55,513 bases of DNA from Erysipelotrichaceae bacterium (GTDB lineage: Bacteria > Bacillota_I > Bacilli_A > RFN20 > CAG-449): NCBI GenBank assembly GCA_015059095.1, contig SVBA01000012.1:1-55513 (forward strand). Reading direction: 5' to 3'. The notes under the pieces were generated by a model. The model was not told where the DNA came from and searched no databases. It saw only the letters and a program-made list of their open reading frames with translations. Positions within the stretch are counted from its first letter, which is position 1, and each line of letters opens with the position of its first letter. Below, one piece after another: positions 1-55,513 of this stretch. The translations under genes were made by a program, and so were the position numbers.

Positions 1-2
1 AA

Positions 3-74
3 TATACAATTGAGAATTCCGAAATACCTATTGCTTTAACTAAATATCTACTTAAAGAAGATTTGGGAAAATAA
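3..74 (+). CDS. 3' end of a truncated gene
   Basis: An open frame enters from the left edge and stops with TAA at 72-74, giving about 23 C-terminal residues ending in ALTKYLLKEDLGK. The frame is directly followed by a terminator hairpin, as expected for a real gene end. The fragment is too short to assign to a family. It is convergent with the ABC exporter genes. Confidence 0.5.
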   Translation, partial: YTIENSEIPIALTKYLLKEDLGK

Positions 75-77
75 AAA

Positions 78-103
78 AAGTAATGTGATTTCTCACATTA
101 CTT
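78..103. terminator. Bidirectional intrinsic terminator
   Basis: A perfect 11-bp stem (78-88 with 93-103) and a 4-nt loop. A T-rich tract follows the stem on the minus strand. The stem overlaps the stop codon of the minus-strand exporter gene and closes the convergent plus-strand gene as well. Confidence 0.8.
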
Positions 104-1924
104 AGTTTCTTGATCTTCGTATTGAAGTCTATATAAATTGTAGTAGTAACCTCTTTTCTTTAATAAATCTTGATGGTTACCTTGTTCGATAATTTCACCT
201 TTTTGTAAACAAATAATATTATCTGAATGTTGGATAGTTGATAGACGGTGTGCGACAATTAACATTGTACCAATATTCATCATCTTTTCTAATGAATTTT
301 GAATTACTTGTTCAGTTTCAGTATCGATATTAGCAGTAGCTTCATCTAGAATTAAGATTTGAGGTTTATGGACTACTGTTCTAGCGAAAGATAATAATTG
401 TCTTTGACCAGAAGAGAAGTTATTACCACCTTCATTTACTTCTTCATCTAATCCATTTGGAAGTTTATTGATAAATGAATCAGCATTTACATAAGCACAT
501 GCTTCAACGATATCTTCTTCTTTAATATCATCATCTCTTAAGTTAATATTACTTCTAATAGAACCTGAGAATAAGAATACATCTTGTAACATTTGACCAA
601 TGTTTCTTCTTAATGATTCGATTTTGATATTGTTAACATTAACTCCATCAATTAAGATTTCACCTTTTTGAATTTCATAGTTTCTTACAATTAATTGTAA
701 GATAGTTGTTTTACCTGCGCCTGTTGCTCCGACGAATGCAACAACTTGTTTTGGTTCAATAGTGAATGATACATCTTTTAAAATCCAGTTTTCATCTTTA
801 TATGCGAACCAAACATTTTTAAATTCGATTCTACCTTCGAAATGATCCATTTCAATAGCATCTTCTCTATCGAGAACTTCAGGTTCTGTTTCAAGTAAGT
901 TATATAATCTTTCACTTGAAGTGAACGCTCTTTGAAGACCATTGAATGAGTCTGCTAAAGCTTGAACAGGTTGGAATAATTTAGAGATGTATAAATACAT
1001 TGCATATACTGCAGGGAAGTCAAGAGCTAACACAGGATTCTTTACTTCAAATACTAAATACATACCAACAGCAAATACTACGCCAACTGCTGTAAAGTTT
1101 AAGAAAGAAATGAATGGACGATAGATAGAGAAAATTTTAATAGATTGTTTTCTTGAAGAAATGATGTTGTTATTTAATTCTTTAAATTCATTTTCTTTTC
1201 TATCTTCTTGATTGAAGATTTGAGTAATCTTCATACCAGAAATGTTTTCATTTAAGAAAGCATTCATGATTGAGAAATTCTTTCTAACAATACGGTAGTT
1301 TTCTCTCATGTGTTTTCTAAAAATCATTGTTGCAACAAAGATAATAGGAACAAAAGCAAAGATAGTAAGAGCTAATAACCAGTTCTTTAAGAACATGACG
1401 ATAATTACACCGACTAACATTAATATGTTTCTAATCATATTGACGATAGTGTTAGTGAATAAATCACATAGAGCGTTAGTATCAGAAGTTAATCGAGTAA
1501 CTAATGAACCAACAGGAATGTTATTTAATTGATTAACTGATAAACTATCAATGTGTTGGAATACGACCATTCTTAAATCATAGATTGCACTTTGACCGAT
1601 TCTTTGAAGTAGCATTGAGTTAATATAGACTAATAATGAACTACCTAAGATTGCGATAAAATAAATACCTGAAATAATAAATACTCTAGCAATGTCAATA
1701 GGTGCTAAAATTACTCCTGCTTCATCTCTAACAATTGTTAAACTTCTTAAAATTTCTTCAGTAATTAATGGAGTAATTAAATCAAATAAAATCATTACAG
1801 CCATAAAGAATAAAGATAATAATAATTTAAACTTATATGGAGCGATGAATTTCCAAATCTTTTTAATTAACTCAAAATCGGACATTTTACGGTCGGAATT
1901 TTCATATACTTGTGAACTTGCCAT
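98..1924 (-). CDS. ABC exporter half-transporter, catalytic subunit
   Basis: A 608-aa type IV ABC exporter subunit: N-terminal six-helix membrane domain (about 30-320), then an ATPase domain. Walker A GATGAGKTT is at about 399-407 and Walker B ILILDE at 523-528 with the catalytic Glu present. The H-loop reads AHRLS. Its signature motif is FSSGQ (503-507) instead of LSGGQ. The start is preceded by GGAGGG, and only 3 nt separate it from the upstream half-transporter, so the two are probably translationally coupled. The pair fits heterodimeric multidrug or lipid exporters of the TM287/288 or LmrCD type; this subunit provides the canonical Walker sites. The substrate is unknown. Confidence 0.93.
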   Translation of the reverse strand: MASSQVYENSDRKMSDFELIKKIWKFIAPYKFKLLLSLFFMAVMILFDLITPLITEEILRSLTIVRDEAGVILAPIDIARVFIISGIYFIAILGSSLLVYINSMLLQRIGQSAIYDLRMVVFQHIDSLSVNQLNNIPVGSLVTRLTSDTNALCDLFTNTIVNMIRNILMLVGVIIVMFLKNWLLALTIFAFVPIIFVATMIFRKHMRENYRIVRKNFSIMNAFLNENISGMKITQIFNQEDRKENEFKELNNNIISSRKQSIKIFSIYRPFISFLNFTAVGVVFAVGMYLVFEVKNPVLALDFPAVYAMYLYISKLFQPVQALADSFNGLQRAFTSSERLYNLLETEPEVLDREDAIEMDHFEGRIEFKNVWFAYKDENWILKDVSFTIEPKQVVAFVGATGAGKTTILQLIVRNYEIQKGEILIDGVNVNNIKIESLRRNIGQMLQDVFLFSGSIRSNINLRDDDIKEEDIVEACAYVNADSFINKLPNGLDEEVNEGGNNFSSGQRQLLSFARTVVHKPQILILDEATANIDTETEQVIQNSLEKMMNIGTMLIVAHRLSTIQHSDNIICLQKGEIIEQGNHQDLLKKRGYYYNLYRLQYEDQETK

Positions 1925-1927
1925 ACC

Positions 1928-3703
1928 TTATCCCTCCAATTCTGATTCAAGAGTTTGTAATTCAACCATTCTCTTGTATGTTGGTGAATTTTCTAAACAT
2001 TCTTTGTTTGTTCCAAAGAATTCTACTTCACCATCTTTTAAGACTAATACTTTATCTAATTTTTCTACAGTGGAAACTCTAGATGCAATTAGAATTGTTG
2101 TTTTACCTTTTCTTAATTTTCTAATATTTTTTAAGATTGTTTCTTCAGTTTTAATATCAACAGCAGAAACTGAATCGTCTAATACTAAGATTGCAGGATC
2201 TTTAACAACTGCTCTTGAAATTGAAATACGTTGTTTTTGACCACCAGAAAGAGTTACACCTCTTTCACCAATCATTGTTTGATATTTTTCTTGGAATTCT
2301 TCAATGTTATCTCTAACAGCAGAGAATTCAGCAGCAGAACTAACTTCTTCATCAGAAATATTGTCATTTGAGAAAGAAATGTTCTTTCTAATTGTATCAG
2401 AGAATAGGAAGTTATCTTGAGGAGCGTAACCGATACTATGTCTAACTGCCTTAATAGGAAGCTTCATAATATCATAGTCATCAATGAATAAAGTTCCTTC
2501 TTGAACATTGTATAATCTAAATAACATATTAACTAATGTTGATTTACCACAACCAATTTTGCCAACTACACCAATAGTTTCACCTGGTTTAATTTCAAAG
2601 TTGATATTTTTAAGTGCTAAAGTTTCAGGTTCATCTGGATAAGCAAAATTAAAGTTTTTAAATTTAATTCCACCTTTAATGTCTTCACTTGGAATAATTA
2701 CTTGTCCATCGTCACAAATTTCTACTTCTTCATCTAAAAGTGAAGAAATTCTTTTTAATGATGTTCTACCTCTTGCTGTCATATTGATAATAGAAGCAAT
2801 AGCGAATACTGGCCAAATTAATGTGTCGAAATAGCCGATGAATTTAATGATGTCTCCAGAAGAGAAATCGTAAGAATTACCAATTGATTCTTGGTAGATA
2901 AACCATCCACCTACACAATAAATAATGATGATAACACTATAAATTAATAGGTTGATTAATACGTCTAGTAATGCACCAAATTTGACAAATGCAATATTTG
3001 CATCTTTATTTTTCTTGTTTTCTCTAGCAAAATGAATTAATTCTTTACCTTCTTTTACAAAGGCTTTAATTACACGAATACCAGTAAAGTTTTCTTGAGA
3101 AAAATCTGACATATCTTCAAAAGCTTTTTGTCTAGCTTCATATTTCATTTCCATATATTTATCAATGATAATAGCAGATGCTAATAAAATGACAATTGGA
3201 ATTAAAGAAATGAATGAAAGTACACCGTTAACTTGGAACATTTTAATAAATGACATAACTCCTAAGAATAAGCCATCTACAACTTGAACAATACCAAATC
3301 CGAAGACTTCTTCAATTGTTTCAAGGTCGTTACTAAAGTATGCTAATATAGCACCAGTTTTATTTTCTTTGTAGAATCTTTGAGATAACTTCTCAGTTTT
3401 TAAAAACATTTCTTGACGAATGTCAGCTTGAATTCTAACTGATTCACCAAGGATACAACGTCTCCAAGCAAATCTACCTACAAACATACAAATTGCAACC
3501 CCAAAGATGGTGAATAATGATTTCATAATTATAGGATCATTAAATGATTTGATTTTACCATCTTCAATCGCAGTTGATAAGTTACCAATTGTTTCAGGAA
3601 CTAATAGTTGTACATAGTCAACTAAAATAAGAAACGCAATACCAAAAAAGAAGTACCAGAAATACTTTAAATAATATTTATTTACATGTTTTCCAAAAAG
3701 CAT
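1928..3703 (-). CDS. ABC exporter half-transporter, degenerate-site subunit
   Basis: A 591-aa ABC exporter subunit with an N-terminal membrane domain and C-terminal ATPase. Walker A reads GKIGCGKST and the signature TLSGGQ is canonical. Walker B ends LVLDDS, so the catalytic Glu is Asp, and the H-loop reads ASRVS with Ser in place of His. These losses are typical of the non-hydrolysing site in heterodimeric exporters, and they pair with the altered signature (FSSGQ) of the partner gene downstream. It is the first gene of the two-gene operon; an AAAGGAG site precedes the ATG. The promoter and a palindromic operator lie just upstream. Confidence 0.93.
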   Translation of the reverse strand: MLFGKHVNKYYLKYFWYFFFGIAFLILVDYVQLLVPETIGNLSTAIEDGKIKSFNDPIIMKSLFTIFGVAICMFVGRFAWRRCILGESVRIQADIRQEMFLKTEKLSQRFYKENKTGAILAYFSNDLETIEEVFGFGIVQVVDGLFLGVMSFIKMFQVNGVLSFISLIPIVILLASAIIIDKYMEMKYEARQKAFEDMSDFSQENFTGIRVIKAFVKEGKELIHFARENKKNKDANIAFVKFGALLDVLINLLIYSVIIIIYCVGGWFIYQESIGNSYDFSSGDIIKFIGYFDTLIWPVFAIASIINMTARGRTSLKRISSLLDEEVEICDDGQVIIPSEDIKGGIKFKNFNFAYPDEPETLALKNINFEIKPGETIGVVGKIGCGKSTLVNMLFRLYNVQEGTLFIDDYDIMKLPIKAVRHSIGYAPQDNFLFSDTIRKNISFSNDNISDEEVSSAAEFSAVRDNIEEFQEKYQTMIGERGVTLSGGQKQRISISRAVVKDPAILVLDDSVSAVDIKTEETILKNIRKLRKGKTTILIASRVSTVEKLDKVLVLKDGEVEFFGTNKECLENSPTYKRMVELQTLESELEG

Positions 3704-3730
3704 ATTATGACTCCTTTCGTAAGCTTATAG

Positions 3731-3750
3731 ATTTAAGTATATACTTAAAT
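3731..3750. promoter_or_regulatory. 20-bp perfect palindrome, probable operator
   Basis: ATTTAAGTAT followed by its exact reverse complement. It covers the -10 of the exporter promoter and ends 27 nt before the start codon, which is the expected place for a repressor site of a MarR-, PadR- or TetR-like regulator. No such regulator gene is adjacent. An alternative is chance in AT-rich DNA, but a 20-bp perfect palindrome with GC pairs at this spot is unlikely. Confidence 0.5.
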
Positions 3751-3763
3751 TAAGTAAAAGCAA
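3736..3763 (-). promoter_or_regulatory. SigA-type promoter of the ABC exporter operon
   Basis: On the minus strand TTGCTT (3763-3758) and TATACT (3741-3736) are separated by 16 nt, a good vegetative promoter about 35 nt upstream of the start codon. The -10 lies inside the perfect palindrome listed separately. Confidence 0.6.
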
Positions 3764-3789
3764 TAGTCTATAATAAAAAAAATAAGTAA

Positions 3790-3803
3790 TGAAAGCGCTA
3801 TCT
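3790..3803 (+). promoter_or_regulatory. cre-like site (CcpA) upstream of pduL
   Basis: The 14-mer TGAAAGCGCTATCT matches the Bacillus cre consensus TGWAANCGNTNWCA at every fixed position except the last. It lies about 160 nt upstream of the phosphotransacylase start. CcpA activation of acetate-overflow genes through upstream cre sites is known in Bacillus. The link to this gene is inference. Confidence 0.4.
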
Positions 3804-3965
3804 TTTTAAAAGTTGTTAAGTGGGTTAACAAATTGGTTAATTTGTAAAAGTTTATTTTATAAAAATAAAAAAGAAAATTTGCTAATTATTCTATTATTAT
3901 AGACATTAAGTGAAAATAAAGTTAAAATTTATATGCTAAAAAAGATATATAAGTGAGGTAAAAGT

Positions 3966-4571
3966 ATGTCAAAATTTATTATTGAAACAAGTGCACGTCA
4001 TGCACATATTACTCAAGAAACTCTTGAAAAATTATTTGGTAAAGGAGCAGAATTAACAGTTAAGAAATATTTATCACAACCTGGTCAATTTGCTTCTGGT
4101 GAAAGAGTTGACGTAGTTAGTTATAAAAAGAATAGAGTTACTGGTGAATTAGTAGAAACTAGAATTAAAGGCGTTTCTATTTTAGGCCCAGTTAGAAAAG
4201 CTGACCAAGTTGAAATTAGTTTAACTGATGCTAGATCAATTGGTGTTAACGCTCCTATTAGAGAATCAGGTGATGTTGCAGGATCAGGTGTTTGTAAATT
4301 AGTTGGTCCTTGTGGCGAAGTTGAATTAAAAGAAGGTGTTATCGCTGCTAAACGTCATATTCATATGACTCCAGCTGATGCAGAAGAATTTGGTGTTACT
4401 AATGGTGAAATCGTTTCTGTTAGAGTATTAAATGATTCAGGTAGATCAGTAATCTTTGGTGATACTGTTGTTAGAGTTCATCCAACATATGCATTAGCAA
4501 TGCATATTGATACTGATGAAGCTAATGCTGGTGCATTAAGTGGAGAAGTTTACGGCGAAATCGTAAAATAG
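3966..4571 (+). CDS. pduL: PduL-type phosphate acyltransferase
   Basis: A 201-aa protein with the two PduL domains and the metal-binding motifs HAHIT (N-terminal) and RHIHMT (middle). Length and motifs match PduL, which swaps acyl-CoA and acyl-phosphate and replaces Pta in many Firmicutes lacking classical Pta. No ethanolamine or propanediol microcompartment genes are near, so it is most likely a housekeeping acetate-pathway enzyme making acetyl phosphate for ATP by acetate kinase (not in the window). GTGAGGT precedes the ATG. A cre-like site lies upstream. A TSCPD protein gene starts 14 nt after its stop. Confidence 0.92.
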   Translation: MSKFIIETSARHAHITQETLEKLFGKGAELTVKKYLSQPGQFASGERVDVVSYKKNRVTGELVETRIKGVSILGPVRKADQVEISLTDARSIGVNAPIRESGDVAGSGVCKLVGPCGEVELKEGVIAAKRHIHMTPADAEEFGVTNGEIVSVRVLNDSGRSVIFGDTVVRVHPTYALAMHIDTDEANAGALSGEVYGEIVK

Positions 4572-4585
4572 TTGAGGTAGCAGTA

Positions 4586-4834
4586 ATGGAAAGTATTACA
4601 TTTTTCCCAAAAGGAGTATGCTCTCGTCAATATGATATCCAATATGAAGATAACAAAATTGTAGATATTCAAATTATTGGTGGATGTAATGGTAATTTAA
4701 AAGGTTTAAGAGCACTTTTAATCGGTATGGATATTGATGAAGCAATCAATAAATTATCAGGAATTACATGTGGTCCTAGACAAACTTCTTGTCCTGATCA
4801 AATTGCTAGAGCATTAAAATCAATTAAAAGATAG
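4586..4834 (+). CDS. TSCPD domain protein, TIGR03905 family
   Basis: An 82-aa protein with the hallmarks of TIGR03905: a GVCS motif at the start, the central GGCNGN, and CGPRQTSCPDQIARA near the end. Four conserved cysteines suggest metal binding. The domain is also found at the C-terminus of some ribonucleotide reductases, but the free-standing protein has no assigned function. It sits 14 nt behind pduL and is probably co-transcribed. Confidence 0.85.
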   Translation: MESITFFPKGVCSRQYDIQYEDNKIVDIQIIGGCNGNLKGLRALLIGMDIDEAINKLSGITCGPRQTSCPDQIARALKSIKR

Positions 4835-4880
4835 TATAAAAAAATAAGTGTTGCTCATACTTTAAATTGAGGTGGGCAAT

Positions 4881-5072
4881 ATGAAAAGTAAAAAGAAAAA
4901 AGAGCAATTCCAAATTGCAAATGTCTTATATGAGATGGGAATGGATTTTGATGTCATTGAAACAATCTCTGGGGTTACACCTCAAGAATTGTTAATGGAT
5001 AAAATCGATTTAATTGAATATGAAGATGATAAAGAAGTAAAAAAAGAAAAAAAGAAAATAAATAAAAAATAG
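4881..5072 (+). CDS. Small charged helical protein, unknown
   Basis: A 63-aa protein: a lysine-rich start, a central helical part with the pattern ANVLYEMGMDFDVIETISG followed by TPQELL, and a Lys/Glu-rich tail. The central part resembles the short helix-turn-helix segment at the C-terminus of Rpn-type proteins, but no nuclease domain is present. ATG at 4881 is chosen over the in-frame GTG at 4872 because GAGGTGG sits 5 nt before it. A 7-bp hairpin (4851-4857 with 4873-4879) covers part of this ribosome binding site. Function unknown. Confidence 0.6.
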   Translation: MKSKKKKEQFQIANVLYEMGMDFDVIETISGVTPQELLMDKIDLIEYEDDKEVKKEKKKINKK

Positions 5073-5095
5073 TTCAATAATTTTCAATTATTAAA

Positions 5096-5124
5096 TTGAC
5101 ATGTTTAATCTTGAACTATATAAT
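5096..5124 (+). promoter_or_regulatory. Consensus SigA promoter of metK
   Basis: Perfect TTGACA (5096-5101) and TATAAT (5119-5124) with a 17-nt spacer, just ahead of the SAM riboswitch. Confidence 0.85.
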
Positions 5125-5129
5125 AAACT

Positions 5130-5256
5130 AGTCCATAAAGAGAACGGGGAGGGACAAGCCTTATGATCCGTCGGCAACCTGGATAATATCTGATGGTGCC
5201 AAAGCTTGAATGATGGGAAAAAATAGTTAGAATGCCCATCTTCGGATGGGTTTTTT
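5130..5256 (+). ncRNA. SAM-I (S-box) riboswitch with terminator
   Basis: The core segments GAGGGAC, GTCGGCAACC and GGTGCCAA occur in S-box order. The terminator is CCCATC (5235-5240), loop TTCG, GATGGG (5245-5250) and a T6 run. GATGGG at 5212-5217 can pair either with the 5' P1 strand (5132-5136) or with the terminator's CCCATC, which gives the usual switch: high SAM frees the terminator and stops metK transcription. Confidence 0.93.
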
Positions 5257-5290
5257 ATTTCAAGTATAGACGGAAGGAGAAGTACGAATT

Positions 5291-6451
5291 ATGAATAAAC
5301 AAAAAATATTATTTACATCTGAATCTGTTTCTGAAGGTCATCCTGATAAATTATGTGACCAAATTTCTGATGCTATTTTAGATGCTTGTCTAGCACAAGA
5401 CCCTAAATCAAGAGTTGCTTGTGAATGTTTTGCTACAACTAATTTAATTGTTATCGGTGGAGAAATTACTACTAGAGCAGTTGTTGATTATGAAAAAATT
5501 GCTAGAGAAGTAACTTTAAGAATTGGATATGATTCACCATTGAAAGGTATTGATGGAGCTAATTGTGAAGTAATCAATAGAATTAAAGGTCAATCACCAG
5601 ATATTAATATGGGTGTTGATAGAGAAAATGAGGATGAACAAGGTGCAGGCGATCAAGGCATTATGTTTGGTTATGCATGTAATGAAACAGAAAACTATAT
5701 GCCTCTTGCAATCGGTATTGCTCATAAGTTAGTAAGATACGCTACTAATTTAAGACATGAAGGTAAATTTAAAGGCGCAAGACCTGATATGAAATCACAA
5801 GTTACAATTGATTACACTGATGAACAACCAAAAATTGATACTGTATTAATGTCAGTACAACATGATGATGATATTGATATGGATGAATTTAAAAGATTCA
5901 TTAAAGAAGATATTATGAAAGTTGTAATTAAATCATTTGGATTTAATGATGATTTTAAAGTATTAATAAATCCTACTGGTAGATTTGTTATCGGTGGACC
6001 AGATGGAGACACAGGATTAACAGGTAGAAAAATTATCGTTGATACATATGGAGGAGTAGGAAGACATGGTGGTGGAGCCTTCTCTGGTAAAGATCCTTCT
6101 AAAGTAGATAGATCTGCTGCTTATGCTGCTAGATATGTTGCCAAAAATTTATGTGCTGCAGGTATTGCAGATAAAGTTGAAGTTCAATTATCTTATGCAA
6201 TTGGTGAAGCAAAACCGGTATCAATTTCTGTAGAAACATTTAATACTGAAAAAGTTAGTAAACAAAAAATATTAGAAATTGTTCATGCTTTATTTGATTT
6301 AAGACCAGCTTCTATTATCAGAAATTTTGGATTAACTACTCCAGTATTTAAATACGAAGATTTAGCATCTTATGGACACTTTGGAAGACCGGATGTCAAT
6401 TGCCCTTGGGAATATTTAGATAAAGTAGAAGATATCAAAAAAATGTTATAA
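5291..6451 (+). CDS. metK: S-adenosylmethionine synthetase
   Basis: A 386-aa enzyme making SAM from methionine and ATP. Visible motifs are [11 protein letters not shown] at the N-terminus, [10 protein letters not shown] near 120, and the phosphate-binding segment [19 protein letters not shown] near 260. Length and start match the family, and AGGAG precedes the ATG. It is a single-gene transcript under the SAM-I riboswitch, giving feedback by its product, and is closed by the hairpin at 6459-6488. Confidence 0.97.
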
Positions 6452-6458
6452 ATAAAAA

Positions 6459-6488
6459 GCCTTCGTTAATAAAAACGACGGCTTTTTT
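6459..6488. terminator. Terminator between metK and the convergent hydrolase
   Basis: An 8-bp stem with one mismatch (6459-6466 with 6475-6482) followed by T6; A-rich on the other side, so it can serve both genes. Confidence 0.7.
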
Positions 6489-6499
6489 AGTTAAAAACT

Positions 6500-7447
6500 C
6501 TATTCATTACATTCTTTTTGAAACTCTTTGAGTTTTCTTATATATAGTTCAGGATTAGTAGGATATGCTAAGCCATGAGCAGCATTAGGAATTAAAATAC
6601 ATTGGTTTTTTGTGATACATAATTTAGACATATTTTCACTCATGTAGAATGGAACGAAAGTATCATTATCTCCATGAAAGAAAATTATTGGTACTTTAGC
6701 TTTTTTTACTGCCTCTAAAGGGGAAGTTTCATCTAAATTAAACTTACCAAAAATTAAACCACCTAATTTAATGAAAGGGTATAATAATCTTGGAGGCAAT
6801 TTCATTTCTTTGACTATTTTATAGATGATTTCTTTATTTGATGAATAACCACAATCTGCTAGTACGCCAATTACATTTTTAGGTAATTTTTCTTCTGCGG
6901 ATGCCATAACTACTGTAGCAGCACCCATTGAAATACCAGTTAAAATAATTCTTACATCTTCTCCAAATTTTGATATTACAAATTCAATCCATTTTAAGCA
7001 GTCTTTTCTTTCTTTTATACCAAAAGTAATTGTTCTTCCTTCAGATAATCCACTACCTCTTTGATCAACTAAAAGAGCATTTCTACCAACTTTGAAGGCT
7101 CTTTTTACTCCTGCATTCATATCTCTTTCGGAATTTCCTTTATATCCATGAAACATAATTTCTATAGGATCTCCCTTAATATGTTCAAAGTATTTTCCTT
7201 TTAAAATTAATCCGTCATATGATTTAATTTCTACTTCTTCATAAGGCATATTTCTAATTTCATCAATCCATATTTTCATTGATTCATAGAATGGTTCATA
7301 TTCTTTTCCAGGTGGCAAATCATATTCTCCATCTTTTAGAATCTTTCTTTTAGGAGAATAAAAAGTCATCATATAACATACAAAACTTGTTAAAATGATA
7401 ATAAGAATTAGTCCAATTGTAATCCAAAATACATAATCATACCACAT
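6500..7447 (-). CDS. Membrane-anchored alpha/beta hydrolase
   Basis: A 315-aa protein with one N-terminal membrane segment (about residues 7-28) and an alpha/beta-hydrolase fold. The nucleophile elbow is GISMGA (Ser), with a GSGLSEG turn before it, an Asp in FHGDNDTFVPF and a His in NAAHGLAY completing the triad. The family includes esterases and peptidases of the YqkD type in Bacilli; the substrate is unknown. AGAGG precedes the ATG. It is divergent from the next gene. Confidence 0.85.
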   Translation of the reverse strand: MWYDYVFWITIGLILIIILTSFVCYMMTFYSPKRKILKDGEYDLPPGKEYEPFYESMKIWIDEIRNMPYEEVEIKSYDGLILKGKYFEHIKGDPIEIMFHGYKGNSERDMNAGVKRAFKVGRNALLVDQRGSGLSEGRTITFGIKERKDCLKWIEFVISKFGEDVRIILTGISMGAATVVMASAEEKLPKNVIGVLADCGYSSNKEIIYKIVKEMKLPPRLLYPFIKLGGLIFGKFNLDETSPLEAVKKAKVPIIFFHGDNDTFVPFYMSENMSKLCITKNQCILIPNAAHGLAYPTNPELYIRKLKEFQKECNE

Positions 7448-7562
7448 AAAAACAACCTCTTAAAAATATTATATTTTTACAAATAGTGCTTTTCAATAAA
7501 TATGTTTTCTAAAAATGTGTTAATTATATTAAAATGAAGTATAATTAATCATGGTGATAAAA

Positions 7563-8228
7563 ATGAAAATAGGTGTTACTTGTAGAATATTAACTGAAGA
7601 TGGAACAAGAAAAGAATTTGTTAATGAAGCATATATGGAACTATTAGATAAATATGATATGGTTCCAATTGTTTTATCTTCTACTACTTCTTCTTTAGAA
7701 GAATTATTAGAAATGTGTGATGGAGTACTACTTCCTGGTGGAGATGATATTGATGCTAAATATTATTATCAAGATAATCATCCTACGAATGTATTAGTAG
7801 ATCCAAAAATTGATGTTCTTGACTATAAGGTTATTGATTATTGTTTAAAACATAATGTTCCAATATTAGGCATTTGTCGAGGATTTCAAATTTTAAATGT
7901 TTATTTTGGAGGAACTCTTGTTCAACACATTGAAGATAACTCACATAAAAAGAATTATGATGATTTATTAGTTTTAGAAGAAACTTCTTCTTTAAAAGGA
8001 ATATTAGATGATAAATTTATCATTAATTCATTTCATCATCAATGCATTGATAAATTAGGAGAAGGATTAAAAATAGAAGGAAAATCTAAAGGAGTAGTAG
8101 AGTTAATTACTCATAAAGATTATCCGCTTATTGCGACTCAATATCATATTGAACAACTAAATGATATTAATAGTGAAAGAACAATGAAATATTTTATTTC
8201 ATTAATTATGGAAAAAGATAGTAAATAA
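7563..8228 (+). CDS. Gamma-glutamyl-gamma-aminobutyrate hydrolase-like (peptidase C26)
   Basis: A 221-aa class I glutamine amidotransferase-like hydrolase. PGGDDIDAKYY near the N-terminus and the nucleophile Cys in GICRGFQILN match PuuD-type enzymes. The catalytic His-Glu is present as QYHIE, with Ile where Pro is usual. ATG at 7563 is preferred to the ATG at 7551 because GGTGAT lies 4 nt before it, the spacing seen at other starts here. No putrescine or GABA genes are near, so the true substrate is open. Confidence 0.85.
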   Translation: MKIGVTCRILTEDGTRKEFVNEAYMELLDKYDMVPIVLSSTTSSLEELLEMCDGVLLPGGDDIDAKYYYQDNHPTNVLVDPKIDVLDYKVIDYCLKHNVPILGICRGFQILNVYFGGTLVQHIEDNSHKKNYDDLLVLEETSSLKGILDDKFIINSFHHQCIDKLGEGLKIEGKSKGVVELITHKDYPLIATQYHIEQLNDINSERTMKYFISLIMEKDSK

Positions 8229-8261
8229 TGTATAATATAGGAGTTTAAGGAGATTAAAATT

Positions 8262-9191
8262 ATGGGTAAATTTGCAGACTATAAAAATTTAAAAATTGAA
8301 AAACCAGTTATTCAACCTGTTTCTGAAGAAGAATTAAATTCAACTTTACAAGCTGTTGTAGCAAAAAGTGTTTCTTTAGAAGTTAAAGAAGGCAAATCTG
8401 AATTAGGAGATGTTGTCAACATTGATTTTGAAGGATTTGTTGATGGAGTAGCTTTTGAAGGTGGTAAAGGTGAAAAATATGATTTAGAATTAGGTTCTAA
8501 TTCATTTATTCCAGGTTTTGAAGAACAATTAATTGGCTATGTTAGTGGAGACGAAGTAGATGTTAATGTCACTTTCCCAGAAAACTATCATGCAGAACAA
8601 TTAAAAGGAAAACCAGCAGTATTCAAATGTAAGATTCATGAAGTAAAAACTAAAGTAGTACCTTCATTAGATGATGAATTTGCTAGAAAACAAGGATTCT
8701 CTACAGTAGATGAATTAAGAGAAGCTTTAAGAGTTCAAATGGAACAAAGAAATAGAGCAAATGCATATAATAAATATTTTGATGAAGTTTGTTCTTATTT
8801 AGTATTAAATTCAGAATTAGAAGTTTCTGATGAACAACTAGAAGTATCTATGCAAAATGTATTAGCATACTATGAACAAAGTGTTGCTCAATATGGTATT
8901 TCTTTACCTCAATATTTAGAAATGACTGGTAAAAAGTTAGAAGAATTCAAAGAAACTTTAAAACCAGAAGCAATTAGAGGAGCAAAAATTAATATGATTT
9001 TAGATCATATTGCTTATGAAGAAAATATTGTAGTAACTGAAGAAGAAGTAGAAATGGAACTTAAGAGAATTCAAGAATATTACAAATTAAACGATGAACA
9101 AATTAAAGAATTTAAATCTAAAAATTTAGGTGAATTTGAAAACGAAATTGTTAAACAAAAAGTATTTAAATTTGTTGTTGAAAATCTATAA
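8262..9191 (+). CDS. Trigger factor-like chaperone without ribosome-binding domain
   Basis: A 309-aa protein whose FKBP-type PPIase domain (about 38-130; GDVVNIDFEGFVDG and GSNSFIPGFEEQL) is followed by the trigger factor C-terminal chaperone domain (about 135-309). Full trigger factors are about 430 aa and begin with a ribosome-tail domain carrying a GFRxGKxP loop; that domain is absent. AAGGAG before the ATG shows this is the natural start. It may be a second, ribosome-independent trigger factor or the only one; the window cannot decide. A terminator follows. Confidence 0.88.
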   Translation: MGKFADYKNLKIEKPVIQPVSEEELNSTLQAVVAKSVSLEVKEGKSELGDVVNIDFEGFVDGVAFEGGKGEKYDLELGSNSFIPGFEEQLIGYVSGDEVDVNVTFPENYHAEQLKGKPAVFKCKIHEVKTKVVPSLDDEFARKQGFSTVDELREALRVQMEQRNRANAYNKYFDEVCSYLVLNSELEVSDEQLEVSMQNVLAYYEQSVAQYGISLPQYLEMTGKKLEEFKETLKPEAIRGAKINMILDHIAYEENIVVTEEEVEMELKRIQEYYKLNDEQIKEFKSKNLGEFENEIVKQKVFKFVVENL

Positions 9192-9193
9192 TT

Positions 9194-9217
9194 AAACATA
9201 CCTTATGGTATGTTTTT
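9194..9217 (+). terminator. Intrinsic terminator
   Basis: A 9-bp perfect stem (9194-9202 with 9207-9215), a 4-nt loop and a T7 run after the trigger factor-like gene. Confidence 0.85.
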
Positions 9218-9250
9218 TTCTATTTCCCCATATAATTTACTGGTGATAGA

Positions 9251-9769
9251 ATGAACAGTTTTTCTTTGATTTTTATACCTCTATTAATCATTTTTATTAT
9301 CATTTATTCTTTTGTTAAAAAGAATAATGCATACAACTCATTTTTAAAAGGAACCAAAGAAGGACTCAATCTATTTAGTGAAGTATTTCCCAGTGTTTTA
9401 GGTATGCTTTTATGTGTTACTTTATTAAGCGCTTGTGGATTAATTGAAGATATTAAATTATTATTAAGTAAAATTCTTCCTGGACTAGTAGAGTTTATAG
9501 AGGTTATTCCTATGGTTTTATTTAGGCCTATATCAGGAAGTGCTTCTATTGCAGTTTTAGATCAAATATGTTCAGGAGGCCCTGATTCATTTGCATGTAA
9601 AATGGCTTCTACTATTCAAGGTAGTACTGATACTACGATTTACGTATTAAGTTTATATTTTACTACTGTAGGAGTTAGTAAATGGAAACATGCTTTAAAG
9701 GTTGGATTACTCGCGGATGTTATAGGAATAGGTGTAGGAATATTGCTTTCTTTAATGTTTTTAAAGTAA
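9251..9769 (+). CDS. spmB: Spore maturation protein B
   Basis: A 172-aa membrane protein of the nucleoside-recognition (Gate) family matching SpmB: FRPISGSAS and the GPDSFACKMASTIQGSTDTTIYV stretch are typical. SpmA and SpmB together are needed for spore core dehydration in Bacillus and Clostridium. The usual spmA neighbour is absent here; the upstream gene is the trigger factor-like protein behind a terminator. GGTGAT precedes the ATG. Confidence 0.9.
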   Translation: MNSFSLIFIPLLIIFIIIYSFVKKNNAYNSFLKGTKEGLNLFSEVFPSVLGMLLCVTLLSACGLIEDIKLLLSKILPGLVEFIEVIPMVLFRPISGSASIAVLDQICSGGPDSFACKMASTIQGSTDTTIYVLSLYFTTVGVSKWKHALKVGLLADVIGIGVGILLSLMFLK

Positions 9770-9771
9770 AA

Positions 9772-9790
9772 AAGACTACATAGTAGTCTT
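9772..9790 (-). terminator. Terminator of the glmS operon
   Basis: An 8-bp perfect stem (9772-9779 with 9783-9790); on the minus strand it is followed by a T5 run. It overlaps the glmS stop codon and can also close spmB. Confidence 0.75.
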
Positions 9791-11567
9791 ATTCAACAGT
9801 TACTGATTTTGCTAGATTTCGAGGCTTATCGATATCTAGCTTTTTATTTTCTGCAGTATATAAAGAAAGAAGTTGCAAAGGAACAATTTGTAGTAGAGGA
9901 TAGAAGATTTCAAGAGTTGAAGGAATATTGTAATTTGAATCATTTGTTGAAATAGAAAATACTTTACCTTTTCTACTTTCAATTTCTTTGATATTTGATT
10001 TAGTTTTATTTCTTAAATTGGAAGATAAAAGTGCAATAGTATAGACATCTTGATCAATTAAAGAGATTGTTCCATGTTTTAATTCTCCACTAGGAATTGC
10101 TTCAGAATGAATATATGTAACTTCTTTTAATTTTAAACTTCCTTCTAAACAAGTTAGGTAATCTAAATTTCTACCAATAAAAAATACGTTTTTATAATCT
10201 TTAATAATGTTAGAAAAATCTTTTATTTCTTGATGATTATCTAAAATTTGTTTTATTTTATTAGGTATTGATTCTAGTTCTTGAATTAAAGATAGATAAT
10301 ATTCTTTAGAAATTAATTGCTTTTTATTAGCAATATATATTCCTAATAAATATAAAAATGTTAATTGACCTAAGTATGCTTTAGTAGTTGCAACACTGAT
10401 TTCACTTCCTGCCTCTAAAAAGAAATTATCATCCATTTTTAAAGAAAGAGAAGAATTTTTAACATTAATTATTCCTAATTTAAAGTCATCGAGTAAAGGA
10501 AGACAAGATATTAAATCTGCAGTTTCTCCCGATTGAGATATTAGTATATATAATGTATTAGTTTTTTTAATAATAGGAGTATAAGGAAACTCTGAAGCGA
10601 TATATGTTGAAGATGGTATTTTACATAAATCTTCAAAAATGTATTTTCCGATTAATGCGGAATGATATGAAGAACCACATCCAAGTAATACTATATTTTC
10701 AATATTGTCTATGACTTTATTAATTTTATATTTTGAAAAATCGATTTTTGAATCGTTAATGTGTTTAGTGATAATGTTTTTAATTACATCTTTACTTTCA
10801 TATATTTCTTTTTCTAAATAGGAATTATATGTTGTCAATTTTTCTACTATTTGTTTAGAATCATATTTTTCAAAATTAGTATTAATATAGTTGCCATCTT
10901 CAAAAACTTGATAAGTACTATTGGAAATATATCCATATTGGTTATCTTTTATATATAAAAATAAATTAGTATAGTTTTGTAAAGAAAAAATATCACTAGA
11001 TAAATAAATTTCTTCTTTTCCTTTTCCAATTAATAAAGGCGAACCTTTTTTTAAAAAGAAAATTTTATTAGGATGATCAAGAAAAATAATACATAATGCA
11101 TATGTTCCTTTTAAAACTTTATTTAAAGTAAGTAGAGAATCAAGAGGATTACCTTTATATATGTACTCAATATATTTTACTATTACTTCTGTATCGGTTT
11201 TTCCGTAAAAACTAGTGTTTTGTCCTAATAATATATCTTTTATTTCTAAATAGTTTTCAATAATACCATTATGTACTAAAGATATTTTTTTGTTATTAGA
11301 AATGTGTGGATGAGCATTATTTAAAGAAGGTTCTCCATGAGTTGCCCATCTATTGTGCCCAATCCCAATTGAACTATTGATATTAATATCTTTAGTTTTA
11401 TTTTTTAAGTTGATTAATTTACCTACACTTTTATATGTAATAATCTTTCCATTTTCTATATAGCTTATTCCACTTGAATCGTAGCCACGATATTCTAATC
11501 TTTCTAATCCATTTATTAAAATGTCCTTTATAGAAGAGGAAGCACAACATCCAATTATTCCACACAT
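9789..11567 (-). CDS. glmS: Glutamine-fructose-6-phosphate aminotransferase
   Basis: A 592-aa enzyme that makes glucosamine-6-phosphate for peptidoglycan. The N-terminal Cys nucleophile (MCGIIGC), YRGYDSSG and HNRWATHGEPS mark the glutaminase domain (1-220). The isomerase domain has two SIS parts (ISQSGETADL) and ends DKPRNLAKSVTVE as usual. AGAGGG precedes the ATG. The gene overlaps the upstream acyltransferase by 13 nt, so no glmS ribozyme leader can sit directly before it; control must be at the operon promoter or by other means. Confidence 0.96.
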   Translation of the reverse strand: MCGIIGCCASSSIKDILINGLERLEYRGYDSSGISYIENGKIITYKSVGKLINLKNKTKDININSSIGIGHNRWATHGEPSLNNAHPHISNNKKISLVHNGIIENYLEIKDILLGQNTSFYGKTDTEVIVKYIEYIYKGNPLDSLLTLNKVLKGTYALCIIFLDHPNKIFFLKKGSPLLIGKGKEEIYLSSDIFSLQNYTNLFLYIKDNQYGYISNSTYQVFEDGNYINTNFEKYDSKQIVEKLTTYNSYLEKEIYESKDVIKNIITKHINDSKIDFSKYKINKVIDNIENIVLLGCGSSYHSALIGKYIFEDLCKIPSSTYIASEFPYTPIIKKTNTLYILISQSGETADLISCLPLLDDFKLGIINVKNSSLSLKMDDNFFLEAGSEISVATTKAYLGQLTFLYLLGIYIANKKQLISKEYYLSLIQELESIPNKIKQILDNHQEIKDFSNIIKDYKNVFFIGRNLDYLTCLEGSLKLKEVTYIHSEAIPSGELKHGTISLIDQDVYTIALLSSNLRNKTKSNIKEIESRKGKVFSISTNDSNYNIPSTLEIFYPLLQIVPLQLLSLYTAENKKLDIDKPRNLAKSVTVE

Positions 11568-12166
11568 ACAGTGTCCCTCTTATTAATTCCTTTAATGTTA
11601 CTTAAAGGAGGAATATGTGTATTTTCAAAAATAATTGTCCCAGGATTTAATACACTTGAACAACCGACCTCTACATTTTCTCCAATTATCGAACCTAATT
11701 TATTAAGGTTTGTTTGGACGTTTCCTATTTTAATTTTTTGTTTATCTAGTCGAACGTTTGATAAGATTGTGCCTGCTCCTAAATGTACTCTATAGCCTAA
11801 AATTGAATCACCAATATAACTTAAATGAGGTATTTTTACTTCGTCAAATAATATAGAATTCTTTATTTCTACAGAATTTCCAATAATAACATTTTTACCA
11901 ATGATCACATTTCCTCTTATATATGAAGAAAATCTTAATTCACTTCCTTCATCAACAATTAATGGACCGACTAATTTACATGAAGAATCAATTTTTACAC
12001 TTTTATGTATCCATATATTTTTAGATATTTCTAAAAATGAATTATCTAATGTTTTTCCAATTTCTAAAATGACATTTTTTAGTTTAGGAAAAATATTAAA
12101 ATAGTAAGTTTCTTTTTCTAAATATTGTTTAGCTAATGTATATTTTAAATTTAATTGTGGTTTCAT
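11555..12166 (-). CDS. Left-handed beta-helix acyltransferase, GlmU C-terminal-like
   Basis: A 203-aa hexapeptide-repeat protein (about residues 50-195). HLSYIGD (114-120) matches GlmU's HLTYLGD, keeping the equivalents of the GlmU catalytic His363 and Tyr366; LGAGT (129-133) and a following SN also match, though the GlmU Asn before IGAGT is His here. The N-terminal uridylyltransferase domain is absent. With overlapping glmS downstream, a glucosamine-1-phosphate acetyltransferase role is plausible, the uridylyltransferase being elsewhere. It has only a weak ribosome binding site. Confidence 0.75.
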   Translation of the reverse strand: MKPQLNLKYTLAKQYLEKETYYFNIFPKLKNVILEIGKTLDNSFLEISKNIWIHKSVKIDSSCKLVGPLIVDEGSELRFSSYIRGNVIIGKNVIIGNSVEIKNSILFDEVKIPHLSYIGDSILGYRVHLGAGTILSNVRLDKQKIKIGNVQTNLNKLGSIIGENVEVGCSSVLNPGTIIFENTHIPPLSNIKGINKRDTVCVE

Positions 12167-12234
12167 AATTCACTATATGAAATAAATAATTTATTAATTC
12201 TAAAAAATATGATTAAATATATTTGGTGATTATT

Positions 12235-13002
12235 ATGGATGAAAAGATGAGATTGCAAAAAGCTATGTCTCAACTTGGACTATGTTCAAGAAGACAAGCT
12301 GAAGAATTAATTAATCAAGGGAAAGTAAAAGTTAATGGGGTTCTTGTTCAAGAAATGGGAGTACAAGTTACTTTAAAAGACAAAATTGAAATTATTGGAC
12401 AAAGTAATAAAAGTGTTAATACAAATACAGTTACTTTCTTATTTAATAAACCTTTAGGTGTTGTCTCTTCTGTGAAAGATGATAGAGGAAGAAAAGTGGT
12501 CACTGATTTTTTTAATAATGAAAATTATCGTCTTTATCCAGTAGGTAGATTAGACTACAATACTTCAGGAGCTTTATTAATATCTAATGATGGAGAATTA
12601 ACTAATTTAGTTACTCATCCTTCTACCCATTTGAATAAGACATATATAGTCACTATTGATAGTGAAGTAAAAGATGAACATCTTAAACTCTTAGAAAAAG
12701 GTGTAATGCTAGAAGATGGATTAACTCAACCTAGTATTATTAAAGTTTTAAAAAGAACAACTACTTATTCTTTAATTTCTATAACAATTCATGAAGGAAG
12801 AAATAGACAAGTTAGAAGAATGTTTGAACATTTTTCGTATCATGTTAAAAATTTACATAGAGAAAGCATTGGATTTTTAAATCTTAATGGAATTGAAAGA
12901 GGTAAATATCGTTTATTAACTAATCAAGAAGTAGAAAAAATTAAAACAATTTGTAAACAAAATAAAAGTAAAAATATCATTCCAGAATATAAAAGAAAAT
13001 AG
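12235..13002 (+). CDS. rluB: 23S rRNA pseudouridine synthase, RluB family
   Basis: A 255-aa protein with an N-terminal S4 RNA-binding domain (MRLQKAMSQLGLCSRRQAEE) and an RsuA/RluB catalytic domain with GRLDYNTSGALLISNDG holding the catalytic Asp and NRQVRRMFEH near the end. ATG 12235 is chosen over the upstream TTG because GGTGAT lies 4 nt before it. RluB versus RluE/RsuA is inferred from length and the S4 domain. Confidence 0.9.
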   Translation: MDEKMRLQKAMSQLGLCSRRQAEELINQGKVKVNGVLVQEMGVQVTLKDKIEIIGQSNKSVNTNTVTFLFNKPLGVVSSVKDDRGRKVVTDFFNNENYRLYPVGRLDYNTSGALLISNDGELTNLVTHPSTHLNKTYIVTIDSEVKDEHLKLLEKGVMLEDGLTQPSIIKVLKRTTTYSLISITIHEGRNRQVRRMFEHFSYHVKNLHRESIGFLNLNGIERGKYRLLTNQEVEKIKTICKQNKSKNIIPEYKRK

Positions 13003-13028
13003 ATATCATTAATTTGATATCTTTTTTT
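13001..13028 (+). terminator. Intrinsic terminator
   Basis: An 8-bp perfect stem (13001-13008 with 13015-13022) and a T7 run, overlapping the rluB stop codon. Confidence 0.8.
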
Positions 13029-13080
13029 GTAATAAATAAAAAAATAGTTTCATAAAGTTAATTGACACTAGGAGGATTTT

Positions 13081-14553
13081 ATGGAAACTTTAGAAATGCT
13101 AAAAAATATCGGTAGTAGAAATAATGGAGATGTATATTTAGGGATTGTTGGGCCAGTTAGAGTAGGAAAATCAACGTTTATTAAAAAATTCATGGAAGAA
13201 ATGGTGATACCAAATATTGAAAATGAAGAAGATAAGATAAGAGCAATAGATGAACTTCCTCAATCAGGTGATGGAAAAACAATTATGACAGTAGAACCAA
13301 AATTTGTTCCATCTAATGCGATTAGTGTAAAAGTTGATGAAGAATTATATATAAAAATTAGACTAATTGATTGTGTTGGATATATTATTGATAGTGCAAA
13401 TGGATATTTAGAAGAAGGAAAAATGCGCATGGTGAAGACACCATGGTTTAATGAAGCAATTCCTTTTGATGAGGCTAGTAAAATAGGTACAAAAAAAGTA
13501 ATAAAAGATCATTCTACTTTAGGTATAGTGATTTTAAGTGATGGTAGTGTTAATGATTTTACTAGAAGTGACTTTGTAAAAATTGAAAATAAAATTATAG
13601 AAGATGTCAAAAACGAAAATAAACCATTTGTTATAGTGTTAAATAGTAAGATGCCAAACAAAGAAGAAACGCTTAAACTAAAAGAAGAATTAGAAAGCAT
13701 GTATAATGTTCCAGTTATTCCTTGTGATGTAATGAATTTAACTAGAGAAGATGGAAATAAAATATTAAAAGAAGCATTGGAACAATATCCTGTTTCGGGT
13801 ATCGAAATGAACTTACCAAAATGGATTAGTTCTTTAGATGAAGAACACTATATTAAAGTGTCAATTAAAGAGTCTTTAGCTAAGGCTATGGATGAAGCAA
13901 AAATTATTAAAGATGTTAATAAAATAACCGGTATTTTAGGAGAAAACGAATATTTAACATCTGTTAAGATTGTTAATGTAGATACCGGAAGTGGAATTGT
14001 AACAGTACAAATGGATGTGGATGAATCTTTATATGAAAAAGTATTAGAAGAATTGGTTGGATGCAAGATTCAAGATAAGGCAGAATTAATAGAGGTATTA
14101 ACAAAATATGTAAGGGCAAAAAAAGATTATGATTTAATTGGTAGTGCGCTTCAAATGGCAGAATCTACAGGGTATGGTTTTGCTTCATCTAATATTTTGA
14201 ATATACAAAAGCCAGAATTAAGTAAAGTTCAAGGAAGACACGCGATAAAAGTTAAAGCATCAACTTCTTGTTATCATATAATTAAAGTTGATGTTGGGAC
14301 TACTTTTGAACCAGTACTTGGAAGTAAAGAACAAGCTGAATATTTCTTAAATTACTTATCAACTGCATATGAAAAAGGTGAGACGTTTATTTTCGATTGC
14401 GAAATGTTTGGTCGTAAGTTCCAAGATATATTACAAGAAGCAATTTCAAGTAAACTCAATAATTTACCTGAATCTGTAAAAGTGAAATTGCAACAACTTA
14501 TTAAAATAATTTCAAATAAGGGTAAAGGTAATTTGATTGCATTTGTATTCTAG
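13081..14553 (+). CDS. spoIVA: Stage IV sporulation protein A
   Basis: A 490-aa protein matching SpoIVA over its usual length. GPVRVGKSTFI (about 23-33) is the P-loop, followed by ELPQSGDGKTIMTVEPKFVP and the G3-like RLIDCVGY. SpoIVA polymerises with ATP hydrolysis on the forespore surface to form the base of the spore coat. The C-terminal part ends GKGNLIAFVF, near the family's conserved end. AGGAGG precedes the ATG. Expression in Bacillus is SigE-dependent; a CATAAAGTT element about 35 nt before the ATG is only a weak candidate -10. Confidence 0.96.
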   Translation: METLEMLKNIGSRNNGDVYLGIVGPVRVGKSTFIKKFMEEMVIPNIENEEDKIRAIDELPQSGDGKTIMTVEPKFVPSNAISVKVDEELYIKIRLIDCVGYIIDSANGYLEEGKMRMVKTPWFNEAIPFDEASKIGTKKVIKDHSTLGIVILSDGSVNDFTRSDFVKIENKIIEDVKNENKPFVIVLNSKMPNKEETLKLKEELESMYNVPVIPCDVMNLTREDGNKILKEALEQYPVSGIEMNLPKWISSLDEEHYIKVSIKESLAKAMDEAKIIKDVNKITGILGENEYLTSVKIVNVDTGSGIVTVQMDVDESLYEKVLEELVGCKIQDKAELIEVLTKYVRAKKDYDLIGSALQMAESTGYGFASSNILNIQKPELSKVQGRHAIKVKASTSCYHIIKVDVGTTFEPVLGSKEQAEYFLNYLSTAYEKGETFIFDCEMFGRKFQDILQEAISSKLNNLPESVKVKLQQLIKIISNKGKGNLIAFVF

Positions 14554-14612
14554 AATATATTGAATAATTAATTTCTTTGTGAGATAATAAACCCGATTGA
14601 GGGGTAAATATT

Positions 14613-14891
14613 ATGATTAACAAAGAAGATTTAATTAATAAAGTAGTGGAAAAAACTCATATGAATCATGACGAAGTTGTCACTATTGTTGATTCCTTTT
14701 TAGAAGAAATTATCAACGGATTAGTTGAAGGAGAAGAAGTAAAAATTGTTAGATTTGGTAAGTTTAATGCTAAAAAAAGAGTAGCAAGAAATATTATTAA
14801 TCCTGCTACTAAAAAAATGATGAGACTTCCGGCTTTAGCAAATGTTTTATTTAGACCTTCTCAAAACGTTAAAGATTTATTAAACAAGTAA
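14613..14891 (+). CDS. HU-family DNA-binding protein
   Basis: A 92-aa histone-like protein: the dimer core (residues 1-45), then the arm KKRVARNIINPATKKMMRLPAL. NPATKK is the usual arm tip; many HU proteins have NPqTG here. GAGGGG precedes the ATG. It lies between spoIVA and cotJB as HU (hupA) does in several Firmicutes. A terminator follows. Confidence 0.92.
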   Translation: MINKEDLINKVVEKTHMNHDEVVTIVDSFLEEIINGLVEGEEVKIVRFGKFNAKKRVARNIINPATKKMMRLPALANVLFRPSQNVKDLLNK

Positions 14892-14893
14892 TT

Positions 14894-14914
14894 AACCACC
14901 AATTGGTGGTTTTT
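14894..14914 (+). terminator. Intrinsic terminator
   Basis: A 7-bp perfect stem (14894-14900 with 14905-14911) and a T-run after the HU gene. Confidence 0.75.
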
Positions 14915-14979
14915 CTTTTGGGCTAATCAATTAATTCTTCGAATAATTATTTAATATGTATAGGTTAGGAGGATTAATA

Positions 14980-15417
14980 ATGATTGATCATTACTACGGG
15001 CCTTACATCTTTATGCCTAGTTCTTTTGAAGAAGAAAATGAAGATGAATCTTTAATTAGAAATAAGGAAATCAAAATGTTTTCCTTTGAAAATGCTTTAA
15101 GGCATGGTAATTCTTTTGAAAATGAATACGTTCCTTATAAGAATTACACACCATATTTACCATCTTATAAAAATCAAAAAGACGATTTAATGTTAAAAAT
15201 AATGATGTTGACACATGTTGGTCAAGATTTAAAATTAATGTTAGATGTTTATCCTAAAAATATCGAACTTCAAAGAAAATATAGAGAAGTTTCTAAAAAT
15301 ACTAATGAATTAGTAAGACAATATGAAGAAAAATATGGACCATTATTTGCAGGAAATTCCTTAAATGAAAATGGTGTTTTTTCATGGGTAAATACTAAAT
15401 CGGTATTTGAAAATTAG
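14980..15417 (+). CDS. cotJB: CotJA-CotJB fused spore coat protein
   Basis: A 145-aa protein. Its C-terminal half (about 68-145) is CotJB: LMLKIMMLTHVGQDLKLMLDVYP, then EKYGPL and a final W. Residues about 35-60 (FSFENALRHGNSFENEYVPY) resemble the CotJA pattern of PeeALkrGTlFpeLdkPy, so the two proteins, separate in Bacillus, seem fused. ATG 14980 follows AGGAGG; the upstream in-frame ATG has no site. cotJC follows 10 nt later. CotJ proteins form an inner coat layer. Confidence 0.8.
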   Translation: MIDHYYGPYIFMPSSFEEENEDESLIRNKEIKMFSFENALRHGNSFENEYVPYKNYTPYLPSYKNQKDDLMLKIMMLTHVGQDLKLMLDVYPKNIELQRKYREVSKNTNELVRQYEEKYGPLFAGNSLNENGVFSWVNTKSVFEN

Positions 15418-15427
15418 GAGGATAAAT

Positions 15428-15982
15428 ATGTTTATATATTCAAAAAGAGAATTCTTTCCGATTGATATAAAAAAGAAAGATTTAGGACTTGCTAAGAGTT
15501 TATATGCTCAATATGGTGGCCCATATGGAGAATTAGGAGCAGCATTAAGATACTTTGCCCAAAGAACTACAATGCCTGATGAAAGAGGTAGAATGTTATT
15601 AACAGATATTGCTACTGAAGAATTAGGACATGTAGAAATGATTTGTACAATGATTTATCAACTTACTAAAGGTGCAACTGTTAAAGAATTAGAGGATGCA
15701 GGACTTGGATGTATGTATACAGTGCATGGAACCGGCCTATTCCCATCTAATTGTAATGGTGAACCTTTTACAACAGCAGGAATAGGAGTAACTGGTGATT
15801 ATATTGCTGATTTAAGTGAAGATATGGCTGCAGAAGAAAAAGCGAGAGCTACCTATGAACACTTAATTAATCAAACAAACGATCCAGATGTAATAAATGT
15901 CTTATTATACTTAAGACAAAGAGAAATAATTCATTATAATCGCTTTAAAGACTTACTAAAGTGCTATAAATCGAAGAAATAG
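15428..15982 (+). CDS. cotJC: CotJC manganese catalase-like spore coat protein
   Basis: A 184-aa ferritin-like four-helix protein. Metal ligands are visible in GELGAALRYF, TEELGHVE, MAAEEKAR and REIIHYNRF, the complete dimanganese-catalase set. CotJC is a spore-coat catalase of Bacillus and Clostridium. ATG 15428 follows AGGAGG, which lies within the end of cotJB. It closes the cotJ operon, and a terminator follows. Confidence 0.93.
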   Translation: MFIYSKREFFPIDIKKKDLGLAKSLYAQYGGPYGELGAALRYFAQRTTMPDERGRMLLTDIATEELGHVEMICTMIYQLTKGATVKELEDAGLGCMYTVHGTGLFPSNCNGEPFTTAGIGVTGDYIADLSEDMAAEEKARATYEHLINQTNDPDVINVLLYLRQREIIHYNRFKDLLKCYKSKK

Positions 15983-16002
15983 GCTTCACTAGAAGCCTTT
16001 TT
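15981..16002 (+). terminator. Intrinsic terminator
   Basis: A 7-bp perfect stem (15981-15987 with 15992-15998), a 4-nt loop and a T-run at the end of the cotJ operon. Confidence 0.8.
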
Positions 16003-16056
16003 CTTGTAAATATATTACATTTTTAGTAATATAATTTTTGTAATAGGTGATTAATT

Positions 16057-17157
16057 ATGGATAAAAAAACAAAGAAAATAGTTAAAAAAGCAAGTAAAAA
16101 AGTTAAAAAACAAATTATTAAGCAAGCAAAAAAAGAGCCAAAGAAATTTGCAATTACAGTTTTAATTATTTTGTTAATTTTGGCAATTGTTTTAGGATGT
16201 TTATATTTCTTTGGACCATTAAAAGATTGGTTACCTAATAATGAAAATTCTAGTTCAAGTGAAGCGAGTTCGAGTGAAATTGTATCAAACAATTCAAGTG
16301 ATGATGAGTTAAATTTTGTTTCTGTTATGGAAAATTATCAAGAAGATTCTTCTGACTTAACAAACCCTGATAATGGTGGATTAACTTCTAATGATGTTAC
16401 TGAAATTAAAGATGTAATTGAAACATACTATGCAAGTGTCGATCATACTTATAAGGGAGAAACACTTTGGACAAAGTTAAAAGATGTTACTGTACCTAAA
16501 CAATTGGCTAGTTATGGAGAACTTAGATATAATGTTAGAGGTAATCCGTATGCAGATGCTTCTCCATTAGATTCAAGCAAAATGATAGATTTCTATACAG
16601 GAATTCATTATCCTAGCGAATGGAAAAACGGGGATACTTGGCAAAGAGAACATGTGTGGTGTACTTCTCATAGTTGGTGGAAAAAACCAGATAATAGCGA
16701 AAGACATGCAGGTACCGATTTACACCATTTAAGACCAGAAATTGGTACAATAAATAATTCTAGAAGCAATAGTAAATACGGTGAAGTAGAAAATAGAGAA
16801 GCAAAAACTAAATTTTATACTTATGAAAATACTCCATATCTCTATGGATATTTGGACGGACAAATAACAAACGGAGGAGTATTCGAACCTACTGATAGAG
16901 TTAAAGGTGATGTTGCTAGAATTATTATGTATCTATTGGTTAGATATAAAGATGTTGCAACACCAGTTACTAATATTATTTATACTAGCGAAGGGACAGC
17001 TGAAGCATCCTATGCATTATTATTAAAATGGCATGAACAAGATCCTGTTTCAAATTTTGAAATCAGAAGAAATCACAGAACATATAATGTTCAAGGGAAT
17101 AGAAATCCATTTATAGATTATCCATATTATGCAAAAGCGATTTGGGGTGATAATTAA
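16057..17157 (+). CDS. Membrane-anchored endonuclease I family nuclease
   Basis: A 366-aa protein: a Lys-rich cytoplasmic start (1-30), one membrane helix (about 32-52), a Ser-rich linker (60-90), then an endonuclease I (His-Me finger) domain. Catalytic REHVW, GTDLHHLRP and NNSRSNSKYG are all present as in NucM/Vvn-type DNases. It should act outside the cell. GGTGAT precedes the ATG. Its stop overlaps the start of a paralogue by 1 nt. Likely roles are extracellular DNA degradation for nutrients or DNA uptake. Confidence 0.9.
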   Translation: MDKKTKKIVKKASKKVKKQIIKQAKKEPKKFAITVLIILLILAIVLGCLYFFGPLKDWLPNNENSSSSEASSSEIVSNNSSDDELNFVSVMENYQEDSSDLTNPDNGGLTSNDVTEIKDVIETYYASVDHTYKGETLWTKLKDVTVPKQLASYGELRYNVRGNPYADASPLDSSKMIDFYTGIHYPSEWKNGDTWQREHVWCTSHSWWKKPDNSERHAGTDLHHLRPEIGTINNSRSNSKYGEVENREAKTKFYTYENTPYLYGYLDGQITNGGVFEPTDRVKGDVARIIMYLLVRYKDVATPVTNIIYTSEGTAEASYALLLKWHEQDPVSNFEIRRNHRTYNVQGNRNPFIDYPYYAKAIWGDN

Positions 17158-19226
17158 TGAAAAAAATATTAAAACTAAATCTTATTTTACTTTTAGTAAG
17201 TACATGTAGTTGTACAATTGTTACTCCTGGAGGAAGTTCAAGTGAAATATCTTCTTCTATTTCATCAAGTAGCGTTAGTTCAAGTGAAGTAAGTAGTGAA
17301 TCTTCATCTAGACCATCTACTTCTAATAGTGAAAGTGTTAATAATTCATCAAGTGAATCTACGTTTATTTCTAGTAATGAAATTAGTTCAGAAACATCAA
17401 GTGAAAGTTCGTCATCAACTAGTATAAGTAAACCATCATCCTCAATAGTAAGTAGTGAAACAAGTTCAGAAGCATCAAGTGAAGTAGTTACTTCTACAAG
17501 TTCAAGCGAATCTTCTTTTGATTGGGTTAGTTCAATGGAAACTAGTTCGTCAAATTCATCTTCTAGTTCTTCTTCCTCAAGTGAAGAAATTATTCAAGTA
17601 TTTACTTTAACATATGTTTATAACGATGGTAAAACTTCAAATAAAACAATTAAGAGTCTTCAAGAAGTACCTACTTTAGAAATTCCTTCTAGAGAAGGAT
17701 ATTCTTTCTTAGGTTGGTATTATGAAGAAGAGTTTATTACTCTTGTTCAAGAAGGCGATATTTTAGAAAGTAATACTTTTATTTATGCTTCTTGGAAAGA
17801 AGAAATTTATGTTGAACCAATGTATAAAGTTAGATTTGAAGAAAGTGAAGGATATGCTGCTTCTACTACTTATAATAATCCTACTTTTAAAGTAATTGGT
17901 GATAAGATTGAATGGAGCGTATCAATGGGGACAGTTTCTAAAACAGAACCAATTAGTGATGAACAATCTGTTCAAATGAGATTCTATGCTTCTAAAGCTG
18001 ATAAAATAGGATCATTAGTTTCTGCTTATAGCTTTGATGATGCTACTAGTGTGAGTTTTTACGCAAAATCTACTAATGGAAATAAAGTTAAAGTTTCCCA
18101 ATCAATAGATGGAAATGCTTGGTCAAATCCTCAAGTATTTGATTTAGATGAAGTAAGCAAAAAATGCGAATATGTAATTTCTTCAACTGGTATCGATGTT
18201 TATTTAAAATTTGATTTAGTCATTCCTTCATCGCCAATAGATAAGTCAAGACTATATTTAGACGATATCTTTGTTTATGGTAATGGAAATGGAGTAAATA
18301 AAGAAGAAAGTGGAGATATTGGAGACTATGATATGTCTACGATTCCTCTAAGTAAAGAAAATGTATTATCTGAGCTTAGTAATATTGGTTCAGATAAAGG
18401 TGGAATTACTCAAGAAAAATATAATGTTATTTTAAATACCATTAATAGTTATTATGCTTCTATTAATTCTACTTACAAAGGTGAAACATTATGGAATGCA
18501 TTAACTGAAGCTACTTCAATTCCAAATAGTCAAATTAGATCTTATGGCGAATTAAAAGTAGATTTATTTAAAACTGATTATTCCGAAGATGATCCAACTA
18601 AAATAATTGATATGTATTCAGGATTAACGTTTAATGGTACTTGGGATGCAGATGTTTGGAATAGAGAACACATCTGGTGTCAATCGCATTCTTGGTATAA
18701 TGGAGTTGGTGAATCAACTAGAAATGCTGGAACTGATTTACATCATATTAGACCACTATATTCTTCTATCAATTCTTCTAGAAATAATAGTATGTATGGT
18801 GAAATAAGTAATAGAAATTCAAAAGCTAAATATTTCAATACTACTGATACAGTAAATGCTACTCAAAGTAATGGTACTTTATATGGATATTTAGATGATA
18901 CTATTGATCCAAAACCAAGTACGGAAAATGTTAATGAAGGAATATTTGAACCTACAGATAGAGTTAAAGGTGATATTGCTAGAATTTTAATGTATATGAT
19001 GATTAGATATCCTAGTTATTTATCTTCTTATCCTATTACTAATATTATTTACACTAGTGAAGGAAGTATTTCTAGTGCATATGCTTTATTATTAAAGTGG
19101 CATCAACAAGATCCAGTATCTAATTTTGAGATTAGAAGAAATCAAAAGACTTACGAGATTCAAGGAAATAGAAATCCATTTATTGATAATCCGACATATG
19201 CTGATTTAATTTTTAGAAATTTATAA
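17157..19226 (+). CDS. Ser-rich surface endonuclease I with InlB-type repeat
   Basis: A 689-aa secreted protein: a signal sequence with Cys at 17 and 19 (probable lipoprotein), a long Ser/Glu-rich linker (about 28-143), one Listeria-Bacteroides (InlB B-type) repeat (about 146-212; EGYSFLGWYYEEEF), a beta-rich region like a carbohydrate-binding jelly roll (about 215-390), and an endonuclease I domain with REHIWC, GTDLHHIRP and NSSRNNSMYG. The nuclease is a close paralogue of the upstream protein, so the pair arose by tandem duplication. The start overlaps the upstream stop. The added modules suggest binding to a surface or glycan. Confidence 0.88.
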   Translation: MKKILKLNLILLLVSTCSCTIVTPGGSSSEISSSISSSSVSSSEVSSESSSRPSTSNSESVNNSSSESTFISSNEISSETSSESSSSTSISKPSSSIVSSETSSEASSEVVTSTSSSESSFDWVSSMETSSSNSSSSSSSSSEEIIQVFTLTYVYNDGKTSNKTIKSLQEVPTLEIPSREGYSFLGWYYEEEFITLVQEGDILESNTFIYASWKEEIYVEPMYKVRFEESEGYAASTTYNNPTFKVIGDKIEWSVSMGTVSKTEPISDEQSVQMRFYASKADKIGSLVSAYSFDDATSVSFYAKSTNGNKVKVSQSIDGNAWSNPQVFDLDEVSKKCEYVISSTGIDVYLKFDLVIPSSPIDKSRLYLDDIFVYGNGNGVNKEESGDIGDYDMSTIPLSKENVLSELSNIGSDKGGITQEKYNVILNTINSYYASINSTYKGETLWNALTEATSIPNSQIRSYGELKVDLFKTDYSEDDPTKIIDMYSGLTFNGTWDADVWNREHIWCQSHSWYNGVGESTRNAGTDLHHIRPLYSSINSSRNNSMYGEISNRNSKAKYFNTTDTVNATQSNGTLYGYLDDTIDPKPSTENVNEGIFEPTDRVKGDIARILMYMMIRYPSYLSSYPITNIIYTSEGSISSAYALLLKWHQQDPVSNFEIRRNQKTYEIQGNRNPFIDNPTYADLIFRNL

Positions 19227-19234
19227 AATAAACA

Positions 19235-19256
19235 AAAAAGGGCGGTGGCCCTTTTT
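19235..19256. terminator. Bidirectional terminator
   Basis: A GGGC/GCCC stem (19240-19243 with 19248-19251) flanked by A5 on one side and T5 on the other, between the convergent nuclease and regulator genes. Confidence 0.75.
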
Positions 19257-19617
19257 ATTTTGAAATATGCTTTTTGATTGCTTCAAAAGTTTCTTCAGAG
19301 ATATTGTGCTCTATCTTACATGCATCTATTTCTGCTTGCTCTTTTGAAACGCCTAATTTAATTAATATAGATATTAATAAATGATGTCTTTCATTAATCT
19401 TATTAGCGATTTCATAACCTATATCTGTAAGATTAATGTATCCATTTTCATCTACTGTGATATAGTTGTTTTCTCTTAGTTTTTTCATCGCAATACTAAC
19501 GCTAGGTTTTGTATAGTTTAATTCTCTAGCGATATCGATTGAACGTACTGTTCCTTTAGTGTTTTTAATTTGTAAAATAGTTTCTAAATAGTCTTCAGAA
19601 GATTGTAAAATTTTCAT
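19255..19617 (-). CDS. DtxR/MntR-family metal-dependent repressor
   Basis: A 120-aa regulator: an N-terminal winged HTH (EDYLETILQI ... VRSIDIARELNYTKPSVSIAMKKL) and a metal-binding/dimer domain with EIANKINERHHLLISILIKLGV and ACKIEHNISEETF. There is no SH3 domain, as in MntR. ATG at 19617 follows AAGGTGAG; the longer frame to 19644 has no site. It is divergent from feoAB, whose promoter carries a DtxR-like operator, so an iron-responsive role is favoured over Mn. Confidence 0.88.
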   Translation of the reverse strand: MKILQSSEDYLETILQIKNTKGTVRSIDIARELNYTKPSVSIAMKKLRENNYITVDENGYINLTDIGYEIANKINERHHLLISILIKLGVSKEQAEIDACKIEHNISEETFEAIKKHISK

Positions 19618-19679
19618 TTTTCTCACCTTATTATATTTTACCACAAGTAATTATTTTTTTAAAATTTATTTTTGTTTTG

Positions 19680-19707
19680 TTGCTTTTTGATTCCATAAGA
19701 GTATAAT
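19680..19707 (+). promoter_or_regulatory. SigA promoter of feoAB
   Basis: TTGCTT (19680-19685) and a perfect TATAAT (19702-19707) with a 16-nt spacer. Confidence 0.7.
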
Positions 19708-19714
19708 GTTCTAT

Positions 19715-19732
19715 AGTTAGTCATAACTAACT
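19715..19732. promoter_or_regulatory. Probable DtxR-type operator at feoA
   Basis: An 18-bp inverted repeat with 16 of 18 positions symmetric; the arms read AGTTAG and CTAACT. It lies 7 nt after the -10, over the likely transcription start, where a bound repressor would block feoAB. The TTAG...CTAA arms resemble DtxR/IdeR sites, and the neighbouring divergent gene encodes such a protein. Confidence 0.55.
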
Positions 19733-19801
19733 CGACATTTTAATATAATATATTAATGCGACATCGCTACTAGTGTAACGGTAGAAAGGAAGGACCAGAC
19801 G

Positions 19802-20047
19802 ATGTTAAAAAAATTAAGTCAATTCAACATTGGCGAGACTGGCCAAATTACAAATGTTGGAGGAGAAGGAAGAATTAGAAGAAGATTATTTGATATGGGA
19901 ATTACTCCAGGAGCAGATGTTTATCTTCGTAAAAAAGCCCCATTAGGAGATCCTATTGAAATTACAATTAGAGGCTATGAACTTACTTTAAGAAAAGAGG
20001 AAGCTGAATTAGTAATTTTAGAATGGAAAGGTAAGGTGAGTAGATAA
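19802..20047 (+). CDS. feoA: Ferrous iron transport protein A
   Basis: An 81-aa SH3-like FeoA protein, with RIRRRLFDMGITPGADVYLRKKAPLGDPIEITIRGYELTLRKEEA as the core. It assists FeoB in ferrous iron uptake on the cytoplasmic side. Its stop overlaps the feoB start by 1 nt. Control is probably by the divergent DtxR-type repressor. Confidence 0.95.
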   Translation: MLKKLSQFNIGETGQITNVGGEGRIRRRLFDMGITPGADVYLRKKAPLGDPIEITIRGYELTLRKEEAELVILEWKGKVSR

Positions 20048-22374
20048 TGAAAAGATTTGCTTTAGCAGGTAACCCAAATAGTGGTAAGACAACATTATTT
20101 AACGCTTTAACTGGATCTACTGCTCATGTTGGTAACTGGCCTGGGGTAACAGTTGATAAAAAAGAAGGTACATATAAAAAAGGTAGCGAACCTGTTTCTA
20201 TTGTAGACCTTCCAGGTATTTATTCTTTATCCCCTTATACTGATGAAGAAGTTATTTCAAGAAATTATATTTTAGATGAAAAACCTGATTGTATCATTAA
20301 TATTGTTGATGCTACTAACTTAGAAAGAAATTTATATTTAACTACTCAATTAATGGAAATTAGTGTTCCTGTAGTTGTCGCATTAAATATGATGGATATT
20401 GTTAGACATAATGGCGATACATTAAATGTTAAAGAATTAGAAAAAGAATTAGGAATTCCTGTAGTAGAAATATCTGCTTTGAAAGAAGATAATATCGATA
20501 GATTGATGAATGTTGCTATCGAAGCTTCTAATAAAAAAAGAGAAGCAAAAACAGTTATTGAATCAACTACTTTAGCTCATTTAGTTGGTGATGTAACAAT
20601 TGCATTTAAAGGAAAAAGAGTTGATAACCCATTATTCCATGCAATTAAATTTGTTGAATTAGATGAATTAGAAGTTAAAAATCATCCTGATTTAATCGAA
20701 ATGGTTGATGAATTTAAAGCAACATTTAAAGACGAATTATTTGGCACAGACTTTGAAGCAGTAATCGCAGATGCTAGATATAAATATATTACTTCTCATT
20801 ATTCTCCATGTATGACTAAACATAAAAATGAAGTTGGAGAAGATGTTAATTTAGAAAAACAAGAAAAGATTGATAGAGTTATGACTCATAAAATCTGGGG
20901 TATTCCATTATTCTTATTAATCTTATTTGCAATATTCCATTTAACTTTCTCAGAAGATTTATTATATATTGGTTCTTTAGTGAATGCTTTAGGTGGTGAA
21001 ATGACTCCATCTTTTGAAGGTTCTATGTTTGAAGGATTATTATGGAGTGATGCGGGTATTAATTCTCCAGGTGTAATCTTATTTAATTTATTAGACTGTT
21101 TAACTGGTACTTTAGGTGATTTGGCTTCACAATTAATGGTAACATTAAATGCTAGTGAATGGGCTACTGGATTAGTTGTTGATGGTATTTTAGGAGGACT
21201 ATTCGCTGTATTATCTTTCGTACCTCAAATCTTATTATTATTCTTATTCTTCTCAATTCTAGAAGATAGTGGATATATGGCTCGTGTAGCATTTATCCTT
21301 GATAGAATCTTTAGACATTTTGGTTTATCAGGAAGATCATTTATGCCTATGATTATGGGCTTTGGTTGTTCTGTTCCTGCAATGGTAAACACTAGAACAT
21401 TATCTGATGATAATGAAAAATTAGCAACTATCAGAGTTATTCCTTTCTTTAGCTGCGGTGCGAAATTACCAATTTTAACAGGTATTGCTGGTGGATTAGG
21501 GTTAGCATTTAATTTACCTCATGTTGATATAATTACATATAGTATGTACGTTTTAGGTATGGTAGTAGCGGTAGTAACAGTTATCATTATGAGAAAAACT
21601 ACAATGAGAGGTAAAGTTCCACCATTCATTATGGAATTACCTCAATACCGTATGCCTCAATTTAAATCTACAATGCTTCATTTATGGGATAAATTGAAAC
21701 ACTTTGTTCATAAAGCATTTACAATTATTTTAGCTTCTACTATTGTTATTTGGTTTTTAACTAACTTTGGTTGGAACTGGCAATACATTGGTACTGATAT
21801 GGATAATTCAATCCTTGCTTCTTTAGGTCAATTAATTCAACCATTATTTACTCCTTTAGGATTTGGATCTCAATTATCTAAATTTGGTTGGGTATTTGCA
21901 GTTGCTGCAGTTACTGGATTAATTGCAAAAGAAAATGTAATTGCTACATTCTATACTCTTGCTTGCTGTATTATCACTTACATTAGTAAAGGAGGTACAG
22001 ATATCTCTATTCCTCCAGAAATTATTGAAGCTTTAATTCAAGCTGGTGAAGCTAGTGAAGATGGATTTAATGAGGCTGCAGCAATGATTTATGCAACAGG
22101 AATTAGCGTTCCAGGAGCAATTTCATTTATCGCATTCAATATGTTAACAATTCCATGCTTTGCAGCAGTTGCTACTGCAAAAGCAGAACTAACTAAATCA
22201 AAATTTAATTGGACTTTAATATTCTGGTTAGTGACATCTTATTTAGTTGCAATGATGATTTATGTTATTGGTAACTGGTGGTGGACATTATTTATCTTCT
22301 TAGTATTAATAGCTTTAGGAGTTCTAGGAATCTATTTATTTAATAAAAAGAATCCTTTAAAAGGTAATAAATAA
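20047..22374 (+). CDS. feoB: Ferrous iron transporter B
   Basis: A 775-aa FeoB. The N-terminal G domain has G1 GNPNSGKTT, G3 DLPGIYSL and G4 NMMD; then two Gate regions with the conserved GFGCSVPAMVNTRTL and SCGAKLPIL, and a C-terminal membrane part. It moves Fe(II) across the membrane using nucleotide hydrolysis. Overlaps at both ends (feoA and the Cys-rich partner) show one operon. Full length, no defects seen. Confidence 0.97.
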   Translation: MKRFALAGNPNSGKTTLFNALTGSTAHVGNWPGVTVDKKEGTYKKGSEPVSIVDLPGIYSLSPYTDEEVISRNYILDEKPDCIINIVDATNLERNLYLTTQLMEISVPVVVALNMMDIVRHNGDTLNVKELEKELGIPVVEISALKEDNIDRLMNVAIEASNKKREAKTVIESTTLAHLVGDVTIAFKGKRVDNPLFHAIKFVELDELEVKNHPDLIEMVDEFKATFKDELFGTDFEAVIADARYKYITSHYSPCMTKHKNEVGEDVNLEKQEKIDRVMTHKIWGIPLFLLILFAIFHLTFSEDLLYIGSLVNALGGEMTPSFEGSMFEGLLWSDAGINSPGVILFNLLDCLTGTLGDLASQLMVTLNASEWATGLVVDGILGGLFAVLSFVPQILLLFLFFSILEDSGYMARVAFILDRIFRHFGLSGRSFMPMIMGFGCSVPAMVNTRTLSDDNEKLATIRVIPFFSCGAKLPILTGIAGGLGLAFNLPHVDIITYSMYVLGMVVAVVTVIIMRKTTMRGKVPPFIMELPQYRMPQFKSTMLHLWDKLKHFVHKAFTIILASTIVIWFLTNFGWNWQYIGTDMDNSILASLGQLIQPLFTPLGFGSQLSKFGWVFAVAAVTGLIAKENVIATFYTLACCIITYISKGGTDISIPPEIIEALIQAGEASEDGFNEAAAMIYATGISVPGAISFIAFNMLTIPCFAAVATAKAELTKSKFNWTLIFWLVTSYLVAMMIYVIGNWWWTLFIFLVLIALGVLGIYLFNKKNPLKGNK

Positions 22375-22565
22375 TGGAACCAATTGATATTATTATTTTA
22401 GTAGCTTCTATTATTATTGTAGCGAGTGTACTTGGAAGATATATTTATAGAAAAAGTAAAAAAATGACAACTGGTGACTGTGCTTGTTGTACATTAAAAA
22501 CTGAAAAAACATTAAAAAAAATCCGTAGAGAATTAAAAAAGTCTAAAAAATTAATCAGAGAGTAA
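22374..22565 (+). CDS. FeoB-associated Cys-rich membrane protein
   Basis: A 63-aa protein with one N-terminal membrane helix (about 4-24) and the motif GDCACCTLK (three Cys) before a Lys-rich tail. This matches the FeoB-associated Cys-rich family that replaces FeoC in many Firmicutes. The start overlaps the feoB stop by 1 nt. The cysteines may bind iron at the pore exit (inference). Confidence 0.9.
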   Translation: MEPIDIIILVASIIIVASVLGRYIYRKSKKMTTGDCACCTLKTEKTLKKIRRELKKSKKLIRE

Positions 22566-22582
22566 AATCTCTGATTTTATTT
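22553..22582 (+). terminator. Terminator of the feo operon
   Basis: A 9-bp perfect stem (22553-22561 with 22568-22576) followed by a T-rich run, overlapping the last gene's stop. Confidence 0.75.
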
Positions 22583-22601
22583 TTGATAGGGTTTTTGCGA
22601 T

Positions 22602-22655
22602 AAAACAGCGACTCTACTGTGAGTAGAGTTGAATAGTAATTTACTATTCAGTTTT
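22602..22655. other. Three-stem structured region
   Basis: A 9-bp stem (22609-22617 with 22623-22631, one G-T pair) is followed at once by an 8-bp stem (22631-22638 with 22642-22649). AAAAC (22602-22606) can close the pair with GTTTT (22651-22655), giving a three-way junction fold. It lies between the feo terminator and a new promoter. It is not a family I recognise, and transcription is not shown. Confidence 0.35.
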
Positions 22656-22660
22656 GAATA

Positions 22661-22689
22661 TTGACAAAAAGTATATTTATTTATATTAT
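22661..22689 (+). promoter_or_regulatory. Strong SigA promoter of a putative small RNA
   Basis: A perfect TTGACA (22661-22666) and TATTAT (22684-22689) with a 17-nt spacer. No coding start follows within 200 nt; two terminator-like hairpins do. Confidence 0.6.
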
Positions 22690-22695
22690 GCGAGT

Positions 22696-22800
22696 GAGTA
22701 AACTTAGTTGTTTACTCTTTTTTTGTGCGAACAAAAAAACTCGCTCTATAAGTAATCAGGTTGCAAGGGTTCGATATTACTTATAGAGCATTTTTTATTT
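22696..22800 (+). ncRNA. Putative small RNA with two terminator hairpins
   Basis: Downstream of the promoter there is an 8-bp hairpin (22696-22703 with 22710-22717) plus T7, then a 14-bp perfect stem (22743-22756 with 22776-22789) with a 19-nt loop and a T-rich tail. GCGAGT at 22690-22695 could alternatively pair with ACTCGC at 22739-22744. The second hairpin and its loop (22752-22775) resemble the 3' part of the tRNA-Thr at 52313-52337. The remaining gap to 22914 holds only a 5-bp hairpin (22845-22859) and the next gene's ribosome binding site. No known family was recognised. Confidence 0.4.
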
Positions 22801-22914
22801 TTATTGATCTGATTTTTTGTTAATATTATATTATCTAAAAATATGCAACTACCTGTTGCGTGACTATGTAATGTTTATAGCATACAATATAAGTGAGGAA
22901 AGGAAGTGAAATAA

Positions 22915-23391
22915 ATGATTGATTTTGTTAAAGTCGGATCGAGAATCGCTAATTTAAGAAAACAAAGTAAATTGTCTCAAGAAGAACTAGCAGAACGATT
23001 ATTTATTACTAGACAAGCTTTGTCAAAGTGGGAAAATGGCACTTCTATTCCATCTATTGACTCTTTACTTGAGATTAGTAAAATCTTTAATACTTCGTTT
23101 GAATATCTTTTATGTTTGGGTGAGGAAGGAAGTTTAGATATTGATCCAGATGATATCTTTAATGGACACGAAAGAAACTTTGTTATTCAAAATATCATAC
23201 AAGGAAAAATTAAAGTAGATATTCCTAATGTTATTTATCAAATGTCTCCTACAGAAAGACTAACGATATTGAAGGGGATTAAAGAAAAGAAAATTGAATG
23301 TAATTATGAAGAGTTAGTAGTTAAACTTACAGAATCAGAGAAAAAATATTTATTTGGAGGTGCATATTATGTGGTTCAAAAAAGAAAATAA
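22915..23391 (+). CDS. XRE-family transcriptional regulator
   Basis: A 158-aa protein: an N-terminal HTH of the Cro/C1 type (about 7-62; LRKQSKLSQEELAERLFITRQALSKWENG), then a C-terminal region with QMSPTERLTILKGIKEKKIEC and LTESEKKYLFGG that may bind a partner. GGAAAGGAAGTG precedes the ATG. It overlaps the next gene by 23 nt, so the two are coupled. Its targets are unknown. Confidence 0.88.
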   Translation: MIDFVKVGSRIANLRKQSKLSQEELAERLFITRQALSKWENGTSIPSIDSLLEISKIFNTSFEYLLCLGEEGSLDIDPDDIFNGHERNFVIQNIIQGKIKVDIPNVIYQMSPTERLTILKGIKEKKIECNYEELVVKLTESEKKYLFGGAYYVVQKRK

Positions 23392-23977
23392 AAAATATGA
23401 TGAAGATATCATTGATGTAGAAATAGATGAAGAAGATGAAATTTATGATAATAATGAATATGTTGAAGGTGGGATAAACAAAAATAGAAAATCAACATCT
23501 AAAAAAACTCCTTTTGAAGAAGGAATGAAGGATTTTGAAGATGCGATGAATCAATTAGGAGAAACGATTGCTAAAGGTATAAATAAAGCAAAAGTTTGGA
23601 TGAATAACAATAAAAATGATAAAGTAACAAATCGTTTAGTTAAAATCTTACCTTTTATGGATGAAGAAGATGTTCATGAAATTGTCGATAAAATTCTATT
23701 AGATGATCCAGATTTTAAAGGTGTAAATGTCGTTGCAATAATGCCATTTTTAGATGATGAAGACTGTGATAAGATTTTCTTAAAGAAATTACAAGAAGAT
23801 GATGATGTAGCATTAGAATTAATTAACTTTGTTAGTGAAGAATGCTTATCTTATTTAGTAGATGCATATATTAATGGTAAATATCCTGATTTAGATGTAG
23901 ATAAACTTTATCCATTCTTAGATGGTGATGATGTAAAAAAACTATTCTATTTTGAATTAAAGAAAGCAAAAAAATAA
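23369..23977 (+). CDS. Acidic repeat protein paired with an XRE regulator
   Basis: A 202-aa, very acidic protein. Residues 10-30 are nearly all Asp/Glu. From 93 on there are repeats of the form (I/L)xPF(M/L)DxxD followed by a helix: 93-110 (ILPFMDEEDVHEIVDKIL), 124-141, a degenerate copy at 151-168, and 180-197. The spacing is about 30 residues. ATG 23369 follows GGAGGTG inside the regulator gene. No family is recognised. Overlap with the XRE gene suggests it works with or is controlled by that regulator. Confidence 0.75.
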   Translation: MWFKKENKKYDEDIIDVEIDEEDEIYDNNEYVEGGINKNRKSTSKKTPFEEGMKDFEDAMNQLGETIAKGINKAKVWMNNNKNDKVTNRLVKILPFMDEEDVHEIVDKILLDDPDFKGVNVVAIMPFLDDEDCDKIFLKKLQEDDDVALELINFVSEECLSYLVDAYINGKYPDLDVDKLYPFLDGDDVKKLFYFELKKAKK

Positions 23978-24000
23978 GACGATTAATTTCGTCTTATTTT
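23971..24000. terminator. Bidirectional terminator
   Basis: An 11-bp perfect stem (23971-23981 with 23990-24000) with A- and T-rich ends between convergent genes. Confidence 0.8.
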
Positions 24001-24888
24001 TAGTTTATCGATTGGTAATTGAGTGATTATTACTGAAACAAATATTGCGATACAACCTAGAGTTTCTTTTAGAGTATATTCATCTCCTAGAAAAATAATA
24101 GAAAAGATAATTGCAAATACACTTTCTAAAGCCATTATCATACTAGCGATAGTAGGTTCAATTTGTTTTTGGGTGTAGACTTGGATAGTAAATCCTATTC
24201 CACTAGATAAGATACCACAATATAAAATTGGTATTATAGCATTCATTACATTTTGGATATTTGGAGTTTCGAATATGAACATAAATGGAATTTCTATTAT
24301 TCCTGCGACTAAGAATTGAACAATAGTTAATTTAATTGAATCACATTTGTTTGTATAATAAGAAATCGCTAAAATTTGTAAAGCATATAATAATGCACAT
24401 CCCAGTAACCACCATGTGCCTTCACTGAAATTAAACCCACTACCATCATAATTAATTAAGAATAATCCAGTTAATGAAAATACAATAGCAATTAAAATAA
24501 AAGGGTTAACTTTTTTGCCAAAAATCAAACCTATTAATGGAACAAGAATGATGTATAAAGAAGTTATAAAACCAGATTTTCCTGCGCCTTCTAAAGAAAT
24601 TCCTATTTGTTGAGTAGCAATCGCTCCACCGGTTAATACTCCAACAATTAACCCTCCTATAATCAGGTCTTTAAGTTTATATAAAGTACTTTTTATTTTC
24701 TTTTTCTTTTTTATTTGTCCTAGAACAAAAGAAATAAATATTAAGAAAATGGTGCAAGCAAAACATCTAAAAACATTAAATGTTAATGGCTCTACATATA
24801 ACATTCCTAAATCTTGAAATACAAAAGCACTTCCCCAAATCATGGTTCCGAAAGTTAAAAGGGAAACATTAAAAATCTTTTTTTTCAT
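23983..24888 (-). CDS. EamA/DMT-family transporter
   Basis: A 301-aa membrane protein with ten predicted helices in two EamA halves; the first half shows FGTMIWGSAFVFQ and the second GTWWLLGCALLYALQI and the late ALESVFAIIFSIIFLGDEY typical of the family. Substrates of this family are amino acids or metabolites, and the direction is usually export. It follows the methyltransferase-like gene by 7 nt on the same strand, with its AGGTGA site at that gene's end. Confidence 0.9.
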   Translation of the reverse strand: MKKKIFNVSLLTFGTMIWGSAFVFQDLGMLYVEPLTFNVFRCFACTIFLIFISFVLGQIKKKKKIKSTLYKLKDLIIGGLIVGVLTGGAIATQQIGISLEGAGKSGFITSLYIILVPLIGLIFGKKVNPFILIAIVFSLTGLFLINYDGSGFNFSEGTWWLLGCALLYALQILAISYYTNKCDSIKLTIVQFLVAGIIEIPFMFIFETPNIQNVMNAIIPILYCGILSSGIGFTIQVYTQKQIEPTIASMIMALESVFAIIFSIIFLGDEYTLKETLGCIAIFVSVIITQLPIDKLKIRRN

Positions 24889-24895
24889 AATTCAC

Positions 24896-26002
24896 CTATT
24901 TGAATAAATGTAAATTCTTTAATATATCTTCTTTAGATAATATTTTGCGTATATCATCAATAGAGTTAATGGAAACATTTTTATATACTTGGTACATTCT
25001 ATTTATTAAATGGTCATTGTAGTTTTCTTCTAATAAATAATGATCGCTAGTAGAGCCATCTGCTTGTTCATCAATTAAAGTAAATAAACTTCTTCTTAAA
25101 TATCCGATTAAAGAGTCTTCAATCCAATAAGAGAATTTAATGTTGTTGATGTCTTTTTCGATAGATTTCATTTCTATATATAAAGGTAGTCCATCATCTA
25201 CATTATGCCATAAATCAACAAATGCATAATTAATGGAAGTATTATTCATCTCTTTAGCAAATTTAAAAGCATCCATTTGGATAACTTCAATTTTTTCTTT
25301 ATGTTCAAATTGAGGCAAGATGTATTCTTTAAATAAGTTAATTGCATTTTTATCTTTTTCAATAATAATTATTTTATTAACATTTTCTTTTCTTGAAATC
25401 ATGTATGGATAGTAACCTAAACCTAGTCCAAATACTACGATATTTCCAGATGCTTCTTTGATTGATTCTTCCATAGTTTCAATTTCATGAGGAGTAATGC
25501 ACATCCATATATTATTGTTTTGAGCGATTGTTAAATATTTAAAAGGAGTAGAGAAAAAACCTAGGTTAGATTGTTCTGCGTAAGTATTCGGATCTACATT
25601 AATATCTTTATACATAAATCCTTCATAAGGTAAATAGGTATCATATTGGAAATTCCATTTACCAATTCTAGTTTCTGGAACTTTGATATTTTGATAATAA
25701 GGATTATTTAAATATTTATTTGGGTCTAAATGTTTGATATTGGAAATGTTGCACATTTTATTCGCATATTGATAATCTTCATCTTCTTCAATTTCTAAAA
25801 CATCTAAAAAGGATTTATAGAAAGCTTTTTCGATACTTAATCCTTTTTTTAAAGTATAGAAATCTATTTTCTTTTTATTAATTGAATTATATTCATTCAA
25901 AAGATAATACAAATACATATTAGAAATATTCATACTTGTATCGTTAATTTTTAATAATTCAATAAGATGATTTAAATCTTTGTTGCTTAAATTAAATTTC
26001 AT
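24896..26002 (-). CDS. Rossmann-fold methyltransferase-like protein, unknown
   Basis: A 368-aa protein. The middle (about 185-265) has a class I SAM-methyltransferase pattern: IVVFGLGLGYYPYMIS (glycine-rich loop), IIIIEKDKNAI with the acidic residue after beta 2, and IEVIQMDAFKFA, then FVDLWHN. The N-terminal 170 residues are a helical domain of no known family. No good ribosome binding site is seen before the ATG; instead a 7-bp hairpin (26006-26012 with 26017-26023) lies just upstream. It is co-directional with the EamA gene. The substrate is unknown. Confidence 0.7.
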   Translation of the reverse strand: MKFNLSNKDLNHLIELLKINDTSMNISNMYLYYLLNEYNSINKKKIDFYTLKKGLSIEKAFYKSFLDVLEIEEDEDYQYANKMCNISNIKHLDPNKYLNNPYYQNIKVPETRIGKWNFQYDTYLPYEGFMYKDINVDPNTYAEQSNLGFFSTPFKYLTIAQNNNIWMCITPHEIETMEESIKEASGNIVVFGLGLGYYPYMISRKENVNKIIIIEKDKNAINLFKEYILPQFEHKEKIEVIQMDAFKFAKEMNNTSINYAFVDLWHNVDDGLPLYIEMKSIEKDINNIKFSYWIEDSLIGYLRRSLFTLIDEQADGSTSDHYLLEENYNDHLINRMYQVYKNVSINSIDDIRKILSKEDILKNLHLFK

Positions 26003-26099
26003 AAGTTAATTGTAAACAATTAAGAATCTCTTTTCAATCGTTTGTAAAATTAAGTAAATACTTTTATAATAGAGATAATGTGTTTAAGGTGATTGATTT

Positions 26100-26945
26100 A
26101 TGGAAAATATTAAAAAATCTGAATATAGAATGGCTGTATTAAAAAAGATAGAAGAATTAGAAAGAGAAGGAATCTTTGATGTTGATTGTGAAAATGATCC
26201 GCCAAGTAGACCATTAAAAGAAGGTGAAGTGGATTTTTTAAGAAAGAAATTTTCTTCTAAGATTAAATCAAAAATTGCAGACAAAGTATCATTTGCCTAT
26301 TTTAATAAATTAATAAAAAAAGGTGTAATTGTTATTGATGGTTATGAAGGATTAGAAAATTTGAAAAATATGAATTCAGGTGCGATTGTAACTGCTAACC
26401 ATTTTAATCCTTTTGATAGCATTCCTATCCACAAAGTGTTTAAAAAATATCAAAGAAAAAGACAACTATATAAAATTATTAAAGAAGGAAATTATTCTTT
26501 TCCAGGCCTATTTGGTTTTTTTATGAAGAATTGTTATTCCTTACCTTTAAGTGAAAATTTTAAAGTAATGAAAGAATGTATGACTGCAGTTGATACTTTG
26601 TTAAAAGAAGGGAAATTTATTTTAATATATGCTGAACAATCTCTATGGTGGAATTATAGAAAACCAAAGCCTTTAAAAGATGGTGCTTTTAGATTCGCAT
26701 GTAAAAATAATGTTCCAGTACTTCCTACTTTTACTACTATGAGAGATACTGATAAATTAGATAATGAAGGTTATCCAATACAAGCTTATACTTTACATAT
26801 TCTTTCTCCTATTTATCCTTCAAAAGATCTTTCAATGAAGGAAAATATTGCTATGATGAAAAAGAAAAATGAAGAGGCATGGAAAGAAGTATATGAAAGA
26901 GTATATGGAATACCATTAACATATTTATCTAAGGAGAAAGAATAA
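26100..26945 (+). CDS. plsC: PlsC-like 1-acylglycerol-3-phosphate acyltransferase
   Basis: A 281-aa acyltransferase with the HxxxxD motif as ANHFNPFDSIP (about residues 99-109), a later YAEQSLWW block, and GAFRFACKNNVPVLPTF for substrate binding. The first 60 residues are an extra charged region. It should acylate lysophosphatidic acid or a related lipid at the membrane. AAGGTGATT precedes the ATG. It starts a tightly packed operon of four genes. Confidence 0.88.
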   Translation: MENIKKSEYRMAVLKKIEELEREGIFDVDCENDPPSRPLKEGEVDFLRKKFSSKIKSKIADKVSFAYFNKLIKKGVIVIDGYEGLENLKNMNSGAIVTANHFNPFDSIPIHKVFKKYQRKRQLYKIIKEGNYSFPGLFGFFMKNCYSLPLSENFKVMKECMTAVDTLLKEGKFILIYAEQSLWWNYRKPKPLKDGAFRFACKNNVPVLPTFTTMRDTDKLDNEGYPIQAYTLHILSPIYPSKDLSMKENIAMMKKKNEEAWKEVYERVYGIPLTYLSKEKE

Positions 26946-26946
26946 A

Positions 26947-27555
26947 ATGATATATTTATTAATTATAATTTTAGGGATGATATTAATCGCAGGAGTAAAC
27001 ATTCTTTTTGGTGGATTTGGACTTCCTTGGCATTATATCGTTCTTGCTACTATTTTATTTACTGTATTAGTAATATTAATTGATGGACTTGTTGCTTTTG
27101 TTATTAGACGATTACCAAATAAATGGTTTACTGGTAATCAAAAGATTTTTAATGTATCAAAAAAAGAATTGAGATTTTACGATAAAATCGGTATTAAAAA
27201 TTGGAAAGAAAAGGTTCCTGAATTAGGTGGATTTACTTCTTTTCATAAAAACAAAATTTCTGATCCTCACAATAATGAATATTTAGAAAGATTTATTCTT
27301 GAAGCGAGTTATGGAATAGTAATACACTTTGTTAGTTTCTTTACAAGTTTTTTTGTCATCTTTTTAGATTTTAATATGTTTATAGATTTTTCTAAACCGA
27401 TTGGACTTACTATTGGTTTACCTGTTGCTATTGTTAATGCGATATTAATTGTATTACCAACTTTTATTTTAAGATATAATTTACCTAGATTAAAAATGTT
27501 ACATAAGATAAATCTAAGGAGTAAGAAAAAAGAAAATGGAAGTAATGAAGGTTAA
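26947..27555 (+). CDS. CrtO-like membrane acyltransferase family protein
   Basis: A 202-aa membrane protein with helices near 1-20, 26-50, about 125-145 and 155-180. The central YDKIGIKNWKEKVPELGGF and a following FHKNKI resemble glycosyl-4,4'-diaponeurosporenoate acyltransferase (CrtO) proteins, which esterify a sugar on a staphyloxanthin-type lipid. No carotenoid genes are near. Together with plsC 1 nt upstream, a glycolipid or lipid acylation step is plausible. The family call is from pattern memory. Confidence 0.6.
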   Translation: MIYLLIIILGMILIAGVNILFGGFGLPWHYIVLATILFTVLVILIDGLVAFVIRRLPNKWFTGNQKIFNVSKKELRFYDKIGIKNWKEKVPELGGFTSFHKNKISDPHNNEYLERFILEASYGIVIHFVSFFTSFFVIFLDFNMFIDFSKPIGLTIGLPVAIVNAILIVLPTFILRYNLPRLKMLHKINLRSKKKENGSNEG

Positions 27556-28072
27556 TGAAAAAGAGTTCTTTGTCATTAAATTATTAGGACATGGAAAAGG
27601 TGGATATTCTTATTTAGTTAAAGATGGACTAAATAATCTTTTTGTTTTGAAACAAATTCATCATGAACCATGTTCATATTATACTTTTGGCAATAAAATT
27701 GAAGCAGAAATTAATGATTATAACAGATTATTAAAATGTGATATTAGAATGCCTAAGATGATTGATGTGGATATAAAAAATGAACGAATTTTAAAAGAAT
27801 ATATAGATGGTCCTTCTATTGATGTGCTTATTTTACAAGATAAAATGAAAGAAGAGTTCCGTATACAAATCAAAGAAATGTGTAAGTCTTTATATTCAAA
27901 CAATTTAAATATTGATTATTTCCCAACTAATTTTATTGTTCAAAATGAACTACTTTATTATGTAGATTACGAATGTAATAATTATATGGAAGAATGGAAT
28001 TTTGAGAATTGGGGAAGCAAATATTGGTCGAAAACTAAAGAGTTTCTAACTCATTTTAATAGGGAGAAATAA
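27536..28072 (+). CDS. Small protein-kinase-fold phosphotransferase
   Basis: A 178-aa minimal kinase-like protein: glycine loop LGHGKGGYSYLV (17-28), a Lys in VLKQ (39), catalytic loop D127YFPTN132 and metal Asp in VDYECN (144). The HRD/HxD His is Ile here. Length and motifs fit aminoglycoside/choline kinase or RIO-like folds rather than a classical Ser/Thr kinase. It overlaps the CrtO-like gene by 20 nt and the radical SAM gene by 1 nt. The start could be 27536 or 27545; AAGGAG is 14 nt before the first. The substrate is unknown. Confidence 0.7.
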   Translation: MEVMKVNEKEFFVIKLLGHGKGGYSYLVKDGLNNLFVLKQIHHEPCSYYTFGNKIEAEINDYNRLLKCDIRMPKMIDVDIKNERILKEYIDGPSIDVLILQDKMKEEFRIQIKEMCKSLYSNNLNIDYFPTNFIVQNELLYYVDYECNNYMEEWNFENWGSKYWSKTKEFLTHFNREK

Positions 28073-28983
28073 TGAAAGTATATAATCGTTTAAATGAATA
28101 TCTAATTAATAAATTTGGATCTAGGACACTAAAAATATCTATTGATGGAGGTTTTACTTGCCCTAATAGAGATGGAAGTAAATCAACTGGTGGATGTATT
28201 TTTTGTGGTGAAAAAGGATCAGGAGTTAATTTAAAATCTAATTTAGATATTTCCAATCAAGTTAGAAATTTATTGAACTATAAAAAAGATAGAGCAAATA
28301 AATTTATTGTTTACTTTCAAAATTTTACAAATACATATGCCTCTATTGATACTTTAAAAGAAAAATATGATTCAGCTTTAATTGATGAACGAATTGTAGG
28401 TTTAGATATTGATACTAGAGCAGATTGTATTAATGAAGAAGTTTGTAAATTACTAAGTTCATATAAAGATAAATATGAAGTATTTGTGGAACTAGGATTA
28501 CAAAGTGTTAATGAAAAAACTCATACTTTTATTAATCAACATATTACTAATCAAGATTTTATAAACGCTTTAGAGTTATTAAATAAATATAAGATTGAAA
28601 CAATTATTCATATAATGGTGGGATTACCAAATGAAACTAATGAAGATTTAAATAATTTAGTTAAATTTTTGAATAAATGTAATTATCAAGGATTAAAAAT
28701 TCATTCTACATATATTGTGAAAAATACAGTTTTAGAAGAATTATATAATAATGGTTACTATAAACCATTAGATTATGATGATTATATAGATAGTTTATTA
28801 TTTATTTTGACAAACATTTCTCCAGATGTAATTATTCATAGAATTACAGGTGATCCAGGAAAAGAAGAATTTGTAGCGCCTAATTGGATGCTTCATAAAA
28901 AGAAAGTTCTTAATGAAATTGATAAAATAATGAGTTCTAATAATTTGTATCAAGGTAAATTTTATAAAAAAAAGAAAGAATAA
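28072..28983 (+). CDS. Radical SAM protein, TIGR01212 (YtqA/YhcC) family
   Basis: A 303-aa radical SAM protein with the cluster cysteines C30, C42 and C45 in GFTCPNRDG and GGCIFCGEKGSG. VELGLQSVNEKTHTFINQ and IHIMVGLPNET are typical of TIGR01212. The family's substrate is not settled; some members have been proposed to act on tRNA. The ATG overlaps the upstream stop. A terminator follows. Confidence 0.9.
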   Translation: MKVYNRLNEYLINKFGSRTLKISIDGGFTCPNRDGSKSTGGCIFCGEKGSGVNLKSNLDISNQVRNLLNYKKDRANKFIVYFQNFTNTYASIDTLKEKYDSALIDERIVGLDIDTRADCINEEVCKLLSSYKDKYEVFVELGLQSVNEKTHTFINQHITNQDFINALELLNKYKIETIIHIMVGLPNETNEDLNNLVKFLNKCNYQGLKIHSTYIVKNTVLEELYNNGYYKPLDYDDYIDSLLFILTNISPDVIIHRITGDPGKEEFVAPNWMLHKKKVLNEIDKIMSSNNLYQGKFYKKKKE

Positions 28984-29009
28984 GCTATTGAATATAGCTT
29001 ATTTATTTT
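28979..29009 (+). terminator. Intrinsic terminator
   Basis: A 10-bp perfect stem (28979-28988 with 28994-29003) and a T-rich tail end the four-gene operon. Confidence 0.75.
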
Positions 29010-29050
29010 GCTTATTATTAATGATAAAATAAATATATGAGGTGGTATTG

Positions 29051-30208
29051 ATGAAAAAATGGATTAAAAGAATTATTATTTGTTTTTTAATTTTTATTGG
29101 TGTTGCTGTTGTAGGAGCAGGAGGATATGTAGGATATATTCTATTAAGTTATGATCGAATTGGAGATATTGACTTAGAAATTGATTCTCAATCTACAAAT
29201 AAACAAGTAGAACTAAATAAGGTTTATAGTGCGACAACTTATAATATTGGTTTTGGAGCGTATTCTCAAGATTATACTTTCTTCTTAGATACTGGATATG
29301 ATGAAGACGGAAATGAAACATGTGGATATTATTCTACCGCTAAAAGTAAAGAAGAAGCTTTGTTTAATATTAATGGATCAATAGATACAATTAAATCATT
29401 AAATTCTGATTTTGTTCTTTTACAAGAAGTAGATGTTAAATCAACTCGTTCTTATAAAATTGATCAAAATAAGATGTTTGTGGAAAAGATGGAAGGATAT
29501 GATAATGTTTTTGCGATTAATTTTGATACAGCATATTTACCTTATCCTTTATATGATATGCATGGTAAATCATTAGCAGGTTTATCAACATTCTCTAAAT
29601 ATCAAGTGGAGGATGCATATAGAGTAGAATATACAATTAGTGATAGTTTATCAAAACTATTTGATATTGATAGATGCTTTAGTGTTTCTATAGTTAAAGT
29701 AACTAATGGTAAAAATTTATATATTGTTAACTCTCATATGTCAGCGTATGATAAAGGTGGAACAATTAGAGAAAAGCAAATTGGAGAATTAAATGAGTTC
29801 TTGAGTGAATGTAAAGCAAATGGAGATTATGTTGTTGTAGGTGGAGATTTTAACCATGATTTATTAACATACAATCCAGAGTATAATTATACAAACGAAA
29901 ATAGAGTTTTCTCTAATACATTAAAAGATCCTGATTGGGTAGCTTCTTATTTCGATAATGAAAATAAATCTCCATTAGTTGAAGGATATAAGGTGGTTGC
30001 TTCTGACAATGTTCCAACATGTAGAAATAATGATATTGAATGGGATCCAAATAAAACATATAAATGTGTAGTTGATGGATTTATTGTTTCTAATAATATT
30101 GAAATTGTTACTCATTATAATGTTGAAACCAAAAATGGTAACTTAGGATTAGATGGTTTTGCTTATTCAGATCATCAACCTGCATATATTGAATTTAAAT
30201 TATTATAA
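29051..30208 (+). CDS. Membrane-anchored endonuclease/exonuclease/phosphatase family protein
   Basis: A 385-aa protein with an N-terminal signal anchor (about 7-29) and an EEP fold: TYNIGFG, LLQEVDVKS, NSHMSAYD, VVGGDFNHD and YSDHQP carry the metal and catalytic residues. Secreted EEP proteins may cleave nucleic acids, phosphoinositides or sphingolipids; the choice is open. ATG 29051 is preferred over GTG 29042 because GGTGG lies just before it. Confidence 0.85.
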   Translation: MKKWIKRIIICFLIFIGVAVVGAGGYVGYILLSYDRIGDIDLEIDSQSTNKQVELNKVYSATTYNIGFGAYSQDYTFFLDTGYDEDGNETCGYYSTAKSKEEALFNINGSIDTIKSLNSDFVLLQEVDVKSTRSYKIDQNKMFVEKMEGYDNVFAINFDTAYLPYPLYDMHGKSLAGLSTFSKYQVEDAYRVEYTISDSLSKLFDIDRCFSVSIVKVTNGKNLYIVNSHMSAYDKGGTIREKQIGELNEFLSECKANGDYVVVGGDFNHDLLTYNPEYNYTNENRVFSNTLKDPDWVASYFDNENKSPLVEGYKVVASDNVPTCRNNDIEWDPNKTYKCVVDGFIVSNNIEIVTHYNVETKNGNLGLDGFAYSDHQPAYIEFKLL

Positions 30209-30231
30209 GCGCTTATTAAGGAGGAAGAAAT

Positions 30232-31263
30232 ATGATAAGTTTTGATTTAGAATTATTTAAGAAAATATCAAAGGATATTTTCACTTGTGATTCTCCAACG
30301 GGATTCACACATAATGTTATTGGTATAATTGAAAATTATATTAAAGAATACGGTTATAATTATCGCATTTTAAATAATGGGGCATTAGAAGTTTCTATTA
30401 AAGGTAAAGATTCTTCTAAAGTTGTTGCAACTTCTGCTCATGTTGATACACTAGGATTAATGGTAAGATCAATTAAAGGTAATGGTAATTTAGCTTTAAC
30501 TAAATTAGGAGGACCAATTACTGCAACTTTAGATGCTGAATATTGTAAGGTATATACTAGAGATGGAAGAATTTATAACGGAACAATAATTTCTACTTCT
30601 CCAGCAGTTCATGTATATAAAGATGCGAATAGTAAATCAAGAGATATTGATAATTTAGAAGTAAGACTTGATGAAGTGGTTAAAAATGCTCAAGATGTTA
30701 AAAATTTAGGTATTCAAAATGGAGATATTGTTTGTTATGATCCTAAATTTACTATTACTGAATCTGGATTCTTAAAAACGAGATTTATTGATGATAAAGC
30801 AAGTGCAGTTATTCTATTAATGTTATTAAAATATTGTTCAGAGAATAAACTTGAATTTAAACATGATACTAAAATTTATTTTGTAGTTTATGAAGAAGTT
30901 GGACATGGGGCTTCAAGTATTGATAAATCAATCGATGAATTTGTTACATTAGATATGGGTTGTGTTGGACTTGATTTAGCAGGTAATGAATTTGCAGTTT
31001 CTATATGTGCAAAAGACTCAGGGGGTCCTTATGATTATGAATTAACTACTAGACTAATTAATTTAGCTAAAGATAATAATTTAGATTATACAGTTGATAT
31101 CTTCCCATTCTATGGATCAGATGTCGGAGCAGCATTAAGCGCAGGCGTTGATTCTAAAGGTGCACTAATTGGAACTGGTGTAGCAGCATCACATGGTATG
31201 GAAAGAACACATATTAAAGGTATTGAAAATACATTAAAATTAATTTATTTATACTTACTATAG
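30232..31263 (+). CDS. M42-family metallo-aminopeptidase
   Basis: A 343-aa peptidase. The metal and catalytic residues lie in TSAHVDTLGLMVR, FIDDKASAV, EEVGHGAS, DMGC and the late SHGMERTHIKG. M42 enzymes (PepA, glutamyl aminopeptidase, cellulase M-like) trim peptides in the cytoplasm as large tetrahedral complexes. AGGAGG precedes the ATG. A short palindrome (30205-30216) lies in the 23-nt gap after the EEP gene; the two may be co-transcribed. Confidence 0.92.
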   Translation: MISFDLELFKKISKDIFTCDSPTGFTHNVIGIIENYIKEYGYNYRILNNGALEVSIKGKDSSKVVATSAHVDTLGLMVRSIKGNGNLALTKLGGPITATLDAEYCKVYTRDGRIYNGTIISTSPAVHVYKDANSKSRDIDNLEVRLDEVVKNAQDVKNLGIQNGDIVCYDPKFTITESGFLKTRFIDDKASAVILLMLLKYCSENKLEFKHDTKIYFVVYEEVGHGASSIDKSIDEFVTLDMGCVGLDLAGNEFAVSICAKDSGGPYDYELTTRLINLAKDNNLDYTVDIFPFYGSDVGAALSAGVDSKGALIGTGVAASHGMERTHIKGIENTLKLIYLYLL

Positions 31264-31297
31264 AAAAAAGGCCGTTAGTTTATCTAACAGCCTTTTT
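31264..31297. terminator. Terminator, convergent genes
   Basis: GTTAG/CTAAC plus GGC/GCC with one mismatch (31270-31278 with 31284-31292), flanked by A6 and T5. Confidence 0.75.
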
Positions 31298-31306
31298 ATA
31301 TAGTCA

Positions 31307-32146
31307 TTATATTTTTTTATAAACTTTAATAATAAAAGATATTTTTGTAGTCAATGAATCAAGATTCTTTAGTTTTTCTTTTGCTTCAAAACTGGTTTTA
31401 TAATAATAAGGCGTCATAGTGAATAAGTTTTGAATTTGTTCGTTTTCTATTGTAATAGTATCATCTAATTGGTATGAGTTTTCTAGGAAAAACCCACTTA
31501 TTTCATCACTTTTTGGTTCATTTAGTCTAACTTCAGAATATAAAAATTCTTTTAATTCTTGTAAATGATATCTACCAGGTAATACTCTAATAAAATATGA
31601 GTTATTTTTTAAAACACGATAGAATTCTTTTTCGTTTATTGGAGCAAAACAGTTTAATAATACGTCGAATGAGTTATTTAAGAAAGGTAGATAATCCATG
31701 TTACCTACAGAATAGGAAATATTATTTAATTTTTGTATTTTTTTCTGAGATGACGCATAATGAATTGCATTCTTAGAAATATCCACTCCATAACTACTAA
31801 TTCCGAAAGGAAGAGAAATAGAATTATGAATGAAGTTAGTATAGTATCCTTCACCGCATGCTACATCGAGAAATGATACTATATCGGAGTAATGGTTGAA
31901 AAGATTTTGAATAATGGAAACAAGTTTATTTCTAAGAAGAGAATAGTATCCTCCTTGAAGAAAATTTCTTCTTGATTCTACCATTTCTTTTGAGTCACCT
32001 TCATTTAAACTATGTCCTTGATTGGCAAGTATCAAGTTGACATAATCTTTTTTAGAAAGATCATAAGAATGTTTATTTTGACATTTATAGGTTCTATCGA
32101 TTTTTATTAATTGCATAGAACAAACTGGACATTTGTATAAAGACAT
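31307..32146 (-). CDS. RlmA-like 23S rRNA (guanine-N1)-methyltransferase
   Basis: A 279-aa protein: an N-terminal zinc finger (CPVCSMQLI ... CQNKHSYDLSKKDYVNL), a helical linker with MVESRRNFLQGGYYSLLR, then a SAM domain (FLDVACGEGYYTN, GVDISKNAI, FAPINEKEFYRVLK). This is the RlmA architecture, which methylates G745 or G748 in 23S rRNA; which one cannot be told. The start at 32146 follows GGTGAT with 4-nt spacing; two further in-frame starts lie 6 and 12 nt upstream. Confidence 0.88.
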   Translation of the reverse strand: MSLYKCPVCSMQLIKIDRTYKCQNKHSYDLSKKDYVNLILANQGHSLNEGDSKEMVESRRNFLQGGYYSLLRNKLVSIIQNLFNHYSDIVSFLDVACGEGYYTNFIHNSISLPFGISSYGVDISKNAIHYASSQKKIQKLNNISYSVGNMDYLPFLNNSFDVLLNCFAPINEKEFYRVLKNNSYFIRVLPGRYHLQELKEFLYSEVRLNEPKSDEISGFFLENSYQLDDTITIENEQIQNLFTMTPYYYKTSFEAKEKLKNLDSLTTKISFIIKVYKKI

Positions 32147-32199
32147 ATTCATCACCACAATAATTATAAAAAAATATGAATGAAAATATCTAGTGTTAA

Positions 32200-33936
32200 T
32201 TATTGTTTAAAGAAATTAACAATTTTATAAAATAAAGTTTTGATATGTTCCCATAATGTTTTAAAGAAATTAATCATTGAAGAATAGAAGCGAGTGAAGA
32301 AATTACTTCCTTGAGAATATTTAACATTGATTTTTACTAAATAGAAATCTCTATTACCTTCTTCATCAAAACAGACGATTTGAGTATCATAGCTTCCTAA
32401 TTTATTGTAATTAGATTCATAATCTTTAGTAATGTATTCGCATTTTTTATATTTCATTCTTTTGATTGAGCCATTTTCCATTAATTGAGAGATGACTTGC
32501 TCTGCAGATTGATATTCTTCATTAGATAGAGTAAGAGATTGAACGTTAATAAAGAAGACTGGTCCTACACCATCTTTGATTTTTAAAGTTACATTTTTTG
32601 TTGTTTGATTTTGAGAATTGTCAATTGCATTTACTTTGATTTGGTAAGTACCAGCTTTTGCTAAATCTCTTATATTTGATTCGATATATTTTCTTTTGAT
32701 TCCTGATTCATTATCTTCAATTGTAAATAACGATAATAAATCGGAAACTGCACTAAATTGGTATTGGTATATTTCTATTTCATCATCACCTTCTATAATA
32801 GGAGCATTAGTATCTGTAATAGTAAGGGTGATAGTTTCTGAAATACTATTTCCTGATTCATCAGTGAATGTTACTGGAATTTCTTCGCTAGTAAATAATT
32901 TTGGATTATATGTTTTAAAAGAGTCATCTAAATGAATGACACCATCATGATTATCCTCGGCATAGATATATTGTGTAAGGTCTAGTAATTTATTTTCAGG
33001 TAAATCATTGTAATCAATTTCTATAGATTTTTCTCCTACAAATACAGGATTTGTTGTGTCTTCAATTGTGAAATGTAATGATATTGTTGATGAGTTATTT
33101 GAAGCGTCTGTAGCTTTTAATTTTACCGAAAAAGTCCCTAATTTATTTTGATTAATAGCAGGGGTGTATTCATCTAATTCTACTGTCGGTGTAATTTGAA
33201 TGTTATCATGATAATCGTATGCGATAATGTCTTGTTTTATTTCTTCTAAGGATAAGCGATTATCATAGTTTATGATATAAGATAAAGCGTCACCATCAGA
33301 ATAAACTTCATCAGATTCTGCGCCTAAACCAAGTGAAGGAGCAGTATATTCAAAGTCTTCATAACTAGTTGGAGATAATGCGAATCTTTGAATTGTTGCT
33401 TTTTCAATAAAATTGATTTTTAGAAAATCATAGTTTGATTCATGCTCATCTCCATATATATTTAAATATTCAGGTAGTGAAGATGTATCTACTTCAATAT
33501 ATATTGTGTTATCTATTGAATAATAGTGTATTTTGTCATCTCTTTCTATTATACCTTTTATTTCATCTGCAGTTTGAAATTGTTCTGCAAAGGAGAAGAT
33601 GTAATTGTTTTCATCATCCATCATAGTAAAATAAAAGTCTCCGAATGGTTCGATTTCATATGAAGATATATCTTCCTCAAATTCGAAATAAAATGTTAAT
33701 TTTTTTGATTCAGGATTTTTTATTCTTAAAGAGTTTTTTAATCGAATTGTGCCAGTTCCTGAGTTATAAATAGAATCACCCAAGAAGTAGTTATTTAATG
33801 TTGATTGTACTTCACATATTTGATATGCAGAATTGGTATATTCTACTTCTATAGTTTCTGCTTTGGCTCTTTTTACATTAGAACTAATAGACAGAATAGA
33901 AGATAGAATAGATAGTGAAAGAATTATTTTTTTCAT
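32200..33936 (-). CDS. Secreted protein with Ig-like (DUF5011/cadherin-like) domains
   Basis: A 578-aa secreted protein: a signal peptide (about 1-26 ending RAKA), a beta-rich region (30-215), then about three Ig/cadherin-like domains (225-460) of the DUF5011 type marked by TFSVKLKATDASNNSST, IPVTFTDESGNS and TYQIKVNAIDNSQNQT. The last 35 residues form an aromatic amphipathic helix rather than LPXTG or a clean membrane span. TCCTCC is well placed before the start. It may bind the cell surface. It is divergent from asnS. Confidence 0.75.
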   Translation of the reverse strand: MKKIILSLSILSSILSISSNVKRAKAETIEVEYTNSAYQICEVQSTLNNYFLGDSIYNSGTGTIRLKNSLRIKNPESKKLTFYFEFEEDISSYEIEPFGDFYFTMMDDENNYIFSFAEQFQTADEIKGIIERDDKIHYYSIDNTIYIEVDTSSLPEYLNIYGDEHESNYDFLKINFIEKATIQRFALSPTSYEDFEYTAPSLGLGAESDEVYSDGDALSYIINYDNRLSLEEIKQDIIAYDYHDNIQITPTVELDEYTPAINQNKLGTFSVKLKATDASNNSSTISLHFTIEDTTNPVFVGEKSIEIDYNDLPENKLLDLTQYIYAEDNHDGVIHLDDSFKTYNPKLFTSEEIPVTFTDESGNSISETITLTITDTNAPIIEGDDEIEIYQYQFSAVSDLLSLFTIEDNESGIKRKYIESNIRDLAKAGTYQIKVNAIDNSQNQTTKNVTLKIKDGVGPVFFINVQSLTLSNEEYQSAEQVISQLMENGSIKRMKYKKCEYITKDYESNYNKLGSYDTQIVCFDEEGNRDFYLVKINVKYSQGSNFFTRFYSSMINFFKTLWEHIKTLFYKIVNFFKQ

Positions 33937-34139
33937 ATTTTGTCCTCCTAAAATTTCCTTCTACATATTTAATTCGCGGATTTTTGAAAAAAGTCTACCC
34001 CCCAATTTTATTTTTTTTATTAATTTTAATTTTTTTTATTAAAAATAAAAATCTTTATAATTTTTGTATGAATATTTTTATTTTCTAGGTATAATGTAAA
34101 GGCATAAGGCAATCTTACATTCATAGGAGGAATAACTAT

Positions 34140-35525
34140 ATGGTAGAATTTAAAACTATAAGAGAACTATATGAAGCAGTTAATTATGGTGATCAATTAA
34201 TGCTTGATTCAATTGATGAAGTTGAATTAGAAGGATGGATTAGAACTAATAGAGATAATGGTTCTATTGGTTTTATTGAACTAAACGATGGAACATATTT
34301 TAAGAACATTCAATTAGTATATAATAATGAATTACCAAATCATGATGAAGTATCACATTATTTAAGTGGTGCGGCTATAAATGTTAAAGGAAAATTCATC
34401 TTAACTCCTAATGGTAAACAACCATTTGAAATTCAAGTTACTAGTGTTGAATTAGAAGGTGATGTTGATCCATCTTATCCATTACAAAAGAAAAGACATT
34501 CTTTTGAATACCTAAGAGAAATTGCTCATTTAAGACCAAGAACAAATACTTTTAATGCTGTCTTCCGTTTAAGAAGTGTTCTTTCTATGGCAATCCATGA
34601 ATTCTTCCAAAACCAAGGATTTGTATATGTACATACTCCATTATTAACAGGAATTTCTTGTGAAGGGGATGATATGTTTAGAGTTGTAACTGGAGATAAA
34701 GACCCAGATGCATACTTTTGTAAAAAATGTTTATTATCTGGATCAGGTCAAATCCACGTTGAAGCATATGCTATGGCATTTAGAGATGTGTATACATTTG
34801 GTCCTACATTTAGAAGTGAAAAATCAAATACTAGAAGCCATGCTTCTGAATTCTGGATGATTGAACCTGAAATCGCATTTGCAGATTTGGAAGATGATAT
34901 GTCTTTAATTGAAGATTGTGTTACTTATTGTATTGAATATTGTTTAGAAAATGCTCCTGAAGAAATGAAATTCTTCAATGATCGTATTGATAGAACATTA
35001 TTAGAAAGATTAAATCATGTATTAAATACTCCATTTAGAAGAATGGAATATACTGAAGCAATTAACATTTTAAAAGAAGCTATTAAGAATGGTCATCCAT
35101 TCCAAGAAAAGAAAATTGAATGGGGTATGGATTTACAATCAGAACATGAAAGATATATTTCTGAAGTTGTTGTAAAAGGACCAGTATTCTTAATTAACTA
35201 TCCAAAAGAAATTAAATCTTTCTATATGAGAGAAAATGATGATGGTAAGACAGTTGCAGCTTGTGACTTATTAGTTCCAGGTGTTGGTGAATTAGTAGGT
35301 GGATCACAAAGAGAAGAAAGATATGACATTTTAGAAAGAAAGATGAAAGAATCTGGTTTACCAATGGAAAAATATCAATGGTATCTTGATTTAAGAAGAT
35401 ATGGTGGTTGTAAACACGCTGGATTTGGTATTGGTTTTGAAAGATTAATGATGTATTTAACTGGTATTGAAAACATTCGTGATGTTGAACCATTCCCAAG
35501 AACATACGGAAGTATGGATTATTAA
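34140..35525 (+). CDS. asnS: Asparaginyl-tRNA synthetase
   Basis: A 461-aa class IIb synthetase: an N-terminal OB-fold (ELEGWIRTNRDNGSIGFIELNDGT), motif 2 FRSEKSNTRSHASEFWMIEPE, and motif 3 GFGIGFERLMMYLTG. The ending NIRDVEPFPRTYGS is typical of AsnS; Asp enzymes differ. AGGAGG precedes the ATG. A TATAAT lies about 50 nt upstream without a clear -35. GatCAB is also present in the window, most likely for Gln-tRNA. Confidence 0.96.
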   Translation: MVEFKTIRELYEAVNYGDQLMLDSIDEVELEGWIRTNRDNGSIGFIELNDGTYFKNIQLVYNNELPNHDEVSHYLSGAAINVKGKFILTPNGKQPFEIQVTSVELEGDVDPSYPLQKKRHSFEYLREIAHLRPRTNTFNAVFRLRSVLSMAIHEFFQNQGFVYVHTPLLTGISCEGDDMFRVVTGDKDPDAYFCKKCLLSGSGQIHVEAYAMAFRDVYTFGPTFRSEKSNTRSHASEFWMIEPEIAFADLEDDMSLIEDCVTYCIEYCLENAPEEMKFFNDRIDRTLLERLNHVLNTPFRRMEYTEAINILKEAIKNGHPFQEKKIEWGMDLQSEHERYISEVVVKGPVFLINYPKEIKSFYMRENDDGKTVAACDLLVPGVGELVGGSQREERYDILERKMKESGLPMEKYQWYLDLRRYGGCKHAGFGIGFERLMMYLTGIENIRDVEPFPRTYGSMDY

Positions 35526-35539
35526 TTTAGGAGAAAAAA

Positions 35540-36649
35540 ATGCAAACATTAGAAGAATTAAAAGAAGAAGAATTGTTGAATAAAAAAATAAGACAAAAAA
35601 GAAGAATCAGAGGAGTATTGATAATTGTTAATGCATTATTAATCGCTTACGCTGGTTATTTAACTGTGGCTTCTATTGTTGATGCTGTTAAAAATAATCA
35701 AGAAAGAGAACAAGGTGAAATTATTACCTTATTAGATAAATCTCCTGCAGACTCTTTAGAATTATATAATGAATATGTAAACAGTAAATATAATATTGTT
35801 GATGTAGCAACTTATGGTAAATATTTATTAGTTTCTTCTTCTAGAGTTACCCCTACTTCATTTATGAATAAGGGAACTGCTACTTTGTTTAAAGTAGTAG
35901 AAAATAATCCTACATTTAATGAACCTAATTTGGTATACAATCTAAATGGAAATATTAATTCTCAAATTGATTTATTTTCTTTAAGTCAAGGTGATTATTT
36001 AATATATAAAGATATTGATGTTACAGCTTTAAATCAAAAAACTGCATATCATTATACTGGAGTAAACTTATTTGAAGAAACATTATATTCTTTACCTCAT
36101 GAAGATGGTACAAGAACAAAAATAACTATTAAAGGAAAAGAAAGTTCGCCTGCTTTAGTAGTTTCTGTTAGCGATGTAGCAGCATGTCCAGAGGAATACT
36201 ATGATTTTATTATTTTAGATGATTCAAGTAATGAAGAAAAAGAATTGAAGTGGATTGATTCTTTATCAAAAGATTATAAAGTAAAAGAAGTTTCTTCTTT
36301 AGTAGAAGCTTATAAAATGGACGCAAGCTTTGTTATTAATATTGAAGATAGTAATTTAATGTATACTACTCATTACTTTGGAAGTGATTCTACTACAAAT
36401 GGCATTATCGATAAAGGACCATTAAAAGGATTGGATAGTAACAATGCGATTAGGGAATTAGGTGGATATTTATTTAATGCAGGATATGGAGTATCTATTG
36501 AAGATAGTAATGAATCTATCTCTAGTAGTTCTATTGCGATTAAAAATAATATTCAATCAACGCATAAAGGTAAAATGACTTTAGTTATTGGTAATCAAGT
36601 GGACGATGAAATGGCATTTAGTTCAATTGAAAGAGTGTTTGGTCTTTAA
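35540..36649 (+). CDS. Single-pass membrane protein, unknown
   Basis: A 369-aa protein: a charged cytoplasmic start (1-24, Lys/Arg/Glu-rich), one membrane helix (about 26-48) and an extracytoplasmic domain of 320 residues with SPALVVSVSDVAAC, YDFIILDDSSN and MTLVIGN segments of alternating strands. No family is recognised. It is 14 nt behind asnS and is closed by a terminator, so the two form an operon. Confidence 0.6.
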   Translation: MQTLEELKEEELLNKKIRQKRRIRGVLIIVNALLIAYAGYLTVASIVDAVKNNQEREQGEIITLLDKSPADSLELYNEYVNSKYNIVDVATYGKYLLVSSSRVTPTSFMNKGTATLFKVVENNPTFNEPNLVYNLNGNINSQIDLFSLSQGDYLIYKDIDVTALNQKTAYHYTGVNLFEETLYSLPHEDGTRTKITIKGKESSPALVVSVSDVAACPEEYYDFIILDDSSNEEKELKWIDSLSKDYKVKEVSSLVEAYKMDASFVINIEDSNLMYTTHYFGSDSTTNGIIDKGPLKGLDSNNAIRELGGYLFNAGYGVSIEDSNESISSSSIAIKNNIQSTHKGKMTLVIGNQVDDEMAFSSIERVFGL

Positions 36650-36665
36650 TTGATTTAAGAAGTAG

Positions 36666-36696
36666 AGGATATTAGCGAAACTAATATCCTTTTTAT
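36666..36696 (+). terminator. Intrinsic terminator
   Basis: A 10-bp perfect stem (36666-36675 with 36681-36690), a 5-nt loop and a T-rich tail. Confidence 0.85.
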
Positions 36697-36788
36697 TTGA
36701 GTTTTTTCTTTTATAAGAAAAATTTGCTATTTCAAAGTTAGTATTATTCTTGTATAATATATTTGTATAAAAAAGGAGAACAATATTT

Positions 36789-37868
36789 ATGAAAATGACT
36801 TTCAGATGGTATGGAAAGAATAATGATAATATTAAACTTTCTGATATCAAACAAATTCCTGGTGTAGAAGGTATTGTTTGGGCTCTTCATCATAAAATGC
36901 CTGGTGAAGTATGGGAAGAACATGAAATTGCTGAAGTAAAAGCTCAAGCAGATGAATATGGTTTTAATATTGATGTAGTTGAATCAGTAAACGTACACGA
37001 TGACATTAAAATTGGATTACCAACTAGAGACCAATATATTGAAAACTACAAACAAACAATTAGAAACTTATCTAAGTTTGGAGTAAAAGTTATTTGCTAT
37101 AACTTTATGCCAATTTTTGACTGGACAAGAAGTAATTTATTCCATGAGGTTGGCGATGGATCAACTGCATTATTCTATGAAAAAGGAATGATTCAAGATG
37201 ATTACAATGCAATGGCTAAATATATTTTAGACTTCACAGAAAAATATAATATGTCATTCCCAGGTTGGGAACCAGAAAGAATGGCTAAACTAGATGAATT
37301 ATTTAAAGCTTATGAAGGTATTACTCATGAAAAATTATGGGCTAATTTACAATATTTCTTAGAAGCTATTATGCCAACGTGTCAAGAATGTGGTATTAAA
37401 ATGGCAATTCATCCAGATGATCCACCATGGGATATTTTTGGTTTACCAAGATTATTAGTTGATGCTGCAAGCATTGAAAAATTCTTAAAATTAGTAGATC
37501 ATCCAAATAACTGTTTAACTTTATGTTCTGGTTCATTAAATGCTAATCCAGAAAATAATGTAGCAGAAATCGTTAGAAAACATTGTTCTAGAATTGCATT
37601 TGCTCACATTAGAAATGTTAAGCATTTTGAAAATGGTGATTTCTCAGAAGCATCTCATAGAGATTGTGATGGAGATACAGGTATCTTAGATATTTTAAAA
37701 GCATATCATGATTGTGGCTTTGATGGTTATATTCGTCCTGACCATGGAAGACATTTATGGGATGAAAAACCAGGTAAAGTAAGACCAGGTTATGGTTTAT
37801 ATGATAGAGCTTTAGGTATTATGTATATGTTAGGCGTATGGGATATGCTTGACAAACTTGAAAAATAA
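36789..37868 (+). CDS. uxuA: Mannonate dehydratase
   Basis: A 359-aa enzyme matching UxuA, which dehydrates D-mannonate to 2-keto-3-deoxygluconate in glucuronate breakdown. Motifs: the start MTFRWYGKNND, MAIHPDDPPWDIFGLPR, CSGSL, FAHIRNVKH and RPDHGRHLW hold metal and catalytic residues. AAGGAG precedes the ATG, and a TATAAT lies about 25 nt upstream. No uxaC, uxuB, kdgK or transporter genes are in the window, so it is a solitary pathway gene. Confidence 0.95.
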   Translation: MKMTFRWYGKNNDNIKLSDIKQIPGVEGIVWALHHKMPGEVWEEHEIAEVKAQADEYGFNIDVVESVNVHDDIKIGLPTRDQYIENYKQTIRNLSKFGVKVICYNFMPIFDWTRSNLFHEVGDGSTALFYEKGMIQDDYNAMAKYILDFTEKYNMSFPGWEPERMAKLDELFKAYEGITHEKLWANLQYFLEAIMPTCQECGIKMAIHPDDPPWDIFGLPRLLVDAASIEKFLKLVDHPNNCLTLCSGSLNANPENNVAEIVRKHCSRIAFAHIRNVKHFENGDFSEASHRDCDGDTGILDILKAYHDCGFDGYIRPDHGRHLWDEKPGKVRPGYGLYDRALGIMYMLGVWDMLDKLEK

Positions 37869-37881
37869 TTATTACTATCAA

Positions 37882-37913
37882 AAAAGAATTCAGTTTTATT
37901 GCTGAATTCTTTT
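37882..37913. terminator. Bidirectional terminator
   Basis: A 12-bp perfect stem (37882-37893 with 37902-37913) between uxuA and the convergent membrane-protein operon. Confidence 0.8.
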
Positions 37914-38601
37914 ATTTTGTGCCTTCTTCTTTGACGTATTCTTTTAATTCGTCAGTTGGTTTCTTTATGTGTGCTTGTCTAGCATTTAATTTTGCTTTTT
38001 TAAGTTCATCAAGATCTTTTTTGAAATATTCATTACCAACTTTAATTGTTCTTATGTTTCTTGCTAATAAAGATATTGAACATAATAGGAAGTGGATAAT
38101 TGCATATGCGCCAGTTAAAGTTACTAAATAAGTTAACCATGCATCAAATTTATCAAAATAGAATACGCTTGCTTTAGCAATACTTGGCCAATCAGAAATT
38201 ATTTGGATACCGAAGAATTCTTGAGTAGGCCAATCTAATTTAAATGCTGCTTCTTTTAAATAAAATGCAAAGAAATCCCATGAATAATCTTCTATTACAG
38301 TTTGATAAATTAATACTATTGCTAGTAAACAAATTAGAATAATTACTGGTAGTCTAGCGCTAAAATAGAATTTTCTAGTATTCTTTTCCCAAGATACTTT
38401 AAAGAAATGTTTTTTATCAGTAATTAAGTCTGCATCTAAAATATCATACATTGATTTTTCGACATAGTCACCTTGTACTTTTAATAAGTATTTAATGAGT
38501 TTTACTAAATAACCTACTAATACAAATATTAAGATTAAGACTAATAATAGGGAAATAAGGATTCTTTTATCGGATTCTGAAAGTTGAATTAAATAAATCA
38601 T
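37912..38601 (-). CDS. Membrane protein, unknown
   Basis: A 229-aa protein with probable membrane helices near 15-37, 83-104 and 160-182 and a Lys-rich C-terminal tail (200-229). No known domain. It starts 1 nt after the stop of the next upstream gene (38603..39046), so they are coupled. The AGGAGG site lies in that gene's end. Last gene of a three-gene operon. Confidence 0.6.
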   Translation of the reverse strand: MIYLIQLSESDKRILISLLLVLILIFVLVGYLVKLIKYLLKVQGDYVEKSMYDILDADLITDKKHFFKVSWEKNTRKFYFSARLPVIILICLLAIVLIYQTVIEDYSWDFFAFYLKEAAFKLDWPTQEFFGIQIISDWPSIAKASVFYFDKFDAWLTYLVTLTGAYAIIHFLLCSISLLARNIRTIKVGNEYFKKDLDELKKAKLNARQAHIKKPTDELKEYVKEEGTK

Positions 38602-38602
38602 A

Positions 38603-39046
38603 CTATTCTTCCTCCTTTTCTATATTATCAAGAGGTTGTACCTCAATTTGAGGGACTTTCTTTTCTTCAATACTAGGAGTAGAACTAGGAGTAATATATT
38701 GGATATTTTTTAATCTACCTTGTTCATCTGTTTGAATGATGATAGGTTGGACAATTGTAGTTTTTTCTTCTTTGATAACATTTGTTTGAGTAATAGTAGG
38801 GGTAATTTCATTTTCTTTCTTTTCTAATTCTTCATCTTGATTATCTAAATGCATTTTTGCTGCTCTATCAATTTTCATTTCAACTGACATATCTTCACCT
38901 TTAAAGAACATCACTATTCTTTTAATGAACATGAAGAAAAATGCAAATAAACAATATACTGCATATATAAGAACACCTAATATAATGAAAGGGGATAATA
39001 TTGTATATAAAATACCTTGTCCCATAGTTTTTAAGAAATCTACCAT
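38603..39046 (-). CDS. Small membrane protein with charged tail, unknown
   Basis: A 147-aa protein: one or two N-terminal membrane helices (about 10-46, rich in Phe/Ile), then an acidic/Thr-rich hydrophilic tail (60-147) with no known domain. AAGGAG precedes the ATG. It is the middle gene of a three-gene operon of membrane proteins. Function unknown. Confidence 0.6.
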   Translation of the reverse strand: MVDFLKTMGQGILYTILSPFIILGVLIYAVYCLFAFFFMFIKRIVMFFKGEDMSVEMKIDRAAKMHLDNQDEELEKKENEITPTITQTNVIKEEKTTIVQPIIIQTDEQGRLKNIQYITPSSTPSIEEKKVPQIEVQPLDNIEKEEE

Positions 39047-39076
39047 ATAATTCTCCTTAAAATGATTGTACCCAAT

Positions 39077-39988
39077 TTAGTCTAGTTTATCAAATAGTGT
39101 TTCATTAATTTGACCTTTTTTAATTATTTTTTGGAAAATAATTATATATAAACCACTAATTAAATGAGTGATAAATGGAAGTAAAAGTAAAATAGGAGCA
39201 TTTTCATTACCAACTCTACTATATAAAATAGCAATACCTAGTAGAGCAATAAAATATAAAGGTATTTGAATGAGTTGCATTTTCTTTCTTTGATAAAAAG
39301 AAAAAATATAATATCCAAGAATGACACTAAAATAAATACTAAAACCTAATAGTAAACAATATAATGTCAAATTGATGAAAAAAGAAACAAAAGTTAACGT
39401 TATTGAAATAGTAGAAATAATGAAAATAGGAATAAATTGATTTTTCTTTTCATTAAATTCATAATTTAACTTTTTAAGTTCGTTACTTATTACCATATAT
39501 GACAAAGAAACTTGAATAAGAGATAAGGTGTAAATAAAAAAATAATATATATTAGAAAAATCAACGAGGTTAATTTTTAATACAGTAGAGAATAATTCAA
39601 TCATATTGACTTCATAAATTAAGTCAATTAAATAAGTTGTTCCTATTTGAAGAATACTAACACAAAGTGTAGTTATAAAAATGACATAATATCCTTGTAG
39701 ATATTTAGAAACTAATGTTCCTAAAACAATTCCAGAAATTAAAGAAGGGATAACAATAAACAAGGTTAAAGAAGGATCAATAATAAAAGTTATAAGGCAT
39801 GCACAAAAATACACAAGTCTATACTTCCAATCGACCTTTAAGCTAATAAAGGTTGAACACATTGGTAGAATGAGCATTGAAATAATTCCTAAACCAATAA
39901 TTACATTACTTACAAGAATTAATAAAATGGTAATACTTGCCATAATGCCAGAAAACGCTAATGCTTTAACACCTGTTAGTTTCTTCAT
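39077..39988 (-). CDS. Polytopic membrane protein, DUF2232/ECF-like
   Basis: A 303-aa protein with about eight membrane helices. The N-terminal half (ALAFSGIMASITILLIL ... IGLGIISMLILPMCSTFISLK) resembles ECF-type substrate-binding components and DUF2232 (YybS-like) proteins. Substrate unknown. GGAG precedes the ATG. It is the first gene of the three-gene operon and is divergent from the thioredoxin-like lipoprotein gene. Confidence 0.6.
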   Translation of the reverse strand: MKKLTGVKALAFSGIMASITILLILVSNVIIGLGIISMLILPMCSTFISLKVDWKYRLVYFCACLITFIIDPSLTLFIVIPSLISGIVLGTLVSKYLQGYYVIFITTLCVSILQIGTTYLIDLIYEVNMIELFSTVLKINLVDFSNIYYFFIYTLSLIQVSLSYMVISNELKKLNYEFNEKKNQFIPIFIISTISITLTFVSFFINLTLYCLLLGFSIYFSVILGYYIFSFYQRKKMQLIQIPLYFIALLGIAILYSRVGNENAPILLLLPFITHLISGLYIIIFQKIIKKGQINETLFDKLD

Positions 39989-40071
39989 AATTAATCTCCT
40001 TTAAAAATATTTTAACATATTTTTAGGAAAAATGAAGATTTCTTCCTAATAAATATATAGGAGGATATTTT

Positions 40072-40473
40072 ATGAGGCTATTAATTTGGATATTAATATT
40101 TTTATTAACTACTTCATCTTGTAAAAAAGAAATTGGATTGAAACATATTAAAATAGAAGAAGTATTCACTCAACATTATGATAAGTATTTAGTTTGTTTT
40201 TATTCTACTACTTGTAAGGCATGTGAAGATACTATTGAATTATTAAACAAAAGATATGAAATAAAAAAATATAGGGCTTTTTTGGTGAAAACTGATAATT
40301 TAGATTCTAATTTTGTTTTGGAAAATTATAGTAATGTTGGGATAAGTAAAAGTGAAGAAATTAAAATTTATTTAGTGCCATATTTAATATTTATTAATAA
40401 AGGCGTAATAGAAAAAGAATTATTTGGTAATAAAGAAATACATAAAGAAAATCTTTATATTTTCTTTGAGTAG
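40072..40473 (+). CDS. Thioredoxin-like lipoprotein
   Basis: A 133-aa protein: a lipoprotein-type signal (Cys near residue 17 after TTSS), then a short thioredoxin-like domain with the redox motif CKAC after FYSTT and the cis-Pro in VPYLIFI. It should act as an extracytoplasmic thiol-disulphide protein. AGGAGG precedes the ATG. A TTAGGAA hairpin (40023-40049) lies in the divergent promoter region. Confidence 0.75.
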   Translation: MRLLIWILIFLLTTSSCKKEIGLKHIKIEEVFTQHYDKYLVCFYSTTCKACEDTIELLNKRYEIKKYRAFLVKTDNLDSNFVLENYSNVGISKSEEIKIYLVPYLIFINKGVIEKELFGNKEIHKENLYIFFE

Positions 40474-40488
40474 AAATAAGTGTTATGT

Positions 40489-40516
40489 TATAATCTAATA
40501 TGAAATATAGATTATA
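40489..40516. repeat. Inverted repeat at the pcrA promoter
   Basis: Perfect 9-bp arms (40489-40497 with 40508-40516) with a 10-nt spacer. The left arm begins with TATAAT, a likely -10, and the right arm ends just before the ribosome binding site of pcrA. It may be an operator or a hairpin at the transcript's start. Confidence 0.4.
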
Positions 40517-40527
40517 CGGAGAAAAGG

Positions 40528-42732
40528 ATGGATTTATCAAGTTTAAATAAAGAGCAATTAGAAAGTGTAATTTCAAAAGATCAATATCTACGTGTTGTAG
40601 CAGGAGCGGGTTCTGGTAAAACACGTGTTTTAACATATAGAATTGCAAATTTAATTGTTAATGAAAATGTTGTACCTAGAAATATTATGGCAGTTACTTT
40701 TACTAATAAAGCTGCTAAAGAAATTAAAGAAAGAGTGATTTCTTTAATTGGTGATGTTAGAGGAATATTCTTAGGTACTATTCATTCTTGGTGCGCTAGA
40801 TTTTTGAGATTTGAAGCTAGATATATTGATTATCCTGATACGTTTACAATCATTGATGAAGAAGATCAACTTAATATTATGAAAGGTATATTTGCTAATA
40901 AAGGATTACCAAAATCTGATCCAAATATTAAAGGATGTTTAGAATGGATTGGCAATAAAAAAACAAATGGCTATCAATATGAAGATTTAAAAAATGAAAA
41001 ATATCATAGTGCCTTGATGATGGATTATCTTGATTATTTTAGACAATATACAGAAATTTTAAGAGAAAGAAAATCATTAGACTTTGATGATTTGTTATTG
41101 AAAAGTATTGAAATTCTAGCAGATGAATCTAATGGGGTAAGAGAAAGATATTCTCGTTACATGGAACATATTTTGGTTGATGAATTCCAAGATATTAATG
41201 ATGTTCAATTTAGACTAATCACATTATTGATGACAAAAGACACTTCCTTATATGTGGTCGGAGATCCTGATCAAACTATTTATACTTGGAGAGGAGCAAA
41301 CCATCGTCTTATCTTAGATTTAGAAGAGAACTTAAATGCTTTGTTTAAAGGTGCAAAAGTAAAAAGTATTGTTTTAAATAGAAATTATCGTTCGACTAAA
41401 TCAATTTTAAATTGTGCGAATAAATTAATTGATTTCAATAAAGAAAGAGTGAAAAAAGATTTATTCTCATATCAAGATGAAGGTCAACCAGTTAATTTCT
41501 ATAATGCTAGAACTGTAAAAGAAGAAGCGTTTAAAGTAGTTAGTAATATAATGGAACTACATACTAAAAAGAATGTTGATTATTCAAATATTGCAGTTTT
41601 ATATAGAGCAAACTATTTATCTCGAGAAGTTGAATCACAATTAAGTATGTATCGTATTCCTTATAAAGTATTTGGTGGAATGAAATTCTATCAAAGAAAA
41701 GAAATTAAAGATATCGTTGCTTATTTAAAATTGATTGTTAATCCTTCAGACGATACTGCTTTTGAAAGAATTGTTAATGTTCCAAAAAGAGGTATAGGTC
41801 CTACTAGTTTAGAAAGACTTGCTAATCAAGCAGATGCTTTAGGACAAATGAAATTTATATATTTAAAAGAAAACATTAATGAATCTCCACTTACTTCAAA
41901 ACAAAAAGCATCTTGGATTGGTGTTTTAGATGCGATGGATAAAGTTAGTAAAAAGTTAGAAGCCGGCGAAAGAAAAATAGCTTCATTATTAGAAGATTTT
42001 GTAGATAAGATTGGATATTTTAAATACTTAATTGAGGAAGAAGAAAACTATGAAGATAGAATTGATAATATCAAAGAATTAGTTTCTTATGCTGAAGCTT
42101 TCTTAGAAGATGATCCAAATGCTAAGTTTGAAGATTTTGTGAATAATGCAATGCTTCAATCATCTCAAGATGATGTAAACAATGGCGATTTTGTTTCTTT
42201 AATGACAGTTCATACTGCTAAAGGATTAGAATATGATTATGTCTTTGTTTATGGTATGGGTGAAGGGGTGTTCCCTTCTATGCGAGCAATCTCTGAATCT
42301 AAATTAGGGATAGAAGAAGAAAGAAGATTAGCATATGTTGCATTTACTAGAGCAAAACTAAGATTATACGTTTCTTCAAATCAAGATTATTCTTATGTAT
42401 TACAATGTCCATTAAGTCCATCTCGATTTGTTAAAGAAGCTGGAATTTATAAAGATACATATGAAGATAAGTATCGTATGGGACATACAACATCTTCTTA
42501 TTATCAATCTCAAAATAAAAAACCAACTATTCAAAGTGTTAAAACTATTTTAGATACTAGTAAAACTAATGGAGTTAAAGATTGGAAAGTCGGAGATAGA
42601 ATTGAACATGTTACTTTTGGTAAAGGTAAAGTAGTTCAATTAATTGATAAATTAATTGTTGTACAATTTGATAATGTACAATTTGGAAAGAAGACTTTCT
42701 TAGGAAGTCATATTTCAATTAAAAGAATTTAA
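40528..42732 (+). CDS. pcrA: ATP-dependent DNA helicase PcrA/UvrD
   Basis: A 734-aa SF1A helicase: Walker A AGAGSGKTRVLTYR (about 26-39), motif Ia FTNKAAKE, motif II LVDEFQD, motif III VVGDPDQTIYTWRGA, NYRST, TVHTAKGLEYDYVF and FTRAKLRLYV. The C-terminus (VGDRIEHVTFGKGKVV) is the PcrA Tudor-like domain that contacts RNA polymerase. It unwinds DNA in repair and replication. In many Firmicutes ligA follows pcrA; here gatC follows 12 nt later with no ligA between. Confidence 0.95.
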   Translation: MDLSSLNKEQLESVISKDQYLRVVAGAGSGKTRVLTYRIANLIVNENVVPRNIMAVTFTNKAAKEIKERVISLIGDVRGIFLGTIHSWCARFLRFEARYIDYPDTFTIIDEEDQLNIMKGIFANKGLPKSDPNIKGCLEWIGNKKTNGYQYEDLKNEKYHSALMMDYLDYFRQYTEILRERKSLDFDDLLLKSIEILADESNGVRERYSRYMEHILVDEFQDINDVQFRLITLLMTKDTSLYVVGDPDQTIYTWRGANHRLILDLEENLNALFKGAKVKSIVLNRNYRSTKSILNCANKLIDFNKERVKKDLFSYQDEGQPVNFYNARTVKEEAFKVVSNIMELHTKKNVDYSNIAVLYRANYLSREVESQLSMYRIPYKVFGGMKFYQRKEIKDIVAYLKLIVNPSDDTAFERIVNVPKRGIGPTSLERLANQADALGQMKFIYLKENINESPLTSKQKASWIGVLDAMDKVSKKLEAGERKIASLLEDFVDKIGYFKYLIEEEENYEDRIDNIKELVSYAEAFLEDDPNAKFEDFVNNAMLQSSQDDVNNGDFVSLMTVHTAKGLEYDYVFVYGMGEGVFPSMRAISESKLGIEEERRLAYVAFTRAKLRLYVSSNQDYSYVLQCPLSPSRFVKEAGIYKDTYEDKYRMGHTTSSYYQSQNKKPTIQSVKTILDTSKTNGVKDWKVGDRIEHVTFGKGKVVQLIDKLIVVQFDNVQFGKKTFLGSHISIKRI

Positions 42733-42744
42733 GGAGGAAGTTTA

Positions 42745-43041
42745 ATGATAAAGTATGATAAAGCATTACTAAAAAAGTGTGCGAATAATTTATTGTTTGA
42801 TATGTCAGATGAACAATATGAATTATTATTAAAAGAATTTGATGTTTTAACAAAACAAATGGAAGTATTAGGAGATATTGAAGGTTTAGATAAAGTTACT
42901 CCTATGACTTTTCCTTTTAGTGTAGTTACTTCTTATTTAAGAGAAGATATTCCAGAAGAATCTCTTTCTAAAGAAGATATTTTAAGAAATGCTAAAGATG
43001 TTCAAGATGGACAAATTAAGCTTCCAAAGGTGGTGGGTTAA
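42745..43041 (+). CDS. gatC: Asp/Glu-tRNA(Asn/Gln) amidotransferase subunit C
   Basis: A 98-aa GatC: LLKKCANNLLFDMSDEQYELLLKEF, then DKVTPMTFPF and LREDIPEESLSKEDILRNAKDVQDGQIKLPKVV, matching the family's ending. It is the small scaffold subunit holding GatA to GatB. AGGAGG precedes the ATG; gatA begins 1 nt after the stop. Confidence 0.93.
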   Translation: MIKYDKALLKKCANNLLFDMSDEQYELLLKEFDVLTKQMEVLGDIEGLDKVTPMTFPFSVVTSYLREDIPEESLSKEDILRNAKDVQDGQIKLPKVVG

Positions 43042-43042
43042 T

Positions 43043-44518
43043 ATGAAGTATATTAATAAAACTATTGAAGAATTACATGATTTATTAGTAGCAAAAGTTG
43101 TTACTCCTCTTGATTTAGTAAAGGAAGCTATTGAAGAACTAAAAAAAGAAGAAACTAATGCTATTGAAACTCTTTGTGAAAAAGAAGCATTAGAATTTGC
43201 TTCTACTTTAGTTGAACCAGAAGTAGATAATTTGTTATGGGGCATTCCTTATGTTTGTAAAGATAATTTTTCAACTAAAGATATTTTAACTACTGCTTCA
43301 TCAAATATCTTACATGATTACATTCCTTGTTTTGATGCAACAGTTATTAAAAAATTAAAAGAAAAGAAGGCTGTTTTACTTTGTAAAACAACATTAGATG
43401 AACTTGCAATGGGTGGAACAGGAACTACAGGACATAAAGGTATTACTTATAATCCTTATGATCCAACTCATTCTTATAAAATGGGTGGTTCTTCTTGTGG
43501 ATCAGCTTCATTAATTGCGCAAGGTATTTCTCCTTTAGGCTTAGGTTCTGATACTGGTGACTCAGTTAGAAAACCTGCTTCTTATGGTGCATTAGTTGGT
43601 TTAAAACCTACATGGGGAAGAATCTCTAGATTTGGTTTATTCCCATTCGCTCCTTCAATGGATCATGTTGCATATTTCACTCGTAGTGTTAAAGATAGTG
43701 CGATTGTTTTAGAAAATATTGCTGGAGAAGACTTATATTTTGATGCTACTTCATCAACTAAACCAGTAGATAATTATTATTCTAAAATTGATGGTAATAT
43801 TAAAGGTAAAAAGATTGCATTAATTAAAGAAATTAATGAATGTGTTAAAGATCAACCAATTTTAGATGGTATTGAAAAATGTAAAAAAATCTTAGAAGAT
43901 AAAGGAGCGATTGTAGAAGTTATTTCTTATCCAAGAAATCTTTTAGCAGCAGTTTATCCAGTATATATGATTATTTCTTGTGCAGAAGCTACTTCTAATA
44001 ATGCCAATTTAGATGGAATTAAATTTGGTTTAAGAGAAGGTAATGAAAAGTCTTATCAAGAAGTAATGATGAATGCAAGAACTAAAGGTTTTTGTGAATT
44101 AATCAGAAGAAGATTTGTCATTGGTTCTTATTCTTTATTTAAAGATAACCAAGAAGAATTATTCATAAGAGCACAAAAGATTAGACATTTAATCGTTGAT
44201 AAATATAATGAAGTTTTATCTTCTTTTGATGCAGTATTAACTCCTTGTGGAGGTATTATTAGAAATCCTATCGATGGAAAAGATGATGATGCATCTAGAA
44301 CTGAAGTTGATAAGATGATTATTGAAAATCATATGGGTATTGGTAATTTTGGTGGATTCCCTTCATTATCTTTACCAATTGGTTTTGATAACGGATTCCC
44401 ATTTGGAGGAAACTTGACTTCTAAACCATTTGATGAAGTTACTTTATTTAATATTGCTTATGCTTTAGAAAATGAACTAGGATATAAAAACGTTACAGCA
44501 AAAGGAGGACAAAACTAA
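43043..44518 (+). CDS. gatA: Asp/Glu-tRNA(Asn/Gln) amidotransferase subunit A
   Basis: A 491-aa amidase-signature protein. The catalytic Lys is in LLCKTTLDELAMGG, the cis-Ser in MGGSSCGSAS and the nucleophile in GSDTGDSVRKPA. The usual GGSSGGSAA and GSDTGGSIRQP are altered, as I recall from Mollicutes and Erysipelotrichia, but all catalytic residues remain. It releases ammonia from glutamine for transamidation. ATG 43043 is chosen because GGTGG lies before it and the gene then starts just after gatC. Confidence 0.95.
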   Translation: MKYINKTIEELHDLLVAKVVTPLDLVKEAIEELKKEETNAIETLCEKEALEFASTLVEPEVDNLLWGIPYVCKDNFSTKDILTTASSNILHDYIPCFDATVIKKLKEKKAVLLCKTTLDELAMGGTGTTGHKGITYNPYDPTHSYKMGGSSCGSASLIAQGISPLGLGSDTGDSVRKPASYGALVGLKPTWGRISRFGLFPFAPSMDHVAYFTRSVKDSAIVLENIAGEDLYFDATSSTKPVDNYYSKIDGNIKGKKIALIKEINECVKDQPILDGIEKCKKILEDKGAIVEVISYPRNLLAAVYPVYMIISCAEATSNNANLDGIKFGLREGNEKSYQEVMMNARTKGFCELIRRRFVIGSYSLFKDNQEELFIRAQKIRHLIVDKYNEVLSSFDAVLTPCGGIIRNPIDGKDDDASRTEVDKMIIENHMGIGNFGGFPSLSLPIGFDNGFPFGGNLTSKPFDEVTLFNIAYALENELGYKNVTAKGGQN

Positions 44519-44519
44519 T

Positions 44520-45950
44520 ATGAACTTTGAAGCAGTTATTGGAATTGAAATCCATGTTGAAATGAAAACTAAATCAAAAATGTTCTCAGGTGGTAGAATT
44601 GCCTTTGGTGAAGAACCTAATTCTTGTGTTAGACCTTTAGATATGGCGTTCCCAGGAACTATGCCTTTAGTAAATAAACAAGCAGTTATTAATGCTATTA
44701 GAGTCTCTAATGCTTTACATATGAGCATTGATCATGAATTATGGTTTGATAGAAAGAATTATTTCTATTCCGATTTACCTAAAGGTTATCAAATTACTCA
44801 ACAAGCTAGACCAATTGGTAGTGAAGGTTATGTTGAAATTAAATTAAGTGACGGTAGAGTAAAGAAAATTGAAATTGAAAGATTACATATGGAAGAAGAT
44901 ACTTGTAAGCAACTTCATATGGCTGATTATACTTTACTAGATTACAATAGGGCAGGTACTCCATTAGTAGAAATTGTCTCAAAACCAAATATTAGAAGCG
45001 GTGAAGAGGCGATGAAATATGTAGAAATGATTAAGTCAATTGTCGTCTTCTTAGATGTTTCTGATGGAAAGATGGAAGAAGGTTCTTTAAGATGTGACGT
45101 TAATATTTCAATTAGACCTTATGGAAGTGATAAGTTTGGAACTAAAGTAGAAGTTAAAAACTTAAACTCAACCGCGAATGTTCAAAGAGCAATTGATTTT
45201 GAAGTTAAAAGACAAACTAAAATGTTACTTGCAGGTATTCCAATTGAACAAGAAACTAGACGTTTTGATGAAACTAAAAAAGAAACTGTCTTAATGAGAA
45301 AGAAAACCGATTCAGTCGATTATAAATATTTTACAGAACCAAATATTGCTCCTATTAGATTGAGCGATAAGTTTGTTGAAGATGCTATTAAGTCTTCTCC
45401 TGAACTTGCTTCAGAAAAATATGAAAGATATATTGCTTTAGGCTTATCTGAAGATGAAGCAAATCAAATGTTACAAGATAAAGCAAGTAGTGAATATTTT
45501 GATAAATGTGTAAAAGAAGAACCAAAGAAAGCTAAGGCTTGTTGGAACTGGTTAAATGGAGATATTTTAGCATATTTAAATAAAAACGCATTATCTATTA
45601 ATCAATTAAAAGTTACTCCACATAATTTATTATCTTTACTTGATATGATTGAAAAAGGAACATTGTCTTTTAATCAAGCAAGAAGCGTATTTGAAAAGAT
45701 GACTATCGATAATAAAGATGCAGAAAAGATTGCAGATGAATTAGGATTAAAACAAAATTCTGATGTTGATGCAATTAGACAAGTAGTAGAAGAAACTATT
45801 AATGAATTCCCTCAATCAGTTATCGACTTTAAAAATGGTAAAGATAGAGCAGTAGGATTCTTAGTCGGTCAAGTCATGAAGAAAACAAGAGGTAAAGTTA
45901 ACCCTCAAATTACTTCAAAATTAGTATTAGAAATTTTAAAAAGTAAGTAG
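44520..45950 (+). CDS. gatB: Asp/Glu-tRNA(Asn/Gln) amidotransferase subunit B
   Basis: A 476-aa GatB: the N-terminal kinase-like part has GIEIHVEMKTKSKMFS, YSDLPKGYQIT and DYNRAGTPLVEIVSKP; the C-terminal YqeY/tail domain ends GQVMKKTRGKVNPQITSKLV. It phosphorylates and amidates misacylated tRNA. The Arg in NRAGTP is written AGG, showing AGG is read normally. The start is 1 nt after the gatA stop. Confidence 0.96.
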   Translation: MNFEAVIGIEIHVEMKTKSKMFSGGRIAFGEEPNSCVRPLDMAFPGTMPLVNKQAVINAIRVSNALHMSIDHELWFDRKNYFYSDLPKGYQITQQARPIGSEGYVEIKLSDGRVKKIEIERLHMEEDTCKQLHMADYTLLDYNRAGTPLVEIVSKPNIRSGEEAMKYVEMIKSIVVFLDVSDGKMEEGSLRCDVNISIRPYGSDKFGTKVEVKNLNSTANVQRAIDFEVKRQTKMLLAGIPIEQETRRFDETKKETVLMRKKTDSVDYKYFTEPNIAPIRLSDKFVEDAIKSSPELASEKYERYIALGLSEDEANQMLQDKASSEYFDKCVKEEPKKAKACWNWLNGDILAYLNKNALSINQLKVTPHNLLSLLDMIEKGTLSFNQARSVFEKMTIDNKDAEKIADELGLKQNSDVDAIRQVVEETINEFPQSVIDFKNGKDRAVGFLVGQVMKKTRGKVNPQITSKLVLEILKSK

Positions 45951-45958
45951 GTAAAATT

Positions 45959-46507
45959 ATGAGACATTTAATGTTATTTGTTGATGGATTTGAAGATGTA
46001 GAGGCTATAGCAACTCTTGATGTTTTATTAAGAGGAAATGAAGAAGTAGTTAAGGCTTCTTTAATGGAAAGAAAAGAAGTTATTTCTAAAAGTAATAATA
46101 AATTAGTCTTAGATACATTAATTGAAGATGTTGATTTAGAAAGTTTTGATTCTTTAATTATTCCTGGTGGTCCTGGTTCATTTAATATTATGGGGCATTT
46201 ACCAATTGTAGATAAAATAATTAAGTTTTTCGCAGAAAATGGCAAGTTGGTTAGTGCAATTTGTGCTGCTCCTTTCTTAGTTGGAAGATTAGGATATTTA
46301 CAAAATAAAAAATATACTGTATATCCTGGCTTTGAAGAACAAGTTATCGGTGGAACATATTTAAAAGAATTAGGTGTAGTAAGAGATGGCAATTTTATTA
46401 CTGCTAAATCAATGTTTTATTCAATTGATTTTGGTTTAGAAATATATAGATATTTTCATGGTGAAGAAGAAACTATTAAATTAAAAGATAGTTTAAAAGG
46501 AGAATAA
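45959..46507 (+). CDS. DJ-1/PfpI family protein
   Basis: A 182-aa protein with the DJ-1 fold: DGFEDVEAIATLDVLLR holds the conserved Glu, IIPGGPGSFN the turn, and AICAAPFLVG the nucleophile Cys. Members act as glyoxalases, deglycases or stress chaperones; which one is unclear. It follows gatB by 8 nt, so it is probably read with that operon. Confidence 0.88.
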   Translation: MRHLMLFVDGFEDVEAIATLDVLLRGNEEVVKASLMERKEVISKSNNKLVLDTLIEDVDLESFDSLIIPGGPGSFNIMGHLPIVDKIIKFFAENGKLVSAICAAPFLVGRLGYLQNKKYTVYPGFEEQVIGGTYLKELGVVRDGNFITAKSMFYSIDFGLEIYRYFHGEEETIKLKDSLKGE

Positions 46508-46509
46508 AA

Positions 46510-47169
46510 ATGATTGGAAAACCTAAATATACTTATGGTGATCAATTAGAGTTCAAATGGAATAATGAATCTAATAAAGTTGGTATTGTAGAAATAGTTG
46601 ACTCTTATGGTACATTTGGACAAAACGAAGAACCTTCTTATGATATTTATGTTGTAGATAATAATACTTTATATAAGCATATTAGGGAAAGTGAAGTAGT
46701 TAGAAAAATTGAAAGAGAAAAATATGAAATCATTAAAGTGGTTACTTATTCTCAATTTAATAAACCTGCAAAATTCTTTTCTTCAAAGTGGGGAGTTCCT
46801 TTAGAAGCATATTTAGATTCTATGGAAGAGGGATTAACTACTAAAACTGGTGTTCCTGCATGGTTTTATATTGAAGAAAATAATGAAGTTATCGCGGGTC
46901 TAGGAATCATTGAAAATGATTTCCATAAAAGAAAAGATCTTGCTCCTAATATTTGTGCAGTATATGTTAGAGAAGATCATCAAGGAAAAGGACTTTCAAG
47001 AAAATTATTAAATAAAGCGTGTTCTCATTTAAAAGAGAATGGGATTGAAGATGTGTATTTAATTACAACACATACTGAGTATTATGAAAAAGTCGGATTT
47101 GATTTTGTTGGAGAAATAGAAGAAGATTCAGGAGATTTAGTACGTTGTTATCATAGAAAGTGTAAATAG
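46510..47169 (+). CDS. GNAT acetyltransferase with extra N-terminal domain
   Basis: A 219-aa protein. Residues about 1-70 are beta-rich (GDQLEFKWNNESNKVGIVEIVDSYGTFG ...) with no family I know. Residues 75-219 are a GNAT domain: CAVYVREDHQGKGLSRKLLN is the acetyl-CoA loop, and HTEYYEKVGFDFVGE is the late strand. The substrate is unknown. It follows the DJ-1 gene by 2 nt, so they are likely coupled. A terminator overlaps its stop. Confidence 0.8.
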   Translation: MIGKPKYTYGDQLEFKWNNESNKVGIVEIVDSYGTFGQNEEPSYDIYVVDNNTLYKHIRESEVVRKIEREKYEIIKVVTYSQFNKPAKFFSSKWGVPLEAYLDSMEEGLTTKTGVPAWFYIEENNEVIAGLGIIENDFHKRKDLAPNICAVYVREDHQGKGLSRKLLNKACSHLKENGIEDVYLITTHTEYYEKVGFDFVGEIEEDSGDLVRCYHRKCK

Positions 47170-47193
47170 GAGAGAAATTTCTCCTATTTTTCT
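47164..47193 (+). terminator. Intrinsic terminator
   Basis: A 10-bp perfect stem (47164-47173 with 47180-47189) and a T-rich tail at the end of the pcrA-gatCAB-DJ-1-GNAT run. Confidence 0.8.
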
Positions 47194-47268
47194 TTGAATT
47201 TTTAAAAATTAATATTAAGTTAATTTAAAATATGATAAATTATATTTATATAAAAAGGATATCGTTTT

Positions 47269-48183
47269 ATGAAACATGTATTTATTATTAATCCAATGGC
47301 AGGACCAAAGGATGTTCATTTATTAGTAGAAAAAGAAGTGGAAAAATTAAATATTGATTATATTATTCATGTGACAACTGCTCCTAAGGAAGCAACTACT
47401 TTTGTTAGAGATTATATTAAAAATAATCCTGATGAAGAAGTTAGATTTTATGCTTGTGGAGGAGATGGAACAATTAATGAAGTAGCTGCAGGAGTTGTTG
47501 GAGCAGATACTTCAAAAGTTAGTATGACTAATTATCCTATTGGTTCGGGTAATGATTATATTAAGATTTTTGGTGGAGTAAATGTTTTTATGGATTTATC
47601 TAAATTAGTAAAAGCAGAAGCTAGACCAGTAGATGTTATGGAAGTTAATGAAGGTTTAGGGTATTCAATTAATGTCTTAAATTTTGGTTTTGACTGTAAT
47701 GTATTAAAGATTATGGAAAAAATTAAAAGAAATAAAAATACTACTAAAGAAAAAGCATATAATACTGCAGTATTAAGATGCGTCATTAATTCTAGAAAAA
47801 ATGAAGGTGTAGTAATTTGTGATGGAGAAAGATTAAATGATACTCATTTCTGTTTATGTAGTATTGCTAATGGTCAATACTACGGCTCACAATATAGAAC
47901 AGCTCCAAAATCAGTATGTGATGATGGATTATTAGATATTTGTATCATTAAACCAGTTTCAATTTTAACTTTAGCAGCAGTTATTGGAAAATATAAAGCA
48001 GGTAAACATTTGGATGATAAGAAATTACAAAAGATCTTAAAATATCGTCAAACAAGTGGGCTTATCGAAATTAAAGGCCCTGAAGGATTCTGTATCGGTT
48101 TAGATGGTGAATTATATTTTGGTACAGAGTTTAGAGTTAGAAATTTAAAACATGCGATAAGATTTGCAGTACCAAATGAATAA
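47269..48183 (+). CDS. Diacylglycerol kinase-family lipid kinase
   Basis: A 304-aa protein: INPMAGPKDV at the start, ACGGDGTINEVAAGV for the nucleotide and YPIGSGNDYIK for catalysis, then a C-terminal beta domain ending GLDGELYFGTEFRVRNL. These match DagK/YegS/LCB5 kinases that phosphorylate diacylglycerol or another lipid. AAAGG precedes the ATG. It forms a single-gene unit with its own terminator. Confidence 0.9.
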   Translation: MKHVFIINPMAGPKDVHLLVEKEVEKLNIDYIIHVTTAPKEATTFVRDYIKNNPDEEVRFYACGGDGTINEVAAGVVGADTSKVSMTNYPIGSGNDYIKIFGGVNVFMDLSKLVKAEARPVDVMEVNEGLGYSINVLNFGFDCNVLKIMEKIKRNKNTTKEKAYNTAVLRCVINSRKNEGVVICDGERLNDTHFCLCSIANGQYYGSQYRTAPKSVCDDGLLDICIIKPVSILTLAAVIGKYKAGKHLDDKKLQKILKYRQTSGLIEIKGPEGFCIGLDGELYFGTEFRVRNLKHAIRFAVPNE

Positions 48184-48207
48184 AAGTGCTTAAAAGCACT
48201 TTTTTTT
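48182..48207 (+). terminator. Intrinsic terminator
   Basis: An AAGTGCTT/AAGCACTT stem with a 2-nt to 4-nt loop and a T8 run overlapping the lipid kinase stop. Confidence 0.85.
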
Positions 48208-48264
48208 ATTAAAATAAATTGGTAATATATCTATATTATATTAAAAAATTAGTAATTTAAAGAA

Positions 48265-48298
48265 ACCAATAGTTTCGCTTATGCAAACTAAAATTGGT
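48265..48298. repeat. Inverted repeat upstream of the aminopeptidase
   Basis: ACCAATAGTTT (48265-48275) pairs with AAACT (48285-48289) and ATTGGT (48293-48298), giving 11 bp with a 3-nt bulge. It lies 50-85 nt before the start codon, in a 166-nt gap. It may be an operator or a leader hairpin. Confidence 0.35.
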
Positions 48299-48349
48299 AG
48301 TATTATTTTAGTGATTTTTATTAAATATAATTAAAGGAGATAATAACAT

Positions 48350-49576
48350 ATGAAAAAATCAGTATTAAAAAAGTATGCAAAATTAATTGCAACATGTGGT
48401 GTTAATGTTCAAAAAGGACAAGAAGTAATCGTTAATGCTGCAGTAGATCAAGTTCCACTTGTTAAAGAAGTTGTAGAAGCTTGTTATAAAAGAGGAGCAA
48501 AACGTGTAACAGTTGAATGGGGATGTAGTGAAGTAACTAAAGTTGGTTACAAATATATGTCAGTTGAAACTATGTCTGAAATTCCACAATGGCAAATCGA
48601 AAAAATGAAACGTAGAGTGGAAGTCATTCCTGCTAGAATTCATATTGCTTCAGGTGCTCCAGATGCAATGAAGGGTGTTGATCAAAAGAAATTAGCACAA
48701 GTTAGTATGAAAACTTATCCTATTATGAAGCCATATATTGATCAAATTGATAATAAAGATCAATGGTGTATTGCTGGAGCTGCTTCTCCAGAATGGGCTA
48801 AAAAAGTATTCCCTGATTTACCTAAAAAACAAGCTGTTGAAAAATTATGGGAAGCAATCCTATATACTTCAAGAATTTGGGATGATCCAGTAGCAGAATG
48901 GAAAAAACACAATAAAGATTTAAGAGAAAAATGTGAAAGATTAAATAACTTAGGTTTAGTTGAATTAAGATATAAATCAAGCAATGGTACAGATTTTAAA
49001 GTTGGTTTATTACCAAATGCAAATTTCTTAGGAGGTTCAGAATTTGCTTTAGGTTCAGGTATTGAATTTAATCCTAATGTTCCATCTGAAGAATGCTTCA
49101 CTTCTCCAAGAAAAGGTGCTGCAGAAGGTTTAGTAGTAGCAACAAAACCATTATCATATCAAGGTGAATTAATTGAAAACTTCTCAATTAGATTTGAAAA
49201 TGGTAAAGCTGTAGAAGTTCATGCTGAAAAAGGTGAAGAATTATTAAAACAAATGATTTCAATGGATGAAAATGCTGGTTACTTAGGTGAAGTAGCATTA
49301 ATTCCATATGATTCACCAATTAATAACACAGGTATTTTATTCTATAATACTTTATATGATGAAAATGCTTCGTGTCATTTAGCATTAGGTAGAGGATTCA
49401 CTAACTGTATTAGAAACTATGATCAATATTCTCAAAAAGAATTACAAGAAATGGGTATCAACTCATCTATGATCCATGTTGACTTTATGATCGGTAGTGA
49501 AGATATGGATATCGTTGGTGTTAAAGAAGATGGTACAACAGTACAAATCTTTAAAAACGGTAACTGGGCATTCTAA
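48350..49576 (+). CDS. M29-family aminopeptidase
   Basis: A 408-aa metallo-aminopeptidase of the AmpS/PepS (thermophilic M29) family. EECFTSPRKGAAEG, ENFSIRFENGKAVE, LGEVALIPYDSPI, FYNTLYDENASCHLALG and HVDFMIGSEDMDIVG hold the metal-binding Glu, His and Asp residues. It frees N-terminal residues from peptides in the cytoplasm. GGAG precedes the ATG; a TATAAT is 19 nt before the start, and an inverted repeat lies further up. Confidence 0.93.
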   Translation: MKKSVLKKYAKLIATCGVNVQKGQEVIVNAAVDQVPLVKEVVEACYKRGAKRVTVEWGCSEVTKVGYKYMSVETMSEIPQWQIEKMKRRVEVIPARIHIASGAPDAMKGVDQKKLAQVSMKTYPIMKPYIDQIDNKDQWCIAGAASPEWAKKVFPDLPKKQAVEKLWEAILYTSRIWDDPVAEWKKHNKDLREKCERLNNLGLVELRYKSSNGTDFKVGLLPNANFLGGSEFALGSGIEFNPNVPSEECFTSPRKGAAEGLVVATKPLSYQGELIENFSIRFENGKAVEVHAEKGEELLKQMISMDENAGYLGEVALIPYDSPINNTGILFYNTLYDENASCHLALGRGFTNCIRNYDQYSQKELQEMGINSSMIHVDFMIGSEDMDIVGVKEDGTTVQIFKNGNWAF

Positions 49577-49582
49577 TATCAA

Positions 49583-49610
49583 TAAAAGGGTTGGAATTCC
49601 AACCCTTTTA
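49583..49610. terminator. Bidirectional terminator
   Basis: A 12-bp perfect stem (49583-49594 with 49599-49610) between convergent genes. Confidence 0.85.
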
Positions 49611-49616
49611 TACTGC

Positions 49617-50408
49617 TTAAATTATACCTGCATACTTAAATGCATTATATATTCCATCATCGTCGATATCAGTTGTGATATAATCGGCGACTTTTTTACA
49701 TTTATCTATCGCATTTCCCATAGCGATACCAAGTCCTGCATATTCAATCATTTCTGCATCATTATGACCATCGCCAATAGCAATCACTTCTTCTTTTTTG
49801 ATTCCTAAATAATTAATTAAGGCTTCTATTCCTTTAGCTTTATTATAGTTTAAAGGAATCACATCAAATCCGTATTCATTGAATCCAGAATAAAAAGCAT
49901 ATTTACTAGATTCTTTAAATAATGATTCGTATCTTTCTTTTTCATATTTATCCCAAAAGAGGTTAATCATATAACAATCTTCGTTGTTGTATTGTTTTTT
50001 ATTAGGTGTTTTAATAGAAATACTTCCATAACCTTCTTCTATAAGTTTTACATTGTCATTAAGTCTAAAAACATCATTTAAAGTTACAAATGTCATATTT
50101 AAATTGTTTTTATTAGTTACTTCAATTAAATTATTAACACATCTAGGATCGATAGGATAGGAATGGATAATATTTAAGTTTTTATCATGTACAAGAGTAC
50201 CGTTACATACATTAAAATAATCGAAACTAACTTGATCTAATATTCCGGTTTGTTTACTTAAAAAGGTACTTCTACCTGTTGCTAAACAAATAATAATTCC
50301 ATTTTCTTTAGCTTTATTTATTGCTTCAATACAAGAAGAGGGAATTGATTTGGTTTTATGAGAGAAGATAGTCCCATCGACATCTAAAAATACAATTTTA
50401 TATTTCAT
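49617..50408 (-). CDS. Cof-type HAD phosphatase
   Basis: A 263-aa HAD hydrolase: the nucleophile motif FLDVDGTIFSHKTK, motif II CLATGRS, Lys in YNKAKGIEAL and motif IV GDGHNDAEMIEYAGLGIAMGNA. The C2 cap between them is the Cof type acting on sugar phosphates or nucleotides. GGAGGG precedes the ATG. The substrate cannot be told. Confidence 0.92.
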   Translation of the reverse strand: MKYKIVFLDVDGTIFSHKTKSIPSSCIEAINKAKENGIIICLATGRSTFLSKQTGILDQVSFDYFNVCNGTLVHDKNLNIIHSYPIDPRCVNNLIEVTNKNNLNMTFVTLNDVFRLNDNVKLIEEGYGSISIKTPNKKQYNNEDCYMINLFWDKYEKERYESLFKESSKYAFYSGFNEYGFDVIPLNYNKAKGIEALINYLGIKKEEVIAIGDGHNDAEMIEYAGLGIAMGNAIDKCKKVADYITTDIDDDGIYNAFKYAGII

Positions 50409-50464
50409 TTATAATCCCTCCTTAATAATTATTATAATCATTTTATTTTATAATAAAATAAAAA

Positions 50465-50482
50465 AAGTCGTATTTACGACTC
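50465..50482 (-). terminator. Terminator of the CBM20 gene
   Basis: A 7-bp perfect stem (50466-50472 with 50475-50481) with a T6 run on the minus strand, overlapping the stop region. Confidence 0.7.
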
Positions 50483-50797
50483 TTATTTTGCCCAGTTATA
50501 GACATCAATATTAATGACTAAACCTTTTTCAGCGACTAGTGAATGATTTTTAATTTCTTCAATCCACATTCCTTTTTCAACAGATGTCCAATCAGGATCA
50601 AATACGAATTTGAATTCTACATTTTGTCCTAATTCAAATCTACATCTTGCAGAAAAATGTGTGTCATCTATTTTTTTACAAACCTTTGCTTTTGAAGGTT
50701 CCCAATTACCTAAGTTAGAAGAATTACCGCTTAGTAATACTTTTTCTTGTGGTAATCTAGTAGTCATATTAATTGTTACAAAACAATATTTTGCCAT
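50483..50797 (-). CDS. Stand-alone CBM20 starch-binding domain protein
   Basis: A 104-aa protein that is almost wholly one CBM20-like domain: VLLSGNSSNLGNWEPSKA matches the GNxxxLGxW core, and VEFKFVFDPDW the strand with a binding-site Trp. There is no signal peptide and no attached enzyme, so it is intracellular; it may target glycogen or act with an enzyme encoded elsewhere. ATG 50797 follows AAAGGAG; the longer frame has no site. A cre-like motif lies upstream. Confidence 0.75.
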   Translation of the reverse strand: MAKYCFVTINMTTRLPQEKVLLSGNSSNLGNWEPSKAKVCKKIDDTHFSARCRFELGQNVEFKFVFDPDWTSVEKGMWIEEIKNHSLVAEKGLVINIDVYNWAK

Positions 50798-50870
50798 ATA
50801 AAAAATCTCCTTTCTTATATCCATTATCATTTTATATGATTATTTTTATTATTAATACTATAATTTTATG

Positions 50871-50883
50871 AAAGCGTTTCAAA
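50871..50883 (-). promoter_or_regulatory. Possible cre-like motif upstream of the CBM20 gene
   Basis: TGAAAGCG followed by TTTCA, one base shorter than the usual cre symmetry. It overlaps a TTGAAA that could be a -35 for the minus-strand gene. Weak, but in keeping with a starch-related gene. Confidence 0.25.
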
Positions 50884-50887
50884 TAAA

Positions 50888-50913
50888 AAAGAACCCAGTT
50901 TTTAGGGTTCTTT
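50888..50913 (-). terminator. Terminator of the DUF1508 gene
   Basis: A 9-bp perfect stem (50888-50896 with 50905-50913) and a T6 run on the minus strand. Confidence 0.8.
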
Positions 50914-50924
50914 AAGAGTTTTAA

Positions 50925-52046
50925 TTAAGCGTTAACTTCTTCTGGAGTAGTTTCTATGACATTGTCAACTACTACCGCATATTTAGCATGTTTTTTAATT
51001 GATTCAATAACTGAAACTGCTCTATGTTTTTCAGCATATACTTCACCTGCTAAAACTAGACGGCTTTGTTTATTGTATAATTTAAATTGATATTTTGCAT
51101 TTTTATCTTTGTATACATAGAACGAACCTTCGTATACACAAAGTCTAAATTTTTCACATGCTTCTAAGCAGCTTTCTTTAGATTTGTAGATGTTTGATGT
51201 AGCAATGATTCTACCATTAGACGCAACTAATTGATAGATATAACCAGTTTTTTCTTGTTTGATAATGAATTTACCATTGTGTTCTTCTTTAATTTCTACT
51301 TCGATTTTTTCTACTTCAGTATGATCTAAAGTTCCACCTTCATCTAAGATAATATTTTCAGATTTAGCCCATCTTTTATATGAGTTAGATGCTGATTCTG
51401 CTCTTACTTTTGTTTTGTAGTTGGCAGAAGTAGCTAAACAACGACCTTGTTTTGTAATGACTCTAAAAGAGAATAATCCATGTTTATCTTCAACAATATC
51501 ACAACGAGAAATTTCAATATTTCTTTTTAAAGTTTCAATACCATTTCTAACTGCTTTTTCAGAAGTATATGGTTCAGAGACAATAATAACTTCACCATTA
51601 GATGCTTTTAATTTATATCTCCAGTTTGGGCCTTCTTGAACGATTACATATTTACCTGCAACTCTTGAAGATTTTTTTACTTCTTCTTCAACAATAGGAG
51701 CTTCTTCTTTGGTTTCTTCAACTTCTTGAACTTGTTCTTGAGCTTCTTCAATAGTAGGAACTTCTTCAGGAGTTTCTTCGACTTCTTGAACTTCTTCCAC
51801 TTTTTCTTCTACCGTCTCATTAACTTCTTCTTTTGGTTCTTCTACTACTTCACTTGGAGTTTCTTCTTTGACTTCAGTGACTTTTTTCTTTTTAGTAGCG
51901 CAACAAATAATTACAATTACTAAAACGAAAACCAGTACAATGATTCCATATAAAACTACTGCAGACCAAGGACTAGGTAATTTAAGAGTATTTTCAACCC
52001 ATTGTACAATAGGATTTTCTAATAATAATTCTTTAATCTTTTCCAT
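50925..52046 (-). CDS. Membrane-anchored protein with four DUF1508 repeats
   Basis: A 373-aa protein: a short start, one membrane helix (about 28-50, followed by two Cys and KKKK), an acidic Glu/Val linker (55-125), then four DUF1508/YegP-like repeats. The first (YVIVQEGPNWRYKLKASNGE) and third (FIIKQEKTGYIYQLVASNGR) have the NGE/NGR turn; the second and fourth end KQGRCLATS and KQSRLVLAG. The family's function is not known. AGGAATT-type site before the ATG. It has its own terminator. Confidence 0.75.
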   Translation of the reverse strand: MEKIKELLLENPIVQWVENTLKLPSPWSAVVLYGIIVLVFVLVIVIICCATKKKKVTEVKEETPSEVVEEPKEEVNETVEEKVEEVQEVEETPEEVPTIEEAQEQVQEVEETKEEAPIVEEEVKKSSRVAGKYVIVQEGPNWRYKLKASNGEVIIVSEPYTSEKAVRNGIETLKRNIEISRCDIVEDKHGLFSFRVITKQGRCLATSANYKTKVRAESASNSYKRWAKSENIILDEGGTLDHTEVEKIEVEIKEEHNGKFIIKQEKTGYIYQLVASNGRIIATSNIYKSKESCLEACEKFRLCVYEGSFYVYKDKNAKYQFKLYNKQSRLVLAGEVYAEKHRAVSVIESIKKHAKYAVVVDNVIETTPEEVNA

Positions 52047-52225
52047 TATTTAAATTCCTCCACAACACTTATATTTATTTTACAAAAAAATATAACTTTT
52101 TAAAAGGCTTAACAAATAAAAGTTAAATAAAATTTACAATTTTATCTTTTATTTTTAAAAAAAATCATTTTATTTTGAACTTAATTAAAAAAACAATAAA
52201 ATTTAAAGAAAAAATCAAAAAAATA

Positions 52226-52254
52226 TTGCATAAGTTTAAAAGGTATGATAATAT
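52226..52254 (+). promoter_or_regulatory. Promoter of tRNA-Thr
   Basis: TTGCAT (52226-52231) and TAATAT (52249-52254) with a 17-nt spacer, 24 nt before the tRNA. Confidence 0.55.
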
Positions 52255-52278
52255 TCTACTTGCTTGAGATAAAGCAAT

Positions 52279-52354
52279 GCCGACCTAGCTCAATTGGCAG
52301 AGCAACTGATTTGTAATCAGTAGGTTGCTGGTTCGATTCCGGTGGTCGGCACCA
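52279..52354 (+). tRNA. tRNA-Thr (anticodon TGT)
   Basis: A complete cloverleaf: acceptor arms GCCGACC and GGTCGGC, D arm GCTC/GAGC, anticodon stem ACTGA/TCAGT with loop TTTGTAA (anticodon TGT), T arm GCTGG TTCGATT CCGGT, discriminator A and encoded CCA. A terminator follows. Confidence 0.97.
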
Positions 52355-52366
52355 TCGAGATAGTTT

Positions 52367-52392
52367 AAGACCGATTTATCGGTCTTTTTTTA
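52367..52392 (+). terminator. Terminator of tRNA-Thr
   Basis: A 9-bp perfect stem (52367-52375 with 52378-52386) and a T-run. Confidence 0.8.
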
Positions 52393-52410
52393 TTTCTTTT
52401 TTTAAAAGCG

Positions 52411-52429
52411 TGATACAAATTTGATACAA
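52411..52429. repeat. Direct TGATACAA repeat after tRNA-Thr
   Basis: TGATACAA occurs twice, 11 bp apart, 57 nt after the tRNA 3' end. From memory, tandem motifs of this kind lie next to integrase attachment sites at tRNA genes. No integrase is in the window, so this may be a scar. Confidence 0.3.
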
Positions 52430-52458
52430 CTTTTATAAATTCTAAGTATTTATAATTT

Positions 52459-52602
52459 ATTTTAAAAAAGAGCAAGATTAATTTTCTAACTTTTTATATA
52501 TGTATCGATGGATCAATATATGGAAGTGTATTTAATGTTATGAATTTAATTAGTTTTCCTTTAATTATGGGATTAATGCCTTTATTCTTATTGATTTTAT
52601 AA
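52459..52602 (+). pseudogene. Possible remnant of a membrane-protein gene
   Basis: An open frame without a usable start ends with TAA at 52600-52602 and reads about 48 residues, the last 22 being NLISFPLIMGLMPLFLLIL-like hydrophobic sequence. It lies between the tRNA-Thr terminator and the T-box promoter. It could be the C-terminal scrap of a transporter or chance; no homologue is recognised. The rest of 52387-52610 shows no other feature. Confidence 0.2.
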
Positions 52603-52610
52603 AAAAATAG

Positions 52611-52638
52611 TTGCATATATAAACTTGAAGAGTATAAT
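52611..52638 (+). promoter_or_regulatory. Promoter of the amino-acid ABC importer
   Basis: TTGCAT (52611-52616) and a perfect TATAAT (52633-52638) with a 16-nt spacer, just before the T-box leader. Confidence 0.75.
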
Positions 52639-52644
52639 TAAAAG

Positions 52645-52909
52645 CATAAACGAGGAAATGAAATAGTATTCTAATTATATTTTCTAGCGAGTTGTGGTTG
52701 GTGGAAGCACAATAAAGATGAATCAGAAGAACGCGTCATGGAGTTAGTGTGATGAATTCATAGTTGCACTCAGGTTCGCCTGTTATAGCGATAAAGTATG
52801 ATAGTACTTAAAAAGGTTATTATCGTGAGGTAATAATAAACTAAGGTGGCACCACGTATATTATTTTTGAATATTCGTCCTTAGGCTTTAACGGCCTAAG
52901 GATTTTTTT
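52645..52909 (+). ncRNA. T-box leader, probably arginine-specific
   Basis: The T-box sequence AAGGTGGCACCACG is at 52843-52856. Stem I has AGCGAG and GGTGGAAGC in the distal part. The specifier loop is flanked by ATGA/TCAT (52658-52661 with 52736-52739) and TTCT/AGAA (52669-52672 with 52725-52728); AGTA faces GAA, then CGC (52732-52734). CGC means Arg. TGGC fits a tRNA with discriminator G. The terminator is at 52878-52909. Uncharged tRNA-Arg would switch on the importer. Confidence 0.88.
52878..52909 (+). terminator. T-box-controlled terminator
   Basis: A 9-bp perfect stem (52878-52886 with 52894-52902) and a T7 run, the attenuator of the T-box leader. Confidence 0.9.
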
Positions 52910-52971
52910 ATTAAACTCTTTAGATCGTAAAGTTTCGTAACTATCAAAAAATATAAGAAGGAGGAAATTTT

Positions 52972-53796
52972 ATGAAACTAAACAAATTATTATTAGCTAC
53001 TTTATTAGTAGGAAGTGTACTAAGTACATCGAGTTGTGGAGGTAACACATTAGTTGTTTACACAGAATCAGGGTTTGCACCATTTGAATATGTTAAGAAT
53101 GGAAAAATTGTTGGTGTTGACGTTGATATTATGAACAAAGTAGGAGAAAAATTAGGAAAGAAAGTTGTATTTGAAAATGTATCATTTGATACTATAGTTG
53201 ACACTGTTTCTGAAGGAAAATTGACAAATGTTGGAGCAGCAGGTTTATCAATTACCGAAGAAAGATTAGAAAAAGTAGATTTTTCAATTCCTTATTACAA
53301 GGCAAATTTATATGTAATATTTAATGTTGATAATGTAAATAATGAATTTGCTCATACAATGACTGATGGAAATATTGGTGTCTATTGGTCTAGTTTAACT
53401 ACAACTAAAGGAATTGGTATTCAAACTGGTACAACTGCAGATTTATTCTTAGGAGATGAAATAGCTGAAGGTGGTTCTTTAGAAGGAATTAAAAAATCTG
53501 ATTATGATTTCTTAGATACTGCAGTAGCAGATATTGGTTTAAATATTGATTATGTAATAATTGATGAATTACCTGCTAAAAAATTAGTAGAAGGAAAAGA
53601 AAAATTAGATTGTTTGCCTTTATATTATAAAGGTGAACAAGATGAAATCGCATTTGATGAATATGCTATTGCGGTTACTAAAGGACAAGATGAATTATTA
53701 AATGCGATAAATGATGTATTAAATGAATTATTAAAAAAAGATAATGAAGGTATTACAGGTATTCAAAAAATGGTGAATGAACACCTAGGTATCTAG
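52972..53796 (+). CDS. Polar amino-acid ABC importer, substrate-binding lipoprotein
   Basis: A 274-aa SBP_bac_3 protein: a signal with a lipid-modified Cys in STSSC (residue 22), then the core FAPFEYVKNGKIVGVDVDIMNKV and SITEERLEKVDFSIPYY that binds the amino acid. Gene order and the Arg-type T-box suggest arginine or another basic amino acid. AGGAGG precedes the ATG; the permease gene starts 11 nt after the stop. Confidence 0.92.
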   Translation: MKLNKLLLATLLVGSVLSTSSCGGNTLVVYTESGFAPFEYVKNGKIVGVDVDIMNKVGEKLGKKVVFENVSFDTIVDTVSEGKLTNVGAAGLSITEERLEKVDFSIPYYKANLYVIFNVDNVNNEFAHTMTDGNIGVYWSSLTTTKGIGIQTGTTADLFLGDEIAEGGSLEGIKKSDYDFLDTAVADIGLNIDYVIIDELPAKKLVEGKEKLDCLPLYYKGEQDEIAFDEYAIAVTKGQDELLNAINDVLNELLKKDNEGITGIQKMVNEHLGI

Positions 53797-53807
53797 TAGA
53801 GGTTAAA

Positions 53808-54512
53808 ATGAAATTAATAGAAGATATTATAGAAATTATTATAACTCCTGAATTAAGAGGATATTTATTTGAAGGATTTATTAATACATTAGTAATTACT
53901 GTAATCGCTGCCGTTATCGGTCTAGTATTAGGTGTTATTATAGCGATTATTAAAGTGTTTGCTAAGGAGAATAAGTATTTAAAGATACCTGCAATAATAT
54001 GTGATGTTTATACTACTGTTATTAGAGGAACTCCGGTTGCTTTACAATTATTTTTAATGGTATTTGCAATATTGGCTATTCCAGGATTTAAAGTAACAGC
54101 AGTAATTATTACATTTGGTTTAAATTCAAGTGCTTATGTTTCTGAAAATATAAGAGCAGGTATTCTTTCGGTTGACAAAGGACAAATGGAAGCAGGAAGA
54201 AGTTTAGGATTATCTAGATTGAAAACAATGATAAAAATTATTTTTCCTCAAGCTATTAAAAACGTTATTCCTTCGATAGGTAATGAATTAATAGCATTAG
54301 TAAAAGAAACTTCAATTATATCTTTAGTTGGTTCTACTGTTGGAACACTAACATTTGATTTAAATCAGGCAACTCAAACGATTAATAAGGAAATATCTAA
54401 TTATTTAGCTCCGGCTATATTAGCAGGCTTATTATATTTAATTATCGTTTATGGAATAACATTATTAATAAAATTATTTGAAAGGAGATTTGAAGTCAGT
54501 GATAAGCATTAA
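53808..54512 (+). CDS. Polar amino-acid ABC importer, permease
   Basis: A 234-aa permease with about five membrane helices of the His/Glu/Gln/Arg family. [46 protein letters not shown] and [24 protein letters not shown] are the conserved blocks, including the EAA loop for the ATPase. AGAGG precedes the ATG. It overlaps the ATPase gene by 14 nt. Confidence 0.94.
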
Positions 54513-55410
54513 GAATATATATAAATATTTTGATGATTTAAAAGTACTTAAAGGTGTAAGTTTAGATATAAATCAAGGAGAAAAAGTAGTTATTATTGGT
54601 TCTTCTGGAAGTGGAAAATCTACCTTACTTAGATGTATTAATCTTTTAGAAAATCCAACTTTTGGAGAAGTTTGGTTAGAGGATAAATTATTAACTAAAG
54701 TTGATCCATATCTCCATGAAGAAATTATAAAAAAATCAAATACTTTTAAAAAAATATTAAGTGATAATCCTTCATTAAGCGAAGAAGAAATCCTCCTTCA
54801 AATAAATGAAAAAGATTTACTTAACGAAAAAATAAAGATAAAAGAAGGAAAAGAATATAATAAAGCTTTAAAAGATTATTATAAAAAGAATTATCAGGAC
54901 ATAAATATCGCTAGAAGGAAAATGGGAATGTGTTTTCAAAACTTTAATTTGTTTAATAATTATACTGTTTTAGAAAATTTAATTCTTGCTCCTATTGAAT
55001 TAAAATTAATGACTAAAGAAGAGGCAATAACTAGAGCCTTAGGTTTATTACAAAGAATCGGATTGCTTGATAAGAAGGACGAATATCCATCAAGCTTATC
55101 AGGTGGTCAAAAACAAAGAATTGCCATTATTAGAAGTTTATGTATGGATCCTAAAGTTATGTTATTTGATGAACCAACTTCAGCTTTAGATCCTGAAATG
55201 GTAAAAGAAGTTTTAGAGTTAATGAGTGATTTAGCAAAAGAAGGAATGACGATGGTAGTCGTCACTCATGAAATGGGTTTTGCAAAGCAAATCGCAGATA
55301 GAGTGGTGTTTATGGATGAAGGAGTTATTTGTGAAATGGGTAGCCCAAAAGAAGTGTTTGAAAATCCTAAAAATCAAAGAACTAAAGAATTTTTAAAAGC
55401 AGTTTTATAA
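54499..55410 (+). CDS. Polar amino-acid ABC importer, ATPase with insertion
   Basis: A 303-aa ATPase; GlnQ-type proteins are about 240 aa. Walker [10 protein letters not shown], then the signature LSGGQKQR, Walker [13 protein letters not shown] and VVTHEMGF are intact. Between Walker A and the Q-loop (MCFQNFNLF) there is an extra charged helical stretch of about 60 residues (roughly 75-135). GTG 54499 is chosen because it gives the family's MISIKN start; AAAGGAG is 11 nt before it, and an upstream TTG is poorer. It couples with the permease. Confidence 0.92.
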
Positions 55411-55438
55411 TTTATAATATTTAAATAGAGTGAGAATT

Positions 55439-55513
55439 TGATATGATCCTTCTTAAGTAGACAAAGAAAAAAAGTAAAACAAATATAATCCCTATATAGG
55501 GATTAGAAAATTT
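55439..55513 (+). mobile_element. Possible left end of an IS3-type element (truncated)
   Basis: From 55439, TGATATGATCC and the following AAGTAGACAAAG resemble, from memory, the terminal inverted repeats of IS3-family elements (TGAACTGACC...AAGTAGACA). The transposase would lie beyond the window. A 20-bp perfect palindrome sits at 55486-55505. The match is partial and needs the next sequence. Confidence 0.25.
55486..55505. repeat. 20-bp perfect palindrome at the window edge
   Basis: TAATCCCTAT followed by its exact reverse complement, 76 nt after the ATPase stop. It has no T-run after it, so it is not a standard terminator for this strand. It could be an operator of the next gene or part of a mobile element end. 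Confidence 0.4.

Follow-up and report, generated by a model that had tools for sequence, protein, structure and literature searches.

An operator-like dyad of the XRE-TM/degV locus precedes a candidate small RNA unit in a hairpin cluster between a feo operon and an XRE gene

What is the cluster of four strong hairpins that lies, with a promoter of its own, between the feo operon and an XRE-family gene of an Erysipelotrichaceae bacterium? The locus belongs to a stretch of 55,513 nucleotides, called here the window and taken at its full length. A sequence-only reading had proposed a small RNA or attenuator of no recognised family, possibly acting on one of the two neighbours. All the hairpins and the promoter that it named do exist and can be read directly in the sequence, at the coordinates it gave. 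The cluster is nevertheless more than one object, as a DNA operator comes first and a candidate RNA unit follows. XRE-TM denotes here a conserved, membrane-anchored XRE protein whose C-terminal part is hydrophobic. The features of the region are the following.

22553..22576, + strand: intrinsic terminator (9-bp stem, T-rich tail) that overlaps with the stop codon of the final feo-operon gene, whose ORF ends at 22565.
22592..22632, + strand: 41-bp interspersed block enclosing the operator dyad, from BLAST of the own genome.
22611..22629, no strand: putative operator dyad of the DegV-linked XRE-TM regulator, ACTCTACT-GTG-AGTAGAGT, from copies in the genome, family conservation and order-wide degV/XRE-TM association.
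22630..22650, no strand: perfect 21-bp palindrome TGAATAGTAATTTACTATTCA between operator and promoter, considered as a possible second operator after a repeat search.
22661..22689, + strand: promoter TTGACA-17-TATTAT, 11/12 consensus match.
22696..22797, + strand: candidate small RNA of ~100 nt, three hairpins then a U-tract, from folding z and scan; no homologue found.
22743..22797, + strand: terminator hairpin of 14 bp with a 19-nt loop, CAGGTTGCAAGGGTTCGAT, and a U-tract, potentially bidirectional by its A/T flanks.
22844..22862, no strand: separate dyad GCAAC-TACCT-GTTGCGTGA, belonging to the XRE gene that follows and lying outside the hairpin cluster, from genus conservation.
22915..23391, + strand: XRE-family (HTH_3) gene that opens a conserved pair (Pfam PF01381, E 1.7e-17; genus homologues).

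Folding was strong over the cluster as a whole and in its downstream part. Against dinucleotide shuffles, the whole of 22590-22810 reaches z = -5.7; folded alone, 22696-22800 gives z = -6.7, none of 200 shuffles being equally good. When the + strand of the 55.5-kb window was scanned in 105-nt windows with a step of 25, the most extreme z was that of the segment at 22696 (-7.75, 24 shuffles), and the second most extreme that of segment 22551, which spans the feo terminator and the first palindrome. At the upstream end of the cluster, AAAAC (22602-22606) pairs with GTTTT (22651-22655) and encloses two perfect palindromes, 22611-22629 and 22630-22650. The helix and the palindromes of the three-way-junction-like fold proposed for 22602-22655 are thus present, but a DNA operator explains this segment better than an RNA fold. 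The statement that no coding frame fits also stands: the ATG (22688) of a 32-codon frame that crosses the hairpins coincides in part with the -10 box, and the frame lacks a Shine-Dalgarno.

The first palindrome recurs. When the region was compared by BLAST with its own genome, only the block 22592-22632 recurred convincingly, at 5 other places, with ~88-90% identity (E 3e-8 to 7e-7). The dyad centre, ACTCTACTGTGAGTAGAGT, occurs ~10 times in the same genome at 3 mismatches or fewer, against 0 for the reversed control. Elsewhere in the genus and family, copies of the dyad stand just upstream of XRE-TM genes, often divergent from degV. With XRE-TM used as the query in the family, 15 orthologues were read, of which 14 have the dyad ahead of the -35 box, at a distance of mostly 11-15 bp, 2-3 bp in a few cases and 26 bp in one. 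Among these conserved promoter-proximal copies the 3-bp centre of the dyad is variable, and a half-site, AGTAGAAT, seen at many loci, typically lies 20-21 bp further upstream at the family XRE-TM dyads. In the window, 22611-22629 is an exact match to the dyad pattern ACTCTACT-n3-AGTAGARt. It lies 31 bp upstream of TTGACA at 22661, i.e. within a few helical turns of the promoter, a gap wider than the 2-26 bp of XRE-TM promoters; the extra half-site 20-21 bp upstream is absent here (22590-22600), and at most other copies of the own genome. The neighbouring palindrome 22630-22650 was rejected as a repeated operator, being unique in the genome with near-matches no commoner than in the reversed control.

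The genome's own XRE-TM gene is found at C32:22176-22766, adjoining degV; DegV identity was confirmed by Pfam (PF02645). A blind search of the order with ACTCTACTnnnAGTAGART, one mismatch being allowed, was carried out in 279 genomes, and 24 newly fetched loci (L135-L158, ~3 kb each) were read. DegV and/or XRE-TM was present beside the site in 20 of these 24 loci (14/18 outside the family). Among 85,000 genomes, an exact 21-mer was found at 8 loci, nearly all in Clostridia-type MAGs, with one record titled Corallococcus, and degV or an XRE gene adjoined the site in 6 of them. Pfam verified DegV at three of the exact 21-mer loci and at two of the order loci. The promoter-proximal conservation in the family and the order-wide association with degV and XRE-TM argue, from sequence comparison, for the dyad as an operator-like element of the XRE-TM/degV locus; we hold this assignment with high confidence. 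Its position upstream of the promoter fits an activator, without proving one. The linkage of operator, regulator and degV is widespread and could bear on lipid-dependent control; no description of an XRE-TM/degV operator was found in the literature searched.

Some observations were made at other copies of the operator. On contigs C5, C11 and C31 of the own genome (L040, L045, L046, L050), duplicated XRE genes with hydrophobic C-termini each stand under this operator. TATAAT is present in their promoters and a -35 box is missing, while AGT-n2-CTACC is conserved 19 nt upstream, which suggests that they depend on an activator. In many XRE-TM orthologues (L076, L078, L085 and similar loci) the -10 box and the start codon are just a few bases apart, and the mRNA of these genes appears, as far as can be read from sequence, to be leaderless. 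At L048:1501-1720, another operator copy is followed by TATAAT and a short stretch that ends in a terminator-like hairpin, after which comes an M16 peptidase gene. This may be a second short RNA or leader under operator control.

We now turn to the unit downstream of the operator. The promoter announced by the earlier reading is there: TTGACA (22661-22666), a 17 nt spacer and TATTAT (22684-22689) are near-consensus. Promoter look-alikes are common in AT-rich DNA, yet a match of 11/12 is rare, only 7 sites of the window reaching at least this score on both strands. Transcription would be expected to start at ~22695-22697. The hairpin with T7 and the 14-bp hairpin with a T-tail exist as well. 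The first, GAGTAAAC-TTAGTT-GTTTACTC, occupies 22696-22717; the other, at 22743-22789, has its arms at 22743-22756 and 22776-22789, and ATTTTTTATTTTT follows. An additional hairpin, TTTTTTTGT-GCGA-ACAAAAAAA, is found between them, at 22718-22739. The candidate RNA would begin at its first hairpin, near the expected +1, which is unusual. Sequence prediction thus gives what a small RNA gene should have, that is a promoter of its own, an intrinsic terminator (~22797) and a structure stabler than chance, and compared with shuffled sequences the unit is folded far beyond chance. A ~100-nt non-coding RNA, putatively under operator control, is the best reading of the promoter and the three hairpins; that it is a functional small RNA we rate at about even. 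The proposal of a small RNA of no known family therefore holds for 22696-22800, which has no Rfam match, but not for 22602-22655, which is better explained as a DNA operator.

Relatives of the candidate RNA were sought by several means. Rfam gave nothing at gathering threshold for the hairpin region. BLAST against the own genome, 58 relatives, phages and plasmids returned no RNA homologue, the 41-bp operator block being the only recurring part, and the central hairpin was not found in viral contigs. A covariance model built from relatives had been proposed as a check; built from the single sequence, it recovered no convincing homologue in 18 genomes of the family and 279 of the order. The two best non-self matches in the order are weak and unrelated: one is a terminator that follows a 4-alpha-glucanotransferase-like gene, the other is coding sequence. 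The strongly folded, terminated stretch, probably a small RNA, is species-specific so far. A tRNA-like loop sequence was followed up and dropped, as it corresponds to no tRNA and has no second copy in the genome. Pairing of the loop to gene starts in the window was also discarded: the best partner was the 63-aa feo-operon gene (-13.8 kcal/mol), and 23% of shuffled loops did equally well.

We explain 22590-22800 as a stand-alone transcription unit in which an XRE-TM operator would control a short terminated non-coding RNA, an explanation that we believe slightly more than we doubt it. XRE-TM, encoded elsewhere in the genome beside degV, would recognise and bind the dyad 22611-22629, and the dyad would control, by activation or by repression, the near-consensus promoter 22661-22689. 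We infer that this promoter yields a ~100-nt non-coding RNA made of three hairpins, ending at the intrinsic terminator ~22797, and that the RNA acts in trans. A DNA operator is in this way told apart from a candidate RNA that is alike by eye, and the candidate RNA is given a likely regulator.

Could the element instead act on its neighbours in cis? The feo operon, made of feoA, feoB and a 63-aa membrane ORF, is closed by a terminator of its own at 22553-22576, before the element begins. A dyad GCAAC-n5-GTTGCGTGA lies directly upstream of the XRE gene, in the same place in 8/8 genus orthologues/paralogue, and is probably the autoregulatory operator of that gene. Where the feo 3' flank of relatives was read, the XRE gene was not behind feo. 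Since feo has its own terminator and the XRE gene its own operator, and since the feo-XRE order is unconserved, neither neighbour is likely to be a cis-target, and the suggested attenuation of feo or of the XRE pair is unlikely. The element might still be read as the 5' leader of the XRE gene, with transcription from 22661 either stopping at 22797 or continuing into 22915. Promoter, terminator and XRE gene do follow each other on the same strand, and an alternative pairing of GCGAGT with ACTCGC, put forward earlier as a competing structure, is conceivable. Both arms exist in the sequence (22690-22695 and 22739-22744), but the GCGAGT arm comes after the -10 box and before the expected start, outside an RNA starting at ~22696, and the proposed switch would therefore be mostly or wholly untranscribed. 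Even with GCGAGT included, the alternative pairing adds only ~1.6-1.8 kcal/mol, and the idea of a competing pairing is weak. Moreover, the genus homologues keep their own operator beside the gene, a hairpin leader is absent in all 7 of them besides the window's own, and the window's XRE gene has a promoter-like site of its own at 22860-22888. We consider a leader of the XRE gene improbable.

The hairpins may also have no function as an RNA: the dyad would be an operator copied by duplication, and the hairpins tandem, possibly bidirectional terminators or stem debris insulating feo from the XRE pair. This would agree with the fact that 22640-22800 is conserved nowhere searched, and with a juxtaposition of feo and XRE seen in no relative examined; with A7 and T7 tracts on their flanks, the stems could terminate transcription on both strands. 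However, feo is already terminated before the element, insulation in both directions is unneeded because the genes adjoining the element are all on the same strand, and a near-consensus promoter directly precedes the hairpins. We therefore judge such an origin rather unlikely, though worth keeping in mind. That all four hairpins form one structured non-coding RNA, made by read-through from feo, would account for the good folding of the whole of 22590-22810 and for the closing AAAAC/GTTTT helix. A terminator precedes the first dyad, however, and that dyad is conserved, with its variable 3-bp centre, upstream of -35 boxes, where it would not be transcribed with the XRE-TM gene; we give very little credit to a single RNA.

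The preferred explanation, an operator-controlled short RNA, has parallels in known systems. As in Cro/CI-type (XRE, HTH_3) autoregulation, a short inverted repeat lies near the regulator's own promoter and is repeated at other promoters. Unlike these systems, the XRE-TM regulator has a C-terminal hydrophobic region and a linkage to degV, and its operator precedes the -35 box, frequently accompanied by additional half-sites 20-21 bp farther upstream. The candidate RNA resembles intergenic trans-acting sRNAs of Gram-positive bacteria by its own promoter, its compact hairpins, its size of ~100 nt and its Rho-independent end, and by having no ORF that bears a ribosome-binding site; it differs from them in having no homologue or Rfam family and in being known here from sequence alone. 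The degV gene beside XRE-TM recalls FakB/DegV fatty-acid-binding loci, as its product belongs to the DegV family and matches the FakB1 model below threshold, whereas here it is linked to an XRE-TM regulator and lipid signalling is putative. More tentatively, and as a reading less likely than not, we propose that in Bacilli and Clostridia alike a membrane-anchored XRE regulator, paired with a DegV/FakB-type lipid-binding protein, governs a regulon through a single conserved operator. In this species the regulon would have expanded to ~10 sites and would have recruited a structured small RNA beside an iron-uptake operon.

Finally, a few features of the window lie outside this argument. The 63-aa membrane ORF behind feoB (22374-22565) carries a CACC motif, belongs to no Pfam family and is conserved in 15 of 18 family genomes. 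Further strongly folded stretches (z below -5) without Rfam match are found at 49526-49680, 53551-53655 and 31201-31305. A SAM riboswitch and a T-box leader, at 5130-5219 and 52644-52885 respectively, score above the Rfam gathering thresholds.
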